A stretch of 64,000 nt of DNA from contig NZ_SHKL01000001.1 of NCBI RefSeq assembly GCF_004217185.1, positions 5,392,001 to 5,456,000 of the forward strand, written 5' to 3'. Below the pieces are notes generated by a model. It did no database searches. It saw only the letters and a program-made list of their open reading frames with translations, and was not told the origin of the DNA. The position numbers and the translations under genes are program-made. The DNA is from Pseudonocardia sediminis (GTDB taxonomy: Bacteria; Actinomycetota; Actinomycetes; Mycobacteriales; Pseudonocardiaceae). How positions within the stretch are numbered: position 1 is the stretch's first letter; each line of letters opens with the position of its first letter. Of the stretch, positions 1 to 64,000 are shown piece after piece.

Positions 1-315
1 GCCCGGCTGCGTCCGGTAGCCGACGACCAGGCCCGCCGGCTCCTCCAGCACGAAGGCCACCTGCACCGCGGCGTCGACCAGCGCCATCACCGCGACGTCG
101 GCCGGGCCGAGCCGGGTCGTGAGGCCGCGGACCACCAGCACCGCCGACGTCACCACGAACGCGACGGCCGCCGCCGTCGACAGGGGCGCGCCGCCGACCG
201 GCCCGGTCCCGCCCAGTCCCTGCACGGCCAGCGCCGCCCAGCTCGCCCCGAACAGCACCAGGAGGACGGCGTAGGCGCGTTGCAGGCCGACCTCGACGCC
301 GGCCCGGAAGTTCAT
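1..315 (-). CDS. N-terminal part of a membrane protein, probable sensor histidine kinase
   Basis: Only the first 105 codons lie in the window; the gene runs off the left edge. It starts with ATG (MNFRAGVEVG) at 315, overlapping the stop of the upstream response regulator by 4 bases (ATGA), so the two are translationally coupled. The visible part has at least two hydrophobic helices (around residues 14-32 and 48-65) separated by a Gly-rich loop, and no extracellular domain. No kinase motif is visible because the C-terminal part is missing. Kinase identity is inferred only from coupling to a NarL-type regulator; another integral membrane partner is possible. Confidence 0.6.
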   Translation of the reverse strand, partial: MNFRAGVEVGLQRAYAVLLVLFGASWAALAVQGLGGTGPVGGAPLSTAAAVAFVVTSAVLVVRGLTTRLGPADVAVMALVDAAVQVAFVLEEPAGLVVGYRTQPG

Positions 316-956
316 CCCCGGTCCAGGTCGAGGTGCCCGTCGGCGTAGGCCCGCCAGGGCAGTTCCTTGGGCTCGTCGAACACGACGCCCCGCGCGGCGT
401 AGGCCTCGAGCGCCCGTTCGCGGTAGGTCTGCAGGGTCGCCTCGGTGACGTGCAGCTGCGCGGCGATCATCCGTCGCGGGAGCCCGCGTGCCATCAGCCC
501 GAGCACGGAGAGCTGGCGTTCGGAGAGCCGGACGCGCCCGGCGGGGTCGTTGACGATCTGGTGGGCGAGCTCGCCGGAGACGTAGGCCTCGCCGCGGGCG
601 ACCGACCGCACCGCCTCGAGCAGCCGGTCCTCCGGGTCGCCCTTGAGCACCAGGCCGGACGCACCGGCCTCGATCCCCCGGCGGACGGGCGCGGGGCGGT
701 GCTCGGTGGTGAACAGCAGCACCGCGGCGCCCCACTCGCGCAGGCGCTCGACGTTGGACGCGACGTCGCTGCCGTCGGCCAGGCGCAGGTCCAGCAGCAC
801 GACGGCGGGCACCTGCGCGGCGGCGACCGTCAGCTCGTCCACCGTGGAGGCCGCCGCGACCCAGACGACGTCGGGGGCGTGGGTCGTCAGGTGCGCCCGC
901 AGACCGGTGAGGACGACCGGGTGGTCGTCGACGGCGGCGACCGTGAGCGGCGTCAT
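312..956 (-). CDS. NarL/FixJ-family response regulator
   Basis: 214-residue DNA-binding response regulator. The receiver domain (about 1-120) has the acidic pair D10/D11, the phospho-acceptor D56 in VVLLDLRLADG, T83/T84 and K105, so phosphorylation should be intact. A LuxR-type helix-turn-helix follows (about 143-190; LSERQLSVLGLMARG). The C-terminus continues about 25 residues beyond the usual end. It is the first gene of a coupled pair with the membrane protein at the left edge, its likely kinase. The target genes cannot be told from the sequence. Confidence 0.9.
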   Translation of the reverse strand: MTPLTVAAVDDHPVVLTGLRAHLTTHAPDVVWVAAASTVDELTVAAAQVPAVVLLDLRLADGSDVASNVERLREWGAAVLLFTTEHRPAPVRRGIEAGASGLVLKGDPEDRLLEAVRSVARGEAYVSGELAHQIVNDPAGRVRLSERQLSVLGLMARGLPRRMIAAQLHVTEATLQTYRERALEAYAARGVVFDEPKELPWRAYADGHLDLDRG

Positions 957-1011
957 GGGTCGATCCTGCCAACCCGGGCGACGTTCCGGGAGAGCGGATC
1001 ACGCAAACGCT

Positions 1012-1044
1012 GGCGCGGCGGCCGCTGATCGCGACCGCCGCGCC
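1012..1044 (-). terminator. Hairpin downstream of ahcY
   Basis: Perfect 10-bp inverted repeat GGCGCGGCGG / CCGCCGCGCC (1012-1021 and 1035-1044) with a 13-nt loop, 24 bases past the ahcY stop codon. No U-tract follows, as is common for GC-rich actinobacterial terminators. Confidence 0.55.
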
Positions 1045-1067
1045 GGCGGTGAAGCTGCGGGGCTACC

Positions 1068-2570
1068 TCAGTAGCGGTAGTGCTCCGGCTTGTACGGCCC
1101 CTCGACGTCCACGCCGATGTACTCGGCCTGGTCCTTGGTGAGCTTGGTCAGCTCGCCGCCGAGCGCCAGCACGTGCACCTTGGCGACCTTCTCGTCGAGG
1201 TGCTTCGGCAGGCGGTACACCTCGTTGTTGTACTCGTCGTGCTTGGTGAACAGCTCGATCTGCGCGATCGTCTGGTTCGCGAAGCTGTTGCTCATCACGA
1301 ACGACGGGTGCCCGGTCGCGTTGCCCAGGTTCATCAGGCGGCCCTCGGAGAGCACCAGGATGGTGTGCCCGTCCGGGAAGATCCACTCGTCGACCTGCGG
1401 CTTGATGTTGTTCTTCCGGATGCCCTGGATGCGGCCCAGGCCGGCCATGTCGATCTCGTTGTCGAAGTGACCGACGTTGGCCAGGATCGCCTGGTGCTTC
1501 ATCTTCTGCATGAGCTCGGTGGTGATGATGTCCTTGTTGCCGGTCGTGGTGATGACCACGTCGGCGGTGTGGATGACATCCTCGATCCGGGCGACCTGGA
1601 AGCCCTCGAGCAGCGCCTGGAGGGCGCAGATCGGGTCGACCTCGGAGACCAGGACGCGGGCGCCCTGACCGGCCAGCGCCTCGGCGCAGCCCTTGCCGAC
1701 GTCGCCGTAGCCGGCCACGACCGCGACCTTGCCGCCGATCAGGACGTCGGTGGCGCGGTTGAGCCCGTCCAGCAGCGAGTGCCGGATGCCGTACTTGTTG
1801 TCGAACTTCGACTTGGTGACCGAGTCGTTGACGTTGATCGCCGGGAACAGCAGCTTGCCCTGCTCGGCCAGCTGGTAGAGGCGGTTGACGCCGGTGGTGG
1901 TCTCCTCGGTCACTCCGCGGATGTCGGAGTTGATCGTGGTCCACCGCTGCGGGTCCTCGGCGAGGCTGCGGCGCAGGGTGTCGAACACGACGCGCTCCTC
2001 GTCGGAGACGGTCAGGTCGTCGTCCTCGAACGTCGGCACGACGCCGGTCTGCTCGAACTCGACGCCCTTGTGCACGAGCAGGGTGGCGTCACCACCGTCG
2101 TCGAGGATCATGTTCGGTCCGACGATCTTGCCGTTCTCGTCGGTGAACTTGAACAGCTGCTCGGTGCACCACCAGTAGTCCTCGAGGGTCTCGCCCTTCC
2201 AAGCGAAGACCGGGACGCCCTGCGGGTTCTCCGGGGTGCCGTTCGGGCCGACGACCGCGGCGGCGGCGGAGTCGTCCTGGGTCGAGAAGATGTTGCAGGA
2301 GACCCAGCGGACCTGGGCGCCGAGGCTGACGAGCGTCTCGATCAGCACGGCGGTCTGTGTGGTCATGTGCAGCGAACCGGCGATCCGGGCGCCGTGCAGC
2401 GGCTTGGCCTCGGAGTACTCGCGACGCAGGTCGATCAGACCGGGCATCTCGTTCTCGGCCAGGCGGATGTCCTTGCGCCCGGCCTCGTGGCCGTTGATGT
2501 CGGCGACGGCGAAGTCCAGACCACCCGCGTGCTGCAGCTTCGGGTGGTTGGTCGTGTCGGATGCGGTCAT
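1068..2570 (-). CDS. ahcY: Adenosylhomocysteinase (S-adenosylhomocysteine hydrolase)
   Basis: 500-residue cytosolic enzyme that reversibly hydrolyses S-adenosylhomocysteine to adenosine and homocysteine, removing the product inhibitor of methyltransferases. Seen: the N-terminal [13 protein letters not shown] segment, the [14 protein letters not shown] region, and the NAD-binding loop [11 protein letters not shown] around residue 285; the C-terminus PYKPEHYRY is typical. Length matches actinobacterial SahH (about 495). The ATG at 2570 was chosen because [11 protein letters not shown] begins the conserved region and GAGGAGG lies 12 bases upstream. An SAH riboswitch and a TTGACA promoter precede it, so it is probably induced by its own substrate. 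Confidence 0.97.
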
Positions 2571-2748
2571 AAGGTTGGTGCGCCTCCTCGTAGGGCAAAC
2601 GTCGGCCGGCGGCACACGTGTGGTGCTCGTCCGGCCCTGAAGCGGGCCCGCTCTCCGGAGACGGTCCGGGGCGGTGCCGGGTTCCTCGGCTGCGCCCGGT
2701 GTGGACCGGACGGCCGGAACATCGACCGGGGCAGCCTCCTCTTCCGAG

Positions 2749-2818
2749 TCAGGCGCCCTTGTGCAATGGCCATCGGTCGAGCGTGGCGGGCATGTGCCCG
2801 CTGCAGCGCCTCTCGACC
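2749..2818 (-). promoter_or_regulatory. S-adenosylhomocysteine (SAH) riboswitch aptamer
   Basis: Read on the minus strand, the segment has the SAH-riboswitch layout. P1 is GGTCGAG (2812-2818) pairing with CTCGACC. The conserved core AGGCGCTGCA follows, then a P2 hairpin GCGGGC-ACAT-GCCCGC, then the junction CCACGCTCG. A downstream GGCGCCT can form the pseudoknot with the core AGGCGCC-like segment. The known Ralstonia aptamer reads GAGCGCUGC...GGCUCG...GCGCUC; here the pseudoknot bases change on both sides (AGGCGC with GCGCCT), which supports pairing. It lies in the ahcY leader, just after a promoter and about 180 bases before the start codon. The mode of control is not evident; an AGAGGAGG stretch directly follows the aptamer. 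Confidence 0.82.
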
Positions 2819-2841
2819 GTCGACTACGCGATTGCCGTACC

Positions 2842-2871
2842 AGGATCCCGAGACGTTCCGGGTGCTGTCAA
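2842..2871 (-). promoter_or_regulatory. Sigma70-type promoter of ahcY
   Basis: On the minus strand a consensus -35 TTGACA (2866-2871) is followed after 18 bases by GATCCT (2842-2847) as a weak -10. Predicted transcription would start near 2835, about 17 bases before the SAH riboswitch. The rest of the 2571-2948 leader shows no ORF with coding character. Confidence 0.6.
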
Positions 2872-2948
2872 CCGGAAGTGACCCGTACCGGCGACGCCCT
2901 TGACACCGGCGCGTCCACCGGCGGGCGGGCCGTCGTCGCAGGTCGGAG

Positions 2949-4262
2949 TCAGTCCAGCAGGTGGTCGCGCAGCAGCGTCTCGGCGGCCGGGGCCCGGCCG
3001 TGTGACGCCAGCAACCCCGCCGGTGCCAGCACGGACCCGCTGTCCACCCGGACCGCGACGCCGGTCAGCGGACCCATCAGCACCGGGTCGCGGCGGACCG
3101 TCTCGGCGACCGCGGCCAGCCCCGCCGAGTCACGCTGGCGGAACACCCCGCCGGTGAGTACGACGAGACCGATCTCACCCGCACGCGGGTCGGCGCTGCG
3201 CCGGCGCAGGTGCCGCCGCAGCGCCACCACCGACGCGATCGCCGCCAGGCGCCGGTCCTCCGCCGCACTGCCGCGGTCGGCGGGCACCGAGGGCCCGGAC
3301 GTCGCCAGCGCAGCGACCGAGGGCGCGAGCAGGTCGGCCTCCACCGGGTCCACCACGCCCTCGGTCTGGGCCTCCACCAGTACCCCGGCCGCGCTGGAGC
3401 GCACCCCGAGGTCGCCCTCCACCGTGGCCAGGCCGACGGCGTCGTAGGGGCCCGCGGAGTGGACGTCGGTGGTGGCGGACCCGACGTCGACCACGATCAC
3501 CCCGGTGCCGGCCGCCCGGGCCAGCGCGAGGACCCCGTCGCCGACCGCGACCGGTGTGCGGGTGCGCACAAGGCGGCGGAACCGGGGACCACCCGGTCCG
3601 GCCCCGAGGCCCAGCACGTGACGGGAGTAGAGCTCCGCGACGGCGGCTCGTGCGGCGTCCGGGACGATCTCCCCGGGCCGCGGTGCGACGTTGGGGCAGG
3701 CGGTGACGGTGCGCCCGGTGGAGCGCAGCAGGCCCAGCGCGTCGTCGCGGGCCGAGGAGTTCCCGGCCAGCACGACCGGATAGCGGCCGCGGGCCCGGGC
3801 CAGGCGGCTCGCGTTGTGCAGCAGGACCTCCGGGTCGTCGCCGTCGGACCCGCCGACGAGCAGCACCACGCCCGGACGGTTGCTGCGCAGCTCGCGCACC
3901 GCCCCGCCCTCCAGCGGTCCGGCGTGCACGTGCACCACCCGCGCCCCGGCCGAGCGGCAGACCTGGTGCGCGGCCTCGACCGCGGCCAGGCGCTCCACGC
4001 CGACGACGGCCAGGCGCAACGAGCCCCCGGCCGAGGAGCAGGCCAGCACGTCCGGCGCGGGCGAGCCCCGCCGTCCCGACGACGCGGCCGCCCCGGCGAC
4101 GGCGGCGTCGACGCCGGCCAGGACGTCCTCGGCCGTCGTCGGGTGCTCGGCGAACCCGGCCAGCGAACCGTCCGGGTGCACCAGCACGGCCTTCGTCCAG
4201 CACGACCCGACGTCCAGGCACACCGCGGGCGCCATCGGGTCGGCAGGACTCGGATCGGTCAT
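2949..4262 (-). CDS. MutL/GlmL-family protein (actin-like ATPase fold)
   Basis: 437 residues, related to the GlmL/MutL proteins found beside adenosylcobalamin-dependent glutamate mutase. Seen: actin/HSP70-fold ATPase signatures, a phosphate-1-like loop VCLDVGSCWTKAVLV near residues 13-27, a second VIVVDVGSATTDVHSA, and VVLTGGVFRQ near the C-terminus. The family is thought to act as a chaperone or reactivase. No mutase subunits (GlmE/GlmS) are nearby, so its partner is unknown. The ATG at 4262 (MTDPSPADPMAP) was preferred over upstream in-frame starts because the conserved domain begins shortly after it. It is divergent from the acyl-CoA ligase gene, and its 3' end abuts the ahcY leader. Confidence 0.8.
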   Translation of the reverse strand: MTDPSPADPMAPAVCLDVGSCWTKAVLVHPDGSLAGFAEHPTTAEDVLAGVDAAVAGAAASSGRRGSPAPDVLACSSAGGSLRLAVVGVERLAAVEAAHQVCRSAGARVVHVHAGPLEGGAVRELRSNRPGVVLLVGGSDGDDPEVLLHNASRLARARGRYPVVLAGNSSARDDALGLLRSTGRTVTACPNVAPRPGEIVPDAARAAVAELYSRHVLGLGAGPGGPRFRRLVRTRTPVAVGDGVLALARAAGTGVIVVDVGSATTDVHSAGPYDAVGLATVEGDLGVRSSAAGVLVEAQTEGVVDPVEADLLAPSVAALATSGPSVPADRGSAAEDRRLAAIASVVALRRHLRRRSADPRAGEIGLVVLTGGVFRQRDSAGLAAVAETVRRDPVLMGPLTGVAVRVDSGSVLAPAGLLASHGRAPAAETLLRDHLLD

Positions 4263-4425
4263 GAGCAGCGAGCCTACTGGCGCCGGGCCGTCGCCGTGAG
4301 TAGCCGAACCGTCCATTTCTGCGACACGGCCGGTTGCCGGACACCGAGATCGGACTAAACGGACGGTGATTCCGGGGCGCGGAGACGGTAGTTTCCCGTG
4401 ATCCACGACACCCGGAGGTGCTCCC

Positions 4426-6060
4426 ATGCTGGGCCTCATGCAGGACCGGCCGCTCACGCTGCCCCACGTCTTCCACCGCGCCGAGCAGCTGTTCGGGCAC
4501 AAGAAGATCGTGACCGCCACCGCGACCGGTCAGGACACCATCTCCATCGCCGACTGGGCGGTCCGGGTACGCCGGCTGGCCACCGTGCTCGACACCCTCG
4601 GAATCGGTGCCGACGGCCGCGTCGGGACGTTCTGCTGGAACACCTCCCGCCACCTCGAGCTCTACCTGGCCGCACCGTGCACCGGCCGTGTCCTGCACAC
4701 GCTCAACATCCGGCTCTTCCCCGAGCAGCTCGTCTACATCGCCAACCACGCCGAGGACGAGGTCGTGTTCGTCGACCGGTCCCTGCTGCCGCTGCTGTGG
4801 CCGAACGTGGCGAAGTTCGAGACCGTCAAGCACTTCGTGGTGATCGACGACGGCGCGTCCGCCGAGATCCCGGACGACCCGCGGATCCACGACTACGAGG
4901 AGCTCCTCGCCGCGGCCGAGCCGTTCGCCGGGCGTTTCTCCGTCGATGACGAGAACCGCGCCGCGGCCATGTGCTACACGTCCGGGACCACCGGGAACCC
5001 GAAGGGCGTGGTCTACAGCCACCGCTCGGCTCTGCTGCACTCGCTGATCACCCTCGTCGCCGACGGGATCGCGCTGTCCGAGCACGACGTCGTGCTGCCG
5101 GTGGTGCCGATGTTCCACGCGAACGCCTGGGGACTGCCCTACGGCTGCCTGCTGGCCGGGGCGAGCGTGGTGTTCCCCGGCCCGAACATGACCCCGCAGG
5201 CGATCGTGGACCTGCTCGCCGAGCACAAGGTGACCGTCACCGGCGGCGTGCCGACGATCTGGATGGGCATGATCCCGCTCCTGGACGGGGCCGACCTCTC
5301 GTCGATCCGGTCCGTGCTCTGCGGCGGGTCGGCGGTGCCGAAGTCGCTGTCGGAGGCCTACCGCGAGAAGCTCGGCGTCCCGATGCTGCAGGCCTGGGGC
5401 ATGACCGAGACCTCTCCGATCGCGACCGTCTCCTCGATCAACTCGCACATGGACGACTGGTCCGACGACGCCAAGGCCGACGCCCGCGCGCGGCAGGGCT
5501 TCCCGGCGCCGCTGGTGGAGCTGCGGATCGCCGACCCCGACACCGGCGAAGAGCAGCCCTGGGACGACTCCGCGACCGGGGAGATCCAGGCCGCCGGACC
5601 GTGGATCGCGAAGGAGTACTACCGCGGCGAGGGCGGCGGCGAGCAGTACACCGCCGACGGCTGGCTGCGCACCGGCGACGTCGCCACGGTCGACCGTCAC
5701 GGCTCGTTCCGCCTGGTGGACCGCACCAAGGATCTGGTGAAGTCCGGCGGTGAGTGGATCAGCTCGGTGGAGCTGGAGAACGAGATCATGGCCCACCCCG
5801 CCGTCGCCGAGGCCGCGGTGATCGCGATCCCGCACGAGAAGTGGGTCGAGCGCCCGATCGCCTGCGTCGTGGTCAAGGACGGGCAGAGCGTCACCGCGCA
5901 GGAGATCCTGGACTTCCTCGAGTCCCGGGTGGCGAAGTGGTGGCTGCCCGACGCCGTCGAGTTCATCGACGAGGTGCCCAAGACCAGCGTCGGCAAGTTC
6001 TCCAAGAAGACCCTGCGCGAGAAGTTCGGCGGTTACCAGGTCGCCGCGCCCGACGCCTGA
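4426..6060 (+). CDS. Fatty acid--CoA ligase (FadD/AMP-binding family)
   Basis: 544-residue ANL-superfamily adenylating enzyme activating a carboxylic acid, probably medium- or long-chain fatty acid, as acyl-AMP and then acyl-CoA. The P-loop [12 protein letters not shown] is at residues 183-194, the GWLRTGD motif near 412-418, and the hinge [15 protein letters not shown] follows. The catalytic C-terminal lysine is K524 in [10 protein letters not shown] good Shine-Dalgarno GGAGGTG precedes the ATG. A monocistronic layout is suggested by a divergent upstream gene and a long perfect terminator just past the stop. Chain length cannot be read from the sequence. Confidence 0.92.
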
Positions 6061-6073
6061 GCCGTACGAGAAC

Positions 6074-6124
6074 CAACGAGCGGCACCCTCGTCGCAATCT
6101 TTGCGACGAGGGTGCCGCTCGTTG
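6074..6124. terminator. 24-bp perfect bidirectional hairpin
   Basis: Perfect inverted repeat with 24-bp arms (6074-6097 and 6101-6124) and a 3-nt loop, between the convergent acyl-CoA ligase and APC permease genes. The stem begins CAACGAGCGG and ends CCGCTCGTTG. It is symmetrical and can act on both strands; no U-tract. Confidence 0.85.
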
Positions 6125-6139
6125 AGGCGTGGACCGGGG

Positions 6140-7696
6140 TCAGGGACTGGTCGTGTCCTGCTCGGCCGTCTCCGGCGGGGCCTCCCCCTGACCGGAGCGC
6201 TGACGGATCCCGACCAGCGAGTGCGAGCGGCCGTAGAACACGTACACGGCGACGCCGAGCACCATCCAGATGACGAACCGCAGCCAGGTCTCCACCGACA
6301 GGCTCAGCATCAGCCAGACGCAGGCCAGGACGGCGAGGATCGGCACCAGCGGCACCAGCGGGGTGCGGAAGGCCCGCGGCAGCTCCGGGCGGGTACGGCG
6401 CAGGATGATCACGCCGATCGAGACCAGCACGAACGCGAACAGCGTGCCGATGTTGACCATCTGCTCGAGGTCCTCGGCCGGGAAGAACGTCGCGATCAGC
6501 GCGACCACGGTGCCGATCAGCCAGGTGGCCCGGCCCGGCGTTCCCCGCGAGCCGGTCTTGGCCAGCGAGGTCGGCAGCAGGCCGTCGCGCGACATCGCGA
6601 ACAGCACCCGGATCTGGCCGAGCATCAGCACCATCACCACGGTGGTGAGGCCGAGCAGGGCGCCGATCGCGATGATCGCCGCCGCCCAGTCCACCCCGAG
6701 CGAGGAGAACGCGGTGGCCAGCGTCGCCTTCGTGCCGTCCGGCTGGGTCGCGAGGTCGGTGTAGGGCACCATCCCGGTGAGCACCAGGGCGACCGCGACG
6801 TAGAGCACGGTGACGATGGCCAGCGAGCCGAGGATGCCCCGCGGCAGCGCCTTCGACGGGTTCTTCGTCTCCTCCGCCGTCGTGGCGACCGCGTCGAAGC
6901 CGATGAAGGCGAAGAACACGACGGCCGCGGCGGCGAAGAGCCCGTAGTAGCCGTAGACGCTGCCCGACGCCCCGCCGAAGAACGACAGCAGCGACTGCTT
7001 GATCCCGCCACCGGACTCGATGGTCCCCGGCGCCGGCTCCGGGATGAACGGCGTGTAGTTCGCCGCACGGACGTAGAACAGGCCTAGGATGATCACGAAC
7101 AGCACGATCGCGACCTTGATCGTGGTGATCACGAGGCTGACCCGGCTGGAGAGCTTCGTGCCGCGGTAGAGCAGCGTGGCCAGCGCGACCACCAGGATCA
7201 GCGCGCCCCAGTTGAACGTGAAGAACCCGCCCAGCTCGAACTTGGTCGGGATGTCCAGACCGGCCAGCTCGAGCACCTGCTGCAGGTACTCCGACCAGCC
7301 CGTGGAGACGTAGGCCGAGCCGACCGCGAACTCCAGGACCAGGTCCCAGCCGATGATCCAGGCGACGAACTCGCCCAGCGTGGCGTAGGAGAACGTGTAG
7401 GCCGATCCCGCCACCGGAACGGTGGAGGCGAACTCGGCGTAGCAGAGCGCGGCCAGCGCACAGGCGACCGCGGCGAGCACGAACGAGATCGACACCGACG
7501 GTCCGGCGACGTTGCCGGCGGTGCTCGCGGCGAGGGTGAAGATCCCCGCCCCGATCACCACCGCGACGCCGAACACGATCAGGTCGAGCGTGCCCAGTTC
7601 CTTCTTCAGTTTCGTGCCGGGCTCGTCGGTGTCGCGGATCGACTGCTCCACCGATTTGACCCGGCGCCCGCCCCCCGGGCGGTTGGTCACCGTCAT
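6140..7696 (-). CDS. APC-family amino acid permease (first of two paralogues)
   Basis: 518-residue integral membrane transporter of the amino acid-polyamine-organocation superfamily, cationic amino acid transporter-like. The N-terminus VKSVEQSIRDTDEPGTKLKKELG is followed by about 12 or more hydrophobic helices. The first holds the substrate-binding loop GAGIFTLAAS. The ATG at 7696 (MTVTNRPGGG) agrees with the start of its paralogue, with the same bases upstream of both starts. It lies immediately downstream of the second permease and both point the same way, so tandem duplication is likely. Substrate is unknown; nearby alanine dehydrogenase makes amino acid uptake plausible. Confidence 0.9.
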   Translation of the reverse strand: MTVTNRPGGGRRVKSVEQSIRDTDEPGTKLKKELGTLDLIVFGVAVVIGAGIFTLAASTAGNVAGPSVSISFVLAAVACALAALCYAEFASTVPVAGSAYTFSYATLGEFVAWIIGWDLVLEFAVGSAYVSTGWSEYLQQVLELAGLDIPTKFELGGFFTFNWGALILVVALATLLYRGTKLSSRVSLVITTIKVAIVLFVIILGLFYVRAANYTPFIPEPAPGTIESGGGIKQSLLSFFGGASGSVYGYYGLFAAAAVVFFAFIGFDAVATTAEETKNPSKALPRGILGSLAIVTVLYVAVALVLTGMVPYTDLATQPDGTKATLATAFSSLGVDWAAAIIAIGALLGLTTVVMVLMLGQIRVLFAMSRDGLLPTSLAKTGSRGTPGRATWLIGTVVALIATFFPAEDLEQMVNIGTLFAFVLVSIGVIILRRTRPELPRAFRTPLVPLVPILAVLACVWLMLSLSVETWLRFVIWMVLGVAVYVFYGRSHSLVGIRQRSGQGEAPPETAEQDTTSP

Positions 7697-7734
7697 GGGT
7701 CGGGAACCTACGGCGCTTGTCCCGCGCAACGGAA

Positions 7735-7782
7735 GAGGTCCGGGCCGGACCTGAGGCAACGATAAGGTTCCGGCCCGGCCTC
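7735..7782 (-). terminator. Inverted repeat between the two APC permease genes
   Basis: GAGGTCCGGGCCGGA (7735-7749) pairs with TCCGGCCCGGCCTC (7769-7782) with one bulge, 5 bases past the stop of the upstream permease gene. It probably terminates or attenuates between the paralogues. Confidence 0.5.
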
Positions 7783-7787
7783 CCCTC

Positions 7788-9341
7788 TCAGCCGTCGGTG
7801 TCGTCGTCGCGGTGCCGCGTGACGGTCTGGCCGCTGCCGCCGACCACCCCACCGGCCGACTCACCGGTCACCAGGCGGCTGCGGCGGCGTCCGTAGAAGT
7901 AGTAGACGACCGCGCCGAGCACCATCCAGCCGATGAACCGGATCCAGGTACCGGCGGGCAGGAACAGCGCGACGGCCAGGCACGCCAGGGCCGAGACGAT
8001 CGGCAGGACCGGGACGAACGGCGTCTTGAACGCCCGCGGCAGGTCCGGGCGGGTCCGCCGCAGCACGATCACGCCGATCGAGACCAGGACGAACGCGGCG
8101 AGCGTGCCGATGTTGACCAGCTGGCCCAGCTCGGTGAGCTCCAGGAAGCCGCCGAGGATCGCGGCGACGACACCGGTGATGATCGTGAGCCGGTACGGGG
8201 TGCGGAACGTCGGGTGCACCTTGGCCAGGGCCGGCGGGAGCAGGTGGTCGCGGCTCATCGCGAACGCGACCCGGGTCTGGCCCAGCATCAGCGTCATGAT
8301 CACGACGGTGAGCCCGATCAGGATGCCGAGCGAGATGACGAACTCCGCGGCCGGGACGCCGGTGGCCGCCATGGCCGCCGCGGCGGGAGCCTCCACGCCG
8401 AGCTGGTCGTAGGGCAGGATCCCGGTGTAGATCAGCGAGACGACGATGTAGAGCACGGTCGCGATGGCCAGCGAGGCCAGGATGCCGATCGGCATCGTCC
8501 TCTGCGGGTTCTTCACCTCCTCGGACAGGGTCGCCACGATGTCGAACCCGAGGTAGGCGAAGAACACCAGCGCCGCGCCGGTGAACACGCCGGTGAGGCC
8601 GAACCCGGTGTCGATACCGAAGATCTGCAGGAGCAGCGGGACGCCGGCGTCGGTGCTGTAGTCGGCGGGCTGCGACGGCGGGATGAACGGCGTCCAGTTC
8701 GACCCGGTCACGTAGAAGGCGCCGATCACGATGATGGCGCCCACGATCAGCAGCTTGAGCGAGGTGATGGTCGCGTTCACCCAGGCGCTGAGCCGGATGC
8801 CGATGATCAGGACGACCATCATCAGCAGCGCGACGAACACGGCGGGCAGGTCGATGACGCCGCCGCTGCCGGGGCCGCCCGAGATCGCCTCGGGCACGGT
8901 GATCCCGAGGCCGCCGAGGACGCTGTCGAAGTACCCGCTCCAGCCCTTGGCCACCGTCGCGGCGCCCAGGGTGAACTCGAGGATCAGGTCCCAGCCGATC
9001 ATCCAGGCGATGAACTCGCCCATCGAGGCGTAGGAGAACGTGTACGCGCTGCCGGCGACCGGCACGGTCGAGGCGAACTCGGCGTAACAGAGGGCTGCCA
9101 GTGCGCACACCACGCCGCTGATCAGGAACGACAGCGACACCGCGGGGCCCGAGTAGAGGGCGGCGGCCTCACCGGCGAGCACGAACACTCCGGTGCCGAT
9201 GAGCACCCCGATGCCCATCACCGTCAGCTGGACCGGCCCGAGGGCCTTTTTCAGCTGGAACTCGGGTTCCTCGGTGTCCCGGATGGCCTGTTCGACCGAC
9301 TTCGTCCGGAAGATGCCGCTCCCACGGCGGGTATCCGTCAT
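7788..9341 (-). CDS. APC-family amino acid permease (second paralogue)
   Basis: 517-residue APC-superfamily permease, clearly paralogous to its downstream neighbour. They share the KSVEQ(A/S)IRDTEEP lead-in, the GTGVFVLAGEAA substrate loop, the EFASTVPVAGSAYTFSYA helix and the ISIGVIVLRRTRP-type segment. About 12 or more membrane helices are visible. The ATG at 9341 (MTDTRRGSG) was chosen by alignment with the paralogue; both starts follow an almost identical GTAGGTTCCCG leader. Likely moves amino acids across the cytoplasmic membrane by proton coupling; specificity is not known. Confidence 0.9.
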   Translation of the reverse strand: MTDTRRGSGIFRTKSVEQAIRDTEEPEFQLKKALGPVQLTVMGIGVLIGTGVFVLAGEAAALYSGPAVSLSFLISGVVCALAALCYAEFASTVPVAGSAYTFSYASMGEFIAWMIGWDLILEFTLGAATVAKGWSGYFDSVLGGLGITVPEAISGGPGSGGVIDLPAVFVALLMMVVLIIGIRLSAWVNATITSLKLLIVGAIIVIGAFYVTGSNWTPFIPPSQPADYSTDAGVPLLLQIFGIDTGFGLTGVFTGAALVFFAYLGFDIVATLSEEVKNPQRTMPIGILASLAIATVLYIVVSLIYTGILPYDQLGVEAPAAAAMAATGVPAAEFVISLGILIGLTVVIMTLMLGQTRVAFAMSRDHLLPPALAKVHPTFRTPYRLTIITGVVAAILGGFLELTELGQLVNIGTLAAFVLVSIGVIVLRRTRPDLPRAFKTPFVPVLPIVSALACLAVALFLPAGTWIRFIGWMVLGAVVYYFYGRRRSRLVTGESAGGVVGGSGQTVTRHRDDDTDG

Positions 9342-9459
9342 GGACCGGGAACCTACGTCGCGCCCCGCCTCCGAGGAAGACATCGGGGAGAAACTGGGCA
9401 AAACATGAGGTTCAAGTCGATTCGGACACAGTGGTGCACCGCGCCCGGCCCGGTCGGCC

Positions 9460-9476
9460 CGGGCGGGGACCGCCCG
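9460..9476 (-). terminator. Short hairpin after ald
   Basis: CGGGCGG-GGA-CCGCCCG, perfect 7-bp arms and 3-nt loop, starting directly after the ald stop codon. Short, so only a possible terminator. Confidence 0.4.
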
Positions 9477-10589
9477 TCAGCCCGCCGCGGGGATCTCGGC
9501 GTGCGGCAGCTCGTGCGCCGCGGCCACCTCCGCCGAGTACAGCTCGCCGCCGTGGGCGTTGAGGCCGTGGGCCAGGGCCGGGTCGGCGGCCAGGGCGTCG
9601 CGCCAGCCGGCGTCGGCCAGGCGCAGCACGTAGGGCAGCGTCGCGTTGGTCAGCGCACGGGTGGAGGTGTGCGGGACGGCGCCGGGCATGTTCGCGACGC
9701 AGTAGAAGACGGTGTCGTGCACCCGGTAGGTCGGGTCGGCGTGCGTGGTCGGGCGGGAGTCGGCGAAACAGCCGCCCTGGTCGATCGCGATGTCGACGAG
9801 CACCGCGCCCGGGCGCATCCGTGCCACCAGGTCGTTCGGCACCAGGGTCGGGGCCTTGGCCCCGGGCACCAGGACGGCGCCGATCACGAGGTCGGCCCGC
9901 TCGGCGGCCTCGCGCACCGACAGCGTCGTCGAGTAGGCGGTGCGGACCCGTCCGGAGTAGCGCTCGTCGAGGTGGCGGAGCTTGTCCAGGTCGATGTCGA
10001 GGACGGTGACCTGCGCACCCATCCCGACCGCGATCGCGACGGCGTTGGCGCCGGCGACACCGGCCCCCAGAACGACGACGTCGGCGCCGGGAGCGCCGGG
10101 GACGCCGCCCATCAGCACGCCGCGCCCGCCGCGGTTGGCCATCAGGTGGTACGCCCCGGCCTGCGGCGCGAGACGGCCAGCGACCTCGCTCATCGGGGCC
10201 AGCAGCGGCAGCCGCCCGTCGGCGGTGCGCACGGTCTCGTAGGCGATCGCGGTGGTGCCGCCGGCCAGCAGGGCGTCGGTGCAGGGACGCGACGCGGCCA
10301 GGTGCAGGTAGGTGAACAGCGTCAGGTCGGGCCGCAGGAAGCCGTACTCGGCCTCGATCGGCTCCTTCACCTTGAGCAGCATGTCCGCCGACGCCCAGAC
10401 CTCCGCCGCGTCGTCGAGCACCTGCGCTCCGGCGGCCTTGAAATCGGCGTCGGAGATGGCCGAGCCGGCACCGGCGTCGCGCTCGACGACCACCTCGTGG
10501 CCGCGCCCGACCAGCTCGTGGACACCGGCCGGGGTGATCGCCACCCGGAACTCGTTGTCCTTGATCTCCTTCGGCACCGAGACCCGCAC
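9477..10589 (-). CDS. ald: Alanine dehydrogenase
   Basis: 370-residue NAD-dependent enzyme interconverting L-alanine and pyruvate plus ammonium. Family active-site residues are in place: R15 (DNEFR), K75 (LLKVKEP) and H96 (TYLHLAAS). A Rossmann loop VVVLGAGVAGANA lies near residue 170. Length equals that of the family (about 371). The start is GTG at 10589, with AGGAG five bases upstream. It is divergent from an Lrp/AsnC-type regulator, the same arrangement as ald and aldR in mycobacteria, so expression is probably alanine-controlled. Confidence 0.97.
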   Translation of the reverse strand: MRVSVPKEIKDNEFRVAITPAGVHELVGRGHEVVVERDAGAGSAISDADFKAAGAQVLDDAAEVWASADMLLKVKEPIEAEYGFLRPDLTLFTYLHLAASRPCTDALLAGGTTAIAYETVRTADGRLPLLAPMSEVAGRLAPQAGAYHLMANRGGRGVLMGGVPGAPGADVVVLGAGVAGANAVAIAVGMGAQVTVLDIDLDKLRHLDERYSGRVRTAYSTTLSVREAAERADLVIGAVLVPGAKAPTLVPNDLVARMRPGAVLVDIAIDQGGCFADSRPTTHADPTYRVHDTVFYCVANMPGAVPHTSTRALTNATLPYVLRLADAGWRDALAADPALAHGLNAHGGELYSAEVAAAHELPHAEIPAAG

Positions 10590-10690
10590 AGCTTCTCCTC
10601 ATCCTCGTGGACGTCGTCCTATTTGCCTCCAGGATGAAGATGTGTTCGTCTCACGCCAACAGAACCGACGAATATTCTCAGGAGAGCGCT
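10590..10690. promoter_or_regulatory. Divergent control region between ald and the AldR-like gene
   Basis: 101 bases with lower GC than the flanking genes. It holds the 8-bp palindrome GAATATTC (10670-10677) just upstream of the regulator start. On the ald side a TTGGCG / CATCCT pair with 17-bp spacing is a weak promoter candidate. As with known AldR systems, the regulator is expected to bind here; the operator itself cannot be assigned. Confidence 0.5.
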
Positions 10691-11200
10691 GTGCCCGTCG
10701 ATGATGCGACAACCGGGTCCGAGAGAGAGGCCGGACCGAAGGATGTGCGGCATCCCCTCGACGCCACCGACCGGGCCCTGCTGCGCCTGCTCGAACGCGA
10801 CGCCCGCACACCGAACAGCGCGCTGGCCGAGCAGGTCGGGATCGCGCCGTCGACGTGCCTGGGCCGGGTCCGCGCGCTGCGCGAGCGCGGGGTGATCCGC
10901 GGCTACCACGCCGACGTCGACCCGGCGGCGACCGGACACCCGCTGCAGGCGATGATCTCGGTCCGCCTGCAGGCCGACGCGCGCAGCCGACTGGCCGAGT
11001 TCGTCGAGCGGGTCGGGCGCCTGCCCGAGGTGCGCGACGTCTACTTCCTGGCCGGCGAGGACGACTACCTGCTCCGCGTGGCCACCGCCGACACCGGCTC
11101 GCTGCGCGACCTCGTCACCACGCTCAACGCGCACCGCGACGTCGCCGGTACCCGCACGAGCCTGATCTTCGAGCACCACCGCCCGCCGCACACCTACTGA
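10691..11200 (+). CDS. Lrp/AsnC-family regulator, AldR-like
   Basis: 169-residue transcription regulator. An N-terminal AsnC-type winged helix (LDATDRALLRLLERDARTP ... STCLGRVRALRERGVI) is followed by an RAM/Lrp effector domain (HPLQAMISVRLQ ... VYFLAGEDDYLLRVA). The GTG at 10691 was chosen because AGGAG lies at the right spacing; an in-frame GTG at 10607 has no such site. Divergence from ald suggests it senses an amino acid, probably alanine, and controls ald, as AldR does in mycobacteria. Effector is inferred from context only. Confidence 0.88.
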   Translation: MPVDDATTGSEREAGPKDVRHPLDATDRALLRLLERDARTPNSALAEQVGIAPSTCLGRVRALRERGVIRGYHADVDPAATGHPLQAMISVRLQADARSRLAEFVERVGRLPEVRDVYFLAGEDDYLLRVATADTGSLRDLVTTLNAHRDVAGTRTSLIFEHHRPPHTY

Positions 11201-11203
11201 CGA

Positions 11204-11257
11204 CCGGACGAGAGCTCCGCTCGTGCACTCGGGCCGGACGGGAGCTCCGTTCGTGCA
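11204..11257. repeat. Two-copy direct repeat, each copy a small hairpin
   Basis: Two 24-25-bp copies with a 30-bp period, CCGGACGAGAGCTCCGCTCG (start of copy 1, 11204) and CCGGACGGGAGCTCCGTTCG (start of copy 2, 11234). Each folds on itself around GAGCTCC. It lies between convergent genes, so a bidirectional terminator role is likely. Confidence 0.6.
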
Positions 11258-11271
11258 GCGGAAGGCCGGCC

Positions 11272-12192
11272 TCAGCCCACGGGGGTGCGATCCAGGTCCG
11301 GCTCCAGGTAGATCACCCGCGCGTCCGGGACGGCGGCACGGATGCGGGCCTCGGCCTCGTCGATGGCGACCGCGACCTGCTCCACCTGCAGCCCCGGCGT
11401 CAGCGCGATCTTCGCCGCGACCAGGAGCTCCTCCGGGCCGAGGTACTGGGTCTTGAGGTGGATGCACTTGACGACCGCGTCGCCGGCCTCGAGCTCGCGA
11501 CGGATCGTGCCGACGACCGGCCGCAGCGCGCCCTCGCCGATCAGCAGGGACTTCATCTCGATCACCAGGATGACCGTGATGACGCCGAGCAGGGTGCCGA
11601 TGCACAGCGTGCCGACCGCGTCCCAGACCGGGTCGTCGGTGAGCACGGTCAGGCCGACGCCGCCGAGAGCGAACGCCAGGCCGATCAGCGCGCCGAAGTC
11701 CTCCAGCAGCACCACCGGCAGCTCCGGCACCTTGGCCTGGCGGATGAACCGCCACCAGCTCCGGGTGCCCTTGAGCGGGCGGGACTCGGTGACGGCGGTG
11801 CGGAAGGAGAACCCCTCCAGCACGATCGCCACCAGCAGGATGACCAGCGCGACGATCGGGCTGGTCAGCGGTTCGGGCTCCTCCAGCTTGTGGATGCCCT
11901 CGTAGATCGCGAACACCGCGCCGAGGGTGAACAGCATCAGCGCGACGACGAACGAGTAGAAGTAGCGGTCGCGGCCGAAGCCGAACGGGTGCTCCTCGGT
12001 CGCCTCCCGCCGGGCACGCCTGCCGCCGAGCAGCAGCAGCCCCTGGTTCGCCGTGTCGGCCACCGAGTGCACCGCCTCGGCCAGCATCGACGAGGCGCCG
12101 GTGACCAGGAACCCGATGAACTTCGCCAGCGCGATGCCGGCGTTGGCCAGCAGCGCCGCGATGATGGCCTTGTTACCGCCGCTTGCGGACAC
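11272..12192 (-). CDS. Cation diffusion facilitator (CDF) family transporter
   Basis: 306-residue membrane protein, probably exporting a divalent metal such as zinc by proton antiport. It has six predicted helices. Helix 2 carries the metal-site motif AEAVHSVADTANQ (HxxxD), and helix 5 has LLEDFGALIGL, an E-D variant of the usual pair. A C-terminal cytoplasmic ferredoxin-like domain ends in VIYLEPDLD. The sequence resembles the ZnT9-like branch (EHPFGFGRDRYFYSF). GTG at 12192 is preceded by GGGGGAGAG. Metal specificity is not readable. It converges with the AldR-like gene. Confidence 0.88.
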   Translation of the reverse strand: MSASGGNKAIIAALLANAGIALAKFIGFLVTGASSMLAEAVHSVADTANQGLLLLGGRRARREATEEHPFGFGRDRYFYSFVVALMLFTLGAVFAIYEGIHKLEEPEPLTSPIVALVILLVAIVLEGFSFRTAVTESRPLKGTRSWWRFIRQAKVPELPVVLLEDFGALIGLAFALGGVGLTVLTDDPVWDAVGTLCIGTLLGVITVILVIEMKSLLIGEGALRPVVGTIRRELEAGDAVVKCIHLKTQYLGPEELLVAAKIALTPGLQVEQVAVAIDEAEARIRAAVPDARVIYLEPDLDRTPVG

Positions 12193-12272
12193 GTGTCTCT
12201 CCCCCGGTCGTGGCGATTTCGCGGTGACACTATCGCCCGCGTGCCGCCGGGGACCCCTGACGGGGCCGGGTG

Positions 12273-13481
12273 TCAGAGCCCGTCGCCGGCCAGGAACACG
12301 TGGGCGCCGGACTCGCCCGCGCAGACCTCGACACCGGTGTCGGCGTCGCCGAGGAACACCGCGACGCCGCGGTCCAGGGTCAGCGTGCCCGACGGTCCCG
12401 TCGCGACCGCGCTGCCGGCCGTGCACAGCATGATCCGCGCTCCGCTGCCGGGCACCGGCACCTTCGCCCGTTCGGAGACCTCCCAGCGTCGCAGCAGGAA
12501 CTCCTCGGCCGGGGTGTCGTAGCGCAGCCAGTCCCCGTCCGGCGCGCCGGAGCGCACCGGCGGCGGGGGCGCGGTGAAGTCCAGGACGCGCAGCAGCTCC
12601 GGGACGTCGACGTGCTTGGGCGTCAGCCCGCCGCGCAGCACGTTGTCCGAGTTCGCCATCAGCTCGATCCCCGCACCCGAGAGGTAGGCGTGCAGGTTGC
12701 CGGCCGGCAGGTACATCGCCTGCCCCGGGGCGAGGGTGACCCGGTTGAGCAGCAGCGCGGCGAGGACGCCGGCGTCACCGGGGTAGCGCTCGGAGAGCTC
12801 GAGCAGGGTGCGGGCGTCGTCGCGGAACCCGGTGTCGGCCTGCGCCAGCCGCACCGCACCGTCCTGCAGCGCCGGGACGAGCGTGTCCAGCAGCACCTGC
12901 GGCAGCGTGATCCAGGTGGTGAACAGCGCGCGCAGCCCGTCCGGGCACGGCTGCCCGGCCAGCAGCTCGGCGTAGCCGTCCAGCTCCGGGACGGCGAGGG
13001 CGGCGAGGAGCTCCAGGGTGCGTTCGGGCTCGCGGAACCCGACGAGCGCGGAGAACTCGGTGAGCGCGCAGATCAGCTCGGGCTTGTGGTTGGCGTCGCG
13101 GTAGTTGCGGTCCGGTGCGTCCAGCGCGATCCCGGCGGCGTTCTCGCGGGTGTACCCGTCGGAGGCCTGCGCCAGGCTGGGGTGCGCCTGCAGGCTCAGC
13201 GGCTCGTCGGCGGCCAGCACCTTGAGCAGGAACGGGAGCTTGCCCGACCAGCGCTCGTGACGGTCGGGGCCGAGCACCCCGGCCGGGTCGGCGGACACGA
13301 CGTCACTGAGCCGGGCGTCGTCCCCGGACCGGCGGCGCACCGTCGACGACGCGGCCGGGTGCGCGCCGAGCCACAGCTCGGCCTGCGGGTGCGGCGACGG
13401 CACCGGCTGCCCGAGCAGCTCGGCGATCACCGTCCGCGAGCCCCAGGCGTAGGACCGCACCGGGTTCTCCAGCAGCTCCAC
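12273..13481 (-). CDS. manA: Mannose-6-phosphate isomerase, class I
   Basis: 402-residue zinc enzyme converting fructose-6-phosphate to mannose-6-phosphate, the entry to GDP-mannose for phosphatidylinositol mannosides, lipomannan and glycoproteins. Seen: the N-terminus NPVRSYAWGSRTVI, zinc ligands in LQAHPSLAQA and NHKPELICALTEF, and the cupin part ending HVFLAGDGL. The GTG start at 13481 has AGGAG four bases upstream. It lies last in a mannose-activation group transcribed on the minus strand behind the SIS protein, Trm112-like protein and phosphomannomutase. Confidence 0.95.
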   Translation of the reverse strand: MELLENPVRSYAWGSRTVIAELLGQPVPSPHPQAELWLGAHPAASSTVRRRSGDDARLSDVVSADPAGVLGPDRHERWSGKLPFLLKVLAADEPLSLQAHPSLAQASDGYTRENAAGIALDAPDRNYRDANHKPELICALTEFSALVGFREPERTLELLAALAVPELDGYAELLAGQPCPDGLRALFTTWITLPQVLLDTLVPALQDGAVRLAQADTGFRDDARTLLELSERYPGDAGVLAALLLNRVTLAPGQAMYLPAGNLHAYLSGAGIELMANSDNVLRGGLTPKHVDVPELLRVLDFTAPPPPVRSGAPDGDWLRYDTPAEEFLLRRWEVSERAKVPVPGSGARIMLCTAGSAVATGPSGTLTLDRGVAVFLGDADTGVEVCAGESGAHVFLAGDGL

Positions 13482-13513
13482 GGGTCTCCTCGCTACTCGG
13501 CCTCGGCTCCGCG

Positions 13514-13539
13514 CCCGCCCGGTATCGCTGCCGGGCGGG
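13514..13539 (-). terminator. Intercistronic hairpin before manA
   Basis: CCCGCCCGG (13514-13522) pairs perfectly with CCGGGCGGG (13531-13539), loop 8 nt, between the SIS gene stop and the manA start. It could attenuate transcription or stabilise the upstream message. Confidence 0.4.
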
Positions 13540-13551
13540 GCGGGTACGGGC

Positions 13552-14652
13552 TCAGGTCCGTTCGGTCGCGTTCGTCGCCAGGCCGAGATACACCGCGGCG
13601 ATGTCGAACCGTGCCGCGAGCACGGCCGCGCGCAGCAGCGGTGCGTCCCGGGTGCCGCGCGGCACCTCCTCGATCGGGTGCGCGAGGTCGGCGCTCGGCC
13701 ACCCCCGGCCCAGACGACGCCGGCTGACCTGCTGCGGATCCTCCTCGCCGGTGCCCAGGAGCACCAGACGCGGAGGCGGGGCCTCGTTGCCGGGCGGGTC
13801 GTCGAAGGGGTCGCGGAACACGTCGTGCTCGGCCTCGCCGAGGTCGACCGCGCGGCACAGCCCGCTCTCGGTCCCGGCCTGGACCAAGTCCGCCGCGTGC
13901 CCGACGACCCCGGCCTGGGTACCCAGCGCGACCGCGCCGTGGCGGGCCACGGCGGTGGCCACCGGGTCGGTGCCCCACAGCAGCGGGGTGTGCTCGGCCA
14001 GGCGTAGGGCCAGCTGCTTCGCCGGGTTGACGAAGGGCTCGTGCCCGGGCTGGCAGCGCTCGGCCTCGGCGTCCATCGCGTCGGCCAGGGCCTCGAGCCC
14101 GGCCGCCGGGGACGGCTCGAGCAGCTCCATCTCGGTGACCGCGACGAGCATCGTCGTCAGGACGTGGGCGAACCCGAGGCCGTCGGGCACGGGGATCCGC
14201 GGCTCGACCAGTCGGGCCCGGCCGGCACCGGCCGCCGCGACCGGGCCGGTGTCCGGCGCGGAGAGCACGACCTCGGCGCCGCGGCGCACGGCCACGGCGA
14301 CGGACTCGGCGAGCTCGGGGTCGCTGTCGGAGGTGGTGTGGGCGATGACGACGTCGAGCGGCCCGATCCAGCCCGGGACGGCGTCGGCCAGCACGACCGG
14401 GACCGGGCAGCGCGGGCCGAGCAGTGCCGTCACCAGGTCGGCGACGGCACCGGAGACGCCGGGGCGGCGCAGCAGCACCAGCGCGCGCGGACGGTGCCCG
14501 CGCAGCGAGTCCAGACCCGCCTCGGCGGCGGCGTGCACGGTCGAGCGGACCTGGGCCCCGGCCGTCGCGGCGGCGCGGAGCACACCGGTGGTGTCGCGGG
14601 AGGCCAGCTCGCCCGGGTCGGCCAGGAGCGTGTCGTCGAGCACCGGGCTCAC
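13552..14652 (-). CDS. SIS-domain protein, phosphosugar isomerase-like (Rv3256c-type)
   Basis: 366 residues with a sugar-isomerase (SIS) fold: an N-terminal segment (VLDDTLLADPGELASRD), a glycine- and hydrophobic-rich core (RALVLLRRPGVSGAVADLV) and IGPLDVVIAHTTSDSDPEL, typical of the phosphosugar-binding loop. The family always sits between phosphomannomutase and mannose-6-phosphate isomerase genes in mycobacteria, and its exact reaction is not established to my knowledge. The GTG at 14652 overlaps the stop of the Trm112-like gene (GTGA), so translation is coupled. A regulatory or scaffold role in mannose metabolism is a guess from context. Confidence 0.8.
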   Translation of the reverse strand: MSPVLDDTLLADPGELASRDTTGVLRAAATAGAQVRSTVHAAAEAGLDSLRGHRPRALVLLRRPGVSGAVADLVTALLGPRCPVPVVLADAVPGWIGPLDVVIAHTTSDSDPELAESVAVAVRRGAEVVLSAPDTGPVAAAGAGRARLVEPRIPVPDGLGFAHVLTTMLVAVTEMELLEPSPAAGLEALADAMDAEAERCQPGHEPFVNPAKQLALRLAEHTPLLWGTDPVATAVARHGAVALGTQAGVVGHAADLVQAGTESGLCRAVDLGEAEHDVFRDPFDDPPGNEAPPPRLVLLGTGEEDPQQVSRRRLGRGWPSADLAHPIEEVPRGTRDAPLLRAAVLAARFDIAAVYLGLATNATERT

Positions 14653-14864
14653 CCGTCGTCCCGGGGAGCCGTGCCGCCGACCGGCAGGGCCTCTTCCAGC
14701 AGCAGCACCGGGATCCCGTCCACCACGGGGAAACGGCGGCCGCACGAGCTGCACGTCAGCACGTCGGCCGACGGGTCGTCCGGACTGCCCACCCGCAGCG
14801 GGGCGTGCTCGTCGCACGGACACGCCAGGATCTCGAGCAGCTGGGGGTCGAGCTGTACGGCCAC
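14649..14864 (-). CDS. Trm112-family small zinc-ribbon-like protein
   Basis: 71 residues, near the usual length of the bacterial Trm112/UPF0434 family. It begins VAVQLDPQLLEILACPCDEH and has a second cysteine pair in TCSSCGRRFP, so four cysteines could bind zinc. Eukaryotic Trm112 activates methyltransferases; the bacterial role is uncertain. The GTG at 14864 follows GAGGAGAACC, a strong ribosome site; an earlier in-frame start at 14888 is less likely. Coupled to the SIS gene by a 4-base overlap. Confidence 0.88.
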   Translation of the reverse strand: MAVQLDPQLLEILACPCDEHAPLRVGSPDDPSADVLTCSSCGRRFPVVDGIPVLLLEEALPVGGTAPRDDG

Positions 14865-15011
14865 GGTTCTCCTCGTTCGTTGCTCCACCCGATGCTGCCA
14901 CCGTCACGCATACGCGCGCGGCAGCCGACCGGGTACGGCCCTGTCTACCCGCGGTCAGCGGCTCCACGCACCACGGCGCACCGGAGTGCGGGTACGGGTC
15001 GCTGCGCGGCG

Positions 15012-16403
15012 TCACGCCCGGACGACGTCCAGGACCTCGTCCCGCAGCGCCGCGACGGCGCCGGCGTCGGCCGCCTCGACGTTGAGCCGCAGCAGCGGCT
15101 CGGTGTTCGACGCGCGCAGGTTGAACCACGAGCCGTCCGGCAGCGAGACCGTCAGCCCGTCCAGGGTGTCGAGCTCGACGCCGTCGCGGGCGCCGTAGAT
15201 GCGCTCGATCTCGGCCACGCGCGCGGCCTGGTCGGTCACCGTAGAGTTGATCTCGCCGGACGCGGCGTAGCGCTCGTAGGCGGCCATCAGCCCGGACAGC
15301 GGCGCGGCCGGGTCGGCGCCCCGGTACTCGCCGAGAGCGGCCAGCACGTGCAGCGCGGCCAGCATGCCGGAGTCGGCCTTCCAGAAGTCGCGGAAGTAGT
15401 AGTGCGCGGAGTGCTCGCCGCCGAAGACGGCGCCGGTCTCGGCCATCGTCGCCTTGATGAACGAGTGCCCGACGCGGGTGCGCACCGCGCGCCCACCGCG
15501 CTCGGCGACGATCTCCGGCACGGCGCGCGAGGTGATCAGGTTGTGGATGATCGCGACGTCGGTCTCGCCGTCGGCGGCGACCCGGGCCAGCTCGCGGGCG
15601 GCGACCAGCCCGGTGATGGCGCTCGGGCTCACGGCCTCACCGCGCTCGTCGACGGCGAAGCAGCGGTCGGCGTCGCCGTCGAAGGCCAGGCCCAGGTCGG
15701 CGCCCTCGGCGACGACGGCCTTCTGCAGGTCCACCAGGTTCGCCGGGTCCAGCGGGTTGGCCTCGTGGTTGGGGAAGTCGCCGTCGAGCTCGAAGTAGAG
15801 CGGGACGACGCGGATCGGTAGCCCGTCGAACACGGTCGGGACGGTGTGCCCGCCCATGCCGTTGCCGGCGTCGACGACGACGGTCAGCTCGCGCAGCCCG
15901 GACAGGTCGACGAGCGAGCGCAGGTAGTCGGCGTACCCGGCGAGCATGTCCCGGGTCTCGACCGAGCCGCCGCCCGGTCCCTCCGGTACGCCGGCCTCCG
16001 CGGTCTCCCGGATCGTGGCCAGGCCGCTGTCCTGCCCGATCGGGGTCGCCCCGGCGCGGCACAGCTTGATCCCGTTGTACTTCGCCGGGTTGTGGCTGGC
16101 GGTGAACATCGCGCCGGGCAGGTCGAGCGAGCCGGCCGCGTAGTAGAGCATGTCCGTGCTGGCCAGACCGATGTCGACGACGTCGAGGCCCTGCCCGGTG
16201 ACGCCGTCGGCGAACGCGGCGGCGAGCGACGGCGACGAGTCGCGCATGTCGCGTCCGACGACGACCGCCCGCGGGGCCGGGTCGTCCGCCGCGACCAGGC
16301 GGGCCATCGCCCCACCCAGCGCACGCGCGGTGCCCTCGTCGAGCTGCTCGCCCACGACACCACGGATGTCGTAGGCCTTCACGATCGCCGACAGGTCAGG
16401 CAC
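15012..16403 (-). CDS. manB: Phosphomannomutase/phosphoglucomutase
   Basis: 463-residue alpha-D-phosphohexomutase converting mannose-6-phosphate to mannose-1-phosphate, the substrate for GDP-mannose synthesis. Seen: AYDIRGVVGEQL at the start, the phosphoserine loop in MFTASHNPAKYNGIK, the metal loop LAFDGDADRCF, the sugar-binding GGEHSAHYYFRD and the phosphate-binding RASNTEPLLRLNVEA near the C-terminus. All are intact. Start GTG at 16403. It is upstream of the Trm112-like, SIS and manA genes on the same strand, 147 bases from the next gene. Confidence 0.95.
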   Translation of the reverse strand: MPDLSAIVKAYDIRGVVGEQLDEGTARALGGAMARLVAADDPAPRAVVVGRDMRDSSPSLAAAFADGVTGQGLDVVDIGLASTDMLYYAAGSLDLPGAMFTASHNPAKYNGIKLCRAGATPIGQDSGLATIRETAEAGVPEGPGGGSVETRDMLAGYADYLRSLVDLSGLRELTVVVDAGNGMGGHTVPTVFDGLPIRVVPLYFELDGDFPNHEANPLDPANLVDLQKAVVAEGADLGLAFDGDADRCFAVDERGEAVSPSAITGLVAARELARVAADGETDVAIIHNLITSRAVPEIVAERGGRAVRTRVGHSFIKATMAETGAVFGGEHSAHYYFRDFWKADSGMLAALHVLAALGEYRGADPAAPLSGLMAAYERYAASGEINSTVTDQAARVAEIERIYGARDGVELDTLDGLTVSLPDGSWFNLRASNTEPLLRLNVEAADAGAVAALRDEVLDVVRA

Positions 16404-16446
16404 GGCGCCGAACCCTACCGGTAGCCGTACCCCGAGCGGGTGAGGG

Positions 16447-16809
16447 CTACTGGTCGTCGGCCGGGGTGGGCAGGACCCGCAGGTGCCCGCGCCGTCCCGT
16501 CGTCCCGGCGCCGGCGACGATCTCCACCGGCCGGTCCACCCTGCCCGCCTCGCGTACCGCGTCGGCGAGCGCGGTGAGGTCCTCGGCCGCGTGCTGCTGC
16601 GGGGTGAACTCGCCCTCGAACCGGACGACCTCCCAGCCGCGCGGCGCGGTCAGGTTGTGCGCGTGCGGGGTGCAGAGGTCGTAGGAGTGCGGCTCGGCCT
16701 GCGTGGCGAGCGGCCCGACGACGGCCGTGGAATCGGCGTAGACATAGGTGAGCGTGGCGACGGCGAGCTCGGTGCAGCCCGTCCGTGAACATCTCCGCAC
16801 ACTCAACAC
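16447..16809 (-). CDS. DUF3499-family protein
   Basis: 120 residues, conserved in actinobacteria between phosphomannomutase and whiB2 but of unknown function. Seen: a cysteine-rich start RRCSRTGC, then VATLTYVYADSTAVVGPLA, and YDLCTPHAHNLTAPRGWEV. Three cysteines and two histidines could form a metal site. The GTG at 16809 is used; a second in-frame GTG at 16800 (VRRCSRTGC) is an equally good start. Divergent from the zincin-like gene. Confidence 0.82.
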   Translation of the reverse strand: MLSVRRCSRTGCTELAVATLTYVYADSTAVVGPLATQAEPHSYDLCTPHAHNLTAPRGWEVVRFEGEFTPQQHAAEDLTALADAVREAGRVDRPVEIVAGAGTTGRRGHLRVLPTPADDQ

Positions 16810-16981
16810 GCGCCCGACGATAGCCCCTGCCCGCCCGAGTGCCGCACTGCGACTCGCTGTGGTTCATCGCAGGGCACCGCAGGGCCCGCGACGGGGCCCG
16901 TTCGGCTCCCGACCCCCCGACGCGCGGAGGGCGATCCCGCGCTCTGGTCCGCGGAACGGGAGACGGCTCTAGACTGCACGG

Positions 16982-17461
16982 GTGTCCACTGCACATCGCG
17001 TGCTCCGCCGCGCCCCTCGCCGCCGGGATCGCCGCGGCCGGGGGCTGCGCGGGATGATGTTCCCGGTCACCACGCCCGCGTTCCGGACACGGGCCGAACG
17101 GTTCGACGCGAAGGTGCTCGAGGCGCTGGAGCCGATCGAGTCCCGCTGGGGGCCCGAGCTCACCGACCTGGACCTGGCCGTCGACGACGTGCCGGCCGTG
17201 GAGAGCACGTCGCCGGACGAGGTCGTGTGGGGATCGGGCGTGCTCGCCGACGTCGGGGTGCCGCTCGCGCACCTGGTCCCGGCCGGTGTCGACCACTCCG
17301 GGATGCCGACGCGGGCCCGGATCGTGCTCTACCGCCGCCCGCTCGAGGCGCGGGCGCGCGACGGCGAGGACCTGGCCGACCTGGTGCACGAGGTGCTCGT
17401 CGAGCAGGTCGCCGAGTACCTCAACATCGAGCCGGACGCGGTCGACGGCGGCGGCGACTAG
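16982..17461 (+). CDS. Metallopeptidase (zincin-like, PF06262) family protein
   Basis: 159 residues. The family is annotated as possible zinc peptidase, with a helix normally carrying HExxH. Here residues 136-142 read HEVLVEQ: the first His and Glu are present but the second metal-binding His is replaced by Gln, so catalysis is doubtful. An Arg-rich N-terminus (about 1-24) precedes the domain (FRTRAERFDAKVLEALE). Start GTG at 16982; ATG at residue 25 or 26 is an alternative. It is divergent from DUF3499 and convergent with whiB2, the order seen in mycobacteria. Confidence 0.78.
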   Translation: MSTAHRVLRRAPRRRDRRGRGLRGMMFPVTTPAFRTRAERFDAKVLEALEPIESRWGPELTDLDLAVDDVPAVESTSPDEVVWGSGVLADVGVPLAHLVPAGVDHSGMPTRARIVLYRRPLEARARDGEDLADLVHEVLVEQVAEYLNIEPDAVDGGGD

Positions 17462-17522
17462 CACCGTCCCGCTCGTCGCGCGGTTGTCTCCGAGCCGCGC
17501 GAACGCCACCCGGATACGAAGA

Positions 17523-17551
17523 AGGTCCGGACCGAATGACGGCCCGGACCT
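17523..17551. terminator. Bidirectional hairpin between zincin-like gene and whiB2
   Basis: AGGTCCGG (17523-17530) pairs with CCGGACCT (17544-17551), 8-bp perfect arms and 13-nt loop, between the 3' ends of two convergent genes. Confidence 0.6.
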
Positions 17552-17573
17552 CGGTTCTCCTGCGCGCTCCCGC

Positions 17574-17933
17574 TCAGACGGCGGCGCGACGCAACCGGCG
17601 GCGTTCCCGCTCGGACAGCCCGCCCCAGATGCCGAAGCGCTCGTCCTGCGCCAGCGCGTACTCCAGGCATTCGGCCCGGACCTCGCAGCCGGAGCAGATG
17701 CGCTTGGCCTCCCGGGTGGAACCACCCTTCTCCGGGAAGAACGCCTCGGGATCCGTCTGGGCGCAGAGCGCACGCTCCTGCCAGTCCGGGATCTCCTCTC
17801 CCGAGGACTCCTCCAGAAGATCACGCAGCTGCAGCACCTGCGCGTCCTGCTCCTGGACCGTGTGGTCCATGACGGCCAGCCCGACGGACCCACTCGGCTG
17901 GATCCCGCGCATGAACATCTCGACGTCGTCCAC
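17574..17933 (-). CDS. whiB2: WhiB-family iron-sulfur regulator, WhiB2/WhmD-type
   Basis: 119-residue WhiB-like protein carrying a 4Fe-4S cluster. The ligands are C57, C80, C83 and C89 (CSGC pattern), followed by the GIWGG turn at 101-105 and a basic C-terminus (ERERRRLRRAAV). WhiB2 orthologues control septation and cell division with WhiA. Position between the zincin-like gene and the F420 genes matches mycobacterial whiB2. GTG at 17933 has GGAGG at good spacing; a longer in-frame start at 18005 would place the coding start inside the promoter. A palindrome overlaps its probable -10. Confidence 0.92.
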   Translation of the reverse strand: MDDVEMFMRGIQPSGSVGLAVMDHTVQEQDAQVLQLRDLLEESSGEEIPDWQERALCAQTDPEAFFPEKGGSTREAKRICSGCEVRAECLEYALAQDERFGIWGGLSERERRRLRRAAV

Positions 17934-17969
17934 TCGCCCACCTCCCCGCAACACACCGGCGAATGACAC

Positions 17970-18005
17970 CGCTGTAAGTACAGCGCTGAGGTTCGTCGAA
18001 AGCAA
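17970..18005 (-). promoter_or_regulatory. whiB2 promoter with a 16-bp palindrome over the -10
   Basis: On the minus strand TTGCTT (18000-18005) and TGTACT (17977-17982) are 17 bases apart. The -10 lies inside CGCTGTAAGTACAGCG (17970-17985), with perfect 7-bp arms around a 2-bp centre. A GACAC motif, the known WhiA-type half-site, lies beside it at 17965-17969. Confidence 0.5.
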
Positions 18006-18070
18006 GCCGGCTCTGCCGAACGAGTGATGCCTTACCCAGCTTTGTTTAGGCGATTCGGCAGACTGGGTAC

Positions 18071-18832
18071 ATGCCCGCCCTCACACGTCGCATCAGTCCC
18101 TGGTTTTTCCTTCTCGTCGGCATTGCGGTGATAGGTGGTGTGCTCTGCGTAGTCGCGGCCGGCGCGCAGTCGGAGGCGCTGGCGATCACCGGGATCGTGC
18201 TGGTCGTGCTCGGTGGATGGGCCGTCTCGCTGTGCCTGCACGAGTTCGGGCACGCGATCGTCGCCTACCGCGGCGGCGACACCTCCGTCGCCCAGAAGGG
18301 CTACCTGACGCTCGACTTCCGGCGATACACCGATGTGGGTTACTCGTTCGTCCTGCCCCTGATCATTCTTCTGATCGGCGGCATCCCGCTGCCCGGCGGC
18401 GCCGTGTGGATCAACCACTGGGCGATCCGCTCGCGCGCCTGGCGGTCGGCGATGTCGGTGGCCGGTCCGGCGATGAACCTGCTCCTCGGGATCGTGCTGA
18501 CGGCCCTGGTGATCACCGTCTCGATGCCCCTGGTGCTCGCGGCCGCGCTCTCGGCGCTGGCCTTGTTCCAGGTGATCGCGTTCGTGCTGAACATCCTGCC
18601 GATCCCCGGCCTGGACGGCTACGGCGCGCTGGAGCCCTACCTGCCGGCCTCGGCGCAGCGGCTGGGCCAGCAGGTGCGGCCGTGGGCGCCGCTCGTGCTG
18701 CTCGGGCTCATCCTGTTCGTGCCGGGTGTGAGCTCGGCGTTCTTCTCCGGGGCGCTGAGCCTGTTCGGCGCCGTCGGCGGGGACACAGCGCTCGCCTCCA
18801 CCGGCTACAGCGCCCTGTTCTTCTGGCGCTGA
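18071..18832 (+). CDS. M50-family (site-2) membrane metalloprotease
   Basis: 253-residue integral membrane protein. The zinc motif HEFGH occupies residues 57-61 at the end of the second helix, and the second motif NILPIPGLDGYGALEP supplies the Asp ligand. About six hydrophobic helices are visible. There is no PDZ domain, so it belongs to the short, housekeeping-like S2P group of unknown substrate. ATG at 18071 has a weak ribosome site. Divergent from whiB2; in many actinobacteria such proteases cleave anti-sigma factors, but nothing nearby suggests which. Confidence 0.87.
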   Translation: MPALTRRISPWFFLLVGIAVIGGVLCVVAAGAQSEALAITGIVLVVLGGWAVSLCLHEFGHAIVAYRGGDTSVAQKGYLTLDFRRYTDVGYSFVLPLIILLIGGIPLPGGAVWINHWAIRSRAWRSAMSVAGPAMNLLLGIVLTALVITVSMPLVLAAALSALALFQVIAFVLNILPIPGLDGYGALEPYLPASAQRLGQQVRPWAPLVLLGLILFVPGVSSAFFSGALSLFGAVGGDTALASTGYSALFFWR

Positions 18833-18856
18833 CGTTCCTTCCGGCGCCGAGGTCCC

Positions 18857-19390
18857 TCAGGAGCGCGCGGCGGCGACCATCGTGGCGACGGTGTCGCTGT
18901 CCGCCGGCAGGGCGTCCACCGGCCACCAGGCCAGGTCGAGCGACTCGTCGCTGATCGTCGGCCGCGCCCCGGCCGGGGCGCGCACCAGGTACCGGACGTC
19001 GAGGTGCCGCGTCGGGACGCCGAGCGAGCACGTCACCGGGTGCACGTCGACGTGCAGCGGGTGCTCGGCGATCTCCAGACCGGTCATCCCGGACTCCTCG
19101 GTCGCCTCCCGCAGGGCCGCGTCGCGCAACGTCGCGTCACCGGGCTCGCAGTGCCCGCCGAGCTGGATCCAGCGCCCGACGCGGGGGTGCAGGGTCAGCA
19201 GCGTGTGCTCGCCGGTGGCGTCGAGGACGAGCGCCGAGGCGGTCAGGTGCCCGGGAACCGACGCGCGGTCGCAGCCGTCGTCCGGGCGCGCGGCCAGGAA
19301 CGCCAGCAGCGCCTCCCGCAACGCGAGCTGGGCCTCGCCGGCGGGCGTCCAGGCCGACAGCTCCGCGGCCGCGGTGGCCGGGGCTACCAC
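18857..19390 (-). CDS. Nudix hydrolase
   Basis: 177-residue hydrolase. The Nudix box [20 protein letters not shown] is followed by EESGM, giving the complete GX5EX7REUXEEXGU pattern. It should cleave a nucleoside diphosphate linked to another moiety; the substrate is unknown. The GTG at 19390 overlaps the fbiB stop by 7 bases, so it is probably the last gene of an fbiA-fbiB-nudix operon. A link to F420 metabolism is inferred from this coupling alone; later in-frame starts remain possible. Confidence 0.85.
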
Positions 19391-20751
19391 TCGAGCAGGC
19401 CCTGCGCCGGGTCCCGCGGCGGGCGCGGGACGAGCGGCTCCACCGGCGTCCCGACCGCGACGGCGCCGAGCGGCTGCCAGCCGTCGTCCACGCCGAGATG
19501 CTCGCGCACCAGATCCGGGACGAAGATCGTCGAGCCGACCCAGCACGACGCCAGGCCCTCGGCGGCGAGGGCGACCAGCAGCGACTGCACGGCCGCTCCC
19601 CCGGCGACGGTGAACATGTCCCGCTCGGCGGCGGAGCGGGCGGCGTCCGGATAGTCGTGCGTGCCCTCGTCGGTGCGGAACGGGAGGACCAGCTCCGGGG
19701 CCCGGCGCAGCAGGTCGCCGCGGGCCAGCCGGCGTTCGATCTCGTCGGCGGGACGCCCGTCCGCGGTCAGGTCCGCGGTCCAGCGCTCCCGCATGGCGTC
19801 CAGCAACGCGGTCCGGCGCGCAGGGTCGCGCAGCCAGACGAAGCGGAACGGCGTCGAGTGGTGCGGCGCGGGGGCGGTCAGCGCGACGCCGACGGCGCGG
19901 CGCAGCGCGTCCGGATCGACCGGGACCTCGTCGTCGAAGTCGCGGGTGCTGCGGCGCAGCAGCACCGCCTCCCGGCGTCCGCGCCCGATCGCCTCCTCGG
20001 TGCCGAGCCAGAACATGTCCTCGTCGACGGAGCGGACCAGCTCGCGCGCGCCGGAGCCGTCGTCGGCGGGGTGCATGCCGCGCACGACGGCGACCGGCAC
20101 GGCGCCGAGCTTGCCCTTGACCAGGTCCGCGGCCGCGGCCAGCTCGTCGGCCAGCGCGATCTCGGTGACGAGCAGGTCGTTGCCCTGGGCGTCTACGGCG
20201 CCGCCGTAGCGGTGCAGCACCGGCACGCCGGACGAGCCGATCGCCATGTCGGTCTGCCCGATCCGCCACGTCCGGCCCATGGTGTCGGTGACGACGACGG
20301 CGACGTCGATCCCGAGACGCTCGCGCAGCGCCCCGCGCAGGGCCGCGGCGCTGGCGTCCGGGTCGGCCGGGAGCAGGGCCAGCTCGTCGCGGCGCACGTT
20401 GGAGCCGTCGATCCCGGCGGCGGCCTGCACGATGCCGAGCTTTCCGGCCACGATCAGCGTCTTGCCGCGCCGGGCCAGGATCCGCTCGGTCTCCTGGTCG
20501 ACGAGCTTGCGGCGCAGCACGTCGCGCTCGTCGGGGTCCTCCGGGGCGGGGACCAGGCGTCCCTCCACCTTGGACACGATCTTACTGGTGACGACGAGGA
20601 CGTCGCCGTCGGCGAGCCAGGGCGCGGCGTCGGCGAGGGCGGCGGCCAGGTCGTCGCCGGGACGGAACTCGGGCAGCCCGGGGATCGGCAGGATCGTCAG
20701 CCCGCCGGTGCTGGCGTGGTCGGGGAACGCGGCCGCGATCGGATCAGTCAA
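19384..20751 (-). CDS. fbiB: Coenzyme F420-0:L-glutamate ligase, two-domain FbiB
   Basis: 455-residue fusion. The N-terminal half ([19 protein letters not shown] ... [13 protein letters not shown] ... [14 protein letters not shown]) is a CofE-type ligase adding glutamates to the F420 tail. The C-terminal half ([20 protein letters not shown] ... [17 protein letters not shown]) is an FMN-binding nitroreductase-like domain that in mycobacteria reduces dehydro-F420-0. Length matches M. tuberculosis FbiB. It starts with TTG at 20751, overlapping the fbiA stop by 8 bases. Confidence 0.95.
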
Positions 20752-21751
20752 CGGGAGTTCCGGCCAGCTCGAACGCCCGGCGCGCCATCTCGGCGGTCGC
20801 GTCGGTGTCGGTCATCAGCAGCGGGACCTCGCGGACCTCCGCGCCCGGGACCTCGGCGGTGTCGCCGGTGTGCACCAGGTAGCCGTCGAGCAGGCCGCCC
20901 TGCCCACGCCCGCCGTAGTGCCGCCCGACGCCTTCGGCGCTGGTCTCGACGCCCAGCGCGGCCAGGCACGCGTCGGCCATCCCGCGCACCGGGCGTCCGC
21001 CGACGATCGGCGACAGCCCGACGATCTTCGCCGGCGTCGCCACGAGGGCCTGGGCCACGCCGGGGACGGCGATGATCGTGCCGATCGAGACGACCGGGTT
21101 GGACGGGGCGACGAGCACGACGTCGGCGTCGGCGATCGCGGAGCGGGCGTCCGGGAGGATGTTCGCGGCATCCGCGCCGACCGAGGCGAACCGGTGCGCG
21201 GGCGGCCCGGCCTTGTGCCGGATCCACCACTCCTGGAAGTGGATCGCCACCTGCGGAGGCGCGTCCTCGCCGCCCGCGTCCGGGTTGTCGATCACGACGT
21301 GGGTCTCGACCCGGTCGTCGGTGGCCGGCAGCAGCCGCACGCCCGGCTCCCAGCGGTGACACAGCGCCTCGGTGACCTGCGACAACGGGTAGCCGGCGCG
21401 CAGCATCCGGGTCCGCACCAGGTGCGTGGCGACGTCGCGGTCGCCGAGGCCGAACCACAGCGGGTCGGCACCGTAGGCGGCGAGCTCCTCGCTCACCGAC
21501 CACGTCTCCGACGACCGGCCCCAGCCCTTCTCGGTGTCGATGCCGCCGCCGAGGGTGTACATGCAGGTGTCGAGATCGGGGCAGACCCTCAGGCCGTGCA
21601 GCCAGATGTCGTCGCCGACGTTGACCACGGCGTCGACGGAGTGCGGGTGGCCCTCGGGCCCGGCACCCACCGGGGGGAGCCCGAGCGCGGACTTGACGCC
21701 CATCAGGAAGCGGGCCCCGCCGACCCCGCCGACCAGTACGGTGACCTTCAC
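20744..21751 (-). CDS. fbiA: Phosphoenolpyruvate/2-phospholactate transferase FbiA (CofD)
   Basis: 335-residue enzyme joining the activated guanylyl phospho-acid to the deazaflavin Fo to make F420-0 or its dehydro form. The N-terminal nucleotide loop [17 protein letters not shown], the central [23 protein letters not shown] and [13 protein letters not shown] are typical. GTG at 21751 was preferred over the in-frame start at 21844 because the conserved beta-strand begins at once. First gene of the fbiA-fbiB-nudix operon; no fbiC or fbiD lies in the window. Confidence 0.95.
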
Positions 21752-21840
21752 CCGCAGCACCCTACGTCGGTGTCGTGTGGACGACCGTGCAGGGCAACCC
21801 TGCAGGTCACGTGACGCTGCGGGTCGGGTCTCGCGACAGG

Positions 21841-22794
21841 TCACATGTCGCGGTAGTCGCGCGGGGAGAAGCGCGGCCCGAACCGCGGGCGCCGGAAACC
21901 GGACGCCTCGATGTAGCGCACGGCGCGCTGGCGCTGCGGGACGTAGGGCGCGAGCACCTCGAGCATCCCGACGTCGTCGAGGTCGTGCCCGAGCAGCGCG
22001 TGCCCGACCGTGTTCGGGACGTGGAAGTCACCGAAGCTGACCGCGTCCGGGTCGCCCCAGGCGCGCTGCGCGACCTCGGCCGCTGTCCACACCCCGATGC
22101 CCGGGACGCGCCGCAGCAGCTGCCGCCCCTCCTCGCCGCGCAGCTCGGCGGCCCGTTCCAGGCGGTGCGCGACGACGGCGCAGTGCAGGATCGCGCGGCG
22201 CCGCGCGTGGTCGACGCCGGCACGGTGCCACTCCCAGTCCGGCACGGCGCGGATCCGGGCCGGGGTCGGCGGCACCCGCATCCCGGCCGGGACGACGCCC
22301 TCGGGCCCGGGCGCCGGGGCGCCGAAGCGGCGGCACAGCTCGCGGAACGAGCGGCGCGCCTCGGTTCCGGTGACCTTCTGCTCCAGGATCGCCGGCAGCA
22401 GTGTGTCCCAGATCCGGCGCGTCGAGCCGAGGCGCATGCCGGGCATCCGCCGCCGGGCGTCGGCGACGATCGGGTGGTACGCGGTGAACGACGACGGGTC
22501 GTCGTCGGCGCCGAGCAGCGACGGCAGCCCGTCGATCTCCCACGCCGCGCCCGGACCCCAGCCGGTGGCCCGGACGGTGCCGTCGGCGCGGCGGCGGATC
22601 GCCAGCGTCGCCGGGCCCTGCGGGGTGGTGGAGACCCGCCAGATCGTGGCGCCGTCGGCGACCGTGCGCCACGTCGGGTCGCCGCGTCCGCGACGCAGCG
22701 GGGACAGCACGCCGTAGAGGTCGAGGACGAACGGCGGGAGCCACTCACGCTCGACCGGACGTCCGGTTCGCCCGGCGGGATCGGGCTGTGCCAC
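21841..22794 (-). CDS. DNA-3-methyladenine glycosylase 2-family (AlkA-like) protein
   Basis: 317-residue base-excision repair glycosylase of the HhH-GPD superfamily. The helix-hairpin-helix is RRVPGIGVWTAAEVAQ and the catalytic Asp is likely in VSFGDFHVPN. An N-terminal half of about 140 residues resembles the AlkA N-terminal domain (ATIWRVSTTPQGPATLAIR). GTG at 22794, just after the nucleotidyltransferase stop (13-base gap), suggests co-transcription. The damaged base cannot be predicted. Confidence 0.82.
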   Translation of the reverse strand: MAQPDPAGRTGRPVEREWLPPFVLDLYGVLSPLRRGRGDPTWRTVADGATIWRVSTTPQGPATLAIRRRADGTVRATGWGPGAAWEIDGLPSLLGADDDPSSFTAYHPIVADARRRMPGMRLGSTRRIWDTLLPAILEQKVTGTEARRSFRELCRRFGAPAPGPEGVVPAGMRVPPTPARIRAVPDWEWHRAGVDHARRRAILHCAVVAHRLERAAELRGEEGRQLLRRVPGIGVWTAAEVAQRAWGDPDAVSFGDFHVPNTVGHALLGHDLDDVGMLEVLAPYVPQRQRAVRYIEASGFRRPRFGPRFSPRDYRDM

Positions 22795-22807
22795 TACACG
22801 TCCGCCC

Positions 22808-23878
22808 CTACACGTCCGGGGAGAACCGCACACCGTGCGGGGGGAGCTGGACGTCGGGCCAGATCCGCATGCCGTGCCGCAGCTCGCAGTGCGCGCCGAT
22901 CACGGCCCGGTCGCCGACGACGGTGTCGCGCAGGCTCGCGCCCTCCTCGATCACCGCACCGGCCCCGACCACGGAGTTCTCCACGACCGCACCGTCGGCG
23001 ACGACCGCGCCGTCGAACAGCATCGAGCCCTCGACCTTCGCCCCGGAGCCGACCTTCGCCCCGGCCCCGACCGTCGAGCCGCCGAAGACGAACGCGTCGT
23101 GCGCGACCTCGGCCCCGTCGAGCTGCAGGTACTCCCCCGACGGCCCGGGCAGCGCCGCGGACGGCGCGACGCCGCGGACCAGGTCCGCCGAGCCGTGCAC
23201 GAGGTCGGCCGGGGTGCCCATGTCGCGCCAGTAGGCGACGTCGACGTGGCCCTGGACCCGGGCCCCGGCCTCGAGCAGGCCGGGGAACGTCTCACGCTCG
23301 ACCGACACCGGGCGTCCGGCCGGGATGGTGTCGAGCACCGAGCGGCGGAAGACGTAGCAACCGGCGTTGATCTGGTCGGTCGGCGGGTCCTCGGTCTTCT
23401 CCAGGAACGCCGTCACCCGGCCGTCGCGGTCGGTGGGCACGCAGCCGAACGCGCGCGGGTTCTGCACCCGGACCAGGTGCAGGGTGACGTCGGCGGAGGT
23501 CTCGCGGTGGGTCTCGGCGACGGCGCGCAGGTCGGTGCCCGCCAGCACGTCACCGTTGAAGATCATCACGTGCTCGGTGGTCAGGTGCTCGGCGACGTTG
23601 CGGATGCCGCCACCGGTGCCCAGCGGCTCGTCCTCGACGACGTAGGTCAGCTCCAGGCCGAGCTCGGAGCCGTCGCCGAAATGTCTCTCGAACGTCTCGG
23701 CCAGGTACGAGGTGCCCAGCACCGCACGGCGGATGCCGGCCTCCCGGATCCGGGACAGCAGGTGCGCCAGGAACGGCACCCCGGCGGTGGGCAGCATCGG
23801 CTTCGGCGCGGACAGCGTCAGCGGACGCAGGCGCGTCCCCTTGCCACCGACCAGCACGACCGCTTCGACGTCCTGCAC
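22808..23878 (-). CDS. NDP-sugar pyrophosphorylase, probable mannose-1-phosphate guanylyltransferase
   Basis: 356 residues. The N-terminal nucleotidyltransferase domain carries LVGGKGTRLRPLT at residues 9-21 and the metal-binding IFNGDVL. A C-terminal left-handed beta-helix is made of hexapeptide repeats (VGAGAKVGSGAKVEGSMLFDG). The mycobacterial orthologue Rv3264c makes GDP-mannose from GTP and mannose-1-phosphate, which fits the nearby manA and manB. Start GTG at 23878. Upstream on the same strand is wbbL, 81 bases away. Confidence 0.88.
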   Translation of the reverse strand: MQDVEAVVLVGGKGTRLRPLTLSAPKPMLPTAGVPFLAHLLSRIREAGIRRAVLGTSYLAETFERHFGDGSELGLELTYVVEDEPLGTGGGIRNVAEHLTTEHVMIFNGDVLAGTDLRAVAETHRETSADVTLHLVRVQNPRAFGCVPTDRDGRVTAFLEKTEDPPTDQINAGCYVFRRSVLDTIPAGRPVSVERETFPGLLEAGARVQGHVDVAYWRDMGTPADLVHGSADLVRGVAPSAALPGPSGEYLQLDGAEVAHDAFVFGGSTVGAGAKVGSGAKVEGSMLFDGAVVADGAVVENSVVGAGAVIEEGASLRDTVVGDRAVIGAHCELRHGMRIWPDVQLPPHGVRFSPDV

Positions 23879-23959
23879 GCGGATTCCCCTCCCGGCGGCC
23901 CGATGCCCGGGCCGTGACGTGTTCGTGACGCGATTGTCCTACCCGCCGCCGACGGCCCG

Positions 23960-24850
23960 TCAGGCGGCCGAGCGGGTGGCCAGACGGGACCGCACCCCGA
24001 GTCCCGCGCGTAGCGCCGCACGCACCGGTGCCCACCGGGGTCCGGGGTGCCGGTCGGCCAGGTAGCGGTAGGCGCTGCGGTGGTGCTCGGCGAGCATCCG
24101 GGCCGACACCTCGGGCTTGCCGGTGGACACCCCGCCCAGGTGCACGACCTCGGCCGAGGGCACGTAGACGTTCTGCCAGCCGGCCTTCCCGATCCGTTCG
24201 CCGAGGTCGACGTCCTCGAAGTACATGAAGTAGCGGGAGTCGAAGCCGTCGACGGAGTCGAACGCGGCGCGCCGCAGCAGAAGGCAGGACCCGGACAGCC
24301 AGCCCGCGGTGCGCTCGGCCGGCTCCTCCGGGCGGCGGTAGGCCCGCGTCCACGGGTTGTCCGGCCACACCGTGCCGATCACCGCGTGCCCGGCGCCGGC
24401 GCCGAGCGAGGGCAGCTCCCGGGCCGACGGGTAGACCTCGCCGGAGGGCTCGCGGATCAGCGGGCCGAGCGCGCCGGCCCGCGGATGCCGCGCCGCGGCG
24501 GCGAGCAGGGCGTCGATCGAACCGGGGCCCCACTCCAGGTCCGGGTTGGCCACGATCACCCAGCCGACCTCCGGGCCGAGCTCGGCCACGCCCCGGTTCG
24601 CCCCGGCGCCGTAGCCGACGTTCTCCCCGATCCGCAGCAGCGTCACGTTCTCCCGGGCCTCCGCGGCGCGTTCCGGGGCGCCGTCGACGGAGCCGTTGTC
24701 GGCCAGCACGACCTGCACCGGCCGGTCGGTCGCGGCGTTCAGGGAGTCGAGGAACGCGTCCAGGGTCCTCCCCGGGGAGTAGGTGACGGTGACGACGGCC
24801 AGCTCGTCGCCGTAGGTCCGCACCGGGCCGTCCACGGTTGAGGGGTCCAC
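23960..24850 (-). CDS. wbbL: Rhamnosyltransferase WbbL-type, GT2 family
   Basis: 296-residue GT-A fold glycosyltransferase. AVVTVTYSPGRTLDAFLDSL starts the domain. It has VLADNGSVDG (nucleotide-binding), VIVANPDLEWGPG in place of DxD, and the acceptor region YFMYFEDVDLGERIGKAGW. The mycobacterial WbbL1 transfers rhamnose from dTDP-rhamnose to GlcNAc-pyrophosphoryl-decaprenol, making the linker between peptidoglycan and arabinogalactan. The GTG at 24850 was chosen over in-frame starts up to 25171, since the extra N-terminus has no homologous character. Confidence 0.9.
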   Translation of the reverse strand: MDPSTVDGPVRTYGDELAVVTVTYSPGRTLDAFLDSLNAATDRPVQVVLADNGSVDGAPERAAEARENVTLLRIGENVGYGAGANRGVAELGPEVGWVIVANPDLEWGPGSIDALLAAAARHPRAGALGPLIREPSGEVYPSARELPSLGAGAGHAVIGTVWPDNPWTRAYRRPEEPAERTAGWLSGSCLLLRRAAFDSVDGFDSRYFMYFEDVDLGERIGKAGWQNVYVPSAEVVHLGGVSTGKPEVSARMLAEHHRSAYRYLADRHPGPRWAPVRAALRAGLGVRSRLATRSAA

Positions 24851-25172
24851 GTCACCGGACCCTAGCGACGGGGTCCGACGGTCCCGACGCGGCCGTGACC
24901 CGATCACCTTCGTGAAGATCACACACGGTGACGCCGGGTGGTTCCGACACCCTCTCGCATCCCGTCCACACCACCGTTGACCAGTGACGATCCGGTCGAC
25001 ACCACCGAGACCGCCGATCACACTCAAGTCAGGGTGCGCTCCCGCGTCCGGGCGAGTGGTCCCGACACGCGGGCCGGACGGGCCTCGGGGCGCGCGCCGA
25101 TGCTGCACCCTGATGATCCGGCCGGGGACCGTGATCCGGTAAAGGGACGCAGCAGAGGGGGCGGATACCACC
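24851..25172. other. Divergent intergenic region, wbbL / LCP gene
   Basis: 322 bases, no ORF with coding character. A hairpin CGGACCC / GGGTCCG (24856-24862 and 24871-24877) lies in the wbbL leader. A CTTC-GT-GAAG dyad is flanked by GATCAC direct repeats near 24902-24922. TTGACC at 24977 could be a -35 for the LCP gene, but no good -10 pairs with it. Confidence 0.4.
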
Positions 25173-26849
25173 GTGACCGATATCCGCGACCCGTGGCTGC
25201 GCTCCGCCGACCGGCGGGCCGAGCACCCGCTCCCGGGCCGCTCCGGCTCCTACCGGCCGCCCTCGCCCGCCACCGTCCGGACGTCGTCGTCGCGGAGCTC
25301 CGCCTCGCGCACCGCGTCGGCCGGGTCCGCCGCCGCGGCGCGCGCCGCCGCCCGCCGGGAGACGCGCGGGCGCACGTCGGCACCGCCGCCACGGACCGGC
25401 ACCGGCTGGGACCGCTGGGCCCACCGGCTGCGGGTGGGCGTCGCCGTGTCGTCCGCGGTCGTGATCGCGGTGACCGGTGCGGCGTGGTCGCTCTACCACG
25501 ACGTGACCAGTGGGATCACCACCACGAACGTGATCACCGGCGGCTCCTCGGGCGGGGACCAGAACATCCTGCTGGTCGGGGTGGACAGCCGGACCGACGC
25601 CCAGGGCAACCCGCTGCCGAAGGAGGCCCTGGCCCAGCTGCGCAGCGGCGCCGACTCCGGGGTCCTGAACTCGGACACGATCATCCTGGTGCACGTGCCG
25701 GCCGACGGCACCAGCGCGACGGCGTTCTCCATCCCGCGCGACAGCTACGTGAACATCCCCGGCTACCGCCAGGACAAGATCAACGCCGCGTACCCGGCGA
25801 CGAAGGCCGAGGCCGCGAGCAAGCTCGTCGCCGACGGGGTGAAGGACCCCAGGCAGGTCGACCAGCAGTCCTCCGCGACCGGTCGCAGCTCGCTGATCGC
25901 GACCGTGCAGGACCTGACCGGGCTGACCGTCGACCACTACGCCGAGGTCAACCTGCTCGGCTTCTACAACCTGACGAACGCGATCGGCGGCGTCGACGTC
26001 TGCCTCAAGGCCCCGGCGAAGGACCCGCTCTCCGGCGCGGACTTCGCCGCCGGGCCGCAGACGATCTCCGGCGCGGACGCGCTGGCGTTCGTGCGTCAGC
26101 GCCACGGCCTCGCCGGCGGCGACCTGTCGCGGATCAAGCGCCAGCAGGTGTTCATGGCCGCCGTCGCGAACAAGATCCTCGCGGGCGGGACGCTCACCGA
26201 CTCGGACAAGCTCTCCGCGCTGATCGGCGTCGTGCAGCAGTCCGTCGTGATCGACTCCGGCTGGGACCTGCTGTCGTTCGCCCGGCAGGCCTCGGACATC
26301 GCGGCCGGGAAGATGGACTTCCTGACCATCCCCACCGGCGGCAGCGAGCACAACACCCGCGGCGACGTCGTCGCGATCGACGAGAACCAGGTCCGCGACT
26401 TCGTCGCCCGTCAGACCGAGCCGGAGGACGAGCCCGCCGAGGAGGCCTCCGACGCCCCGGCGCCGGCTCCGGTGACCGCCGACGTCGGCAACGGGTCCGG
26501 GACGACCGGGCTGGCCGCTCAGGTCGCGGGCACGCTGAGCCAGAACGGGATCACGACCGGCGCCGTCGAGAACGCGCCCGACCGGGCCACGTCGGTCGTG
26601 CGCTACTCCCGGGCCGACGGCGACGCGGGCGCCCGCAAGGTCGCCGGAGCCCTCGGCGGGATCGGCGTCGAGCAGTCCGACGGCGTCGCGCCCGGACGGG
26701 TGCAGGTGCTGATCGGCACCGACTTCCCCGGGGCCGGCTCCGGGACCGCGGCGGTGTCGGCGTCCGGCTCCACGGGCGCCGCGGCGGCCCCGGCCGCCGC
26801 CCCCGTCGCCCCGCCGATCACCGCGGGCGGAGTGCCCTGCATCGACTGA
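25173..26849 (+). CDS. LytR-CpsA-Psr (LCP) family cell-wall ligase
   Basis: 558-residue membrane-anchored protein. A long basic, Ser/Ala-rich cytoplasmic N-terminus (about 85 residues) is followed by one helix (VAVSSAVVIAVTGAAW). The LCP domain has NILLVGVDSRTD, FSIPRDSYVNIPG and FVRQRHGLAGGDLSRIKRQ, whose Arg and Asp residues bind the pyrophosphate. A C-terminal LytR_C domain follows (TADVGNGSGTTGLAAQV ... VQVLIGTDF), then an Ala/Pro tail. Such proteins join arabinogalactan or other glycopolymers to peptidoglycan. Orthologue of Rv3267 by position; divergent from wbbL. Confidence 0.92.
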   Translation: MTDIRDPWLRSADRRAEHPLPGRSGSYRPPSPATVRTSSSRSSASRTASAGSAAAARAAARRETRGRTSAPPPRTGTGWDRWAHRLRVGVAVSSAVVIAVTGAAWSLYHDVTSGITTTNVITGGSSGGDQNILLVGVDSRTDAQGNPLPKEALAQLRSGADSGVLNSDTIILVHVPADGTSATAFSIPRDSYVNIPGYRQDKINAAYPATKAEAASKLVADGVKDPRQVDQQSSATGRSSLIATVQDLTGLTVDHYAEVNLLGFYNLTNAIGGVDVCLKAPAKDPLSGADFAAGPQTISGADALAFVRQRHGLAGGDLSRIKRQQVFMAAVANKILAGGTLTDSDKLSALIGVVQQSVVIDSGWDLLSFARQASDIAAGKMDFLTIPTGGSEHNTRGDVVAIDENQVRDFVARQTEPEDEPAEEASDAPAPAPVTADVGNGSGTTGLAAQVAGTLSQNGITTGAVENAPDRATSVVRYSRADGDAGARKVAGALGGIGVEQSDGVAPGRVQVLIGTDFPGAGSGTAAVSASGSTGAAAAPAAAPVAPPITAGGVPCID

Positions 26850-26872
26850 GCCGGTGCACGTAGCCTGCGGGC

Positions 26873-27595
26873 GTGTCCCTGACCGACGCCCTCCTGGCCC
26901 CCGCTCTCGGTACGAACGCCGCCAAGCCGCTCGTCACGCACTACGACGACGCGACCGGCGAGCGGATGGAGCTCTCCGGCACCACCACCGCGAACTGGGC
27001 GGCCAAGGCCGCGAACCTGCTGCGCGACGAGTGCGACGTCGAGCCCGGTACCCGGGTCGCGCTGCTGCTGCCCGCGCACTGGCAGACCGCCAGCGTGCTG
27101 CTCGCGCTGTGGTCGTGCGGCGCCGAGCTGGTCACCGACCCGGCGACGGCGCAGTGGGTGCTGACCGACTCCGAGCACCTCGACACCGCGCTGGGCGCCG
27201 GGCCCGAGGGCGGCGTGGTCGCGCTGTCGCTCGACGCGTTCGGCAAGGGCCTGACCGGCCTGCCCGCGGGCGTGATCGACTTCGCGACCGAGGTGCGGCT
27301 GCACGGCGACGAGTTCGTGCCGTGGGAGCCGGTGCCCGCCGACGCGGTCGTGTGGGACGGCGCCACCGGTGACGACGTGCTGACCGCCGCCCGCGAAGCC
27401 GCGGGCGTACTCGACATGGGCGCCGGTGACCGGGTGCTCTCGACGCGTGAGTGGAACACCCCGGAGGGCCTGCGCGAGGGGCTGCTGGCGGTGCTCGCCG
27501 CGGGCGCGTCGCTGGTGCAGTGCCGTCACGCCGACGTCTCGCGCCTGGACCACCGGGCCGAGACCGAGCGCTGCACGCTGCGCCTGTCCGCCTGA
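26873..27595 (+). CDS. TIGR03089-family protein (AMP-ligase-like)
   Basis: 240 residues, actinobacteria-specific family of unknown function that resembles the N-terminal part of acyl-CoA synthetases (WAAKAANLLRDECDVEPGTRVALLLPAHWQ) but lacks the adenylation P-loop and C-terminal lid. It cannot be a normal ligase. Conserved next to the LCP gene, as in mycobacteria. GTG at 26873, 23 bases after the LCP stop, so probably in the same operon. Confidence 0.85.
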   Translation: MSLTDALLAPALGTNAAKPLVTHYDDATGERMELSGTTTANWAAKAANLLRDECDVEPGTRVALLLPAHWQTASVLLALWSCGAELVTDPATAQWVLTDSEHLDTALGAGPEGGVVALSLDAFGKGLTGLPAGVIDFATEVRLHGDEFVPWEPVPADAVVWDGATGDDVLTAAREAAGVLDMGAGDRVLSTREWNTPEGLREGLLAVLAAGASLVQCRHADVSRLDHRAETERCTLRLSA

Positions 27596-27644
27596 ACCGC
27601 CCTGGTCGCGGCCGTTGCCGGGCCGCGTGGCACCGTAAGCGGTC

Positions 27645-28907
27645 GTGACCGCTACACCCGCTCCGCACCCGGTGACCGCCCAGGACGTCGACGAGGCCGC
27701 CGGCCGTCTGCGCACCGTCATCGGCCCGACCCCGCTGCAGCTCAACCCGCGCCTGTCCGACCGGCTGGGCGGGCAGGTCTGGGTCAAGCGCGAGGACCTG
27801 CAGCCGGTCCGGTCCTACAAGATCCGCGGGGCCTACAACCTGATCGCCCAGCTCGGCGACGCCGACCGCGCCGCCGGGGTGGTCTGCGCCAGCGCCGGGA
27901 ACCACGCCCAGGGCGTCGCGTTCGCCTGCCAGCGCCTGGGCGTCCGTGGCCGCGTCTACCTGCCGGGGACGACGCCGCGACAGAAGCGCGACCGGGTGGC
28001 CCGCCTCGGCGGGGACGCCGTCGAGGTCCGGGTCGTCGGCAACACCTACGACGAGGCCGCCGCCGCGGCCCGCGAGCACGCCGGGACCGCCGGGGCGACG
28101 CAGGTCCCCGCGTTCGACGACCCGCGCACCGTCGCCGGTCAGGGCACCATCGCCCGGGAGATCCTGTCCCAGCTGGCCGACCCGCCGGACGTGCTCGTCG
28201 TCCCGGTCGGCGGCGGCGGGCTGCTCGCCGGTGCGCTGACGTACTTCCGCGAGCACGCCCCGGACGTCCGGGTGATCGGCGTGGAGCCGGCCGGCGCGGC
28301 GAGCATGGCCGCGGCCCTGGCCGCCGGGGAGCCGGTCGAGCTGGAGAAGCTCGACCCCTTCGTCGACGGCGCCGCGGTCCGCAAGGTCGGCCGGGCCACG
28401 TTCGACGTGGTCAACGGCTCCGGCGCCGAGATCGTCTCCGTGCCCGAGGGCCGGATCTGCGTGGAGATGCTGGCGCTCTACCAGTCCGACGGGATCATCG
28501 CCGAGCCCGCGGGCGCCCTGTCCCCCGCCGCCGCGGACGCCCTCGACATCCCCCGCGACGCGACGACGGTCTGCCTGCTCTCCGGCGGCAACAACGACGT
28601 CAGCCGCTACGCCGACATCGTCGAGCGCGCCCTGGTGCACGAGGGCCGCAAGCACTACTTCCTCGTCGAGTTCCCGCAGGAGCCCGGTGCACTGCGCCGC
28701 TTCCTCGACGACGTCCTGGGCCCGGACGACGACATCACGCTGTTCGAGTACGTCAAGCGCAGCAACCGCGAGACCGGGCCCGCCCTGGTCGGCGTCGAGC
28801 TGGGATCCCCCGATGACCTCCCCGCCCTGCTCAAGCGCATGCACGAGGCACCCCCGCACATCGAGCCCATTCCCCCGGACAGCCCCCTGTTCGGCTTCCT
28901 GCTCTGA
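27645..28907 (+). CDS. ilvA: Threonine ammonia-lyase, short biosynthetic form
   Basis: 420-residue PLP enzyme deaminating threonine to 2-oxobutanoate, first step to isoleucine. The PLP lysine lies in SYKIRGAYN; VCASAGNHAQGVAFA and the phosphate cradle VVPVGGGGLLAGA are intact. A single C-terminal ACT-like regulatory segment (HYFLVEFPQEPGALRRFLD) fits the short-form TIGR02079 group. Start GTG at 27645. No other branched-chain genes are nearby. Confidence 0.95.
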   Translation: MTATPAPHPVTAQDVDEAAGRLRTVIGPTPLQLNPRLSDRLGGQVWVKREDLQPVRSYKIRGAYNLIAQLGDADRAAGVVCASAGNHAQGVAFACQRLGVRGRVYLPGTTPRQKRDRVARLGGDAVEVRVVGNTYDEAAAAAREHAGTAGATQVPAFDDPRTVAGQGTIAREILSQLADPPDVLVVPVGGGGLLAGALTYFREHAPDVRVIGVEPAGAASMAAALAAGEPVELEKLDPFVDGAAVRKVGRATFDVVNGSGAEIVSVPEGRICVEMLALYQSDGIIAEPAGALSPAAADALDIPRDATTVCLLSGGNNDVSRYADIVERALVHEGRKHYFLVEFPQEPGALRRFLDDVLGPDDDITLFEYVKRSNRETGPALVGVELGSPDDLPALLKRMHEAPPHIEPIPPDSPLFGFLL

Positions 28908-28941
28908 GCCGGCCCGCCCCTGCCGGGGCCGCTCGGTCCGA

Positions 28942-28986
28942 CCTCGCACAGGTTCTGGTGTCCTCGCATAGGTTCTGCCCTGTGCG
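28942..28986. repeat. Two-copy 16-bp direct repeat enclosed in a hairpin
   Basis: CCTCGCACAGGTTCTG (28942-28957) and CCTCGCATAGGTTCTG (28962-28977) repeat with a 20-bp period. The outer CGCACAGG (28945-28952) pairs with CCTGTGCG (28979-28986). It lies downstream of ilvA and may act as its terminator. Confidence 0.5.
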
Positions 28987-29026
28987 CGGACGACCGAACG
29001 TGTGCGAAGTGGGCTCGCCCCGGTAG

Positions 29027-29149
29027 GAACTCGCCGCCCTCCCCGGGCAACGCCTGCGGCTGACCCTCGGGCTGCGCAAGGACGACGGCCGCTGGGTGGT
29101 CGCGCACGAGCACCACTCGTTCCCGTTCCGCGAGCCCGCCTCCGGGTGA
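29027..29149 (+). pseudogene. Remnant of an NTF2/SnoaL-like protein (C-terminal 40 codons)
   Basis: The frame reads LRLTLGLRKDDGRWVVAHEH then HSFPF, the characteristic last strands of the DUF4440/YybH-like NTF2 fold, and ends in TGA at 29147-29149. A stop at 29024-29026 in the same frame and no start codon leave only about a third of a normal 130-residue gene. No other fragment of it is visible. Confidence 0.65.
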
Positions 29150-29201
29150 CCGCGGGGCCGGCGAAACGTCGTCGTCATGCGGGCGATCTACCGTCGCGTC
29201 C

Positions 29202-29483
29202 ATGCCCGAGGTGATGTTCGACGTCCGCTGGCCGGACGGGTCGGCCCGCTCGTACTACTCGCCGTCGCTGATCGTCGAGGAGTACTTCTCGGCGGGCTCC
29301 GGCTACCCCGTCTCCGACTTCCTCGACCGCAGCCGGACCTGCATGCGGATCGCGGACGAGCGGGTGCAGGCCAAATACGGGTTCGGCTGCGCGCAGTCGC
29401 GGCGGACGCTGGACCTGATCACCGAGTCGGCGGCCCGGTTCGACCCGGCCGACGAGGTGACGGTCGAGTCCTTCCGCCGCTAG
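29202..29483 (+). CDS. MSMEG_0570-family nitrogen-starvation response protein (TIGR04042)
   Basis: 93 residues matching the full length of TIGR04042. It begins MPEVMFDVRWPDGSARSYYS, followed by YPVSDFLDRSRTCMRIADERV and KYGFGCAQSRRTLDLI. In M. smegmatis and others the family sits in a nitrilase-centred (Nit1) cluster. Here no nitrilase, radical-SAM, AIR-synthase-like or glycosyltransferase partner is present, so it is an orphan. Function is unknown; the family name comes from induction under nitrogen limitation. Confidence 0.85.
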   Translation: MPEVMFDVRWPDGSARSYYSPSLIVEEYFSAGSGYPVSDFLDRSRTCMRIADERVQAKYGFGCAQSRRTLDLITESAARFDPADEVTVESFRR

Positions 29484-29491
29484 ACAGACGC

Positions 29492-29534
29492 GAGGGGACC
29501 CCCGGGGACGGCACGCGTCCCGAAGGGTCCCCTC
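29492..29534. terminator. Bidirectional hairpin between convergent genes
   Basis: GAGGGGACCC (29492-29501) pairs perfectly with GGGTCCCCTC (29525-29534); an inner stem GGGACG / CGTCCC extends it. It lies between the TIGR04042 gene and the acyl-CoA dehydrogenase gene. Confidence 0.75.
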
Positions 29535-29543
29535 ACGGCAGGG

Positions 29544-30698
29544 TCACTTGAGCAGCGACCGCGCCATGACCATGCGCTGGACCTGGTTGGTGCCCTCGTA
29601 GATCTGGGTGATCTTCGCGTCGCGCATCATCCGCTCGACCGGGAAGTCGCGGGTGTAGCCGGCGCCGCCGAGGAGCTGCACCGCGTCCGTCGTCACGCTC
29701 ATCGCGGTGTCCGAAGCGAGGCACTTCGCGGCGGAGGAGATGAAGCCCAGGTTCTTCTCGCCGCGCTCGGCGCGCGAGGCCGCCACGTAGACGAGCTGGC
29801 GCGCGGCCTCCACCTTCATCGCCATGTCGGCGAGCATGAACTGCAGGCCCTGGAACTCGGCGATCTTCTTGCCGAACTGCGAGCGCTCCTTGACGTAGGC
29901 GATCGCTGTGTCGAGGGCCCCCTGCGCGATGCCGACGGCCTGCGCACCGATCGTCGGGCGGGTGTGGTCGAGCGTCGCGAGGGCGGTCTTGAAGCCGGTG
30001 CCCTCCTTGCCGATGATCCGGTCGGACGGGATCCGGCAGCCCTGGAAGTAGATCTCGCGGGTCGGCGAGCCGTGGATGCCGAGCTTGCGCTCCTTCGGCC
30101 CGACCTCGAAGCCCGGGTCGCCGGAGTGCACGACGAACGCGGAGATGCCGTTGGCCTTCTTCTCCGGGTCGGTCACCGCCATCACGGTGTACCAGTCCGA
30201 CTCGCCGGCGTTGGAGATCCAGCACTTGGTGCCGTCGAGGACCCACTCGTCTCCGTCGCGGCGGGCGCGGGTCTTCATCGCGGCGGCGTCCGAGCCGGCC
30301 TCGCGCTCCGAGAGGGCGTAGCTGATCATCGACTCGCCGGAGGCGATGGACGGGAGGACCTGCTTCTTCAGCTCGTCGGAGGCGGACAGCAGGATCGGGG
30401 TCAGCCCCAGACCGTTGACGCCGGGGATCAGCGAGGACGAGGCGCAGACGCGGGCGACCTCCTCCATCACGATGCAGCCGGCCAGCTCGTCGGCACCCTC
30501 GCCGCCGTACTCCTCCGGGACGATGATCGCGTGGAAACCGGCCTTGACCAGCGCGTCCCTGGCCTCGGAGGGGAAGCGGCCCTGCTCGTCGACCTCGGCG
30601 GCGTGCGGCGCGATCTCCTTCTCGGCCAGATCGCGCACGGCCTCGCGCAGGGCCTCGTGCTCGTCGCTGAGCCGGTAGCTGTCGAAGTCGCTGTTCAT
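29544..30698 (-). CDS. Acyl-CoA dehydrogenase, FadE25-like
   Basis: 384-residue FAD enzyme introducing a trans-2 double bond into acyl-CoA. Signatures: YALSEREAGSDAAAM (FAD/substrate loop), WISNAGESDWYTVMA, the dimer motif QFGKKIAEFQGLQFMLADM, and the catalytic Glu E368 in IYEGTNQVQRM. The conserved position beside purE-purK equals mycobacterial fadE25. ATG at 30698 has AGGACAGGG upstream. A TTGCTG-17-TACTCT promoter lies in the divergent region shared with a TetR gene, the likely regulator. Chain-length preference is not evident. Confidence 0.93.
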   Translation of the reverse strand: MNSDFDSYRLSDEHEALREAVRDLAEKEIAPHAAEVDEQGRFPSEARDALVKAGFHAIIVPEEYGGEGADELAGCIVMEEVARVCASSSLIPGVNGLGLTPILLSASDELKKQVLPSIASGESMISYALSEREAGSDAAAMKTRARRDGDEWVLDGTKCWISNAGESDWYTVMAVTDPEKKANGISAFVVHSGDPGFEVGPKERKLGIHGSPTREIYFQGCRIPSDRIIGKEGTGFKTALATLDHTRPTIGAQAVGIAQGALDTAIAYVKERSQFGKKIAEFQGLQFMLADMAMKVEAARQLVYVAASRAERGEKNLGFISSAAKCLASDTAMSVTTDAVQLLGGAGYTRDFPVERMMRDAKITQIYEGTNQVQRMVMARSLLK

Positions 30699-30727
30699 TC
30701 GCCCTGTCCTCGTCGTCGTCACGTGTA

Positions 30728-30783
30728 GTTGCAACCGAGAGTAACGGCACTGCGTGCCACCAGCAAATGTCATTGCTACCCTC
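30728..30783. promoter_or_regulatory. Operator/promoter between FadE25-like and TetR genes
   Basis: On the minus strand TTGCTG and TACTCT are 17 bases apart, a fair promoter for the dehydrogenase gene. The perfect dyad GGCAC-TGC-GTGCC (30746-30758) lies in its spacer. Outer arms GAGAGTAAC (30737-30745) and GCTACCCTC (30775-30783) form a wider imperfect dyad, and the palindrome GTTGCAAC (30728-30735) lies just downstream. These are candidate TetR operators. Confidence 0.55.
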
Positions 30784-30789
30784 AGTGCC

Positions 30790-31488
30790 ATGACTGAGAC
30801 GGTCAACACACGGCGCGGGCGGTCCCCGGAGGGCCGTGCCGAGGTGCGTCGTGAGCTGGTCGCCGCCGCCGCGGCGCTGTTCGACGAGCGCGGGTACGAC
30901 GAGACGACCGTCGACGACATCGCGACCGCGGCCGGCGTCGGGCGGCGCACGTTCTTCCGCTACTTCCGCGGCAAGGAGGACGCGCTCTCCCCCGACCACG
31001 AGCTCGGCCTGGCCCGGATCGCCGAGGTCTTCGCCGGGGCGCATCCCTCCGAGCCGTTGCTCCCGCTGGTCCTGCGGGCCGCGGAGACCGTGTTCGACCT
31101 CTACCTCGACGACGCCGAGGTCGCCCGCCGCCGGTTCCGCCTGGTCCACGACGTGCCGGCGCTGCGCGACCGGGAGGCCGCGTCGGTGCACCACTACCGG
31201 CGGCTGTTCACCCGCGAGCTGACCGCACGCCTGACCGACGTCCCGGACGGCGAGCTGCGCGCCGCGGTCAGCGCCGCCGCGATCGTCGCCGCGCACAACC
31301 AGGCGCTGCGGCGCTGGCTGGCCGACGGCGGCCGGTCGTCCGACGTCGACGCCTGCCGGGAGCACTTCCGCCGGGTCGCGCCGATGCTGCCGCTCGGGGC
31401 CGAGCCGGGACTCGAGGACGTGACGCGACGTCTGGAGCGTGCGGCGAGGGCGCTGGAGGGCCGGCCGCCGGAGCAGCGGACCGGCTGA
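30790..31488 (+). CDS. TetR-family regulator
   Basis: 232-residue repressor-type protein. N-terminal helix-turn-helix: RRELVAAAAALFDERGYDETTVDDIATAAGVGRRTFFRYF split over residues about 17-56; the DNA-reading helix RRTFFRYFRGKED is of the type common in fatty-acid regulators. The ligand-binding C-terminal domain is not assignable. The ATG at 30790 is preferred to a start at 30754, which would lie inside the dyad. It is divergent from the acyl-CoA dehydrogenase, its most likely target together with itself. Confidence 0.9.
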   Translation: MTETVNTRRGRSPEGRAEVRRELVAAAAALFDERGYDETTVDDIATAAGVGRRTFFRYFRGKEDALSPDHELGLARIAEVFAGAHPSEPLLPLVLRAAETVFDLYLDDAEVARRRFRLVHDVPALRDREAASVHHYRRLFTRELTARLTDVPDGELRAAVSAAAIVAAHNQALRRWLADGGRSSDVDACREHFRRVAPMLPLGAEPGLEDVTRRLERAARALEGRPPEQRTG

Positions 31489-31509
31489 GAGGACGCCGGC
31501 CCGGACATG

Positions 31510-31575
31510 CGTGATCCCCGGGCCGCACCATCAGGTGCGTCACCGAGCTGGACAGGCTCGGACCCGGGGATCACG
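31510..31575. other. Perfect three-way-junction fold in convergent intergenic DNA
   Basis: A 13-bp outer stem CGTGATCCCCGGG / CCCGGGGATCACG (31510-31522, 31563-31575) encloses two perfect 6-bp hairpins: CGCACC-ATCA-GGTGCG (31524-31539) and CCGAGC-TGGACAG-GCTCGG (31543-31561). Junction linkers are only 1, 3 and 1 nt. No mismatches occur in 25 base pairs. It could end transcripts from either side, or be the 3' end of a structured RNA on the minus strand. Confidence 0.7.
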
Positions 31576-31594
31576 GGTGACCGCCTGGAACTCA

Positions 31595-31745
31595 CCGGCA
31601 CCACACCGGTTTCCACGACCGTCGCCGGGGGCCTACGCCGTAGAGCAGAGCCCCGGAGCAAACGTGGTGCTAGCGGACAGCCACCTCACACGTCCTGCAG
31701 CTATTCAACGCGGGACCACCTCCTCTCCTGTGTACGGCCACACTA
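31595..31745 (-). ncRNA. Candidate structured RNA downstream of purE
   Basis: On the minus strand successive hairpins follow each other. TAGC/GCTA stacks with GGAC/GTCC (31671-31703). CCGGGG/CCCCGG has an inner CTAC/GTAG stem (31625-31656). ACCGG/CCGGT closes 31594-31610. Then comes the three-way junction. The 5' part has a strong ribosome-like GAGGAGGTG and a five-codon frame GTG-GTC-CCG-CGT-TGA (31705-31719). A TAGTGT -10-like box lies just upstream. GC is lower than in coding DNA and no ORF fits. No known family was recognised. Confidence 0.35.
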
Positions 31746-31835
31746 CGACCGGATCCGGCCTGCGCGCCACGGGAAATCCGGACGTCTCCGCGGATCACCG
31801 GAACGGCCCATCGGGCACCCGTTCCGAACCACGGA

Positions 31836-32348
31836 TCAGGCGCCGGAAGCCTTGTCCCGCAACGCCGAGTCCTTCTCCAGGACCGACTGCGCCAGCTCCG
31901 CCTGGAACGTCGCCATCCGCTCACGCAGGGCCGGTTCGGTCGCGGCGAGGATCCGCACCGCGAGCAGTCCGGCGTTGCGCGCGCCGCCGACCGCGACCGT
32001 CGCCACCGGCACCCCGGCCGGCATCTGCACGATGGACAGCAGCGAGTCCAGGCCGTCGAGGGTCGTGAGCGGGACCGGGACACCGATCACCGGCAGCGGC
32101 GTCGCCGAGGCGACCATGCCCGGCAGGTGCGCCGCCCCGCCGGCCCCGGCGACGATCACCGACAGGCCGCGGTCGACGGCCGACGTCGCGTAGTCGAGCA
32201 TCCGCTGCGGGGTGCGGTGCGCGGAGTAGACGCCCACCTCGTAGGCGACGTCGAACTCGGCGAGCGCCTCGGCGGCGGCGCCCATCACCGGCCAGTCCGA
32301 GTCGCTTCCCATGATCACACCGACCCGGGGCGCACCCTGCTCAGCCAC
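31836..32348 (-). CDS. purE: 5-(carboxyamino)imidazole ribonucleotide mutase
   Basis: 170-residue cytosolic enzyme that moves the carboxyl group of N5-CAIR to give CAIR in purine synthesis. [13 protein letters not shown] and the active-site SAHRTPQRM loop are intact, as are [14 protein letters not shown] and PVIGVPV. Length is normal for class I PurE. The GTG at 32348 overlaps the purK stop by 8 bases, so purK-purE are translationally coupled. Downstream lies the structured intergenic region. Confidence 0.96.
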
Positions 32349-33642
32349 GTCCGGACTCCTCGATCTCGTGGCCGGGCGGGGTGCCGGCGACGCCGTCGTG
32401 CACCGACCACCCGTCGGCCCAGGTCGCGGTGGCGAGCCACGTCGCAGCCAGCTCGGCGCGGGTGCGCACGGCCTCGAGGTCGGAGCCCAGGACCGTCACG
32501 TGCCCGATCTTGCGGGCCGGGCGCTCGCCCTTGTCGTAGAGGTGCACCCGCGCGTCCGGGAAGCGCGCGAAGCAGTGGTGCAGCCGCTCGTCCATCGACA
32601 TCGACGGCGCCTCCGGTGCGCCGAGCACGTTGGCCATCACCACGGCCTTGGCGGTCGGGGCGGTGGAGCCGAGCGGGTAGTCCAGCACCGCGCGCAGGTG
32701 CTGCTCGAACTGCGAGGTCCGAGCGCCCTCGATCGTCCAGTGCCCGGAGTTGTGCGGGCGCATCGCCAGCTCGTTGACCGACAGGCCCTCGTCCGTCTCG
32801 AACAGCTCGACCGTGAGCAGCCCGGTCACGTCCAGCTCGCGGGCGACCCGCAGTGCCAGGGACTGGGCCGCCAGCGCGGTGTCCTCGTCCAGGCCCGGGG
32901 CGGGGGCCAGGACGGTGGCGCACTGGCCGTCGACCTGCACGGTCTCGACGACCGGCCACACCGCGGCCTGCCCGAACGGCGAGCGCGCCACCTGCGCGGC
33001 CAGCTCGCGGCGCATCGGGACGGCCTGCTCGACCAGCAGCGGCGTGCCCGCCTCGACCAGGCTCGTCACCAGCTCCGGGTCCGGCTCGCGCAGGAACCAG
33101 ACGCCGCGGCCGTCGTAGCCACCGCGGGCGGCCTTGAGCACGACCGGCCAGCCCTGCTTCGCGCCGAACGCCTCGACGTCGGCGGGGCCCTCCACGGGCG
33201 CGAACGCCGGGACGGGCACGCCCATCGCGGACAGCCGCCGCCGCATCACGAGCTTGTCCTGCGCGTGCTCCAGCGCCGACGGCGACGGGCGCAGCGGCAC
33301 CCCGGCCGCCTCCAGCGCGGCGAGCGAGGCCTGCGGGACGCCCTCGTGGTCGAACGTGACCGCGGAGCAGCCGCGGGCGAGCTGTCGCAGCGCGGCGACG
33401 TCGTCGGGGTCGCCGGTGACGACGTCCGGGGTGACGCGGGCGGCCGGGTCGCCGGGGGACGCGGCGAGCACCCGCAGGGTCTGCCCGAGCGCGACGGCGG
33501 CCTGGGCCGTCATCCGGGCCAGCTGCCCGCCGCCGACCATGCCGACGACCGGCATCGACCCCGGATCACGCACCGCCCCGGGTGCGCCGGGTGGCTCGGG
33601 TACGCCCTCGGGCGTCGGGCTGCTGCCGCTCGCGCTGCTCAC
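32341..33642 (-). CDS. purK: 5-(carboxyamino)imidazole ribonucleotide synthase
   Basis: 433-residue ATP-grasp enzyme making N5-CAIR from AIR, bicarbonate and [16 protein letters not shown] starts the domain; the ATP-grasp loop [17 protein letters not shown] and [21 protein letters not shown] are intact. The GTG at 33642 is the best of several starts; ATG at 33555 ([11 protein letters not shown]) would begin directly at the domain. Divergent from the GtrA gene with about 100 bases between them. Confidence 0.95.
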
Positions 33643-33740
33643 AAGACGGCCAGCGTAGTGCGCGCGGTGCGCGGCACTGCGCACCCGGGGGCCACGGGTC
33701 GGGCGGCGTCGTGATCGCGCGCTCTGGCACGATCGTTCGA

Positions 33741-34256
33741 GTGACGGTGGTGGAGACGGCGCTCGCGCGCATCCCTCAGCCGTACCGTGACGTCGCGATC
33801 AAGCACCGCGAACTGGTCAAGTTCCTGTTCGTCGGCGGTACCACGTGGATCATCGACACCGTCGTGTTCCTGCTGCTCAAGACCACCTTCCTGGACACCA
33901 AGCCGCTCACCGCCAAGATCATCGCGGTACTCGTGGCGACGATGGTCTCCTACGTTCTCAACCGCGAGTGGTCGTTCCGGACCCGCGGCGGGCGCGAGCG
34001 GCATCACGAGGCACTGCTGTTCTTCGTGATCAGCGGGCTCGGCGTGGTCGCCTACACCGCGCCGCTGGCCGCGTCGCGCTACCTGTTCCACCTGCAGGAG
34101 CCGTTCGTCAGCCTGCTCACCCAGGAGGTCGCGGACTTCCTGTCCGGGCAGATCCTGGGCACGCTGGTCGGGATGGCGTTCCGCTGGTGGGCGTTCCGCC
34201 GCTACGTCTTCCCGGACCAGAACGTCCGCCGTCAGGTCCCGCCGCCACCGGACTGA
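33741..34256 (+). CDS. GtrA-family membrane protein
   Basis: 171 residues with four hydrophobic helices (FLFVGGTTWIIDTVVFLLL; IIAVLVATMVSYVLNREWSF; LLFFVISGLGVVAYT; ILGTLVGMAFRWWAFRRYVF), the GtrA-like fold. Family members are thought to move polyprenyl-linked sugars or help decorate cell-wall glycans. GTG at 33741. Divergent from purK as in mycobacteria (Rv3277), where the next genes are the PH protein and birA; here an 8-kb insert follows. Confidence 0.9.
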   Translation: MTVVETALARIPQPYRDVAIKHRELVKFLFVGGTTWIIDTVVFLLLKTTFLDTKPLTAKIIAVLVATMVSYVLNREWSFRTRGGRERHHEALLFFVISGLGVVAYTAPLAASRYLFHLQEPFVSLLTQEVADFLSGQILGTLVGMAFRWWAFRRYVFPDQNVRRQVPPPPD

Positions 34257-34283
34257 GATCGACGCACGACCGACGGCCTCGCG

Positions 34284-34847
34284 TCACCAGGGGGTCGCGG
34301 CGTCGCCGGCTCCCTCGAGCATCGCGCCGAGCAGGAACCGGGCGCCGGTGCCGAAGGCCGCGGCCAGCGCGTAGAGGACGGCCGCCTCGGCCGGGCTCGG
34401 TGACGCGGCGGGCACCGTCGCCCCGAGTACGCGGACCTCCGGACTCCAGTCCACGGTCACGAGTCCGCCGGTGATCCGCTCGGCCACGCCGAGCTCGTTG
34501 TCCCCGCGGTAGGAGGTACCGCGGACCAGCCTCGAGCTCGTCGGCGACGACGGGGTGAACAGCAGGTCGGCCGTGCCGAGCCGGGCGCGCACGCGATAGG
34601 AACGGCGGCTGAGCCGCCCGCGGGAGGGCCGCACCCACTCCCGTGCCCCGCCGACCGTCAGCCGTACCGCGCCGGGGTCCCGCGTCCCGAGCGGCACGTA
34701 CGGCTGGTGGCGCACCTCGGCCGTCCGCTCGATGACGGCCGACGGCAGGGCCTCGCCCTCCACCCTCACGATCCCCCGGCCGACGTCGACCGCGACGACG
34801 ACCGTGCCGAACAGGAGATCGGCGCACTCGTGCACCACCTCGTCCAT
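34284..34847 (-). CDS. Hypothetical protein, 187 residues
   Basis: Not recognised. The protein alternates short beta-like strands (TVVVAVDVGRGIVRVEGEAL; AVRLTVGGAREWVRPSRG) with an Arg-rich middle and ends in a hydrophobic helix AAVLYALAAAFGTGARFLLG. No signal peptide. GC bias at third positions and a plausible ATG support a real gene. It faces the GtrA gene tail to tail and shares the strand of the two-component system behind it. No function is proposed. Confidence 0.7.
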   Translation of the reverse strand: MDEVVHECADLLFGTVVVAVDVGRGIVRVEGEALPSAVIERTAEVRHQPYVPLGTRDPGAVRLTVGGAREWVRPSRGRLSRRSYRVRARLGTADLLFTPSSPTSSRLVRGTSYRGDNELGVAERITGGLVTVDWSPEVRVLGATVPAASPSPAEAAVLYALAAAFGTGARFLLGAMLEGAGDAATPW

Positions 34848-34898
34848 GACCCGAGCCTAGGGTCGGCGCCGCCGCGGACGGGCCCGTCCCGTCGCGGA

Positions 34899-36167
34899 TC
34901 AGCGCGGGCTGCTGGCCTGGTGCGCCTGGCCGACGACGTCGTCGGTACGCGCCGCCGGGAGGTAGATGCGGAAGATCGGCGGGCGGGCGCGGGAGAGCTC
35001 CAGGCGTCCGCCGTCGGCCTCGACCAGCGCCCGGGCCAGGGCCAGTCCCAGACCCGTCGACGACTGAGCGGAGACGCCCCGGTCGAACACGTGCGGGACG
35101 AGGTCCTGCGGGACCCCGGGGCCGGTGTCGCTGACCTCGATCAGCAACGCGTTCTCCCCGGCCCGCGCGCTGATCGTCACCGGGCCCTCGCCGTGCTGGA
35201 TCGCGTTGTCGACGAGCGCGCCGACCGCCTCGCGCACCCTCGCGGCGGTGACCCGGGCGAGCATCCCCTCCGGGGCGCGCACCCGCAGCGACCGCCCGGC
35301 CGCGGTGAGGGCGCCGCGCCACTCGTCGGCGACGGCGTCGAGCTCCTCCTTCAGATCCATCGGCTCGGCCCCCGCCGCGCGGGCGGCGCGGGCGGCCTCG
35401 AGGAGCTCGTCGAGGACGGCGGAGAGGCGCTCGGTCTGCTCGATCGCGGCGAAGGCCTCGCGGCGGGCGTCCGGGTCGGGGTGGGTGGAGAGCTCGTCGA
35501 GGCGCAGCTGCAGGGCGGTGATCCGGCTGCGCAGCTGGTGCGAGACGTCGCCGACCAGCACCCGTTCGCGCTGCATGAGCTGGGCCAGTGCCGTCGCGGA
35601 GCTGTCGAGCACCTCGGAGACGCGGTCCAGCTCGGCGATGTCGTAGCGGGCCGGTGCGCGGCGGAAGTCCCCCGCCCCGAGGCGCGCGGCGCGGGCCGCG
35701 ACGTCGCGCAACGGCTCGGCCAGGCGGCGGGCGGTCAGCGTCGCGACGATCGCCCCGCTCGTCACCGAGATCAGCACCAGCAGCGCGACGACGGCGACGA
35801 CCTGCGTCTGCTGCGCCCGCATCACCGACTTCGGCTGGGCGAGGGTGATCGTCCCGCCGGGTCCGAACGGCAGCGACTCGACGACCGGGTCGGTGACCTC
35901 GGGGACCCCGAACACCTGTGACGGCCGGTCCACCCGGTCGATCTCCAGACGGCTGTTGGCGGGGATGGCCAGCTCGATCGTCGCCGGGTCGGGGACCTGG
36001 TCGACGTTGTCCTCCAGGCTCTCGGTGAGCTGCTCGAGGCGCTGGGTCAGCTCGGCGCGGGTGAAGTCCTCCACCAGTCGCCACGTGGCCACGACGAGCG
36101 GGCCGCCGAGTGCGAGCGCGGTGATCGCGACGACGAGGAGCGTGGAGAGCAGGATCCGCCGGCGCAC
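34899..36167 (-). CDS. HAMP-containing sensor histidine kinase
   Basis: 422-residue membrane kinase: helix 1 (LLSTLLVVAITALALGGPLVV), an extracellular loop of about 85 residues, helix 2 (VVAVVALLVLISVTSGAIVA), a HAMP linker, then HisKA and HATPase domains. The phospho-acceptor segment reads VSHQLRSRITALQ; the usual Pro of HxLRTPL is replaced by Arg. N-box VDNAIQHGEG and G-box VSDTGPGVP are intact, so kinase activity is likely. GTG at 36167, 13 bases after the OmpR-type regulator, its cognate partner. The signal is unknown. Confidence 0.92.
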   Translation of the reverse strand: MRRRILLSTLLVVAITALALGGPLVVATWRLVEDFTRAELTQRLEQLTESLEDNVDQVPDPATIELAIPANSRLEIDRVDRPSQVFGVPEVTDPVVESLPFGPGGTITLAQPKSVMRAQQTQVVAVVALLVLISVTSGAIVATLTARRLAEPLRDVAARAARLGAGDFRRAPARYDIAELDRVSEVLDSSATALAQLMQRERVLVGDVSHQLRSRITALQLRLDELSTHPDPDARREAFAAIEQTERLSAVLDELLEAARAARAAGAEPMDLKEELDAVADEWRGALTAAGRSLRVRAPEGMLARVTAARVREAVGALVDNAIQHGEGPVTISARAGENALLIEVSDTGPGVPQDLVPHVFDRGVSAQSSTGLGLALARALVEADGGRLELSRARPPIFRIYLPAARTDDVVGQAHQASSPR

Positions 36168-36180
36168 GTCTCTCGTCCGA

Positions 36181-36837
36181 TCAGTCGTGGTTGAAGCGGA
36201 AGCCGACGCCGCGCACGGTCGCGATCCGCCGTTCGCCGCCGATCTTGCGGCGCAGCCAGGACATGTGCATGTCCAGCGTCTTGGACGACTTCATGTCCGC
36301 GTCGCCCCACACGGTGTGCAGGATCTCCTCGCGGGTCACGACCTGCCCGGAGTGCAGCATCAGTACCCGGAGCAGCTCGAACTCCTTGTTCGCGAGCGTC
36401 ACCTCGTCACCGTCGAGCAGGACGCGACGGCCGGAGAGCTCCATCCGCAGCCCGTCCACCTCGACGACGTCCTGGGTGCGGCGGCGCAGCAGCGCGCGGA
36501 CCCGCGCCAGCAGCTCGGCCAGGCGGAACGGCTTGGAGACGTAGTCGTCGGCGCCGGCGTCGAGCCCGACCACGAAGTCGACCTCGTCGGTGCGGGCGGT
36601 GAGCATCAGGACCGGCAGGTCGGCGAAGTCGGTGCGAATCCGCCGGCACACCTCCAGCCCGTCCATGCCGGGCAGCCCGAGGTCGAGCACGAGGAGGTCG
36701 ACCGGCACGCGGCCGACGTGGTCGAGCGCCGCGAGCCCGTCGCCGACGACCTGCACCTCGTAGCCCTCGCGTTGCAGGGCCCGGGACAGCGGTTCGGCGA
36801 TGGCCGCGTCGTCCTCGGCCAGCACGACGGTGGTCAC
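36181..36837 (-). CDS. OmpR/PhoB-family response regulator
   Basis: 218 residues. The receiver (VLAEDDAAIAEPLSRAL ... LLVLDLGLPGMDG with acceptor Asp near residue 50; LTARTDEVDFVVGLDAGADDYVSKPF) is followed by a winged helix (LANKEFELLRVLMLHSGQVV ... SWLRRKIGGERRI). All phosphotransfer residues are present. The GTG at 36837 gives the usual TTVVLAEDD start; ATG at 36849 is an alternative. First gene of the pair with the HAMP kinase; divergent from hisN. Confidence 0.93.
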   Translation of the reverse strand: MTTVVLAEDDAAIAEPLSRALQREGYEVQVVGDGLAALDHVGRVPVDLLVLDLGLPGMDGLEVCRRIRTDFADLPVLMLTARTDEVDFVVGLDAGADDYVSKPFRLAELLARVRALLRRRTQDVVEVDGLRMELSGRRVLLDGDEVTLANKEFELLRVLMLHSGQVVTREEILHTVWGDADMKSSKTLDMHMSWLRRKIGGERRIATVRGVGFRFNHD

Positions 36838-36900
36838 GATGGCGAGCATAGGCCGCTGCGGCGTCCGCGCGCCGGAACGGGCCTGGCATGCTCGGCCGAC

Positions 36901-37707
36901 GTGGACGACGCCCGTGACACCTCGCTGACCCACGACCTCGAGCTCGCCCTGCGGCTCGCCGACCTCGCCGACGCGATCACGCTGCCCCGCTTCCGCGCCG
37001 CCGATCTGAAGGTCGACCGCAAACCCGACCGCACCCCGGTGACCGACGCCGACACCGCGGCCGAGGACGCCCTGCGCGCCGTGCTGGGCGACGAGCGGCC
37101 CGCCGACGCCGTGCTCGGCGAGGAGCGCGGGGACACCGGCACCTCGGCGAACGGCCGCGGCTGGGTGCTCGACCCGATCGACGGCACCAAGAACTTCTCC
37201 CGCGGCATGCCGGTGTGGGCCACGCTGATCGCCCTGACCGTCGACGGGCGGCCGTCGCTCGGCGTGGTCAGCGCCCCGGCACTCGGGCAGCGCTGGTGGG
37301 CCGCGGCCGGGTCCGGCGCCTGGGCCGCGGGGACCGGGGAGGAGCCGCGACGGATCTCCGTGTCCGGCGTCGCCGACCTCGCAGACGCCTACGTCTCGAC
37401 CACGAACCTCAACACCTTCCGCGAGAACGACGCCCTACCCGGCTGGCTCGCCCTGGCCGACGCCTGCTGGGAGACCCGCGCGTTCGGCGACTTCTGGCAG
37501 CACTGCCTCGTCGCCGAGGGAGTGATCGACCTGGTCGCCGAGCCGGCCGCCAGCACCTGGGACCTGGCCGCACCGGCCGCGATCGTCGCCGAGGCCGGTG
37601 GCCGGATGACGGACCTGTCCGGCGCCGACACCGTCACCGGCGGCCACGCCCTGACCAGCAACGGCCTCCTGCACGACGCCGCTCTCGCCGCCCTGCGCCC
37701 GGCCTGA
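36901..37707 (+). CDS. hisN: Histidinol-phosphatase, inositol monophosphatase family
   Basis: 268-residue Mg-dependent phosphatase. The metal-binding motifs are GEERGD, WVLDPIDGTKNFSRGMPVW and WDLAAPAAIVAEAGG. The LDPIDGTKNFxRGxPVWATLIAL form is characteristic of the TIGR02067 histidinol-phosphatase group, which performs the penultimate step of histidine synthesis in actinobacteria. A general inositol-phosphatase role cannot be excluded. Start GTG at 36901. The 3' end is duplicated just after the stop codon. Confidence 0.88.
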   Translation: MDDARDTSLTHDLELALRLADLADAITLPRFRAADLKVDRKPDRTPVTDADTAAEDALRAVLGDERPADAVLGEERGDTGTSANGRGWVLDPIDGTKNFSRGMPVWATLIALTVDGRPSLGVVSAPALGQRWWAAAGSGAWAAGTGEEPRRISVSGVADLADAYVSTTNLNTFRENDALPGWLALADACWETRAFGDFWQHCLVAEGVIDLVAEPAASTWDLAAPAAIVAEAGGRMTDLSGADTVTGGHALTSNGLLHDAALAALRPA

Positions 37708-37738
37708 CGCCGCCCTGGCCGCCCTGCGCTCGGCCTGA
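37687..37738 (+). repeat. Tandem duplication of the hisN 3' end
   Basis: The last seven codons with the stop (GCCGCCCTGCGCCCGGCCTG..., 37687-37707) recur 31 bases later with one change (37718-37738), again ending TGA. The copy is out of frame with hisN and non-coding. Confidence 0.75.
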
Positions 37739-37798
37739 CCCGGCGCCGGGCCCGACGCCGGAGGTCGGCCCGACGCCGGTAGGCCCGCCGACGCCCGC

Positions 37799-37844
37799 CG
37801 AGCGTCACGAAACGGCGCACCGCCCGACCACTTCGTGACGCTCG
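37799..37844. terminator. 13-bp hairpin downstream of hisN
   Basis: CGAGCGTCACGAA (37799-37811) pairs perfectly with TTCGTGACGCTCG (37832-37844), loop 20 nt. Probably the hisN terminator. Confidence 0.65.
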
Positions 37845-37870
37845 ATCCCGAGGGGCCGGCGGCGCGACGT

Positions 37871-37915
37871 CGAGTGTCACGAGATGGCGATGCGACAACC
37901 ATGGCGTGACTCTCG
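37871..37915. repeat. Second, related hairpin before the MaoC gene
   Basis: CGAGTGTCACG (37871-37881) pairs with CGTGACTCTCG (37905-37915) with one mismatch. The arms are near copies of those of the hairpin at 37799, so the two look like diverged copies of one palindromic element. Confidence 0.55.
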
Positions 37916-37976
37916 GTCCGGTGATCCGGATCCCCTCCGCGACCGGTTCGTCGTCGTCACGGATACCGTGACCGGC

Positions 37977-38423
37977 GTGCCGGAGATCGCTTTCGAGGAC
38001 CTGACCCCGGGCCGGGTGTTCGACCTGGGGACCGTCGTGATCGACCGCGACGAGATGATCGAGTTCGCGCGGCGGTTCGACCCGCAGCCGTTCCACCTCG
38101 ACGAGGCCGCCGGCAAGGAGTCCGTCTTCGGGCAGCTCGCCGCGTCCGGGTGGTTCACCGGTTCGCTGTGGATGCGTGCCTACGTCGACGAGCTGCTCCT
38201 GCGCTCGACCGCCCTCGGATCCCCCGGCGGCGACGAGATCGCCTGGCCACTCCCGGTCTTCGCCGGGGACGAGCTGCACGCCTCGATGGAGGTCGTCGAG
38301 GCCCGCCGATCGCGCAGCCGTCCGGAGATGGGGCTCATCACGCTCCGGGCCTTCATGCACCGCGGTGACGACGTGGTCTACCGCGCGCGGTTCACCGGGA
38401 TGTTCGGCGTCCGAGAGGTCTGA
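37977..38423 (+). CDS. MaoC-family dehydratase-like (hotdog) protein
   Basis: 148-residue single-hotdog protein. The motif FARRFDPQPFHLDEAAGKES carries the D and H of the hydratase-2 type active site (DxxxxH), and FGQLAASGWFTGSLWMR follows. It probably hydrates or dehydrates an acyl-CoA. The GTG at 37977 (VPEIAFEDLTPG) is used; GTG at 37968 is equally possible. No operon partner; downstream genes are convergent. Confidence 0.87.
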   Translation: MPEIAFEDLTPGRVFDLGTVVIDRDEMIEFARRFDPQPFHLDEAAGKESVFGQLAASGWFTGSLWMRAYVDELLLRSTALGSPGGDEIAWPLPVFAGDELHASMEVVEARRSRSRPEMGLITLRAFMHRGDDVVYRARFTGMFGVREV

Positions 38424-38429
38424 ACGGGG

Positions 38430-39017
38430 TCAGCCCGCGGCGCGGGAGCGCATCGTGGTGATCACCATCGATGCGAGCTGCGCGGCTTTCTCGCATCGCT
38501 GCTCGATCCCCGTCGTGGGCAGACCGGGAGCCTTCGTCACGTTGTCGGAGTATGTCAGGACGACTGTTGCGTTAGGGGCGGCGTCGACCGCCAGGTTGCA
38601 ACTCGGATCGTCTCCCGTCAACGAATACCGGAACTGCACGGCCCCGTATCCATCGACGGTGATGATCTGTGGGTCCTGATAGCCCTCGCTCTGCCCGACG
38701 AAAAGAGGATCCTGCGGATCGAACTGACCGATCGGGTTCTGCGGCTGCACGCGGACGCTCCAGAACTCACCCTGCTTTGACCCCCATGAGCAAGAGCTCG
38801 CTGTTGGGTCCGAAGCCTCAGATGGGTCAACGGTGCCCGGCCCGGCGTTGAGGACCTCGCGCTGGGCGTTGTTCAGCGTGTCGCAGGCAGTGGTACTTCC
38901 GACGGGCAATTCACCGGGTCGGGTAGGAAACCGACTACTCGATGACCCCGGAGTGGAGCAGGCCGACAGGAACGTGCACACCAGGAAGACGCCGACGACC
39001 GAGCCTCGCATCCTCAC
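38430..39017 (-). CDS. DUF3558-family lipoprotein
   Basis: 195 residues with a signal peptide and lipobox (VVGVFLVCTFLSAC, lipidated Cys at residue 20), then a Ser-rich linker and the DUF3558 body (ACDTLNNAQREVL ... SCSWGSKQGEFWSVRV ... ATVVLTYSDNVTKAPGLP). It is exported and anchored to the outer face of the membrane; function unknown. Base composition is clearly less GC-rich than its neighbours. The GTG at 39017 overlaps the upstream gene (GTGA); ATG at 39011 is an alternative start. Confidence 0.88.
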   Translation of the reverse strand: MRMRGSVVGVFLVCTFLSACSTPGSSSSRFPTRPGELPVGSTTACDTLNNAQREVLNAGPGTVDPSEASDPTASSCSWGSKQGEFWSVRVQPQNPIGQFDPQDPLFVGQSEGYQDPQIITVDGYGAVQFRYSLTGDDPSCNLAVDAAPNATVVLTYSDNVTKAPGLPTTGIEQRCEKAAQLASMVITTMRSRAAG

Positions 39018-39448
39018 GAGACGGGTCCGTCGAGCTTGCCGGTGTCAGTCCTCTTGAAGTCTTTGTAGATGGCGTCATCGGTGTGTCCGTACTGCCTCGC
39101 AGCCTCGGCCAACTGCTCACCGGCCAGTCGAAGATCGGCGATATAGGCCGAGCATGGCTGCAACATCGCTTCGATCTTTGTGTTGAACGACAGCTGAGCC
39201 GGGCCGGAAACCGGATCGTCACTGCAGCGCCCTATCCACACCCCGTGCCCCGGCTCGCCCATTCGCCCCGGCAGCGGCGTCGACGCCGGCTTCTTCATGA
39301 CGACGCTGAGCTGCTTGTCCAACTCGGCCGCCTCGGTCAGGAGCACGTCGCGCGCTTTCAGCACCGTGTCCCGATCGACTTGCATGAGGACGTCGTCGAC
39401 GGAGGACTGCAGGGCCGGGTTGGTGATCCGGGGCACCGGGCTGGTCAC
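39014..39448 (-). CDS. Small helical protein paired with a DUF3558 lipoprotein
   Basis: 144 residues, mostly helical by eye (SVDDVLMQVDRDTVLKARD; YIADLRLAGEQLAEAARQYG), no signal peptide and two cysteines. Proteins of this size and pattern often precede DUF3558 lipoproteins in Pseudonocardiales and recall WXG/ESX-type helical proteins, though the W-x-G turn is absent. It is coupled to the lipoprotein gene by a 4-base overlap and shares its lower GC. No function assigned. Confidence 0.75.
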   Translation of the reverse strand: MTSPVPRITNPALQSSVDDVLMQVDRDTVLKARDVLLTEAAELDKQLSVVMKKPASTPLPGRMGEPGHGVWIGRCSDDPVSGPAQLSFNTKIEAMLQPCSAYIADLRLAGEQLAEAARQYGHTDDAIYKDFKRTDTGKLDGPVS

Positions 39449-39563
39449 GGGCGGGAGAGTACCGGCCGTCGGTGCTCCGCACGGCCGTTCGGCGCAACTC
39501 GGTCGTGCCCGTCGGGTCTGGGTTCGGGAGTCGGCGCGACGGGCGAGGCGGGGCGGGGGCGAG

Positions 39564-39752
39564 ATGTCGGACCACGTGATGCTCGGCGAGGTGGAGACCC
39601 ACTACGACCGCACCGGGACGGGCGACCCGCTCGTCCTGCTGCATCCCGGCGGCGTCGACTCGCGGGTGTTCGCCACCCTCGTGCCGGATCTGGCGGAGGA
39701 CTTCGAGGTCTTCCGACCCGACCGTCGCGGGCACGGCCGCACCCCCGACGTC
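39564..39752 (+). pseudogene. Truncated alpha/beta hydrolase (N-terminal 63 codons)
   Basis: The frame from ATG 39564 reads MLGEVETHYDRTGTGDPLVL, LHPGGVDSRVFATLVPDLAE and FRPDRRGHGRTPDV, the first strands and oxyanion region of an alpha/beta hydrolase. Homology then stops: the nucleophile elbow, acid and His are missing and the frame continues as low-complexity RHPVRHPVRPGRV before running into the neighbouring gene. The 3' two thirds were probably deleted. Confidence 0.7.
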
Positions 39753-39805
39753 GCTGCTCGTCACCCGGTTCGTCACCCTGTTCGCCCGGGTCGGGTAGGG
39801 CGGCG

Positions 39806-40474
39806 TCAGCGCAGGCGGCGGGCGCGCAGGACGACGTCGTGGGTGTGGTGCGCGCCGGCCCCGTCCTCGGGTGCGTCGGCGCGGGGCCGCTCCTCGTCGA
39901 CCTCGACGGCCCAGTCGTCGCCGAGCAGGGCGGCGACCATCGACGGCCAGACGTAGTCGGCCGGGTCGAAGCGACCGTCCTCGGGCTCGTGGTCCTCCAT
40001 CCCAGCGTGGTGGACCAGCACCAGCAGACCCCCGGGTGCGACGGCCGCCAGCAACGCCGTCTCGGCGGCGGCGTCGGGGGTGCGGAGCAGGGCCGGGTAC
40101 TGCGCGGAGACCAGGTCGAACGACGCCGGCGGGAGCCCGGACTCGGCCAGCCCGGCGTGCACCCAGCGGACGGTCACCCCGGCGTCGCTGGCATGCCCGG
40201 CCGCCCGTTCCAGCGCCACGCCGGAGACCTCGAGCGCGGTCACATCCCAGCCACGGCGCGCGAGCCAGACGGCGTCGGCACCCTCGCCGCAGCCGACGTC
40301 GAGCACCCGTCCGGGCGCGAGATCGGCGACCTCGGCCACCAGCGCCCCGTTGGGCGCACCGCTCCAGAGCTGCTCCCGGTCGGCGTACATCCGGTCCCAC
40401 TCCGCGGCCACCGCCGGATCCCCGGCGTACCCGTCGGCGGTGGGTGACGGTCCGGCTGCGATGTCATCGGTCAT
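39806..40474 (-). CDS. Class I SAM-dependent methyltransferase
   Basis: 222 residues with a Rossmann methyltransferase fold: motif I VLDVGCGEGADAVWLA, an acidic end of strand 2 (VTALEVSG), FDLVSAQYPALL and GGLLVLVHHAG. The substrate is unknown; the form resembles small-molecule methyltransferases. ATG at 40474 with GAGGGTGG upstream. A TetR gene lies directly upstream on the same strand and may control it. Confidence 0.88.
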   Translation of the reverse strand: MTDDIAAGPSPTADGYAGDPAVAAEWDRMYADREQLWSGAPNGALVAEVADLAPGRVLDVGCGEGADAVWLARRGWDVTALEVSGVALERAAGHASDAGVTVRWVHAGLAESGLPPASFDLVSAQYPALLRTPDAAAETALLAAVAPGGLLVLVHHAGMEDHEPEDGRFDPADYVWPSMVAALLGDDWAVEVDEERPRADAPEDGAGAHHTHDVVLRARRLR

Positions 40475-40539
40475 GGGCACCACCCTCGTCCGCGACGCCA
40501 CCGCTGCGCAAAGGGCCTTGCCGGATCGGCAAGACGAGC

Positions 40540-41160
40540 TCAGGAGCCGCCCAGGGCCAGCCCGGCCAGGAACGCCACGTAGGTCGCCCGCAGCTCGTCG
40601 CGCACCCGCGGGCGTTCGGACTCCGCAGTCTCGGCGAGGAGCTGACCGGTCGTCCCGAGCATGCCGAACACCATGCTGACCAGGGTCCCGGTGACCGGAC
40701 CGGGGATCGTGCCCGCGCGCTCCATCTCGTGCAGGACGTTCCGGATCAGGACGATCGCGTACTCCTCCTCGCACGCCCGCCAGGCCTGCCAGCCCAGCGC
40801 GATCGGCGCCTCCCGGAACACCAGGCCGCCGTAGACCGGGTCGGAGCACATGAGGAGGAACTCGTCGATCACCGCGAGGCCGGCCGTCGCCGGGTCGGTG
40901 GTCGCCGAGAGCTCGACGAAACGCGCGTGCAGCCGGTCGTGACCGGCCCGCTCCAGCCGGTCGATCAGCGCCGTCATCACCGCGGCCTTGTTCGCGAAGT
41001 GGTGGTAGATCGCGCCCTTGGTCACCCGCGCGGCGGCCGCGACCTCGTCCAGGGACGTCGACCCGTAGCCCTTCTCGCAGAACAGGGTCGCCGCACAGTC
41101 GAGCACCGCGTCCCGGGTGGACTCGGTGTACTCGGCGCGACGGGACCTGACGGGCGGCAT
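40540..41160 (-). CDS. TetR-family regulator
   Basis: 206 residues: helix-turn-helix in RDAVLDCAATLFCEKGYGST and SLDEVAAAARVTKGAIYHHFANK, then an all-helical ligand domain containing EFLLMCSDPVYGGLVFREAP, usual in this family. ATG at 41160. It lies 16 bases from the HMG-CoA-lyase-like gene and upstream of the methyltransferase on the same strand. Target genes are unknown. Confidence 0.9.
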   Translation of the reverse strand: MPPVRSRRAEYTESTRDAVLDCAATLFCEKGYGSTSLDEVAAAARVTKGAIYHHFANKAAVMTALIDRLERAGHDRLHARFVELSATTDPATAGLAVIDEFLLMCSDPVYGGLVFREAPIALGWQAWRACEEEYAIVLIRNVLHEMERAGTIPGPVTGTLVSMVFGMLGTTGQLLAETAESERPRVRDELRATYVAFLAGLALGGS

Positions 41161-41176
41161 GCTCCGAGCATATGAC

Positions 41177-42148
41177 CTACTCCGGGTACGGCCCTCGGTC
41201 CGCGGCCGGGGTGAGCGCCCGGACCACCCGCGACGGCGACGGTCGCCCCAGGTGCCCGGCCATCCACACGCTCGTCGCGACCAGGGCGTCGAGGTCCACG
41301 CCGTGAGCGATGCCGAGGCCGTCGAGCATCCAGACCAGGTCCTCGGTGGCGAGGTTCCCGGTCGCCGACCCCGCGTACGGGCAGCCGCCGAGCCCGCCCG
41401 CGCTGGCGTCGACCGTCGTCACGCCGTGGCGCAGTGCGGCGAGGGTGTTGGACAGGGCCTGGCCGTAGGTGTCGTGGAAGTGCACGGCCAGCGTCTCCGG
41501 CCCCAGGCCCAGGGCGCCGCAGGCGTCGAGGACGGCGCCGACGTGCCCCGGTGTGGCGACGCCGATCGTGTCGCCGAGCGAGAGCTGGTCGCAGCCCATG
41601 GCCATCAGGCGCTCGCCGACCGCGGCGGCCTGCGCCGGGTCGACGCCGCCCTCCCAGGGGTCGCCGAAGACCATCGAGACGTAGGCACGCACCCGCAGCC
41701 CGTTCTCCACGGCGCGGGTGACGACGGGCTCGAACATCGCGAACTGCTCGTCGAGGGAGCGGTTGAGGTTGCGCTGCGCGAACGTCTCGGTGGCGCTGGC
41801 GAACACCGCCGCGTGCGTCACCCCCGCCTCCAGGGCGCGGTCGAGGCCGCGCTCGTTCGGCACCAGCACCGGGTAGTCGAGGCCGTCGCGGCGGGTCAGG
41901 ACGTCGAGCAGCTCGGCGGCGTCGGCGAGCTGGGGCACCCACTTCGGGTGCACGAAGCTCGTCGCCTCCAGCGTGCGCAGACCGGCGTCGGCGAGGCGGT
42001 CGAGGAACTCCGCCTTCACCGCGACCGGCACGACAGCGGACTCGTTCTGCAACCCGTCGCGCGGTCCGACCTCGTAGATCTCGACACGCTCGGGCAGGCC
42101 CGGCTCGGCGACCGTCATCGGAAGGGCGCGCGGCCCGGTCTGGCTCAC
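41177..42148 (-). CDS. Hydroxymethylglutaryl-CoA lyase-family protein
   Basis: 323-residue TIM-barrel lyase (DRE-TIM family). VEIYEVGPRDGLQNES carries the Arg-Asp pair, HFHDTYGQALSN the metal His residues, and GGLGGCPYAGSATGN the catalytic Cys, all intact. It would cleave HMG-CoA to acetoacetate and acetyl-CoA in leucine breakdown, or a related acyl-CoA. The GTG at 42148 overlaps the PH-protein stop by 4 bases. No other leucine-degradation genes are adjacent. Confidence 0.9.
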   Translation of the reverse strand: MSQTGPRALPMTVAEPGLPERVEIYEVGPRDGLQNESAVVPVAVKAEFLDRLADAGLRTLEATSFVHPKWVPQLADAAELLDVLTRRDGLDYPVLVPNERGLDRALEAGVTHAAVFASATETFAQRNLNRSLDEQFAMFEPVVTRAVENGLRVRAYVSMVFGDPWEGGVDPAQAAAVGERLMAMGCDQLSLGDTIGVATPGHVGAVLDACGALGLGPETLAVHFHDTYGQALSNTLAALRHGVTTVDASAGGLGGCPYAGSATGNLATEDLVWMLDGLGIAHGVDLDALVATSVWMAGHLGRPSPSRVVRALTPAADRGPYPE

Positions 42149-42693
42149 GACGCCGATCTTTCCACCGGCGCGTGTTCGACCGCAGCCTCGCGCCGTCGTT
42201 CCAGGTCGCGGCTGATCTCCCGGTGCAGCAGGGCCTGCACCCGTTCGACGTCCGGGACGTCGGCGAAGCGCATCGGCTCCTCACCCCCGGCGTCGACGAG
42301 CAGCGTGCCGCACCCGGCCAGGCGTTCGCCCAGCGTGCGACGGGTCCGGACGGAGTCGACGCGGTGGATCGGGACGTCGATCCCGCTGCGCGAGAACACC
42401 CCCTCCCGCACCAGCAGACGGTGGTTGGTCACCACCAGGTGCGTGCTGCGCCAGCGCACGAGCGGGACGACGGTCCAGCGGGCGACGGCGGCCGCCGCGA
42501 GCACCGCCAGGGCCAGCCAGCCGAACGGCGCCCAGGTCTGCAGGCGCACGACCGCGCCGGCGAACGACGCGACGGCGACGGCGAGCAGGAACACCGCGGC
42601 CGGACCGACGCAGATCCGCCAGTGCGGGTGCGAGTACAGCGCGACCCGTTCGCCCTCGACCAGCAGGTCATCGGGATAGGCCACGTGTCCCAC
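42145..42693 (-). CDS. Bacterial PH-domain membrane protein (Rv3278c-type)
   Basis: 182 residues. Two adjacent membrane helices (ICVGPAAVFLLAVAVASFAG; FGWLALAVLAAAAVARWTVV) are followed by a bPH2/YdbS-like domain (STHLVVTNHRLLVREGVFSR ... VPIHRVDSVRTRRTLGERL). Function unknown; conserved between GtrA and birA in mycobacteria, which marks the return to conserved gene order after the insert. The start is ATG at 42691-42693. Confidence 0.88.
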   Translation of the reverse strand: MGHVAYPDDLLVEGERVALYSHPHWRICVGPAAVFLLAVAVASFAGAVVRLQTWAPFGWLALAVLAAAAVARWTVVPLVRWRSTHLVVTNHRLLVREGVFSRSGIDVPIHRVDSVRTRRTLGERLAGCGTLLVDAGGEEPMRFADVPDVERVQALLHREISRDLERRREAAVEHAPVERSAS

Positions 42694-42764
42694 GGTAGCC
42701 GCGCCCGGGGTGGGAGGCCGGTGACGCGCGCGGACGGGTCGGGTGAACCCTCCGACCGCGGGAG

Positions 42765-43604
42765 TCAGCGGTCGGGGTGGTCCGCGGGGCGCAGGTGCAC
42801 CACGTCGCCGGCCGCGACCGCGACCCGGTCACCGGAGGCCGGCAGCACCAGCAGGCGTCCGTGCGGGTCGACGTCCTCGGCCGTCCCGAGCAGCGCGTCG
42901 CCGTTCGGGCGCTCGACCCGGACCTGGGACCCGAGCGTCGCGCACCGGGCCCGGTAGTCGCTGCGCAGCCCGGACGCGTCGGCGTCGCCGCCGGTCTCGC
43001 GCCAGCCGGCCTCCCGCCGGTACAGGTGGGTGAGCAGCGTGGTCGCGATCTCCGGACGTCCGGCCGTCACACCCTGCGCGCCCAGCGAGGTCGCGCCCCA
43101 CGGCAGGTCGGTGGCGCTCGCCGAGACGTTGAGCCCGATCCCGAGCACCACGCCGGGCCCACCGCCGGAGACGGCCGTCATCTCGGCCAGGATCCCGGCG
43201 GCCTTGCCGCGGGCCGGTCCGAGCAGCAGGTCGTTCGGCCACTTGAGGCCGACCTGCAGGTCCGGGGCGAGCTCGCGGATCGCGTCCGCCAGCGCCACCC
43301 CCGCCAGCATCGGCAGCCAGCCGAGACGGTCGGCCGGGACGCCCTCGGGACGCCACAGCACACTCATCGTCAGACCGGACCGGGCCTTCGACGTCCAGCG
43401 GCGGTCCAGCCGCCCCCGTCCGGTGACCTGCTCCTCGGCGATCAGCACCGTGCGGTCCTCGGCACCGCGCGCGGCCGCCGCGAGCAGATCGGCGTTGGTG
43501 GACCCGGTCTGCTCGACGACGTCGAGCGCGTTCCACCCGCCGGCCGGGCGGAGCACGGTGTTGCGCAGGGACCAGGGGTCCAGCGGCGCGGGGTCGGCGT
43601 CCAT
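42765..43604 (-). CDS. birA: Biotin--[acetyl-CoA-carboxylase] ligase
   Basis: 279-residue ligase that adenylates biotin and attaches it to the carrier lysine of acyl-CoA carboxylase. The biotin loop [26 protein letters not shown] and [10 protein letters not shown] are intact. There is no N-terminal DNA-binding domain, so it is a non-repressor (group I) BirA. ATG at 43604. Divergent from accD5; its substrate AccA3 is encoded 10 kb downstream at 54047. Confidence 0.94.
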
Positions 43605-43737
43605 CACCGCGCACCGTAGCGGCAGCCGTCCGATCGGTCCCGTTCTGGTCACCCACGTGACGCAGCCGGGTGCTTCCCCGGGCTGCGGTGCACGTCACCC
43701 CGGAGCGGAAGCGATCACCGGGTTAGGCTCCCCAGCC

Positions 43738-45381
43738 ATGAGCGCCGCAACGGAGCCGATGGGGGACCCGGACGCCGCCCCCGACGTCGAGCCTGATGTC
43801 CACACCACGGCGGGGAAGCTCGCCGACCTCTACCAGCGTTTCGACGACGCGGTGGGGTCCACGTCCGACGCGGCGGTGGAGAAGCAGCACGCCAAGGGCC
43901 GTCAGACCGCCCGTGAGCGGATCGACCAGCTTCTCGACCCCGGCTCGTTCGTCGAGCTCGACGCCCTGACCCGGCACCGGTCGACGAACTTCGGCCTGGA
44001 GAACAAGCGCCCGTTCGGCGACGGCGTGGTGACCGGTACCGGCACCATCGACGGCCGTCCGATCGCCGTGTTCTCCCAGGACGCGACCGTGTTCGGCGGA
44101 GCGCTCGGCGAGGTCTACGGCGAGAAGATCGTCAAGGTGATGGACCTCGCCGCCAAGATCGGCTGCCCGGTCGTGGGCATCAACGACGGCGGCGGCGCCC
44201 GGATCCAGGAGGGCGTGGTCGCGCTCGGCCTCTACGGCGAGATCTTCACCCGCAACGTCCGCGCCTCCGGCGTGATCCCGCAGATCTCGCTGATCATGGG
44301 CCCGTCGGCCGGTGGCGCGGTGTACTCCCCCGCACTGACCGACTTCACCGTGATGGTCGACGAGACCAGCCACATGTTCATCACCGGCCCGGACGTGATC
44401 AAGACCGTCACCGGTGAGGACGTCGACATGGAGGAGCTCGGCGGCGGCCGTGCCCACAACTCCAAGTCCGGCGTGGCGCACTACCTGGGCTCCGACGAGC
44501 AGGACGCGATCGACTACGTCAAGGAGCTCCTGGGCTTCCTGCCGTCGAACAACCTGTCCGAGCCGCCGTCGTACCCGGCGCCGGAGCCGACCGGCGGATC
44601 GGTCGAGGACTCGGTCACCGACACCGACCGCGAGCTGGACACGATCATCCCGGACTCGGCGAACTCGCCGTACGACATCCGCGAGGTGATCAACCGGGTG
44701 GTCGACGAGGAGGACTTCCTCGAGGTCCAGGAGCTGTGGGCGCCCAACATCGTCATCGGGTTCGCCCGGGTCGAGGGCCGCAGCGTCGGCATCGTGGCCA
44801 ACCAGCCCACCCAGTTCGCCGGCTGCCTGAACATCGACGCCTCCGAGAAGGCCGCCCGGTTCGTGCGGACCTGCGATGCGTTCAACATCCCGATCCTGAC
44901 CTTCGTCGACGTCCCGGGCTTCCTGCCCGGCACCGACCAGGAGTGGAACGGGATCATCCGCCGCGGCGCGAAGCTGATCTACGCCTACGCCGAGGCGACC
45001 GTCCCGAAGATCACGGTGATCACCCGCAAGGCCTACGGCGGCGCCTACGACGTGATGGGGTCCAAGCACCTCGGCGCGGACGTCAACATCGCCTGGCCGA
45101 CCGCGCAGATCGCCGTCACCGGGGCGTCCGGCGCGGTGAGCATCCTCTACCGCAAGGAGCTCAAGGGCCTGGAGGGCGACGAGCTCGAGGCCAAGCGTGC
45201 GGAGCTGCAGCAGGAGTACGAGGACACCCTCTGCAACCCCTACATCGCCGCCGACCGGGGCTACATCGACGCCGTCGTCCCGCCGTCGCACACCCGCGGC
45301 TACGTGGGCCGCTCGCTGCGTCTGCTGGAGACGAAGCGGGAGCAGGGCCCGACGCGCAAGCACGGGAACATCCCCCTGTGA
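43738..45381 (+). CDS. accD5: Acyl-CoA carboxylase beta subunit (carboxyltransferase)
   Basis: 547-residue carboxyltransferase moving CO2 from carboxybiotin to propionyl- or acetyl-CoA for fatty and mycolic acid synthesis. Two crotonase-type halves: [20 protein letters not shown] with [14 protein letters not shown], and [20 protein letters not shown] with [17 protein letters not shown]. The acyl-binding oxyanion glycines are present. ATG at 43738. The stop overlaps accE5. Position and sequence match AccD5, whose partner is the biotin carboxylase AccA3. Confidence 0.95.
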
Positions 45382-45656
45382 GCGGCGAGACTGTGAGCGG
45401 CGACGAGACGGCTCCGGAGGACACCGCGGCCGAGGCCACCCCGGAGGAGCGCCGTGCGCTGTTCCGGGTGGTCAGCGGCAGTCCGGACGACGCGGAGCTG
45501 GCCGCGCTGACGGCGGTCGTCGCCGCGGCGGCGAGTGCCTCCGGGGGCGACCCGGCACCGTCCGCACCGGACCTGTGGTCGCACCCGGCGGCCCTGCTGC
45601 GTGCCCCGCTGCACGCAGGACCCGGTGCGTGGCGCGCCTCCGGTCTGCCCCGCTGA
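45378..45656 (+). CDS. accE5: Acyl-CoA carboxylase epsilon subunit
   Basis: 92 residues. The epsilon family signature is [20 protein letters not shown] followed by a C-terminal [12 protein letters not shown] ... [12 protein letters not shown]. It stabilises and activates the AccA3-AccD5 complex. The GTG at 45378 overlaps the accD5 stop (GTGA). A 15-base in-frame duplication (GTGAGCGGCGA twice) supplies a second possible start at 45393. Confidence 0.9.
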
Positions 45657-45679
45657 GGCCCGCCCTCCCCTGACCGACC

Positions 45680-45726
45680 ACTCATGGCGCTTCCGTGTCG
45701 CGCGACGACACGGAGGCGCCACGAGT
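45680..45726. terminator. 21-bp hairpin after accD5-accE5
   Basis: Arms 45680-45700 (ACTCATGGCGC...) and 45706-45726 (...GCGCCACGAGT), complementary at 19 of 21 positions with one G-U-type pair, and a 5-nt loop. Strong terminator for the carboxylase operon. Confidence 0.8.
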
Positions 45727-45829
45727 GCGTCCGGGGCCGGTGTCCACCCGGGGGTGGAGGGCCGGTTCCACCCGGGATCGGCTCCCGGGCCGACGCGGTC
45801 GGGGGGCCTGCGGCGCGATCGTGGTCGGC

Positions 45830-46330
45830 ATGGATCTCACCACCGTTCTCGTCACCGTCGCCATCGTCGGGCTCGTCCTCTACAAGCAGTTCTCCGGCCG
45901 GTTCGTCGCCGCCGGGAACCGCGAGATCGTCCTGCCGTTCGTGATCATCGGCATCGGCGTGGCCACGCTCGCCGCGACACACCCACCGGTGACCGGGCTC
46001 GGGATCGCGCTGCTGGCCGTCGAGCTCGTCCTGGCCGCCGGGCTCGGGATCGTCCGCGGGTACGCGTTCCGGCTGGAGTCGCGGGACGGCTGGCTCTACC
46101 GCCGCGGGTCGGCCGCGCTGCTGGGAGCGTGGATGCTGACGATCGCCGTCCGGGTCGGGGCCTCGCTCGTGGGCGACTCCGCCGGCGCCGGAGCCCTGAT
46201 CGCCGCGACGTCGGCGCTGGTGTTCGGCGGCAGCCTCGCGGTGCAGGCCGTGGTGCTGCGCCGCCGGGTCGCCGCCGACGGGCGCCCGGTCCGTCCGGTC
46301 GCCGGACGTCGGGCCGGCGCCGCACTGTGA
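45830..46330 (+). CDS. Small integral membrane protein beside a two-component system
   Basis: 166 residues with about five hydrophobic helices (VLVTVAIVGLVLYKQF; VLPFVIIGIGVATLAA; GIALLAVELVLAAGLGIV; AALLGAWMLTIAVRVGASLV; ALVFGGSLAVQAVVL) and a basic C-terminus. No enzymatic motif. ATG at 45830; 38 bases separate it from the DesK-type kinase gene, so the three probably form an operon. DUF1453-like membrane proteins are common there, but I assign no function. Confidence 0.8.
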   Translation: MDLTTVLVTVAIVGLVLYKQFSGRFVAAGNREIVLPFVIIGIGVATLAATHPPVTGLGIALLAVELVLAAGLGIVRGYAFRLESRDGWLYRRGSAALLGAWMLTIAVRVGASLVGDSAGAGALIAATSALVFGGSLAVQAVVLRRRVAADGRPVRPVAGRRAGAAL

Positions 46331-46368
46331 TCCGACCGTCCGGCGAGGGACTGTGTCATCGTGAAACG

Positions 46369-47850
46369 GTGACACCGTCCTCCGCTGCTCCGGGACGAGA
46401 CCGACCGTACGGTTCCGCGCCGCTCGCCGGCGCGCCGCGCCGGATCATCATGCTGCTCTGGCTGCCGATCGTCCTGGTTCTCCTGTTCGGCGTCCGCGGG
46501 CAGCAGGTGTCGCCGTCCTGGCTCTACCTCGGGTTGGTCCCGGCGGTCGCGGGCTGGCTCGTGTTCGCGTGGCAGCCCCGGCTGCCCGTCCCGCAGGCGG
46601 CGGTGACCGTCGCCGCGGTCGCCGGCGGGGGCCTGGTCCTGCTGTTCGGCTCCGCCGGCTGGACGACGTCCGCCTCGTTCCCGTTGCTCGCGGCGTTCGT
46701 GGCCGGGATCCGGCTGCCCGGGCGCTGGGCGATCGGGGCCGTCACGGCGATCGCGGTCTGCCTGGCCCTGGTGGTCGGCCCGTACGAGTCGCTCTGGGAC
46801 GCACTCCTCGTCGTCGGCAGCGTCGTCATGATGATGTTGTTCGGGATGGCCCGCCGGGACGCGATGCGCCGGGCCGAGGAGCACGAGCAGACCCTCGTCG
46901 CCGACGCACGGGCCCGCGAGGAGCACGCCCGCGCCGACGCGATCGCCGACCGCGCCCGGGTCGCCCGGGACGTCCACGACGTCCTGGCGCACTCACTCTC
47001 CGCGCTCGCCGTCCAGTTGCAGGGGGCGCGGCTGATGGCGATCCGGGACGGTGCGGCGCCGGACACGATCGCGCAGATCGAGCGGGCCCAGCGCCTGACC
47101 AGCGACGGGATATCCGAGGCCCGGCGGGCGGTGCGGGCGCTGCGGGAGGGGCCGGGCCCGGTCGACGTCGGCGCGGAGCTGCGCGAGCTGGCCGAGGCGC
47201 ACCCGTGCACCACCGTCGAGATCGACCCGGAGGTCCGGCTCGGTGCCCGGGAGGGCGAGGCCGTCCTGCGGACCGCGCAGGAGGCACTGACCAACGCGCG
47301 CAAGCACGCCCCCGGCGCTCCGGTGACGGTGCGGCTGCGCCGGGGCGACTCTCCCGCCGCGTCCGGGGCCGGGATCGCCGAGCTGGAGGTCGTCGACGTC
47401 TCGGGCGAGCCCACGCCTCCGGACGACGGACACGGGTCCGGCCTGGTCGGGATGGGCGAGCGGGCCGCGCTGGTCGGCGCCGAGCTGGAGACCGGGCCGA
47501 CCGCGGACGGCTGGCGCGTCACCCTGCGGTTGCCCTGCCATGACACCGGCGTCCCCGCCGCGACCGGCCCCGCGACAATCGGGCCCGCCGCGACCGGGTT
47601 CGCGACCGGCCCCGCGACGACCGGAAGAGCCGAGGGCGACGGCGCCGAGGGCGCGGGTACCACGACCGATGGCGCTCCTCCCGCCGTCGACGGCATCCCC
47701 GGGCGCGGGCGGGCCCATCCGGCCGTCCCGGACCGTCCGGCGGAGCACGGGACCGTCCCGGATCGTCCGGTGGATCACGGGACCGTCCCGGACCGGGCGA
47801 CGTCAGCCGCCGGACGCGCGACCGGATCGCCCGGCAGGATCGACCCGTGA
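46369..47850 (+). CDS. DesK/NarL-type sensor histidine kinase with a low-complexity tail
   Basis: 493 residues. About five membrane helices occupy residues 25-160. The HisKA_3 dimerisation segment RVARDVHDVLAHSLSALAVQ carries the phospho-acceptor His, and a HATPase follows (TAQEALTNARKHA; GSGLVGMGERAALVGAELE). After residue about 390 the protein continues for some 105 residues of Gly/Thr/Pro-rich sequence with repeats such as ATGPATIGPAATG and VPDRP-(x)4-HGT, absent from usual kinases. GTG at 46369. Coupled by GTGA overlap to its response regulator. Signal unknown. Confidence 0.9.
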   Translation: MTPSSAAPGRDRPYGSAPLAGAPRRIIMLLWLPIVLVLLFGVRGQQVSPSWLYLGLVPAVAGWLVFAWQPRLPVPQAAVTVAAVAGGGLVLLFGSAGWTTSASFPLLAAFVAGIRLPGRWAIGAVTAIAVCLALVVGPYESLWDALLVVGSVVMMMLFGMARRDAMRRAEEHEQTLVADARAREEHARADAIADRARVARDVHDVLAHSLSALAVQLQGARLMAIRDGAAPDTIAQIERAQRLTSDGISEARRAVRALREGPGPVDVGAELRELAEAHPCTTVEIDPEVRLGAREGEAVLRTAQEALTNARKHAPGAPVTVRLRRGDSPAASGAGIAELEVVDVSGEPTPPDDGHGSGLVGMGERAALVGAELETGPTADGWRVTLRLPCHDTGVPAATGPATIGPAATGFATGPATTGRAEGDGAEGAGTTTDGAPPAVDGIPGRGRAHPAVPDRPAEHGTVPDRPVDHGTVPDRATSAAGRATGSPGRIDP

Positions 47851-48497
47851 CCGACCTGCGCGTGGTGCTCGCCGACGACCAGCGGATCGTCCGCGACGGG
47901 CTGGCCACCGTGCTCGGCCTGCTGCCCGGGATCGAGGTCGTCGGCACCGCGTCCGGCGGCGACGAGGCTGTGGCGCTGGTCGCCGAACTGTCCCCCGACG
48001 TACTGCTGACCGACCTTCGGATGCCCGCGGGCGACGGCGTCGCGGCCACCACCGCCGTCCGCAGCGCGCACCCGGGGACCGCGGTCGTGGTGCTGACGAC
48101 CTATGTGGACGACGAGTCCGTCCTCGACGCATTGCAGGCCGGCGCGGCGGGCTGGCTGTCCAAGGACGCCGACGCCGAAGCCATCGGCCGGGCCCTGCGC
48201 TCGGCCGCCGACGGCGTCTCCACCGTGGACGCCGGGGTGCTGGCCCGGATCGTGGCCGGACGTGGATCCGGCGGACCCGCCGTGGACCGGCCGCCGCCGG
48301 ACGGGCTCACCCCCCGCGAGATCGAGGTGCTCGCGCTGATCGCCGAGGGCCTGTCGAACACCGAGATCGCCCGTCGTCTCGTGGTCGGCGAGGCGACGGT
48401 GAAGACGCATGTCAACCACGTCTTCGCCAAGGCCGGCCTGCGCGACCGGGCCCAGGCCGTCAGCTACGCGTACCGGCACGGTCTCGTCGGCGGCTGA
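47847..48497 (+). CDS. NarL/FixJ-family response regulator
   Basis: 216 residues: receiver domain (VVLADDQRIVRDGLATVL; phospho-acceptor Asp in VLLTDLRMPAGDG; VVLTTYVDDESVLDALQAGA; WLSKDAD) and LuxR-type helix-turn-helix (LTPREIEVLALIAEGLSNTE ... VKTHVNHVFAKAGLRDR). All phosphorylation residues are present. The GTG at 47847 overlaps the kinase stop by 4 bases. A hairpin follows the stop. Confidence 0.94.
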   Translation: MTDLRVVLADDQRIVRDGLATVLGLLPGIEVVGTASGGDEAVALVAELSPDVLLTDLRMPAGDGVAATTAVRSAHPGTAVVVLTTYVDDESVLDALQAGAAGWLSKDADAEAIGRALRSAADGVSTVDAGVLARIVAGRGSGGPAVDRPPPDGLTPREIEVLALIAEGLSNTEIARRLVVGEATVKTHVNHVFAKAGLRDRAQAVSYAYRHGLVGG

Positions 48498-48514
48498 CCT
48501 CCGCCCGGCTTGAC

Positions 48515-48582
48515 GATGATCGGATCCTCGGCGGCGATGAGCGTCATGGCTGTCGCGGATCGCTGCCGGAGTGCCGATCATC
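48515..48582 (+). terminator. Hairpin after the NarL-type regulator
   Basis: GATGATCGG (48515-48523) pairs perfectly with CCGATCATC (48574-48582); an inner CTCGGCGGCGAT / ATCGCTGCCGG stem extends it imperfectly. The rest of 48498-48805 has no coding frame or clear promoter. Confidence 0.6.
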
Positions 48583-48805
48583 CTGTGGCCCGGAAGACCG
48601 GTGACTCCGCACCGTTGCCGCCGGGGCCGGGCCGGCCGTGACGGCGACGGGAGTGAGCAGGGCCGGGCCCGCGCACCTCGCGACGATCGCAGGGCCGGGA
48701 TCCGTCTGACCGGGGTTCGCGGCGCCCGGAACCGCGGTCTCGGGATCCGGGTGGACCGTGGCGGCATCCGACGACCGTCGTGCGCCACCGCTAGGGTCCG
48801 TCGTC

Positions 48806-49426
48806 GTGCGTCTCGTCCTCGCGTCCGCCTCCCCCGCCCGTCTCGGTGTCCTGCGCGCGGCGGGGGTGGATCCGCTCGTCGAGGTCTCCGATGTCGACGA
48901 GGACGCCCTCCTCGACGCGAACCCGGACGCCACCCCGGAGCAGAAGGTCACGCTGCTGGGCGGGGCGAAGGCCACCGCGGTCGCCCGCCGGATCGGCGAC
49001 GACCACCCCGACGCCCTGGTCGTCGGCTGTGACTCGATGCTGCACATCGACGGCGACCTGGTCGGCAAGCCGCACGACGTCGACACCGCGCGCGAGCGCT
49101 GGAAGGCGATGGCCGGGCGGACCGGGGAGCTGCTGACCGGGCACACCGTGCTGCGCCTGTCCGACGGCGAGATCGACCGGGTCGCCGAGGGCCACGCCGT
49201 CACCGGGGTGCGTTTCGCCGATCCGACCCCGGACGAGCTGGAGGCCTACCTGGCCAGCGGCGAGCCGTTGCAGGTCGCGGGCTCGTTCACCCTCGACGGG
49301 CTCGGCGGCTGGTTCGTCGAAGGGCTCGACGGCGACCCGTCGAACGTGATCGGGATCAGCCTGCCGCTGCTGCGCCGCCTGCTCGGCGGGGTCGGGGTGA
49401 GCCCGGTCGAGCTCTGGCGCCGCTGA
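48806..49426 (+). CDS. Maf-family nucleotide pyrophosphatase
   Basis: 206 residues. LVLASASPARLGVLRAAGV at the start and VVGCDSMLHIDGDLVGKPHD, with the catalytic Asp of CDS and the substrate Lys of GKP, are typical. It hydrolyses non-canonical or methylated NTPs to monophosphates. Orthologue of Rv3282 by position, next to accE5 and sseA in mycobacteria. GTG at 48806. A 14-bp tandem repeat begins in its stop codon. Confidence 0.93.
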   Translation: MRLVLASASPARLGVLRAAGVDPLVEVSDVDEDALLDANPDATPEQKVTLLGGAKATAVARRIGDDHPDALVVGCDSMLHIDGDLVGKPHDVDTARERWKAMAGRTGELLTGHTVLRLSDGEIDRVAEGHAVTGVRFADPTPDELEAYLASGEPLQVAGSFTLDGLGGWFVEGLDGDPSNVIGISLPLLRRLLGGVGVSPVELWRR

Positions 49427-49480
49427 GAGCCGACCCCCGAGAGCCGACCGCCGAGCGTCGACCCCTGAGAGTCGCTTGCT
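49425..49480 (+). repeat. Four-copy 14-bp tandem repeat across the maf stop
   Basis: Copies GAGAGCCGACCCCC, GAGAGCCGACCGCC, GAGCGTCGACCCCT and GAGAGTCGCTTGCT run from 49425 to 49480. The first begins in the last two bases of the TGA stop codon. The third and fourth copies are diverged. Confidence 0.75.
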
Positions 49481-49557
49481 GAGCCGTCACACGCCGTTCA
49501 CCCACCCGGGAGAGCGCGAGGGCATGATCCGTCCGGCTGCCACACCGAGGAGAACCG

Positions 49558-50013
49558 ATGTCGGAGTCCCGTCCCCCGTTCCCGCCGTTCGACGAGGAGA
49601 GCGCCCGCGCCAAGGTGCTCGCCGCCGAGAACGCGTGGAACACCCGCGACCCGGAGAAGGTCGCGCTCGCCTACACCGTCGACACGGTGTGGCGGAACCG
49701 TGACACCTGGATCGAAGGACGTCAGGGCGTCGTGGAGTTCCTACAGGGCAAGTGGGACCGCGAGCTCGACTACGCGCTGCGCAAGTCGTTGTGGACGTTC
49801 GGCGGCAACCGGATCGCGGTGCGCTTCCAGTACGAGTGCCGCGACGAGCAGGGCCGGTGGTGGCGCAGCTACGGCAACGAGAACTGGGAGTTCGCCGAGA
49901 ACGGGCTGATGGCCCGTCGCGAGGCCAGCATCAACGACCTGCGGATCACCGAGTCCGACCGCCGGATCTTCGGCCCCCGCGACGAGGGCGACATCTCCGA
50001 CATCCCCGTCTGA
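49558..50013 (+). CDS. NTF2-like protein of the DUF1348 family
   Basis: 151 residues, one compact domain: [60 protein letters not shown] and the conserved [13 protein letters not shown]. The fold is SnoaL/NTF2-like; family members are of unknown function. ATG at 49558 with GAGGAGAACC upstream, a strong ribosome site. Not part of the mycobacterial gene order here. Confidence 0.87.
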
Positions 50014-50022
50014 GGAGCCGCG

Positions 50023-50067
50023 CGAGCGCTCCGCCCGTCCACCCCCGCCGTGCGAACGGAGCGCTCG
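50023..50067. terminator. 11-bp hairpin between DUF1348 and sulfurtransferase genes
   Basis: CGAGCGCTCCG (50023-50033) pairs perfectly with CGGAGCGCTCG (50057-50067), loop 23 nt. The arms resemble the repeat at 11204. Confidence 0.6.
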
Positions 50068-50125
50068 TGCGACGAAGGTGAGCGGCGGCGGGCACCGCGG
50101 CGGAGCCGGTACTACCCTCGCGGCC

Positions 50126-51034
50126 ATGGCTCTGCCCAACGACACCGATCCGAAGCTCGCCGAGTACGCGCACCCGGAGCGCCTGGTCACCACCGCGTGG
50201 CTGGCCGACAATCTCGGCTCCGACGGCCTGGCCGTCGTCGAGTCCGACGAGGACGTGCTGCTCTACGAGACCGGCCACATCCCGGGCGCGGTCAAGGTCG
50301 ACTGGCACACCGAGCTCAACGACCCGGTGACCCGCGACTACGTCGACGGCGCCCGCTTCGCCCAGATCATGGGTGAGCGCGGCATCACCCGCGACACCAC
50401 GATCGTCGTCTACGGCGACAAGAACAACTGGTGGGCCGCCTACGCCCTCTGGGTGTTCTCCCTGTTCGGTCACGAGGATGTGCGCCTGCTCGACGGCGGC
50501 CGCGCCAAGTGGGCCGACGAGGGCCGCGAGATGACCACCGACGCCCCGAAGCCGGAGCAGGTCGACTACCCGGTGATCGAGCGTGACGACTCGAGGATCC
50601 GCGCGTTCAAGGACGACGTCGTCGCCCACCTCGGGCTCGTCTCCTCGGGGAAGGGGGCGATGGTCGACGTCCGCAGCCCGCAGGAGTACTCCGGCGAGAA
50701 GCTGCACATGCCCGACTACCCGCAGGAGGGCGCGGTCCGGGGCGGGCACATCCCGGGGGCGGCGAGCGTCCCGTGGGCCCGGGCCGCGGCCGAGGACGCG
50801 ACGTTCAAGTCCCGCGCCGACCTGGAGGCCATCTACCAGACCGAGCAGGGGCTGACGCCGTCCGACGACGTCGTCGCCTACTGCCGGATCGGCGAGCGCT
50901 CCAGCCACACCTGGTTCGTGCTGACGCACCTGCTCGGGTTCGACACCGTCCGCAACTACGACGGCAGCTGGACCGAGTGGGGCAACGCCGTGCGCGTCCC
51001 GATCGTGCAGGGGTCGGAGCGGGGCTCGGCGTGA
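50126..51034 (+). CDS. sseA: Thiosulfate/3-mercaptopyruvate sulfurtransferase (SseA)
   Basis: 302 residues with two rhodanese domains. The first (residues about 20-150) ends near [16 protein letters not shown]. The second carries the catalytic C253 in [14 protein letters not shown] after [15 protein letters not shown]. It transfers sulfur from thiosulfate or mercaptopyruvate to a thiophilic acceptor. ATG at 50126. Translationally coupled to sufE (GTGA), as for Rv3283-Rv3284. Confidence 0.93.
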
Positions 51035-51465
51035 CCCTCCCCCCTCAGCTCGCCGAACTCGTCGACGACTTCTCCGCGGTCGGCCCGAAGGACCGGCTGC
51101 AGATGCTGCTCGAGCTCTCCCGGGAGCTGCCCGACCTGCCCGAGCGCTTCGCCGACCGTGCGGACTCGATGGAGCAGGTGCACGAGTGCCAGTCGCCGCT
51201 GTTCCTGGCCGTCGAGGTCGAGGAGGGCGGCGAGCGCCCGGTGCACCTGTTCTTCTCCGCCCCGCCGGAGGCACCGACCACCCGCGGGTTCGCCTCGATC
51301 ATGGTCACCGGTCTGGACGGGGAGCCGGCACAGGCCGTGCTCGACGTGCCGGACGACTTCTACACCGACCTCGGGCTGGGCGAGGCGGTGAGCCCACTGC
51401 GGCTGCGTGGGATCTCCGCGATGCTCGCCCGGATCAAGAACCAGGTGCGCGCGGCGACCGCCTGA
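51031..51465 (+). CDS. SufE-family protein
   Basis: 144 residues. [20 protein letters not shown] and the sulfur-accepting C53 in [14 protein letters not shown] are typical of SufE. SufE normally accepts sulfur from the desulfurase SufS; with an upstream sulfurtransferase gene it may accept sulfur from SseA instead, an inference from coupling. The GTG at 51031 overlaps the sseA stop. A hairpin terminator follows. Confidence 0.92.
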
Positions 51466-51491
51466 CGCAGGCGACTCCCCCACGCGAAAGG

Positions 51492-51531
51492 CCCACGCCG
51501 AACCTCAAAGCTTGGTGAAGTTCGGCGTGGG
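51492..51531 (+). terminator. 12-bp hairpin after sseA-sufE
   Basis: CCCACGCCGAAC (51492-51503) pairs perfectly with GTTCGGCGTGGG (51520-51531), loop 16 nt, separating the sulfur genes from the downstream membrane-protein/MNIO module. Confidence 0.75.
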
Positions 51532-51593
51532 TCGGCGTGTCCCCGCCCACACTGTGACGTGTCGAACAACCGACACCACAGGGGGTGGTTGGG

Positions 51594-52544
51594 ATGGGTA
51601 CGAACCTCACCGGTGAGACCTGGGGGATCTCGGGCTCCACGTTCCTGTTCGTGTACGCGGTGATCGCCCTGGTGACCCTGGGCGCGATCCTCCGGGTACG
51701 ACACACGCTGCGGGCCGGGGTCCCGGCCGGCAGCGGTGAGCTCGACAGCCGGCCGGAAGACGTCGCCTACCTCAACGGCGGCCGGGACCTGGCCGTCTAC
51801 GCGGCGCTGAGCGCCATGCGCGTCGACGGCAGCATCACCACCGGCGACGGCGTCGCCGGCATGGTCCGGGCCGGGGGGCCCGTTCCGGCGCACGGCACCC
51901 GGCTGCAGCGCGCGATCCACGCCGCGACGACCCGGCTCACGCGCCGGCGTGGTCTCGTCCACGCCGCCGGGGTCGACTCCGAGCTCGACGAGATCCGGGA
52001 CCGGCTCGTCCGGACCGGGCTGCTGCTCTCCGAGGCCGCGCGCAACCGGCATCGCGGCACCGCGTTCTGGATGCTCGCGGTCCTGCTGCTCGGGCTCGTC
52101 CGCGTGATGGCCGGGACCGCGAACGGTCGCCCGGTCGGCTACATGATCCTGGCGATGCTGCTGGTGGGGGGCGTGTTCCTGGCGCTGCTGCTCCGGACGC
52201 CCGAGCGCACGTCGGCCGGCGACGTCGTCCTGGCCGAGCAGCGTGAGCGGCACGCGGCGCTCTCGCCGTCGATGCACCCGGACTGGGGCTCGGTCGGCGC
52301 GGGTGCGGCCGCACTGAGCGTCGGGGTGTTCGGCGTCGGCGCGCTCGTCGCCGCACAGCCGGCGTTCGCCGAGGAGCTCGAGGCCCAGCAGAGTGCCGCG
52401 CTCGGCGGCGGGGGCGGCTGGTCCGGCGGCACCTACGTCGGCAGTGGTGACTCCGGCGGCGGCTTCTTCGGAGGCGGCGGCGGGGGTGGCTGCGGCGGCG
52501 GGGGTGGCGGCTGCGGCGGTGGAGGCGGGGGCTGCGGCGGCTGA
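51594..52544 (+). CDS. TIGR04222-domain membrane protein with a Gly6-Cys repeat tail
   Basis: 316 residues. Helix 1 (FLFVYAVIALVTLGAILRV) is followed by a cytoplasmic-like helical domain (DVAYLNGGRDLAVYAALSAM ... RGLVHAAGVDSELDEIRDRL, the TIGR04222 region) and helices WMLAVLLLGLVRVM, YMILAMLLVGGVFLALLL and AAALSVGVFGVGALVAAQ. The last about 45 residues are glycine, ending in three cysteines C300, C307, C314, each separated by six glycines; no other Cys occurs in the protein. The tail recalls a RiPP core. Directly downstream are an MNIO-type enzyme and its partner, so it is the probable substrate. ATG at 51594 after AGGGGGTGG. Confidence 0.85.
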   Translation: MGTNLTGETWGISGSTFLFVYAVIALVTLGAILRVRHTLRAGVPAGSGELDSRPEDVAYLNGGRDLAVYAALSAMRVDGSITTGDGVAGMVRAGGPVPAHGTRLQRAIHAATTRLTRRRGLVHAAGVDSELDEIRDRLVRTGLLLSEAARNRHRGTAFWMLAVLLLGLVRVMAGTANGRPVGYMILAMLLVGGVFLALLLRTPERTSAGDVVLAEQRERHAALSPSMHPDWGSVGAGAAALSVGVFGVGALVAAQPAFAEELEAQQSAALGGGGGWSGGTYVGSGDSGGGFFGGGGGGGCGGGGGGCGGGGGGCGG

Positions 52545-52565
52545 GCCGCGGCCTCGACGAGGGGT

Positions 52566-52612
52566 CCGCTCCCGCAGCTCCGCCACCGGGGGGTGTGGAG
52601 TTGCGGGAGCGG
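52566..52612 (+). terminator. 16-bp hairpin between candidate substrate and MNIO genes
   Basis: CCGCTCCCGCAGCTCC (52566-52581) pairs with GGAGTTGCGGGAGCGG (52597-52612), 15 Watson-Crick pairs plus one G-U, loop 15 nt. A partial terminator here would make much more of the upstream protein than of the enzyme. Confidence 0.7.
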
Positions 52613-52643
52613 TGTCGTCGCCACCATCGGAAGGGGACCGACG

Positions 52644-53495
52644 ATGACGAAGGATCCGGAGGGCACCGGCGTCGGCTGGCGTCCGGAGATCGCGTCCGTC
52701 CTGGCCGGGACGACCGGGCTGGGGTTCTGCGAGGTCATCGCCGAATCCCTGAACCCTGGTGACGTGCCGGTCCCGCTGCGGTCGCTGGCCGCGGGCGGGA
52801 CGACGGTGATCCCGCACGGCGTTCGGCTGTCGCTCGGCGGCACCGAGCCCGTCGACGCGGGGCGGGTGACACACCTGGCCGCCTGCGCCGAGGCACTCGA
52901 CGCGCCGCTGGTCAGCGAGCACGTGTCGTTCGTCCGGGCCGGCGGACGCGAGGCCGGGCACCTGCTGCCGCTGCCCCGCACCCGCGAGGCCCTGGACGTG
53001 CTGGCCGCGAACATCGCACGCACCCGGACCGAGCTCGACGTCCCGCTGGCCGTGGAACCGATCGCGGCGCTGTTCGACTGGCCCGACGACGAGTTCGGCG
53101 AGCCCGAGTTCCTCACCCGGCTGCTCGACCGCACCGGCGCGCTGCTGCTGCTCGACGTCGCGAACATCCACGCCAACACGCTCAACCGCGGCCAGGACGC
53201 CCGCGCGGTGCTCGACGCGATGCCGCTGGACCGGGTCGCCTACTGCCACGTCGCGGGCGGAGCCGTCCACGACGGGCTCTACCACGACACGCACACCGAC
53301 GCGCTGCCCGGACCGGTGCTCGACCTGCTGGGGCACCTGGTGGACCGGTGCCCGTCCGTGCCGCCGGTGATGCTCGAACGCGACGGCCGCTACCCGCCGG
53401 CCACCGAGCTGCGCGCCGAGCTGGCCGCGATCGCCGCCGTCACGGGAACGCCGGCCCCGACCGGGGACGGGCACACCGCCGGGCTCGTCGGATGA
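52644..53495 (+). CDS. DUF692/MNIO-family enzyme (multinuclear iron oxygenase type)
   Basis: 283-residue TIM-barrel protein. The conserved ligand positions of the MNIO family can be seen: H58 (IPHGVRLSLGG), H93 (SEHVSF), E138 (AVEPIAALF), D171 and N174 (LLDVANIHAN), H202 (YCHVAGG), H217/D219 (HDTHTD) and E245 (MLERDGRY). Known members (MbnB, TglH) oxidatively modify cysteines or backbone of ribosomal peptides. The neighbouring Gly/Cys-tailed protein is the obvious substrate. ATG at 52644; ATGA overlap with the partner gene. Confidence 0.9.
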   Translation: MTKDPEGTGVGWRPEIASVLAGTTGLGFCEVIAESLNPGDVPVPLRSLAAGGTTVIPHGVRLSLGGTEPVDAGRVTHLAACAEALDAPLVSEHVSFVRAGGREAGHLLPLPRTREALDVLAANIARTRTELDVPLAVEPIAALFDWPDDEFGEPEFLTRLLDRTGALLLLDVANIHANTLNRGQDARAVLDAMPLDRVAYCHVAGGAVHDGLYHDTHTDALPGPVLDLLGHLVDRCPSVPPVMLERDGRYPPATELRAELAAIAAVTGTPAPTGDGHTAGLVG

Positions 53496-53896
53496 GCGGG
53501 GACCTCGCGGCCCGTCAGGCGGCGCTGGTCGAGGCGCTCGTCGCCGGCGGGCCCGACCCGATCGGGTTCGATCCGGAGCGCCTCGCCGCCACCCGGCGGG
53601 CGCTGCTGCGCAAGCGCGCCGGGCAGGCCGCCGCCGCGTGGCCACTGCTCGCGGCCGCCCTCGGCCCCGACTGGACACCGACGTTCGCCGCCCGGTTCGA
53701 CGCCGTCGCGCCCACCGACGCCCTGCGCGAGGGCTGGGACCTGGCCCGCGAGCTGCGGTCGGACGCCCGGTTCACCCCCGGCGCGGCACGGGAGCTCGCC
53801 GCCCGGGAGGCCGCGCTGCGCTACGACGGCGTGTCCGCGCCCCGCCGCCGCTCCCGCGCGGACGCCGCCCTGCGGCACCTTCTGAAACGATCATGA
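53492..53896 (+). CDS. Small helical partner of the MNIO enzyme
   Basis: 134 residues, almost entirely alpha-helical and Ala/Arg-rich: LAARQAALVEALVAGG, RLAATRRALLRKRAGQAAAA, FAARFDAVAPTDALREGWDL and a basic end. There are no cysteines or signal peptide. MNIO enzymes work with small partner proteins that bind the peptide substrate; size, position and the ATGA overlap with the enzyme fit this, though the sequence itself shows no recognised motif. Ends the three-gene module. Confidence 0.8.
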   Translation: MSGDLAARQAALVEALVAGGPDPIGFDPERLAATRRALLRKRAGQAAAAWPLLAAALGPDWTPTFAARFDAVAPTDALREGWDLARELRSDARFTPGAARELAAREAALRYDGVSAPRRRSRADAALRHLLKRS

Positions 53897-54046
53897 TCGT
53901 GACGTGCGCCACCCGTCGGGGTACGACGTTGTGAGCGCCACATCTCCTGTCGCGAGCGAACCGGGGGCGTACTCCTACACTCCCCGGTAACCCACGCGCC
54001 GGAGCTACGGGCCGGCGAGTCGTCATGACCGCGAGGAGATCGAAAA

Positions 54047-55822
54047 GTGCCCGCACTGCGCAAAGTGCTCGTCGCCAACCGTGGAGAGATCGCCGTCCGG
54101 GTGATCCGTGCTGCCAAGGACGCGGGCCTCGCCAGTGTCGCGGTCTACGCCGACCCGGACCGGGACGCGATGTTCGTCCGCGTCGCCGACGAGGCGTTCG
54201 CCCTGGGCGGTTCCACCGCGGCCGAGTCGTACCTGGACTTCGACAAGGTGATCGGCGCCGCGAAGCAGGCCGGGGCCGACTCCATCCACCCCGGCTACGG
54301 CTTCCTGTCCGAGAACGCCGACTTCGCCCAGGCCGTGATCGACGCCGGGATCACCTGGATCGGCCCGTCGCCGCAGTCCATCCGCGACCTCGGCGACAAG
54401 GTCACCGCCCGGCACATCGCCACCCGCGCCGGCGCCCCGCTCGTCCCGGGCACGAACGACCCGGTCGCCAACGCGGACGAGGTGATCGCCTTCGCGAAGG
54501 AGTACGGCCTCCCGGTCGCGATCAAGGCCGCGTTCGGTGGTGGTGGGCGCGGCATGAAGGTCGCGCGCGAGGAGAAGGACATCGCCGAGCTCTACGAGTC
54601 GGCCGTCCGCGAGGCCACCGCGGCGTTCGGCCGCGGCGAGTGCTTCGTCGAGCGCTACCTGGACCGCCCGCGCCACGTCGAGACGCAGGTCCTGGCCGAC
54701 CAGCACGGCAACGTGATCGTCGTCGGCACCCGCGACTGCTCGCTGCAGCGCCGCTTCCAGAAGCTCGTCGAGGAGGCGCCCGCACCGTTCCTGAGCGAGG
54801 AGCAGACACAGACGCTCTACGACGCGTCCAAGGCGATCTGCAAGGAGGCCGGCTACTACGGCGCCGGCACCGTCGAGTTCCTCGTCGGCGAGGACGGGAT
54901 GATCACCTTCCTGGAGGTGAACACCCGCCTGCAGGTCGAGCACCCCGTCTCCGAGGAGACCACCGGGCTCGACCTGGTGCGCCAGCAGTTCCTGATCGCC
55001 GAGGGCAAGGAGCTCCAGATCGACGGCGACCCGACGCCGGTCGGGCACGCGATCGAGTTCCGGATCAACGGTGAGGACGCCGGCCGGAACTTCCTCCCGG
55101 CGCCGGGCACCGTGTCCAAGATCTGGTACCCGGCCGGGCCGGGTGTCCGGATGGACGCCGGCGTCGAGGACGGCTCGGTGATCGGCGGGCAGTTCGACTC
55201 GCTGCTGGCCAAGCTGATCGTTCGCGGCGCCACCCGTCAGCAGGCGATCGAGCGCGCCCGTCGTGCGCTCGACGAGTTCAAGGTCGAGGGCATGGCGACG
55301 GTGCTGGAGTTCCACCGCCTCGTCGTCTCCGACCCGGCGTTCTCCTCGGAGTCGGCCGAGGACTTCACCGTCCACACCCGCTGGATCGAGACCGAGTGGA
55401 ACAACACCGTCCCGCCGTTCGAGGGTGGCGAGGGTGCCGAGGAGGAGTCCTCGGACCGTCAGACCGTCGTGGTCGAGGTCGGTGGACGACGCCTGGAGGT
55501 GTCGCTGCCCGGGGACCTCGCCCTCGGCGGGGGCGGCGGCAACGGCGGCGCGGCGAAGGCGGCCCCGCGCAAGCGCGGCGGCAAGGGCGGCGGCGCGAAG
55601 GCCTCCGGCGACGCCGTCACCGCCCCGATGCAGGGCACCATCATCAAGGTCGCGGTCTCCGACGGCGACACCGTCTCCGCGGGCGACCTGATCGTCGTCC
55701 TGGAGGCGATGAAGATGGAGAACCCGGTCACCGCGACCAAGGACGGCACCGTCACCGGCCTGAACGCCGAGTCCGGTGCCTCGATCTCGCAGGGCACCGT
55801 GATCTGCGAGATCAAGGACTGA
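54047..55822 (+). CDS. accA3: Acyl-CoA carboxylase alpha subunit (biotin carboxylase-carrier)
   Basis: 591 residues. The biotin carboxylase domain begins [19 protein letters not shown], with the ATP-grasp loop [13 protein letters not shown] near residue 162 and [17 protein letters not shown] Gly/Lys-rich linker precedes the C-terminal biotinyl domain, whose EAMKMENPV carries the biotinylated K556. It carboxylates its own biotin using ATP and bicarbonate and feeds AccD subunits such as AccD5 encoded at 43738. GTG at 54047. Modified by BirA. Confidence 0.96.
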
Positions 55823-55836
55823 GGCAGGACACGCCG

Positions 55837-56388
55837 ATGGACCCCGTGGAGATCAATGCGGGGGCCTGGTATCTCCGGGCACTGCGGGCCGACGACCGGG
55901 TGGACGACCGCCCGGCCGTCCTGGAGTCCGCGGTCGACCCGGAGATCCGGCGCTGGCGGCACCGCCCCGACCCGACGTCGGCGGCGGTCGCCGCCTACGT
56001 CGCCGAGCGGATCGCCGGCTGGGCCGACGAGACCCGCGCCACGTGGGCGGTCTGCGAGCCGACCACCGGCGAGATGCTCGGCGAGGTCGCCCTGGAGCAC
56101 CTGGACCTGCCGATGGGTACGGCCGAGGTGAGCTGCTGGGCGCTGGAGCGGGCCCGCGGCCGCGGGATGACCCGCACGGCCGTGGGCTCGGTGGTCCGGT
56201 TCGGCTTCGGCGGTCTGGGCCTGGCCCGGATCGGCTACGGCTGGGCGGAGCCCAACGTCGCCTCCGAACGGATCGCGCGGTCGCTGGGCTTCGTACCGGA
56301 GGGACGCCTGCGCGGCGCGTGGCTGGCCGACGACGTCCGCAGCGACATCCTCGTCGCCGGTCTGCTGGCCGACGACCCGCAGACCTGA
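55837..56388 (+). CDS. GNAT-family N-acetyltransferase
   Basis: 183 residues, RimJ/RimL-like subgroup. TWAVCEPTTGEMLGEVALEH and the acetyl-CoA segment CWALERARGRGMTRTAVGSV, then PNVASERIARSLGFVPEGRL, typical of the C-terminal part. The acceptor is unknown. ATG at 55837, 14 bases from the accA3 stop, so likely co-transcribed. Confidence 0.88.
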   Translation: MDPVEINAGAWYLRALRADDRVDDRPAVLESAVDPEIRRWRHRPDPTSAAVAAYVAERIAGWADETRATWAVCEPTTGEMLGEVALEHLDLPMGTAEVSCWALERARGRGMTRTAVGSVVRFGFGGLGLARIGYGWAEPNVASERIARSLGFVPEGRLRGAWLADDVRSDILVAGLLADDPQT

Positions 56389-56425
56389 CCCGCAGGCACC
56401 CGACACGGAGTCACCCGGGGCGGCC

Positions 56426-57100
56426 TCACTCGCAGGCGACGCCGTCGTCGTCGCCGTCGAGGCGGCGGCTGTAGCCGGGATCTCCGACGTAGATCGCGCC
56501 CTGGCCCGCCGCGGCGGCCGCGGCGCAGTCCGGGTAGTCGACCTGCGGCTTCTCCTCCGGGCCGGGCAGGTTCGCGATGCAGCGCCTCCCGTCACGGTCG
56601 AGCGCGCGCAGGCCGTCGAGGTACTCCGGCGAGGCGTCGTTGACGCCCCGGTAGGCGCCCGTGTGCGGGCGCTGCACCATGAACGAGCCGAGGTCGCCGA
56701 GCCCGGGGACCTCGACGTAGCGCAGCAGACGGCCGTCGCGGTCGGCGTCGTTCACGGCGGCGGGCTCGCGGCGCAACGACACCGTCGCGCCGAGGAGCAC
56801 CCTCTCGGCGTCGGCGCGGCCGGCCGGGCCAGCGTCGGTACGCATCTCGCAGGAGTCCGCGGCCAGCACCCGGACGACGCCGCCGCCGTCGATCGTGAAC
56901 GAGTCCCCGTCGACGACCCCGGAGACGGTGGCGGTCCGGTCGAACACACCGGGCTCGCCGGCGTCACCCGGCGCCGCGACCGTCGACGTCGAGGACAGCG
57001 TCACCACCGAGTAGACCGCGGCGGCCAGGAGCACCGCGATCGCCGCGGCGCACGCGGCCGGGACCCACCGCCGGCGGCGACGCCGGTGCCGTCCGCTCAC
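56426..57100 (-). CDS. Membrane-anchored thermonuclease-like protein with an excalibur domain
   Basis: 224 residues: a basic N-terminus, one helix (VPAACAAAIAVLLAAAVYSV), an extracellular staphylococcal-nuclease-like domain (SGVVDGDSFTIDGGGVVRVL ... RDGRLLRYVEV) and a C-terminal excalibur calcium loop (DYPDCAAAAAAGQG ... RLDGDDDGVACE). Catalytic positions R77, D82, E85 and R124 match those of SNase (R35, D40, E43, R87), so it may be an active surface nuclease. GTG at 57100, coupled to an upstream 12-codon ORF. Confidence 0.85.
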   Translation of the reverse strand: MSGRHRRRRRRWVPAACAAAIAVLLAAAVYSVVTLSSTSTVAAPGDAGEPGVFDRTATVSGVVDGDSFTIDGGGVVRVLAADSCEMRTDAGPAGRADAERVLLGATVSLRREPAAVNDADRDGRLLRYVEVPGLGDLGSFMVQRPHTGAYRGVNDASPEYLDGLRALDRDGRRCIANLPGPEEKPQVDYPDCAAAAAAGQGAIYVGDPGYSRRLDGDDDGVACE

Positions 57101-57135
57101 GGCCGCTCCACAGGGTCGGGGCGGCGCCTGTCCAT
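57097..57135 (-). CDS. 12-codon upstream ORF coupled to the thermonuclease-like gene
   Basis: ATG at 57135, preceded by GGGGAG, encodes MDRRRPDPVERP and stops at TGA 57097-57099, overlapping the GTG of the next gene as GTGA. It may be a translational leader. Its product is too short to judge. Confidence 0.4.
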   Translation of the reverse strand: MDRRRPDPVERP

Positions 57136-57230
57136 GGTCGTCTCCCCGTCGGTTCGCGTGGCCGGGCGTGATCACCCTAGCCACCGGTGGCCGTCCGGGT
57201 ACCCGTTGCGCGATCTCCGGTACCCGATCG

Positions 57231-57259
57231 TTGACGAAGTGCCGCAGGCGACCTAACGT
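57231..57259 (+). promoter_or_regulatory. Promoter upstream of the exonuclease-like gene
   Basis: TTGACG (57231-57236) and TAACGT (57254-57259) with 17-bp spacing, a good sigma70-type match for this genome. About 195 bases of leader precede the gene at 57460. The other part of 57101-57459 shows no further gene. Confidence 0.6.
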
Positions 57260-57459
57260 TTTCGCTCGCCAGGTACGAACCACTGCCTCGCGTCGCACTG
57301 CACAAGTACACAGCGATCGCAGTGACCCGTGTGTCCGCTCCACGGGGCCCGGTTTCTTCCGCCACGCGGGATGGACCGCGCCGCGGATCCGCTCACCACG
57401 TCGGCACAGCCACGCCGTGAGCAGTCATCGACTCATCTTCTCGACGACTGGGATCCGTC

Positions 57460-57936
57460 ATGCCCCCCATGCAGTTCTACGTCACCACCCACATCCACAC
57501 CGACGGCCCGATCCCGGGCCCCCACTCGCTGCTCACACTCGCCTCGGCCGCACACACCGGGGACGGGACCGTGGTCAGCACGTTCTCCGCGAACATCCGG
57601 GAGCTACCCGGGGCCACCCTGCACCCGACCGCGCTGGAGAACTGGCGCAGCCGGGCGGAGGACTGGCTCAGCACCCGGCGGGCCGCGCGCCCGCCGGCAC
57701 AGGTCACGAACGCCTACGCGAGCTGGGTCCAAGGGCTCGGCGGAGCACCGGTGTTCGTCACCGACCCGGACGAGCCCGACCACCTGTTCTGCTACTGGTA
57801 CCTCCAGCGCTTCGCCGGACGGTGGCCGTTCAGGGGCACGACCTCCGTCACGGAGGTGGACGACCGGATCCGCGCGACACCCCTGTGCACGTTGCAGGTG
57901 TGCTGCCCGGAGCCGCTGGTCCTCGCGGCCTGCTAG
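57460..57936 (+). CDS. Exonuclease-fold protein with degenerate catalytic site
   Basis: 158 residues resembling the small actinobacterial 3'-5' exonucleases of DEDD type. The start FYVTTHIHTDGPIPGPHSLL aligns with the usual DxExDGPxPG segment, and APVFVTDPDEPDHLFCYWYL then RFAGRWPFRGTTS with the second conserved block. The catalytic Asp-Glu pair of the first block is replaced (VTTHIH), and the C-terminal DEDD residues are not evident, so it is likely not a nuclease. ATG at 57460. It follows its own promoter and ends at a long terminator. Confidence 0.72.
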   Translation: MPPMQFYVTTHIHTDGPIPGPHSLLTLASAAHTGDGTVVSTFSANIRELPGATLHPTALENWRSRAEDWLSTRRAARPPAQVTNAYASWVQGLGGAPVFVTDPDEPDHLFCYWYLQRFAGRWPFRGTTSVTEVDDRIRATPLCTLQVCCPEPLVLAAC

Positions 57937-57978
57937 ACCCCTGCCCGGCCCGTCCATCCGACGAGGCGGGCCGGGACC

Positions 57979-58040
57979 GCACGACACCGACGCCCCCGTC
58001 GGCCCGGATCGCGACCGGGCCGACGGGGGCGTCGTCGTGC
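57979..58040 (+). terminator. 20-bp hairpin with an outer stem
   Basis: CGACGCCCCCGTCGGCCCGG (57988-58007) pairs perfectly with its complement at 58015-58034, loop 7 nt; an outer GCACGA / TCGTGC (57979-57984, 58035-58040) continues the stem. Terminator of the exonuclease-like gene. Confidence 0.8.
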
Positions 58041-58207
58041 CCGGCCCGGTCGCCCCTGTTCTCCGGCGCGGGCCGTTCGCGATCGCTACGGATATCGGTC
58101 CGGGAGGCCGGAATCGTCGGGGTGCGGCCCTAGCGTGGGTCCCGCATCGCCGACCGTGACGATGCGCGCCTGGCGCAGACCGTCCACCCGTCCTCTGCGA
58201 GGGACCC

Positions 58208-58570
58208 ATGCCCGACCGTTCCCCGGCCGCCCCGACGTCCGCCGCCCCGGCCCCCGACCTGCGGGTCGACCCGCAGGCCGTGTCCCGGCTGCGTTCCGCG
58301 CTCGACGACGCGCTGGCCCGTCTCGCCACTCCCGTGCGCGGTCTGGAGGCCGACGCCCGTCTGCCCCGCCCCTGGCTGGGTGACCCGGTGAGCGCGGCCG
58401 GCGCGGCGGCCTACGCCCGGCACAGCACCGACGGCCCGGACCCGGCACTCGGCGCGATCGCGGCCTACCGGGCCGAGCTGGAGCGGGTCCGCGACGGCCT
58501 GGGCGAGACCGACCGGAGCTACACCGCCGCGGAGGACACCGTGGCCGCGTCCTGGGACACCGCGCGATGA
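58208..58570 (+). CDS. WXG100-like helical protein
   Basis: 120 residues: a Pro/Ala-rich start, helix (QAVSRLRSALDDALARLATP), a central LPRPWLGDPVSAAGAAAYA resembling the WxG turn, then a second helix (AYRAELERVRDGLGETDRSY). This is the helix-turn-helix of small type VII (ESX) substrates. ATG at 58208; ATGA overlap with the PPE-like gene, suggesting the two form a heterodimer as PE/PPE or EsxA/B do. Confidence 0.72.
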   Translation: MPDRSPAAPTSAAPAPDLRVDPQAVSRLRSALDDALARLATPVRGLEADARLPRPWLGDPVSAAGAAAYARHSTDGPDPALGAIAAYRAELERVRDGLGETDRSYTAAEDTVAASWDTAR

Positions 58571-60396
58571 CCGCCCCGGCGCCGCCCGCACCAGTTCCCA
58601 CACCCGCACCCGCCGGGGGCGTCGCATCCTCAGGTGACGAACCGCGCTGGCAGGGGATGACGCACCAGGAGATCCACCGCATGGTCTCCGACGGCCCGGG
58701 CGCCGCCGGCTCGGCCGGCGCCGAGCAGGCCTGGCGGAGCACCGCCGCCACGCTGGCCGTCCTGCACCTCGACCTCGGCGGGCAGGCCCGCACGCTGCCG
58801 GCCGGGTGGGCGGGCGACGCCGCGGACGGCGCCCACGGTGGGCTGTCCCGGCTGGCCGACTGGGCCGGGCAGGCCGCCGACGGCGCCCGCCGGACCGCCG
58901 ACGGGCTGGGCGCGCAGGCCGGGCTGGCCGCGGATCTGCGGGCACGGATGCCGGCCCCCGGCGCGGCGGCACCACCTGACGTCGCGCCGGCGGCGACGGA
59001 CCCGTCGCTGCTCACCGACTGGGCCGCCGCGGACACGAGCGCCGGCAACGGCGCGCAACGGGCCGTGGAGCTGATGCAGCGTTACACCGAGGACAGCCGG
59101 GAGGTCGGGGCGGCGTTCGGGACGTGGGGTGCCCCGCCCGCCGTGTCCGTCGTGGTCGCGGCCGGTGGTGTTGGCGCAGGCGGGCCGGGGATCAGGGTGG
59201 CGGTGTCCGCGTCGGGCGCCGACGCAGGCACTGCGACACCGCCGTCGTCCGGATCCGGCGGCGCGGGCGGCACCGCGGGCGGTGTCGCGGCCGGAGCGGC
59301 GGGCGCGGCCGCCGGGGTGGTCACCGGAGGCGCGGCCACCGGTGCGCGACGGAGCGTCTCCCCCACCGTGGACGTACCTCCGGGCAGCGGTGCGACCACG
59401 GCGGGCGGCACCGCGAGCGGCGCGACAACAGGCGGCACGACGGCGGGTGGCACGACAGGGACGGCGGCTCGTCCGGCGCCGTCCGGCACGAACTCCGCGC
59501 AGGCTCCCGGTGCGGCGACGACACCGCAGCCCTCCGGGGCCGGCCCGACCGCCCCCGGCACCCCGACGACCGCCCCCGGCTCCGGAGCCGCCCCCGTCGC
59601 GGGCGGCACCGGTTCGACCGGAGCAGCGGTCGCGACCGTCCCGAGCGGGGCGGCGCACCGGCCGCCGTCGGGTCGTCGCCTGACGAGCGGGCAGCGCGGG
59701 CAGTCCGGCCTCCCCGGTGGAACCGCCACCGACCGGAGCCGACGGTCCACGAAGGACCGCACCACCACCACCGGCCGCGGCCCGCAGGGCGGTGGGACCG
59801 GCCCGTCGTCCACCGGCACCGCTCCGGGCTCCGCCGCCCTCGGCGCGGACGGGACCGGCATGCCGGAACGGATCGCCGCCGACGCACTCACCACCACGAC
59901 GCCGGGTTCGCACACCGTCCCGGACGCCGGCGCCACGGTCGGCCACGGCTCGGCGACCGTCCCGGGGACGGGTCACGGCGCGGCTCATTCACCGTCCGGC
60001 CCGGGTGGGGGCCCGGCGGCGACGGGAAGCGGCTCCACGGCGCCGGGAGGCGGCTCCCCGGCACAAGGAGGCGGCCCCGCCGTGGGCGGCGGCGACCACG
60101 CCGTCACACCGATGGCGCCCGGCGGAGCGGGTGCGGCGCCGGGCGCCCCGGGTCGGGTCAGCCGGCCTCCGGCGTGGCGCGCGATGGTCGACCGGCACGC
60201 CGCCGACGCCGGCGCCCTGCCCGGGCCCGCGGGCCACGACCCCGCACACCCCGGTGGTGCCGGAACGGGCCCCGCGTCCGGGCACCACCGGCCCGCGCCG
60301 CCGCCGTCCGAGACTGGCGACGACGGGAGCGGCCGCACCGACCCGGGAGCCCCGCCCGTGCTGCGCCCGGACGACCCCTGGCGTCACCGTGGCTGA
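58567..60396 (+). CDS. PPE-like protein with a long Ala/Gly/Thr/Pro tail
   Basis: 609 residues. The N-terminal about 180 residues are helical with WQGMTHQEIHRMVSDGPGA, AWRSTAATLAVLHLDLGGQA and the GWAGDAADGAHGGLSRLADW segment typical of PPE/WXG-like domains in Pseudonocardiales. The remaining 430 residues are low complexity with repeats such as GTTAGGTTG and GGGPA. Probably an exported ESX-type protein. Coupled at both ends (ATGA before, 8-base overlap after). Confidence 0.8.
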   Translation: MTAPAPPAPVPTPAPAGGVASSGDEPRWQGMTHQEIHRMVSDGPGAAGSAGAEQAWRSTAATLAVLHLDLGGQARTLPAGWAGDAADGAHGGLSRLADWAGQAADGARRTADGLGAQAGLAADLRARMPAPGAAAPPDVAPAATDPSLLTDWAAADTSAGNGAQRAVELMQRYTEDSREVGAAFGTWGAPPAVSVVVAAGGVGAGGPGIRVAVSASGADAGTATPPSSGSGGAGGTAGGVAAGAAGAAAGVVTGGAATGARRSVSPTVDVPPGSGATTAGGTASGATTGGTTAGGTTGTAARPAPSGTNSAQAPGAATTPQPSGAGPTAPGTPTTAPGSGAAPVAGGTGSTGAAVATVPSGAAHRPPSGRRLTSGQRGQSGLPGGTATDRSRRSTKDRTTTTGRGPQGGGTGPSSTGTAPGSAALGADGTGMPERIAADALTTTTPGSHTVPDAGATVGHGSATVPGTGHGAAHSPSGPGGGPAATGSGSTAPGGGSPAQGGGPAVGGGDHAVTPMAPGGAGAAPGAPGRVSRPPAWRAMVDRHAADAGALPGPAGHDPAHPGGAGTGPASGHHRPAPPPSETGDDGSGRTDPGAPPVLRPDDPWRHRG

Positions 60397-61234
60397 GCCG
60401 CTGACTGCTCGGAACGAGATCGTTCCCGGGCCGTCCGTCCCGGGCCCGTTCACCGCGACGGGTACCCGGCACGTCCTGACCGACGTCGAGTTCGACGTGC
60501 TGTGGGAGGAGCTGCGCCTGGGCCCCACCCCGGTCGTGCTGCGCCTGCCCTCGCCCGGCCGGACCGCGGCCGAGCGCCGCCGGATCGCCGCGGACGGGCT
60601 GGCCGGGCTGCGCGACCGGGGCCTGGCCGGACCGGACGGCCCCGACCCCGAGCTGGTGCGGCTGCTCGGCCTGCTGGCCGCCCCGCGACGTCAGCTGGAG
60701 CTGCGGGCCTGGTTCGGTCACCCGGTCCGGGCGAGTGCCGCCGAACGCGACGGCGACGGTGCGCTCGCCGTACACCGCGACCGCACCGTCGTGCTCGGCG
60801 CGTGCGGGTCACCGGCGCACGCCGTCACCGGTGCGCTGCCGCCACGCCCGGCCGGGCGTGGACGCGCGGTGACGCTGCCGACGTCCGTCCTCGCCGAGGT
60901 CCTCACCGGCGACGAGACAGCCGACATCGCCGGGACGCTGACCGGGCTCGGTGTCGATCCGCGCGACGCCGCGACGGTGGCCGCCGTGCTGCGAGGGCCG
61001 GCCCACCGCGGTCAGGTCGCCGCCGTCGTGCACGACCGGTGGGGCAGCCCGCACCGGCCGGTCGGGCACCTCACGCTGCTCGACGCCCCGGACGGCCGCT
61101 ACCGGCTCACCCGCGCCACCGCCGACGACGGTGTCGAGTGGTCCACGCTGGCCCCGGTCGACACCCGTCGCCTGCACGCACTGCTCGGCGACCTCCTCGG
61201 CACCGCGCAGGAGGCCGTCGACGCCGCGCGGTGA
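60389..61234 (+). CDS. ESX secretion-associated protein EspG
   Basis: 281 residues of the EspG family, cytosolic chaperones that hold the tip of PPE-type substrates for secretion. HVLTDVEFDVLWEELRLGPT begins the fold; RRQLELRAWFGHPVRA and ADGGVEW-type strands follow (VHDRWGSPHRPVGHLTLLD). The GTG at 60389 overlaps the PPE-like stop. No EccA-E, MycP or other ESX core gene is in the window, so the machinery must be elsewhere. Confidence 0.9.
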   Translation: MAEPLTARNEIVPGPSVPGPFTATGTRHVLTDVEFDVLWEELRLGPTPVVLRLPSPGRTAAERRRIAADGLAGLRDRGLAGPDGPDPELVRLLGLLAAPRRQLELRAWFGHPVRASAAERDGDGALAVHRDRTVVLGACGSPAHAVTGALPPRPAGRGRAVTLPTSVLAEVLTGDETADIAGTLTGLGVDPRDAATVAAVLRGPAHRGQVAAVVHDRWGSPHRPVGHLTLLDAPDGRYRLTRATADDGVEWSTLAPVDTRRLHALLGDLLGTAQEAVDAAR

Positions 61235-61244
61235 GCGCCACTCG

Positions 61245-61289
61245 AGGTCCCGGCCCTACTCCAGATCCCGGCCCTATTCCAGGTCGGAG
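61245..61289. repeat. 18-bp tandem repeat across the lpdA stop
   Basis: AGGTCCCGGCCCTACTCC (61245-61262), AGATCCCGGCCCTATTCC (61263-61280) and a partial third copy AGGTCGGAG. On the lpdA strand each copy reads GAC-CTG-GAA-TAG or the like in the gene frame, so every copy carries an in-frame stop. Confidence 0.8.
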
Positions 61290-62677
61290 TGCTGCATCAG
61301 CTGGCGGCCGGCCTCGGTGATCGAGCCGGACAGCGACGGGTACACCGAGAACGTGTGCGCCAGGTCGTCCACCCCGAGACCGTTCTGCACGGCCATCGCG
61401 ATCGGCAGGATCAGCTCGCTGGCCACCGGGGCCACCACGACGCCACCGATCACCACGCCGGACGCCGGACGGCAGAACAGCTTCACGAACCCGCGTCGCA
61501 GCCCGCGCATCTTGGCCCGCGGGTTCGTCGAGAGCGGCAGCATGACCGTGCGCGCGGGCGTCTCCCCGGCGTCGATCGCGCGCTGGCTGATCCCGACGGT
61601 GGCGATCTCCGGGCGGGTGAACACGTTGCCCGCCACCGTGCGCAGCCGGATCGGCGCCACGCCCTCGCCGAGGGCGTGCCACATCGCGATCCGGCCCTGC
61701 ATGGCCGCGACCGAGGCGAGCATCAGCACTCCGGTGCAGTCCCCGGCCGCGTAGATGCCCGGCTCGGAGGTGCGCGAGACGCGGTCGACCGGGATGAACC
61801 CGCCCGGGCCGAGCTCGATGCCGACCTTGTCCAGGCCGAGGTCACCGGTGTTGGGGACCGACCCGACCGTCATCAGGGCGTGCGAGCCGGTGACCGTGCG
61901 CCCGTCGGACAGCGTCACCGTGACGCCGCCGCCGGTGTTCACCACCGACTCGGCCCGCGCGTTGGGCAGGATCTCGACCCCGCGCTCGGCGAAGACCTCC
62001 TCCAGCACCACGGCCGCGTCCTGGTCCTCGCCGGGCAGTACCCGGTCCCGGGACGACACCAGCGTCACCCGGCAGCCGAGCTCGACGTAGGCGGAGCAGA
62101 ACTCGGCACCGGTCACGCCGGAGCCGACGACGATCAGGTGCTCGGGCAGCTCGGTCAGGTCGTAGAGCTGGCGCCAGTCCAGGACCCGGTCGCCGTCCGG
62201 GCGGGCGGAGTCGAGCACCCGCGGCGTCGCACCGGTCGCGATCAGCACGTTGTCGGCGACGAGTTCCTCCACCGTGCCGTCGGTGTGGGTCGCGGTGACG
62301 CCGTACCCGCTGCGGCCACCCGACGGTCCGCTGAACTGGGCGGTCCCGGGGATGATCCGGACGCCCTCGTGCTCGACCCGCGTCCGCACGTCCGACGACT
62401 GCGCCAGAGCCAGGGACTTCACCCGCTGGTTCACGGCGGGCAGGTCGACGCGCGCCCCGCCCCGGTCGACCAGCACCCCGAGGTCCTCGGCGCGGTGCAG
62501 GTCCACCCGGACCGCGGCGGAGGAGATGAAGGTCTTCGACGGCACGCAGTCGTCCAGCACGCAGGCGCCGCCCATCCCGTCGCGTTCGACGACGGTGACC
62601 TCACTGCCGTGCTGCGCTGCGACGAGTGCGGCCTCGTACCCGGCCGGACCGCCGCCCATGATCACGATGCGGGTCAC
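61274..62677 (-). CDS. lpdA: NAD(P)H-quinone/flavoprotein disulfide reductase LpdA
   Basis: 467-residue FAD protein of the pyridine nucleotide-disulfide family. Motifs: FAD loop VIMGGGPAGYEAAL, redox-type CVLDDCVPSK, NAD loop VVGSGVTGAEFCS. The C-terminal SVYPSLSGSITEAGRQ lacks the catalytic His of lipoamide dehydrogenase (Tyr instead), as does M. tuberculosis Rv3303c, a quinone reductase. Unlike that protein as I recall it, both redox cysteines are kept here. GTG at 62677. The stop lies in a tandem repeat. Confidence 0.93.
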   Translation of the reverse strand: MTRIVIMGGGPAGYEAALVAAQHGSEVTVVERDGMGGACVLDDCVPSKTFISSAAVRVDLHRAEDLGVLVDRGGARVDLPAVNQRVKSLALAQSSDVRTRVEHEGVRIIPGTAQFSGPSGGRSGYGVTATHTDGTVEELVADNVLIATGATPRVLDSARPDGDRVLDWRQLYDLTELPEHLIVVGSGVTGAEFCSAYVELGCRVTLVSSRDRVLPGEDQDAAVVLEEVFAERGVEILPNARAESVVNTGGGVTVTLSDGRTVTGSHALMTVGSVPNTGDLGLDKVGIELGPGGFIPVDRVSRTSEPGIYAAGDCTGVLMLASVAAMQGRIAMWHALGEGVAPIRLRTVAGNVFTRPEIATVGISQRAIDAGETPARTVMLPLSTNPRAKMRGLRRGFVKLFCRPASGVVIGGVVVAPVASELILPIAMAVQNGLGVDDLAHTFSVYPSLSGSITEAGRQLMQHSDLE

Positions 62678-62828
62678 GCGAGGGTCTCCTCAGAAGTCGG
62701 TGGTGGGAGGTCCGGCAAGGGGCCGTTCGCCGCCGGACCCGACCCGCTAACCGTACGCGTGTCCCGGTTGACCGGCGCGGATGAGGCGGGGCACCCGCCC
62801 GGACCGGGGAGCGACTACGCTCACGACC

Positions 62829-63278
62829 GTGCCTCTGTATGCCGCCTACGGGTCGAACATGGATCCGGCGCAGATGAAGGAGCGTGCCCCGCACTCTCCG
62901 ATGGCCGGGACCGGTTGGCTCCAGGGCTGGCGGCTCACCTTCGGCGGTGAGGACTACACGTGGGAGGGCGCGCTCTCCACGGTCGTCGAGGAGTCGGGCT
63001 CGCAGGTCTTCGTCGTGCTCTACGACGTCCCGGAGCCCGACGAGGCCCAGCTGGACCGCTGGGAGGGCGGCGAGCTCGGCCTGCACAAGAAGCTGCGGCT
63101 GCGCGTCGCGACGCTGGACGGCAGCGCGCTGGCCTGGATCTACGTGCTCAACGCCTACGAGGGCGGCGAGCCGTCGGCGCGCTACCTCGGGGTGATCGCC
63201 GATGCGGCCGAGGCCGCGGGCGCCCCCGACGACTACGTCAACGAGCTGCGCAGCCGTCCCAGCCGCAAGTCGCGCTGA
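62829..63278 (+). CDS. Gamma-glutamylcyclotransferase-like protein
   Basis: 149 residues with the GGCT fold: YAAYGSNMDPAQMKER at the start binds the gamma-glutamyl group, and YDVPEPDEAQLDRWEGGELG contains the catalytic-type Glu. GWRLTFGGEDY and WIYVLNAYEGGEPSARYLGV are typical. It may cleave gamma-glutamyl amines. GTG at 62829. Orthologue of Rv3304 by position, divergent from lpdA. Confidence 0.88.
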   Translation: MPLYAAYGSNMDPAQMKERAPHSPMAGTGWLQGWRLTFGGEDYTWEGALSTVVEESGSQVFVVLYDVPEPDEAQLDRWEGGELGLHKKLRLRVATLDGSALAWIYVLNAYEGGEPSARYLGVIADAAEAAGAPDDYVNELRSRPSRKSR

Positions 63279-63304
63279 CCCCCGCGCACCCGCGCACCGA
63301 CGAG

Positions 63305-63342
63305 AACGGCCGGCCACCCCGGGAACGGGATGGCCGGCCGTT
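63305..63342. terminator. 12-bp bidirectional hairpin
   Basis: AACGGCCGGCCA (63305-63316) pairs perfectly with TGGCCGGCCGTT (63331-63342), loop 14 nt, with further imperfect pairing outside. It separates convergent genes. Confidence 0.75.
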
Positions 63343-63355
63343 GTCGTGAGTGGGG

Positions 63356-64000
63356 TCAGCCCGCGTCGAGAGCACCCAGCGCGGTCTGCACGAGCGTGCG
63401 GACGCCGAACGGGATCGCGCGCTCGTCGAGGTCGAACGTCGACTGGTGCAGGTCGCGCTTCGGGCCCTCGCCCGGCCAGACGCCGAGACGGGCCATCGCA
63501 CCCGGCGCGTGCTCCAGGTACCAGGCGAAGTCCTCGCCACCGCTGGACTGCTCGGTGTCGGCGGCCGCGTCCTCGCCGCCGATCAGCACCGCCGCGTCGC
63601 GCAGAAGCGCGCTGGACTCGGCGTCGTTGACCACCGGCGGGACGCCGCGGATGTGGTCGAGCACGTAACCGACGCCGGTCGGGGCCAGCACCGAGGCCAC
63701 CAGCGAGCGGACGGTCTCCTCGAGGCCGAGCCACGTCGCGTGGTCGGCGGTGCGCAGCGTGCCGCGCACCAGGCCGCTCTGCGGGATCGCGTTGGCCGCC
63801 TCGCCGGCGTGCACCGCGCCCCACGTCATGACCGTGCCGGAGCGCGGGTCCACGTGCCGGGTGAGCAGCAGCGGGACCTGGGTGACCAGCAGCCCGAGGG
63901 CCTCGACGAGGTCCGCGGTCAGGTGCGGGCGGGAGGTGTGGCCGCCCGGCGAGGTGAGCCGGATCTCCAGCAGGTCGCACGCCGAGGTGATCGGGCCGAC
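63356..64000 (-). CDS. M20-family amidohydrolase, C-terminal part (AmiA/AmiB-like)
   Basis: The gene runs off the right edge; about 215 C-terminal codons are present. Visible: LTSPGGHTSRPHLTADLVEA and VMTWGAVHAGEAANAIPQSG from the dimerisation (lid) domain and SSGGEDFAWYLEHAPGAMAR, whose Glu-Asp-Phe is the conserved M20 site. It hydrolyses an amide of an amino acid. Position next to lpdA equals mycobacterial amiA1/amiB1. It meets the gamma-glutamylcyclotransferase gene head to tail through the terminator. Confidence 0.9.
   Translation of the reverse strand, partial: VGPITSACDLLEIRLTSPGGHTSRPHLTADLVEALGLLVTQVPLLLTRHVDPRSGTVMTWGAVHAGEAANAIPQSGLVRGTLRTADHATWLGLEETVRSLVASVLAPTGVGYVLDHIRGVPPVVNDAESSALLRDAAVLIGGEDAAADTEQSSGGEDFAWYLEHAPGAMARLGVWPGEGPKRDLHQSTFDLDERAIPFGVRTLVQTALGALDAG

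Follow-up and report, generated by a model that had tools for sequence, protein, structure and literature searches.

Can an MNIO enzyme act on the tail of an integral membrane protein? This question is raised by a locus in the window, the stretch of 64,000 nucleotides from Pseudonocardia sediminis analysed here, in which a membrane protein ending in regularly spaced cysteines is encoded together with an MNIO enzyme and a small helical protein. All positions given below are those of the window, and all features lie on the forward strand.

A three-gene set between sufE and accA3

The first gene (51594..52544) encodes a membrane protein of 316 residues, the predicted modified protein, which is assigned to TIGR04222 by its relatives and by a score of 138.8 bits against the NCBIfam model (curated cut-off 43). 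A Pfam scan of this protein found no family match, and a fold search with its model returned nothing significant. The second gene (52644..53495) encodes an MNIO (DUF692, PF05114) enzyme of 283 residues with a Pfam score of 251.2 bits (cut-off 25), and the third (53492..53896) an all-helical partner protein of 134 residues, predicted to resemble DUF2063 and to lack an RRE domain (PME-type 2), whose start overlaps the MNIO stop in the sequence ATGA. A PHROGs search gave no match for the TIGR04222 protein or the partner. The three-gene set, including its coupling by ATGA, is confirmed as originally described, and so are both flanking genes, sufE upstream (51034..51465; PF02657, 106 bits, and synteny) and accA3 downstream (54047..55822).

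Two inverted repeats accompany these genes. One, with 16-nt arms and an 8-nt loop, lies between sufE and the TIGR04222 gene (51492..51531) and is possibly a transcript end or a processing hairpin; a terminator scan found no T run downstream of it. The other, a hairpin whose arms are also 16 nt long, separates the TIGR04222 and MNIO genes (52566..52612), with a strong counterpart in three of the 18 Pseudonocardia loci scanned (L249, L250, L319).

The module adjoins sufE in the Pseudonocardia loci read and not in the other genera read. Among 80 named MNIO loci, the best of 102 relatives, this linkage is confined to Pseudonocardia and one Pseudonocardiales MAG, and the closest relatives of the window MNIO within the same 80 are Pseudonocardia proteins, 85% and 77% identical. 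Because a SufE protein search of 22 related genomes gave two matches, the sufE-accA3 order outside Pseudonocardia is documented by that MAG, with the module in between, and by a related genome of another genus (G297), which has no TIGR04222 or MNIO match and a gap of about 40 bp between the two genes.

The MNIO enzyme and its partner

The expectation that the enzyme carries all metal ligands held for nine of nine positions, when compared with those named for TglH in PMC10880893 and with an alignment to 3bww. The counterparts are H58, H93, E138, D171, N174, H202, D215, H217 and E245, with H58 paired through the 3bww alignment only, as it falls outside the printed TglH alignment. The nearest NCBIfam models are BufB (169.2 bits, cut-off 310) and HvfB (148.1 bits, cut-off 360), both of which the window MNIO matches below cut-off.

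The AlphaFold2 model of the partner consists of six helices (mean pLDDT 89.7) and, since it contains no strands, it predicts that the protein lacks an RRE domain. No Pfam family, DUF2063 included, matches the window partner at E<=1, while nine of 59 relatives match PF09836 (DUF2063) at this threshold, weakly (best E 5.7e-4). The top fold match, MbnC, is non-significant (E 2.5), and a profile built from the partner alignment found no significant match among PDB sequences. A window-derived profile nevertheless detects the partner in 87 of 93 MNIO loci, some of which overlap the same place of one genome (e.g. L070 and L115). Five of the six misses are cut by the locus end, and the sixth belongs to a genome (G237) whose MNIO scores low with a window-type profile. 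The partner is also present in 79 of the 80 named loci taken from the 102 relatives. MNIO and partner are fused in one open frame in 23 genomes among the profile-scanned loci (24 same-frame cases minus a broken gene in G344), and another reading of the loci gave six further cases. These natural fusions fit the reported activity of an artificial HvfB-HvfC fusion (PMC13419390).

The cysteine tail and its carriers

The tail of the window TIGR04222 protein (residues 274-316; 52413..52541) is Gly-rich and modelled with low confidence. It holds the only cysteines of the protein, Cys300, Cys307 and Cys314 (TGC codons at 52491, 52512 and 52533), which lie within the last 17 residues with exactly six Gly between them. 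Over 122 Cys tails from 83 genomes, cysteine spacing is mostly 2-10 residues with a mode of 5, so the Gly6 regularity of the window is a local repeat; the three-cysteine pattern originally described is exact in the window, and its spacing is neither a feature of the family nor a conserved trait. What recurs is the motif [GS]C[GS]. Ser occupies the position before Cys in 49% of cases (35% overall), Gly the position after it in 76% (58% overall), and 58 of the 122 tails end in CGG.

The same kind of tail is found on a different anchor. Six loci from three genera (G122, G276, G292; G111, G198; G078) encode, beside MNIO and partner, a one-helix protein with a Cys/Gly tail, placed between MNIO and partner in five of the six and just after the partner in G078. 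None of the six matches the TIGR04222 profile, and the carrier in L222, a protein of 119 residues, has no Pfam match. No other single observation hints as strongly that the enzyme acts on the tail as its recurrence on another anchor beside MNIO and partner.

Kinship of TIGR04222 with DUF2207

Weak matches to PF20990, the C-terminal domain of DUF2207, were found for 16 of 52 TIGR04222 proteins (best E 0.011), the next family being matched by four. Comparison of a TIGR04222 profile with one of 25 DUF2207 domains gave a probability of 92% and an E-value of 5.9e-7 over 172 columns, and a repeat with 19 longer DUF2207 sequences gave 4.3e-7 over 175 columns. By this profile evidence TIGR04222 is homologous to PF20990, a kinship established by profile comparison alone, as the window protein itself does not match PF20990 above the Pfam cut-off. 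The two families resemble each other also in their tails, Gly-rich after the domain in 19 of 25 complete DUF2207 sequences. DUF2207 tails, most of which close with GSW or GGW, lack Cys clusters (0-1 Cys in 25 of 25). The cysteines of TIGR04222 tails are thus likely a later addition to an old Gly tail.

Proposed modification of the tail and its side of the membrane

We propose that the three genes form a membrane-anchored MNIO module, a reading to which we assign a probability of about 70%. The cytosolic MNIO would dock on its DUF2063-like partner and, at the membrane or before the protein reaches it, oxidise in succession the [G/S]-Cys-[G/S] cysteines of the TIGR04222 Gly/Ser tail. By analogy with HvfB and the captophorin enzymes, which are its closest relatives of known activity, our guess at the likeliest products is 5-thiooxazoles, with a mass change of about -4 Da per Cys. 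HvfB makes 5-thiooxazoles at -4 Da (PMC13419390), and those made by HvfB and the captophorin enzymes bind copper (PMC12668002, PMC13419390). The end product would be a tail that binds soft metals (or is redox-active) and stays fixed to the membrane, probably at its cytoplasmic face, with no peptide released. Of 14 neighbour proteins, chosen at 12 loci by their coding bias, none is metal-related. The original prediction had named the tail as the MNIO substrate; the genes do behave as one module, and within it the cysteines of the tail are the best candidates for modification by the enzyme.

With respect to the side of the membrane, the mean number of Lys and Arg residues in 52 TIGR04222 sequences is 3.3, 3.2 and 4.8 in the stretches taken as cytoplasmic and 0.6 and 0.8 in the others, a distribution that predicts an N-terminus outside and a domain inside. 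On this topology the side of the tail hinges on a fourth, weaker hydrophobic segment. If this segment crosses the membrane, the modified tail would lie outside the cytoplasm and could buffer metal there as the bufferins do, a role suggested in PMC12452194, where the tail is predicted to be periplasmic. Its hydropathy reaches 1.6 or more in 19 of the 52 sequences, the window among them (1.98), and stays below 1.6 in 33. Uncharged runs of at least 18 residues occur in 31 of 52, a measure that is non-discriminating because helix 2 itself fails it. Two further observations speak against crossing. The region of DUF2207 proteins that looks similar, matched by eye as the profile alignment ends before it, reads like YLPYAIVFGEAERWAKVF, a helix with charges in its middle; and the one-helix proteins, with 0-1 Lys/Arg before the helix and 5-7 after it, are Arg-rich on the flank facing the tail, a pattern that predicts a cytoplasmic tail. 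The charges are thus clear in the one-helix proteins and ambiguous in TIGR04222, and we lean towards the cytoplasmic side, opposite to the published prediction. An extracytoplasmic tail seems to us somewhat unlikely, and the earlier suggestion of a tail at the cell surface is accordingly doubtful, even if the fourth segment of the window protein would fit it.

Co-variation of the tail with MNIO across genomes

In an alternative reading the tail is unmodified and binds metal directly or forms disulphides, MNIO being a mere neighbour with another substrate. The distributions of tail and enzyme bear on this. For the class sample, TIGR04222 was sought in 296 genomes (74 over cut-off) and MNIO in 296 drawn likewise (66); tails were readable in 73 of the 74, one genome (G037) being dropped as its tail was unreadable. 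A Cys tail is present in 39 of 53 genomes with MNIO and in one of 20 without (p 7.8e-8), and in this one (G079) a fragment of an MNIO gene runs off the contig (L136). Among Gly/Ser-rich tails, at least two [GS]C[GS] motifs occur in 111 of 112 with MNIO in the genome and in three of ten without (p 1.4e-8), some genomes contributing several tails. Counted per genome, a Gly/Ser-rich TIGR04222 tail has Cys in 75 of 75 genomes with MNIO and in two of nine without. Both counts draw on loci that we chose ourselves and not at random, with priority given to MNIO clusters and to cases free of MNIO. Open reading frames running off locus ends were dropped, and in both counts G079 was set as having MNIO and G232 as lacking it; the sole MNIO of G232 is bufferin-type (BufB 366 bits, cut-off 310) and its Gly tail is Cys-free. 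Where a genome without MNIO has a Gly tail lacking Cys, Asp mostly stands in its place (G223, G283, G019, G102, G313; not G197).

The families themselves also travel together. In a family sample of 150 genomes, with TIGR04222 in 82 and MNIO in 79, MNIO is present in 77 of the 82 genomes with TIGR04222 over cut-off (the broken MNIO of G344 included; tails were read in only part of these 82) and in two of the 68 without. A Cys-tailed TIGR04222 protein is encoded in 75 of the 80 named MNIO loci (again those taken from the 102 relatives; two of them, L253 and L254, look identical). Of the other five, two lie at a contig end and begin with the MNIO gene, L317 encodes a Cys tail in a frame that the profile does not match, and L274 and L325 have TIGR04222 frames without a Cys tail. 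With 122 Cys tails in 83 genomes and these named loci, the observation exceeds chance.

The co-variation proposed originally as a check of tail cysteines against MNIO presence is borne out by the counts, and on a tree of 177 TIGR04222 domains it is mostly clade-level. The Cys-tail state changes 19 times on this tree and the MNIO state only five times, and an independent-pairs test is without power. A few old events could thus account for most of the association; the counts are strong and the independent events few.

The 14 of 53 class-sample genomes that have MNIO and no Cys tail, which speak for an unmodified tail, comprise 12 of one large genus (g24), G181 and G232. A fused MNIO-partner gene was read in nine of the 12 g24 genomes, and in the three read for this purpose the gap between it and the tailless TIGR04222 gene holds another protein, which matches DUF4142 (Pfam) in the one tested; in G181, MNIO lies beside a TIGR04222 gene without tail cysteines. 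Two natural losses within the same genus as the window point in opposite directions. In G344 the MNIO is split over three frames and the tail has one Cys, whereas in G398, with no MNIO found in the genome and no MNIO or partner match at the locus, the TIGR04222 gene directly precedes accA3 and its tail keeps three Cys. A draft genome (G390) likewise has a Cys tail and no MNIO found, and both G398 and G390 count in favour of an unmodified tail. Cys tails with no MNIO nearby, which the original prediction regarded as evidence against it, do literally occur, in at least nine genomes (G100, G111, G198, G249, G302, G303, G322, G329, G362), yet all nine encode an MNIO elsewhere. Because MNIO and tail track each other over many genera, and because a second type of anchor bears a similar tail next to an MNIO and partner like these, we regard an unmodified tail as improbable.

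Less probable again, and in our view very unlikely, is cleavage of the tail and its release as a free, bacteriocin-like RiPP. Such a product is suggested by a 2016 list (PMC5183585) that includes a bacteriocin cluster from ant-associated Pseudonocardia. Its members are given as a TIGR04222 peptide, an accessory protein, a sulfur transferase and several nucleases, and it looks like the window locus type with sseA and sufE. The neighbours scanned include no protease or exporter, and the PAFAEE motif preceding the window tail is not conserved in most other genera aligned. Finally, the window tail is encoded by GC-rich DNA in tandem repeats of 21 or 18 bases, as a functionless chance product of a CGG-rich repeat with GGC to TGC changes would be, an origin we consider next to negligible given that about 7% of residues in the 122 Cys tails are neither Gly nor Ser (Ala 2%, Asp 1.4%; the count begins shortly ahead of the first Cys of the tail and excludes Cys itself) and that Cys clusters are absent from seven of ten Gly tails in MNIO-free genomes and from the DUF2207 tails read.

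Significance and comparison with known systems

The membrane-anchored module can be extended to a more general and tentative idea, namely that MNIO builds a fixed multi-heterocycle metal or redox tail at the inner membrane face, and that selection may act on this tail and not on its carrier, a DUF2207-derived or bare one-helix anchor. The MNIO products characterised in the cited papers are peptides. A modified membrane-protein tail would extend the reaction to lasting protein modification, and would define a class in which the MNIO product is not a secreted peptide and remains a permanent part of a protein. The setting is one of common soil actinomycetes, and such a tail would help in approaching TIGR04222 and DUF2207, two membrane families that are poorly understood. 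The natural MNIO-partner fusions and the one-helix carrier of 119 residues are compact systems for direct tests of the chemistry.

A full-text search of the accessible literature for TIGR04222 matched two papers, PMC5183585 and PMC12452194. In the latter, Antoine et al. (2025) describe MNIO-associated TIGR04222 proteins in Actinomycetota, with Ser/Gly tails containing Cys and with PME-type 2 partners; modification is proposed there for a subset of the TIGR04222 proteins. Since such sets have already been predicted in print, the trio as such is not new. The published sets agree with ours in the three components, their order, the Ser/Gly tail with Cys and the apparent lack of a Sec-type precursor. 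They differ in that PME-type 2 is reported for at least 10% of TIGR04222-MNIO clusters, compared with 87 of 93 MNIO loci here, where partner and enzyme are often fused, and in the side of the tail, which is given as periplasmic and which we find doubtful. In the available text of that paper we found no mention of one-helix carriers, of partner-MNIO fusions or of DUF2207. The window partner agrees with PME-type 2 in that its gene directly follows MNIO and lacks a Pfam DUF2063 match; a remote or structural likeness to NGO1945 and TglI shows at most in the weak PF09836 matches of nine of 59 relatives. It departs from the DUF2063-RRE (PME-type 1) partners in its 134 residues, helices only and no Pfam match.

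Among characterised systems, the bufferins and captophorins (BufABC, HvfABC, FonABC) are similar in that MNIO and partner act on repeated Cys-Gly sites (PMC12668002, PMC13419390). Their precursors carry a Sec signal peptide and their partner is DUF2063-RRE, whereas here the precursor would be a multi-helix membrane protein and the partner lacks the RRE. The TIGR04222 protein belongs to no Pfam family and has the motif [GS]C[GS], in place of the DUF2282, Buf or EGKCG hallmarks of bufferin-type precursors. TglHI and MbnBC share the iron-ligand positions and the arrangement of an enzyme with a dedicated helper, MbnC being the top, non-significant, fold match of the window partner; they differ in acting on other substrates, and their sequence similarity to the window MNIO is partial.

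In the 122 Cys tails collected from 83 genomes, the C-terminus is exactly Cys-Gly-Gly in nearly 50% of cases (58/122). Between the precursor and MNIO genes of the window lies a hairpin with 16-nt arms (52566-52612). The related locus L249 has one too, as does L319, where its sequence differs.

In locus L240 (G038:C1:5641000-5649000) a TIGR04222 frame with a Cys stretch (ORF 4520-5539, + strand) continues from that stretch into a segment with weak likeness to the partner (E 0.01), with no MNIO between the two. This frame may be the scar that a deletion in the module left behind.

Four loci of g24, one large genus of the class sample (L246, L247, L248 and L218), encode an MNIO-partner fusion adjoining another protein, which is a DUF4142 protein in L246, the one locus of these four scanned with Pfam. 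A TIGR04222 protein lacking a Cys tail is present in three of the four, and the fused MNIO has no apparent substrate in these loci.

Tandem arrays of three to four TIGR04222 paralogues, some with Cys tails and some without, lie upstream of a single MNIO in L122, L105, L106 and L123.

Directly ahead of the precursor's tail is the motif QPAFAEE (52356-52376, residues 255-261), which looks like a signal-peptidase site, although most other genera in the alignment of relatives do not conserve it.
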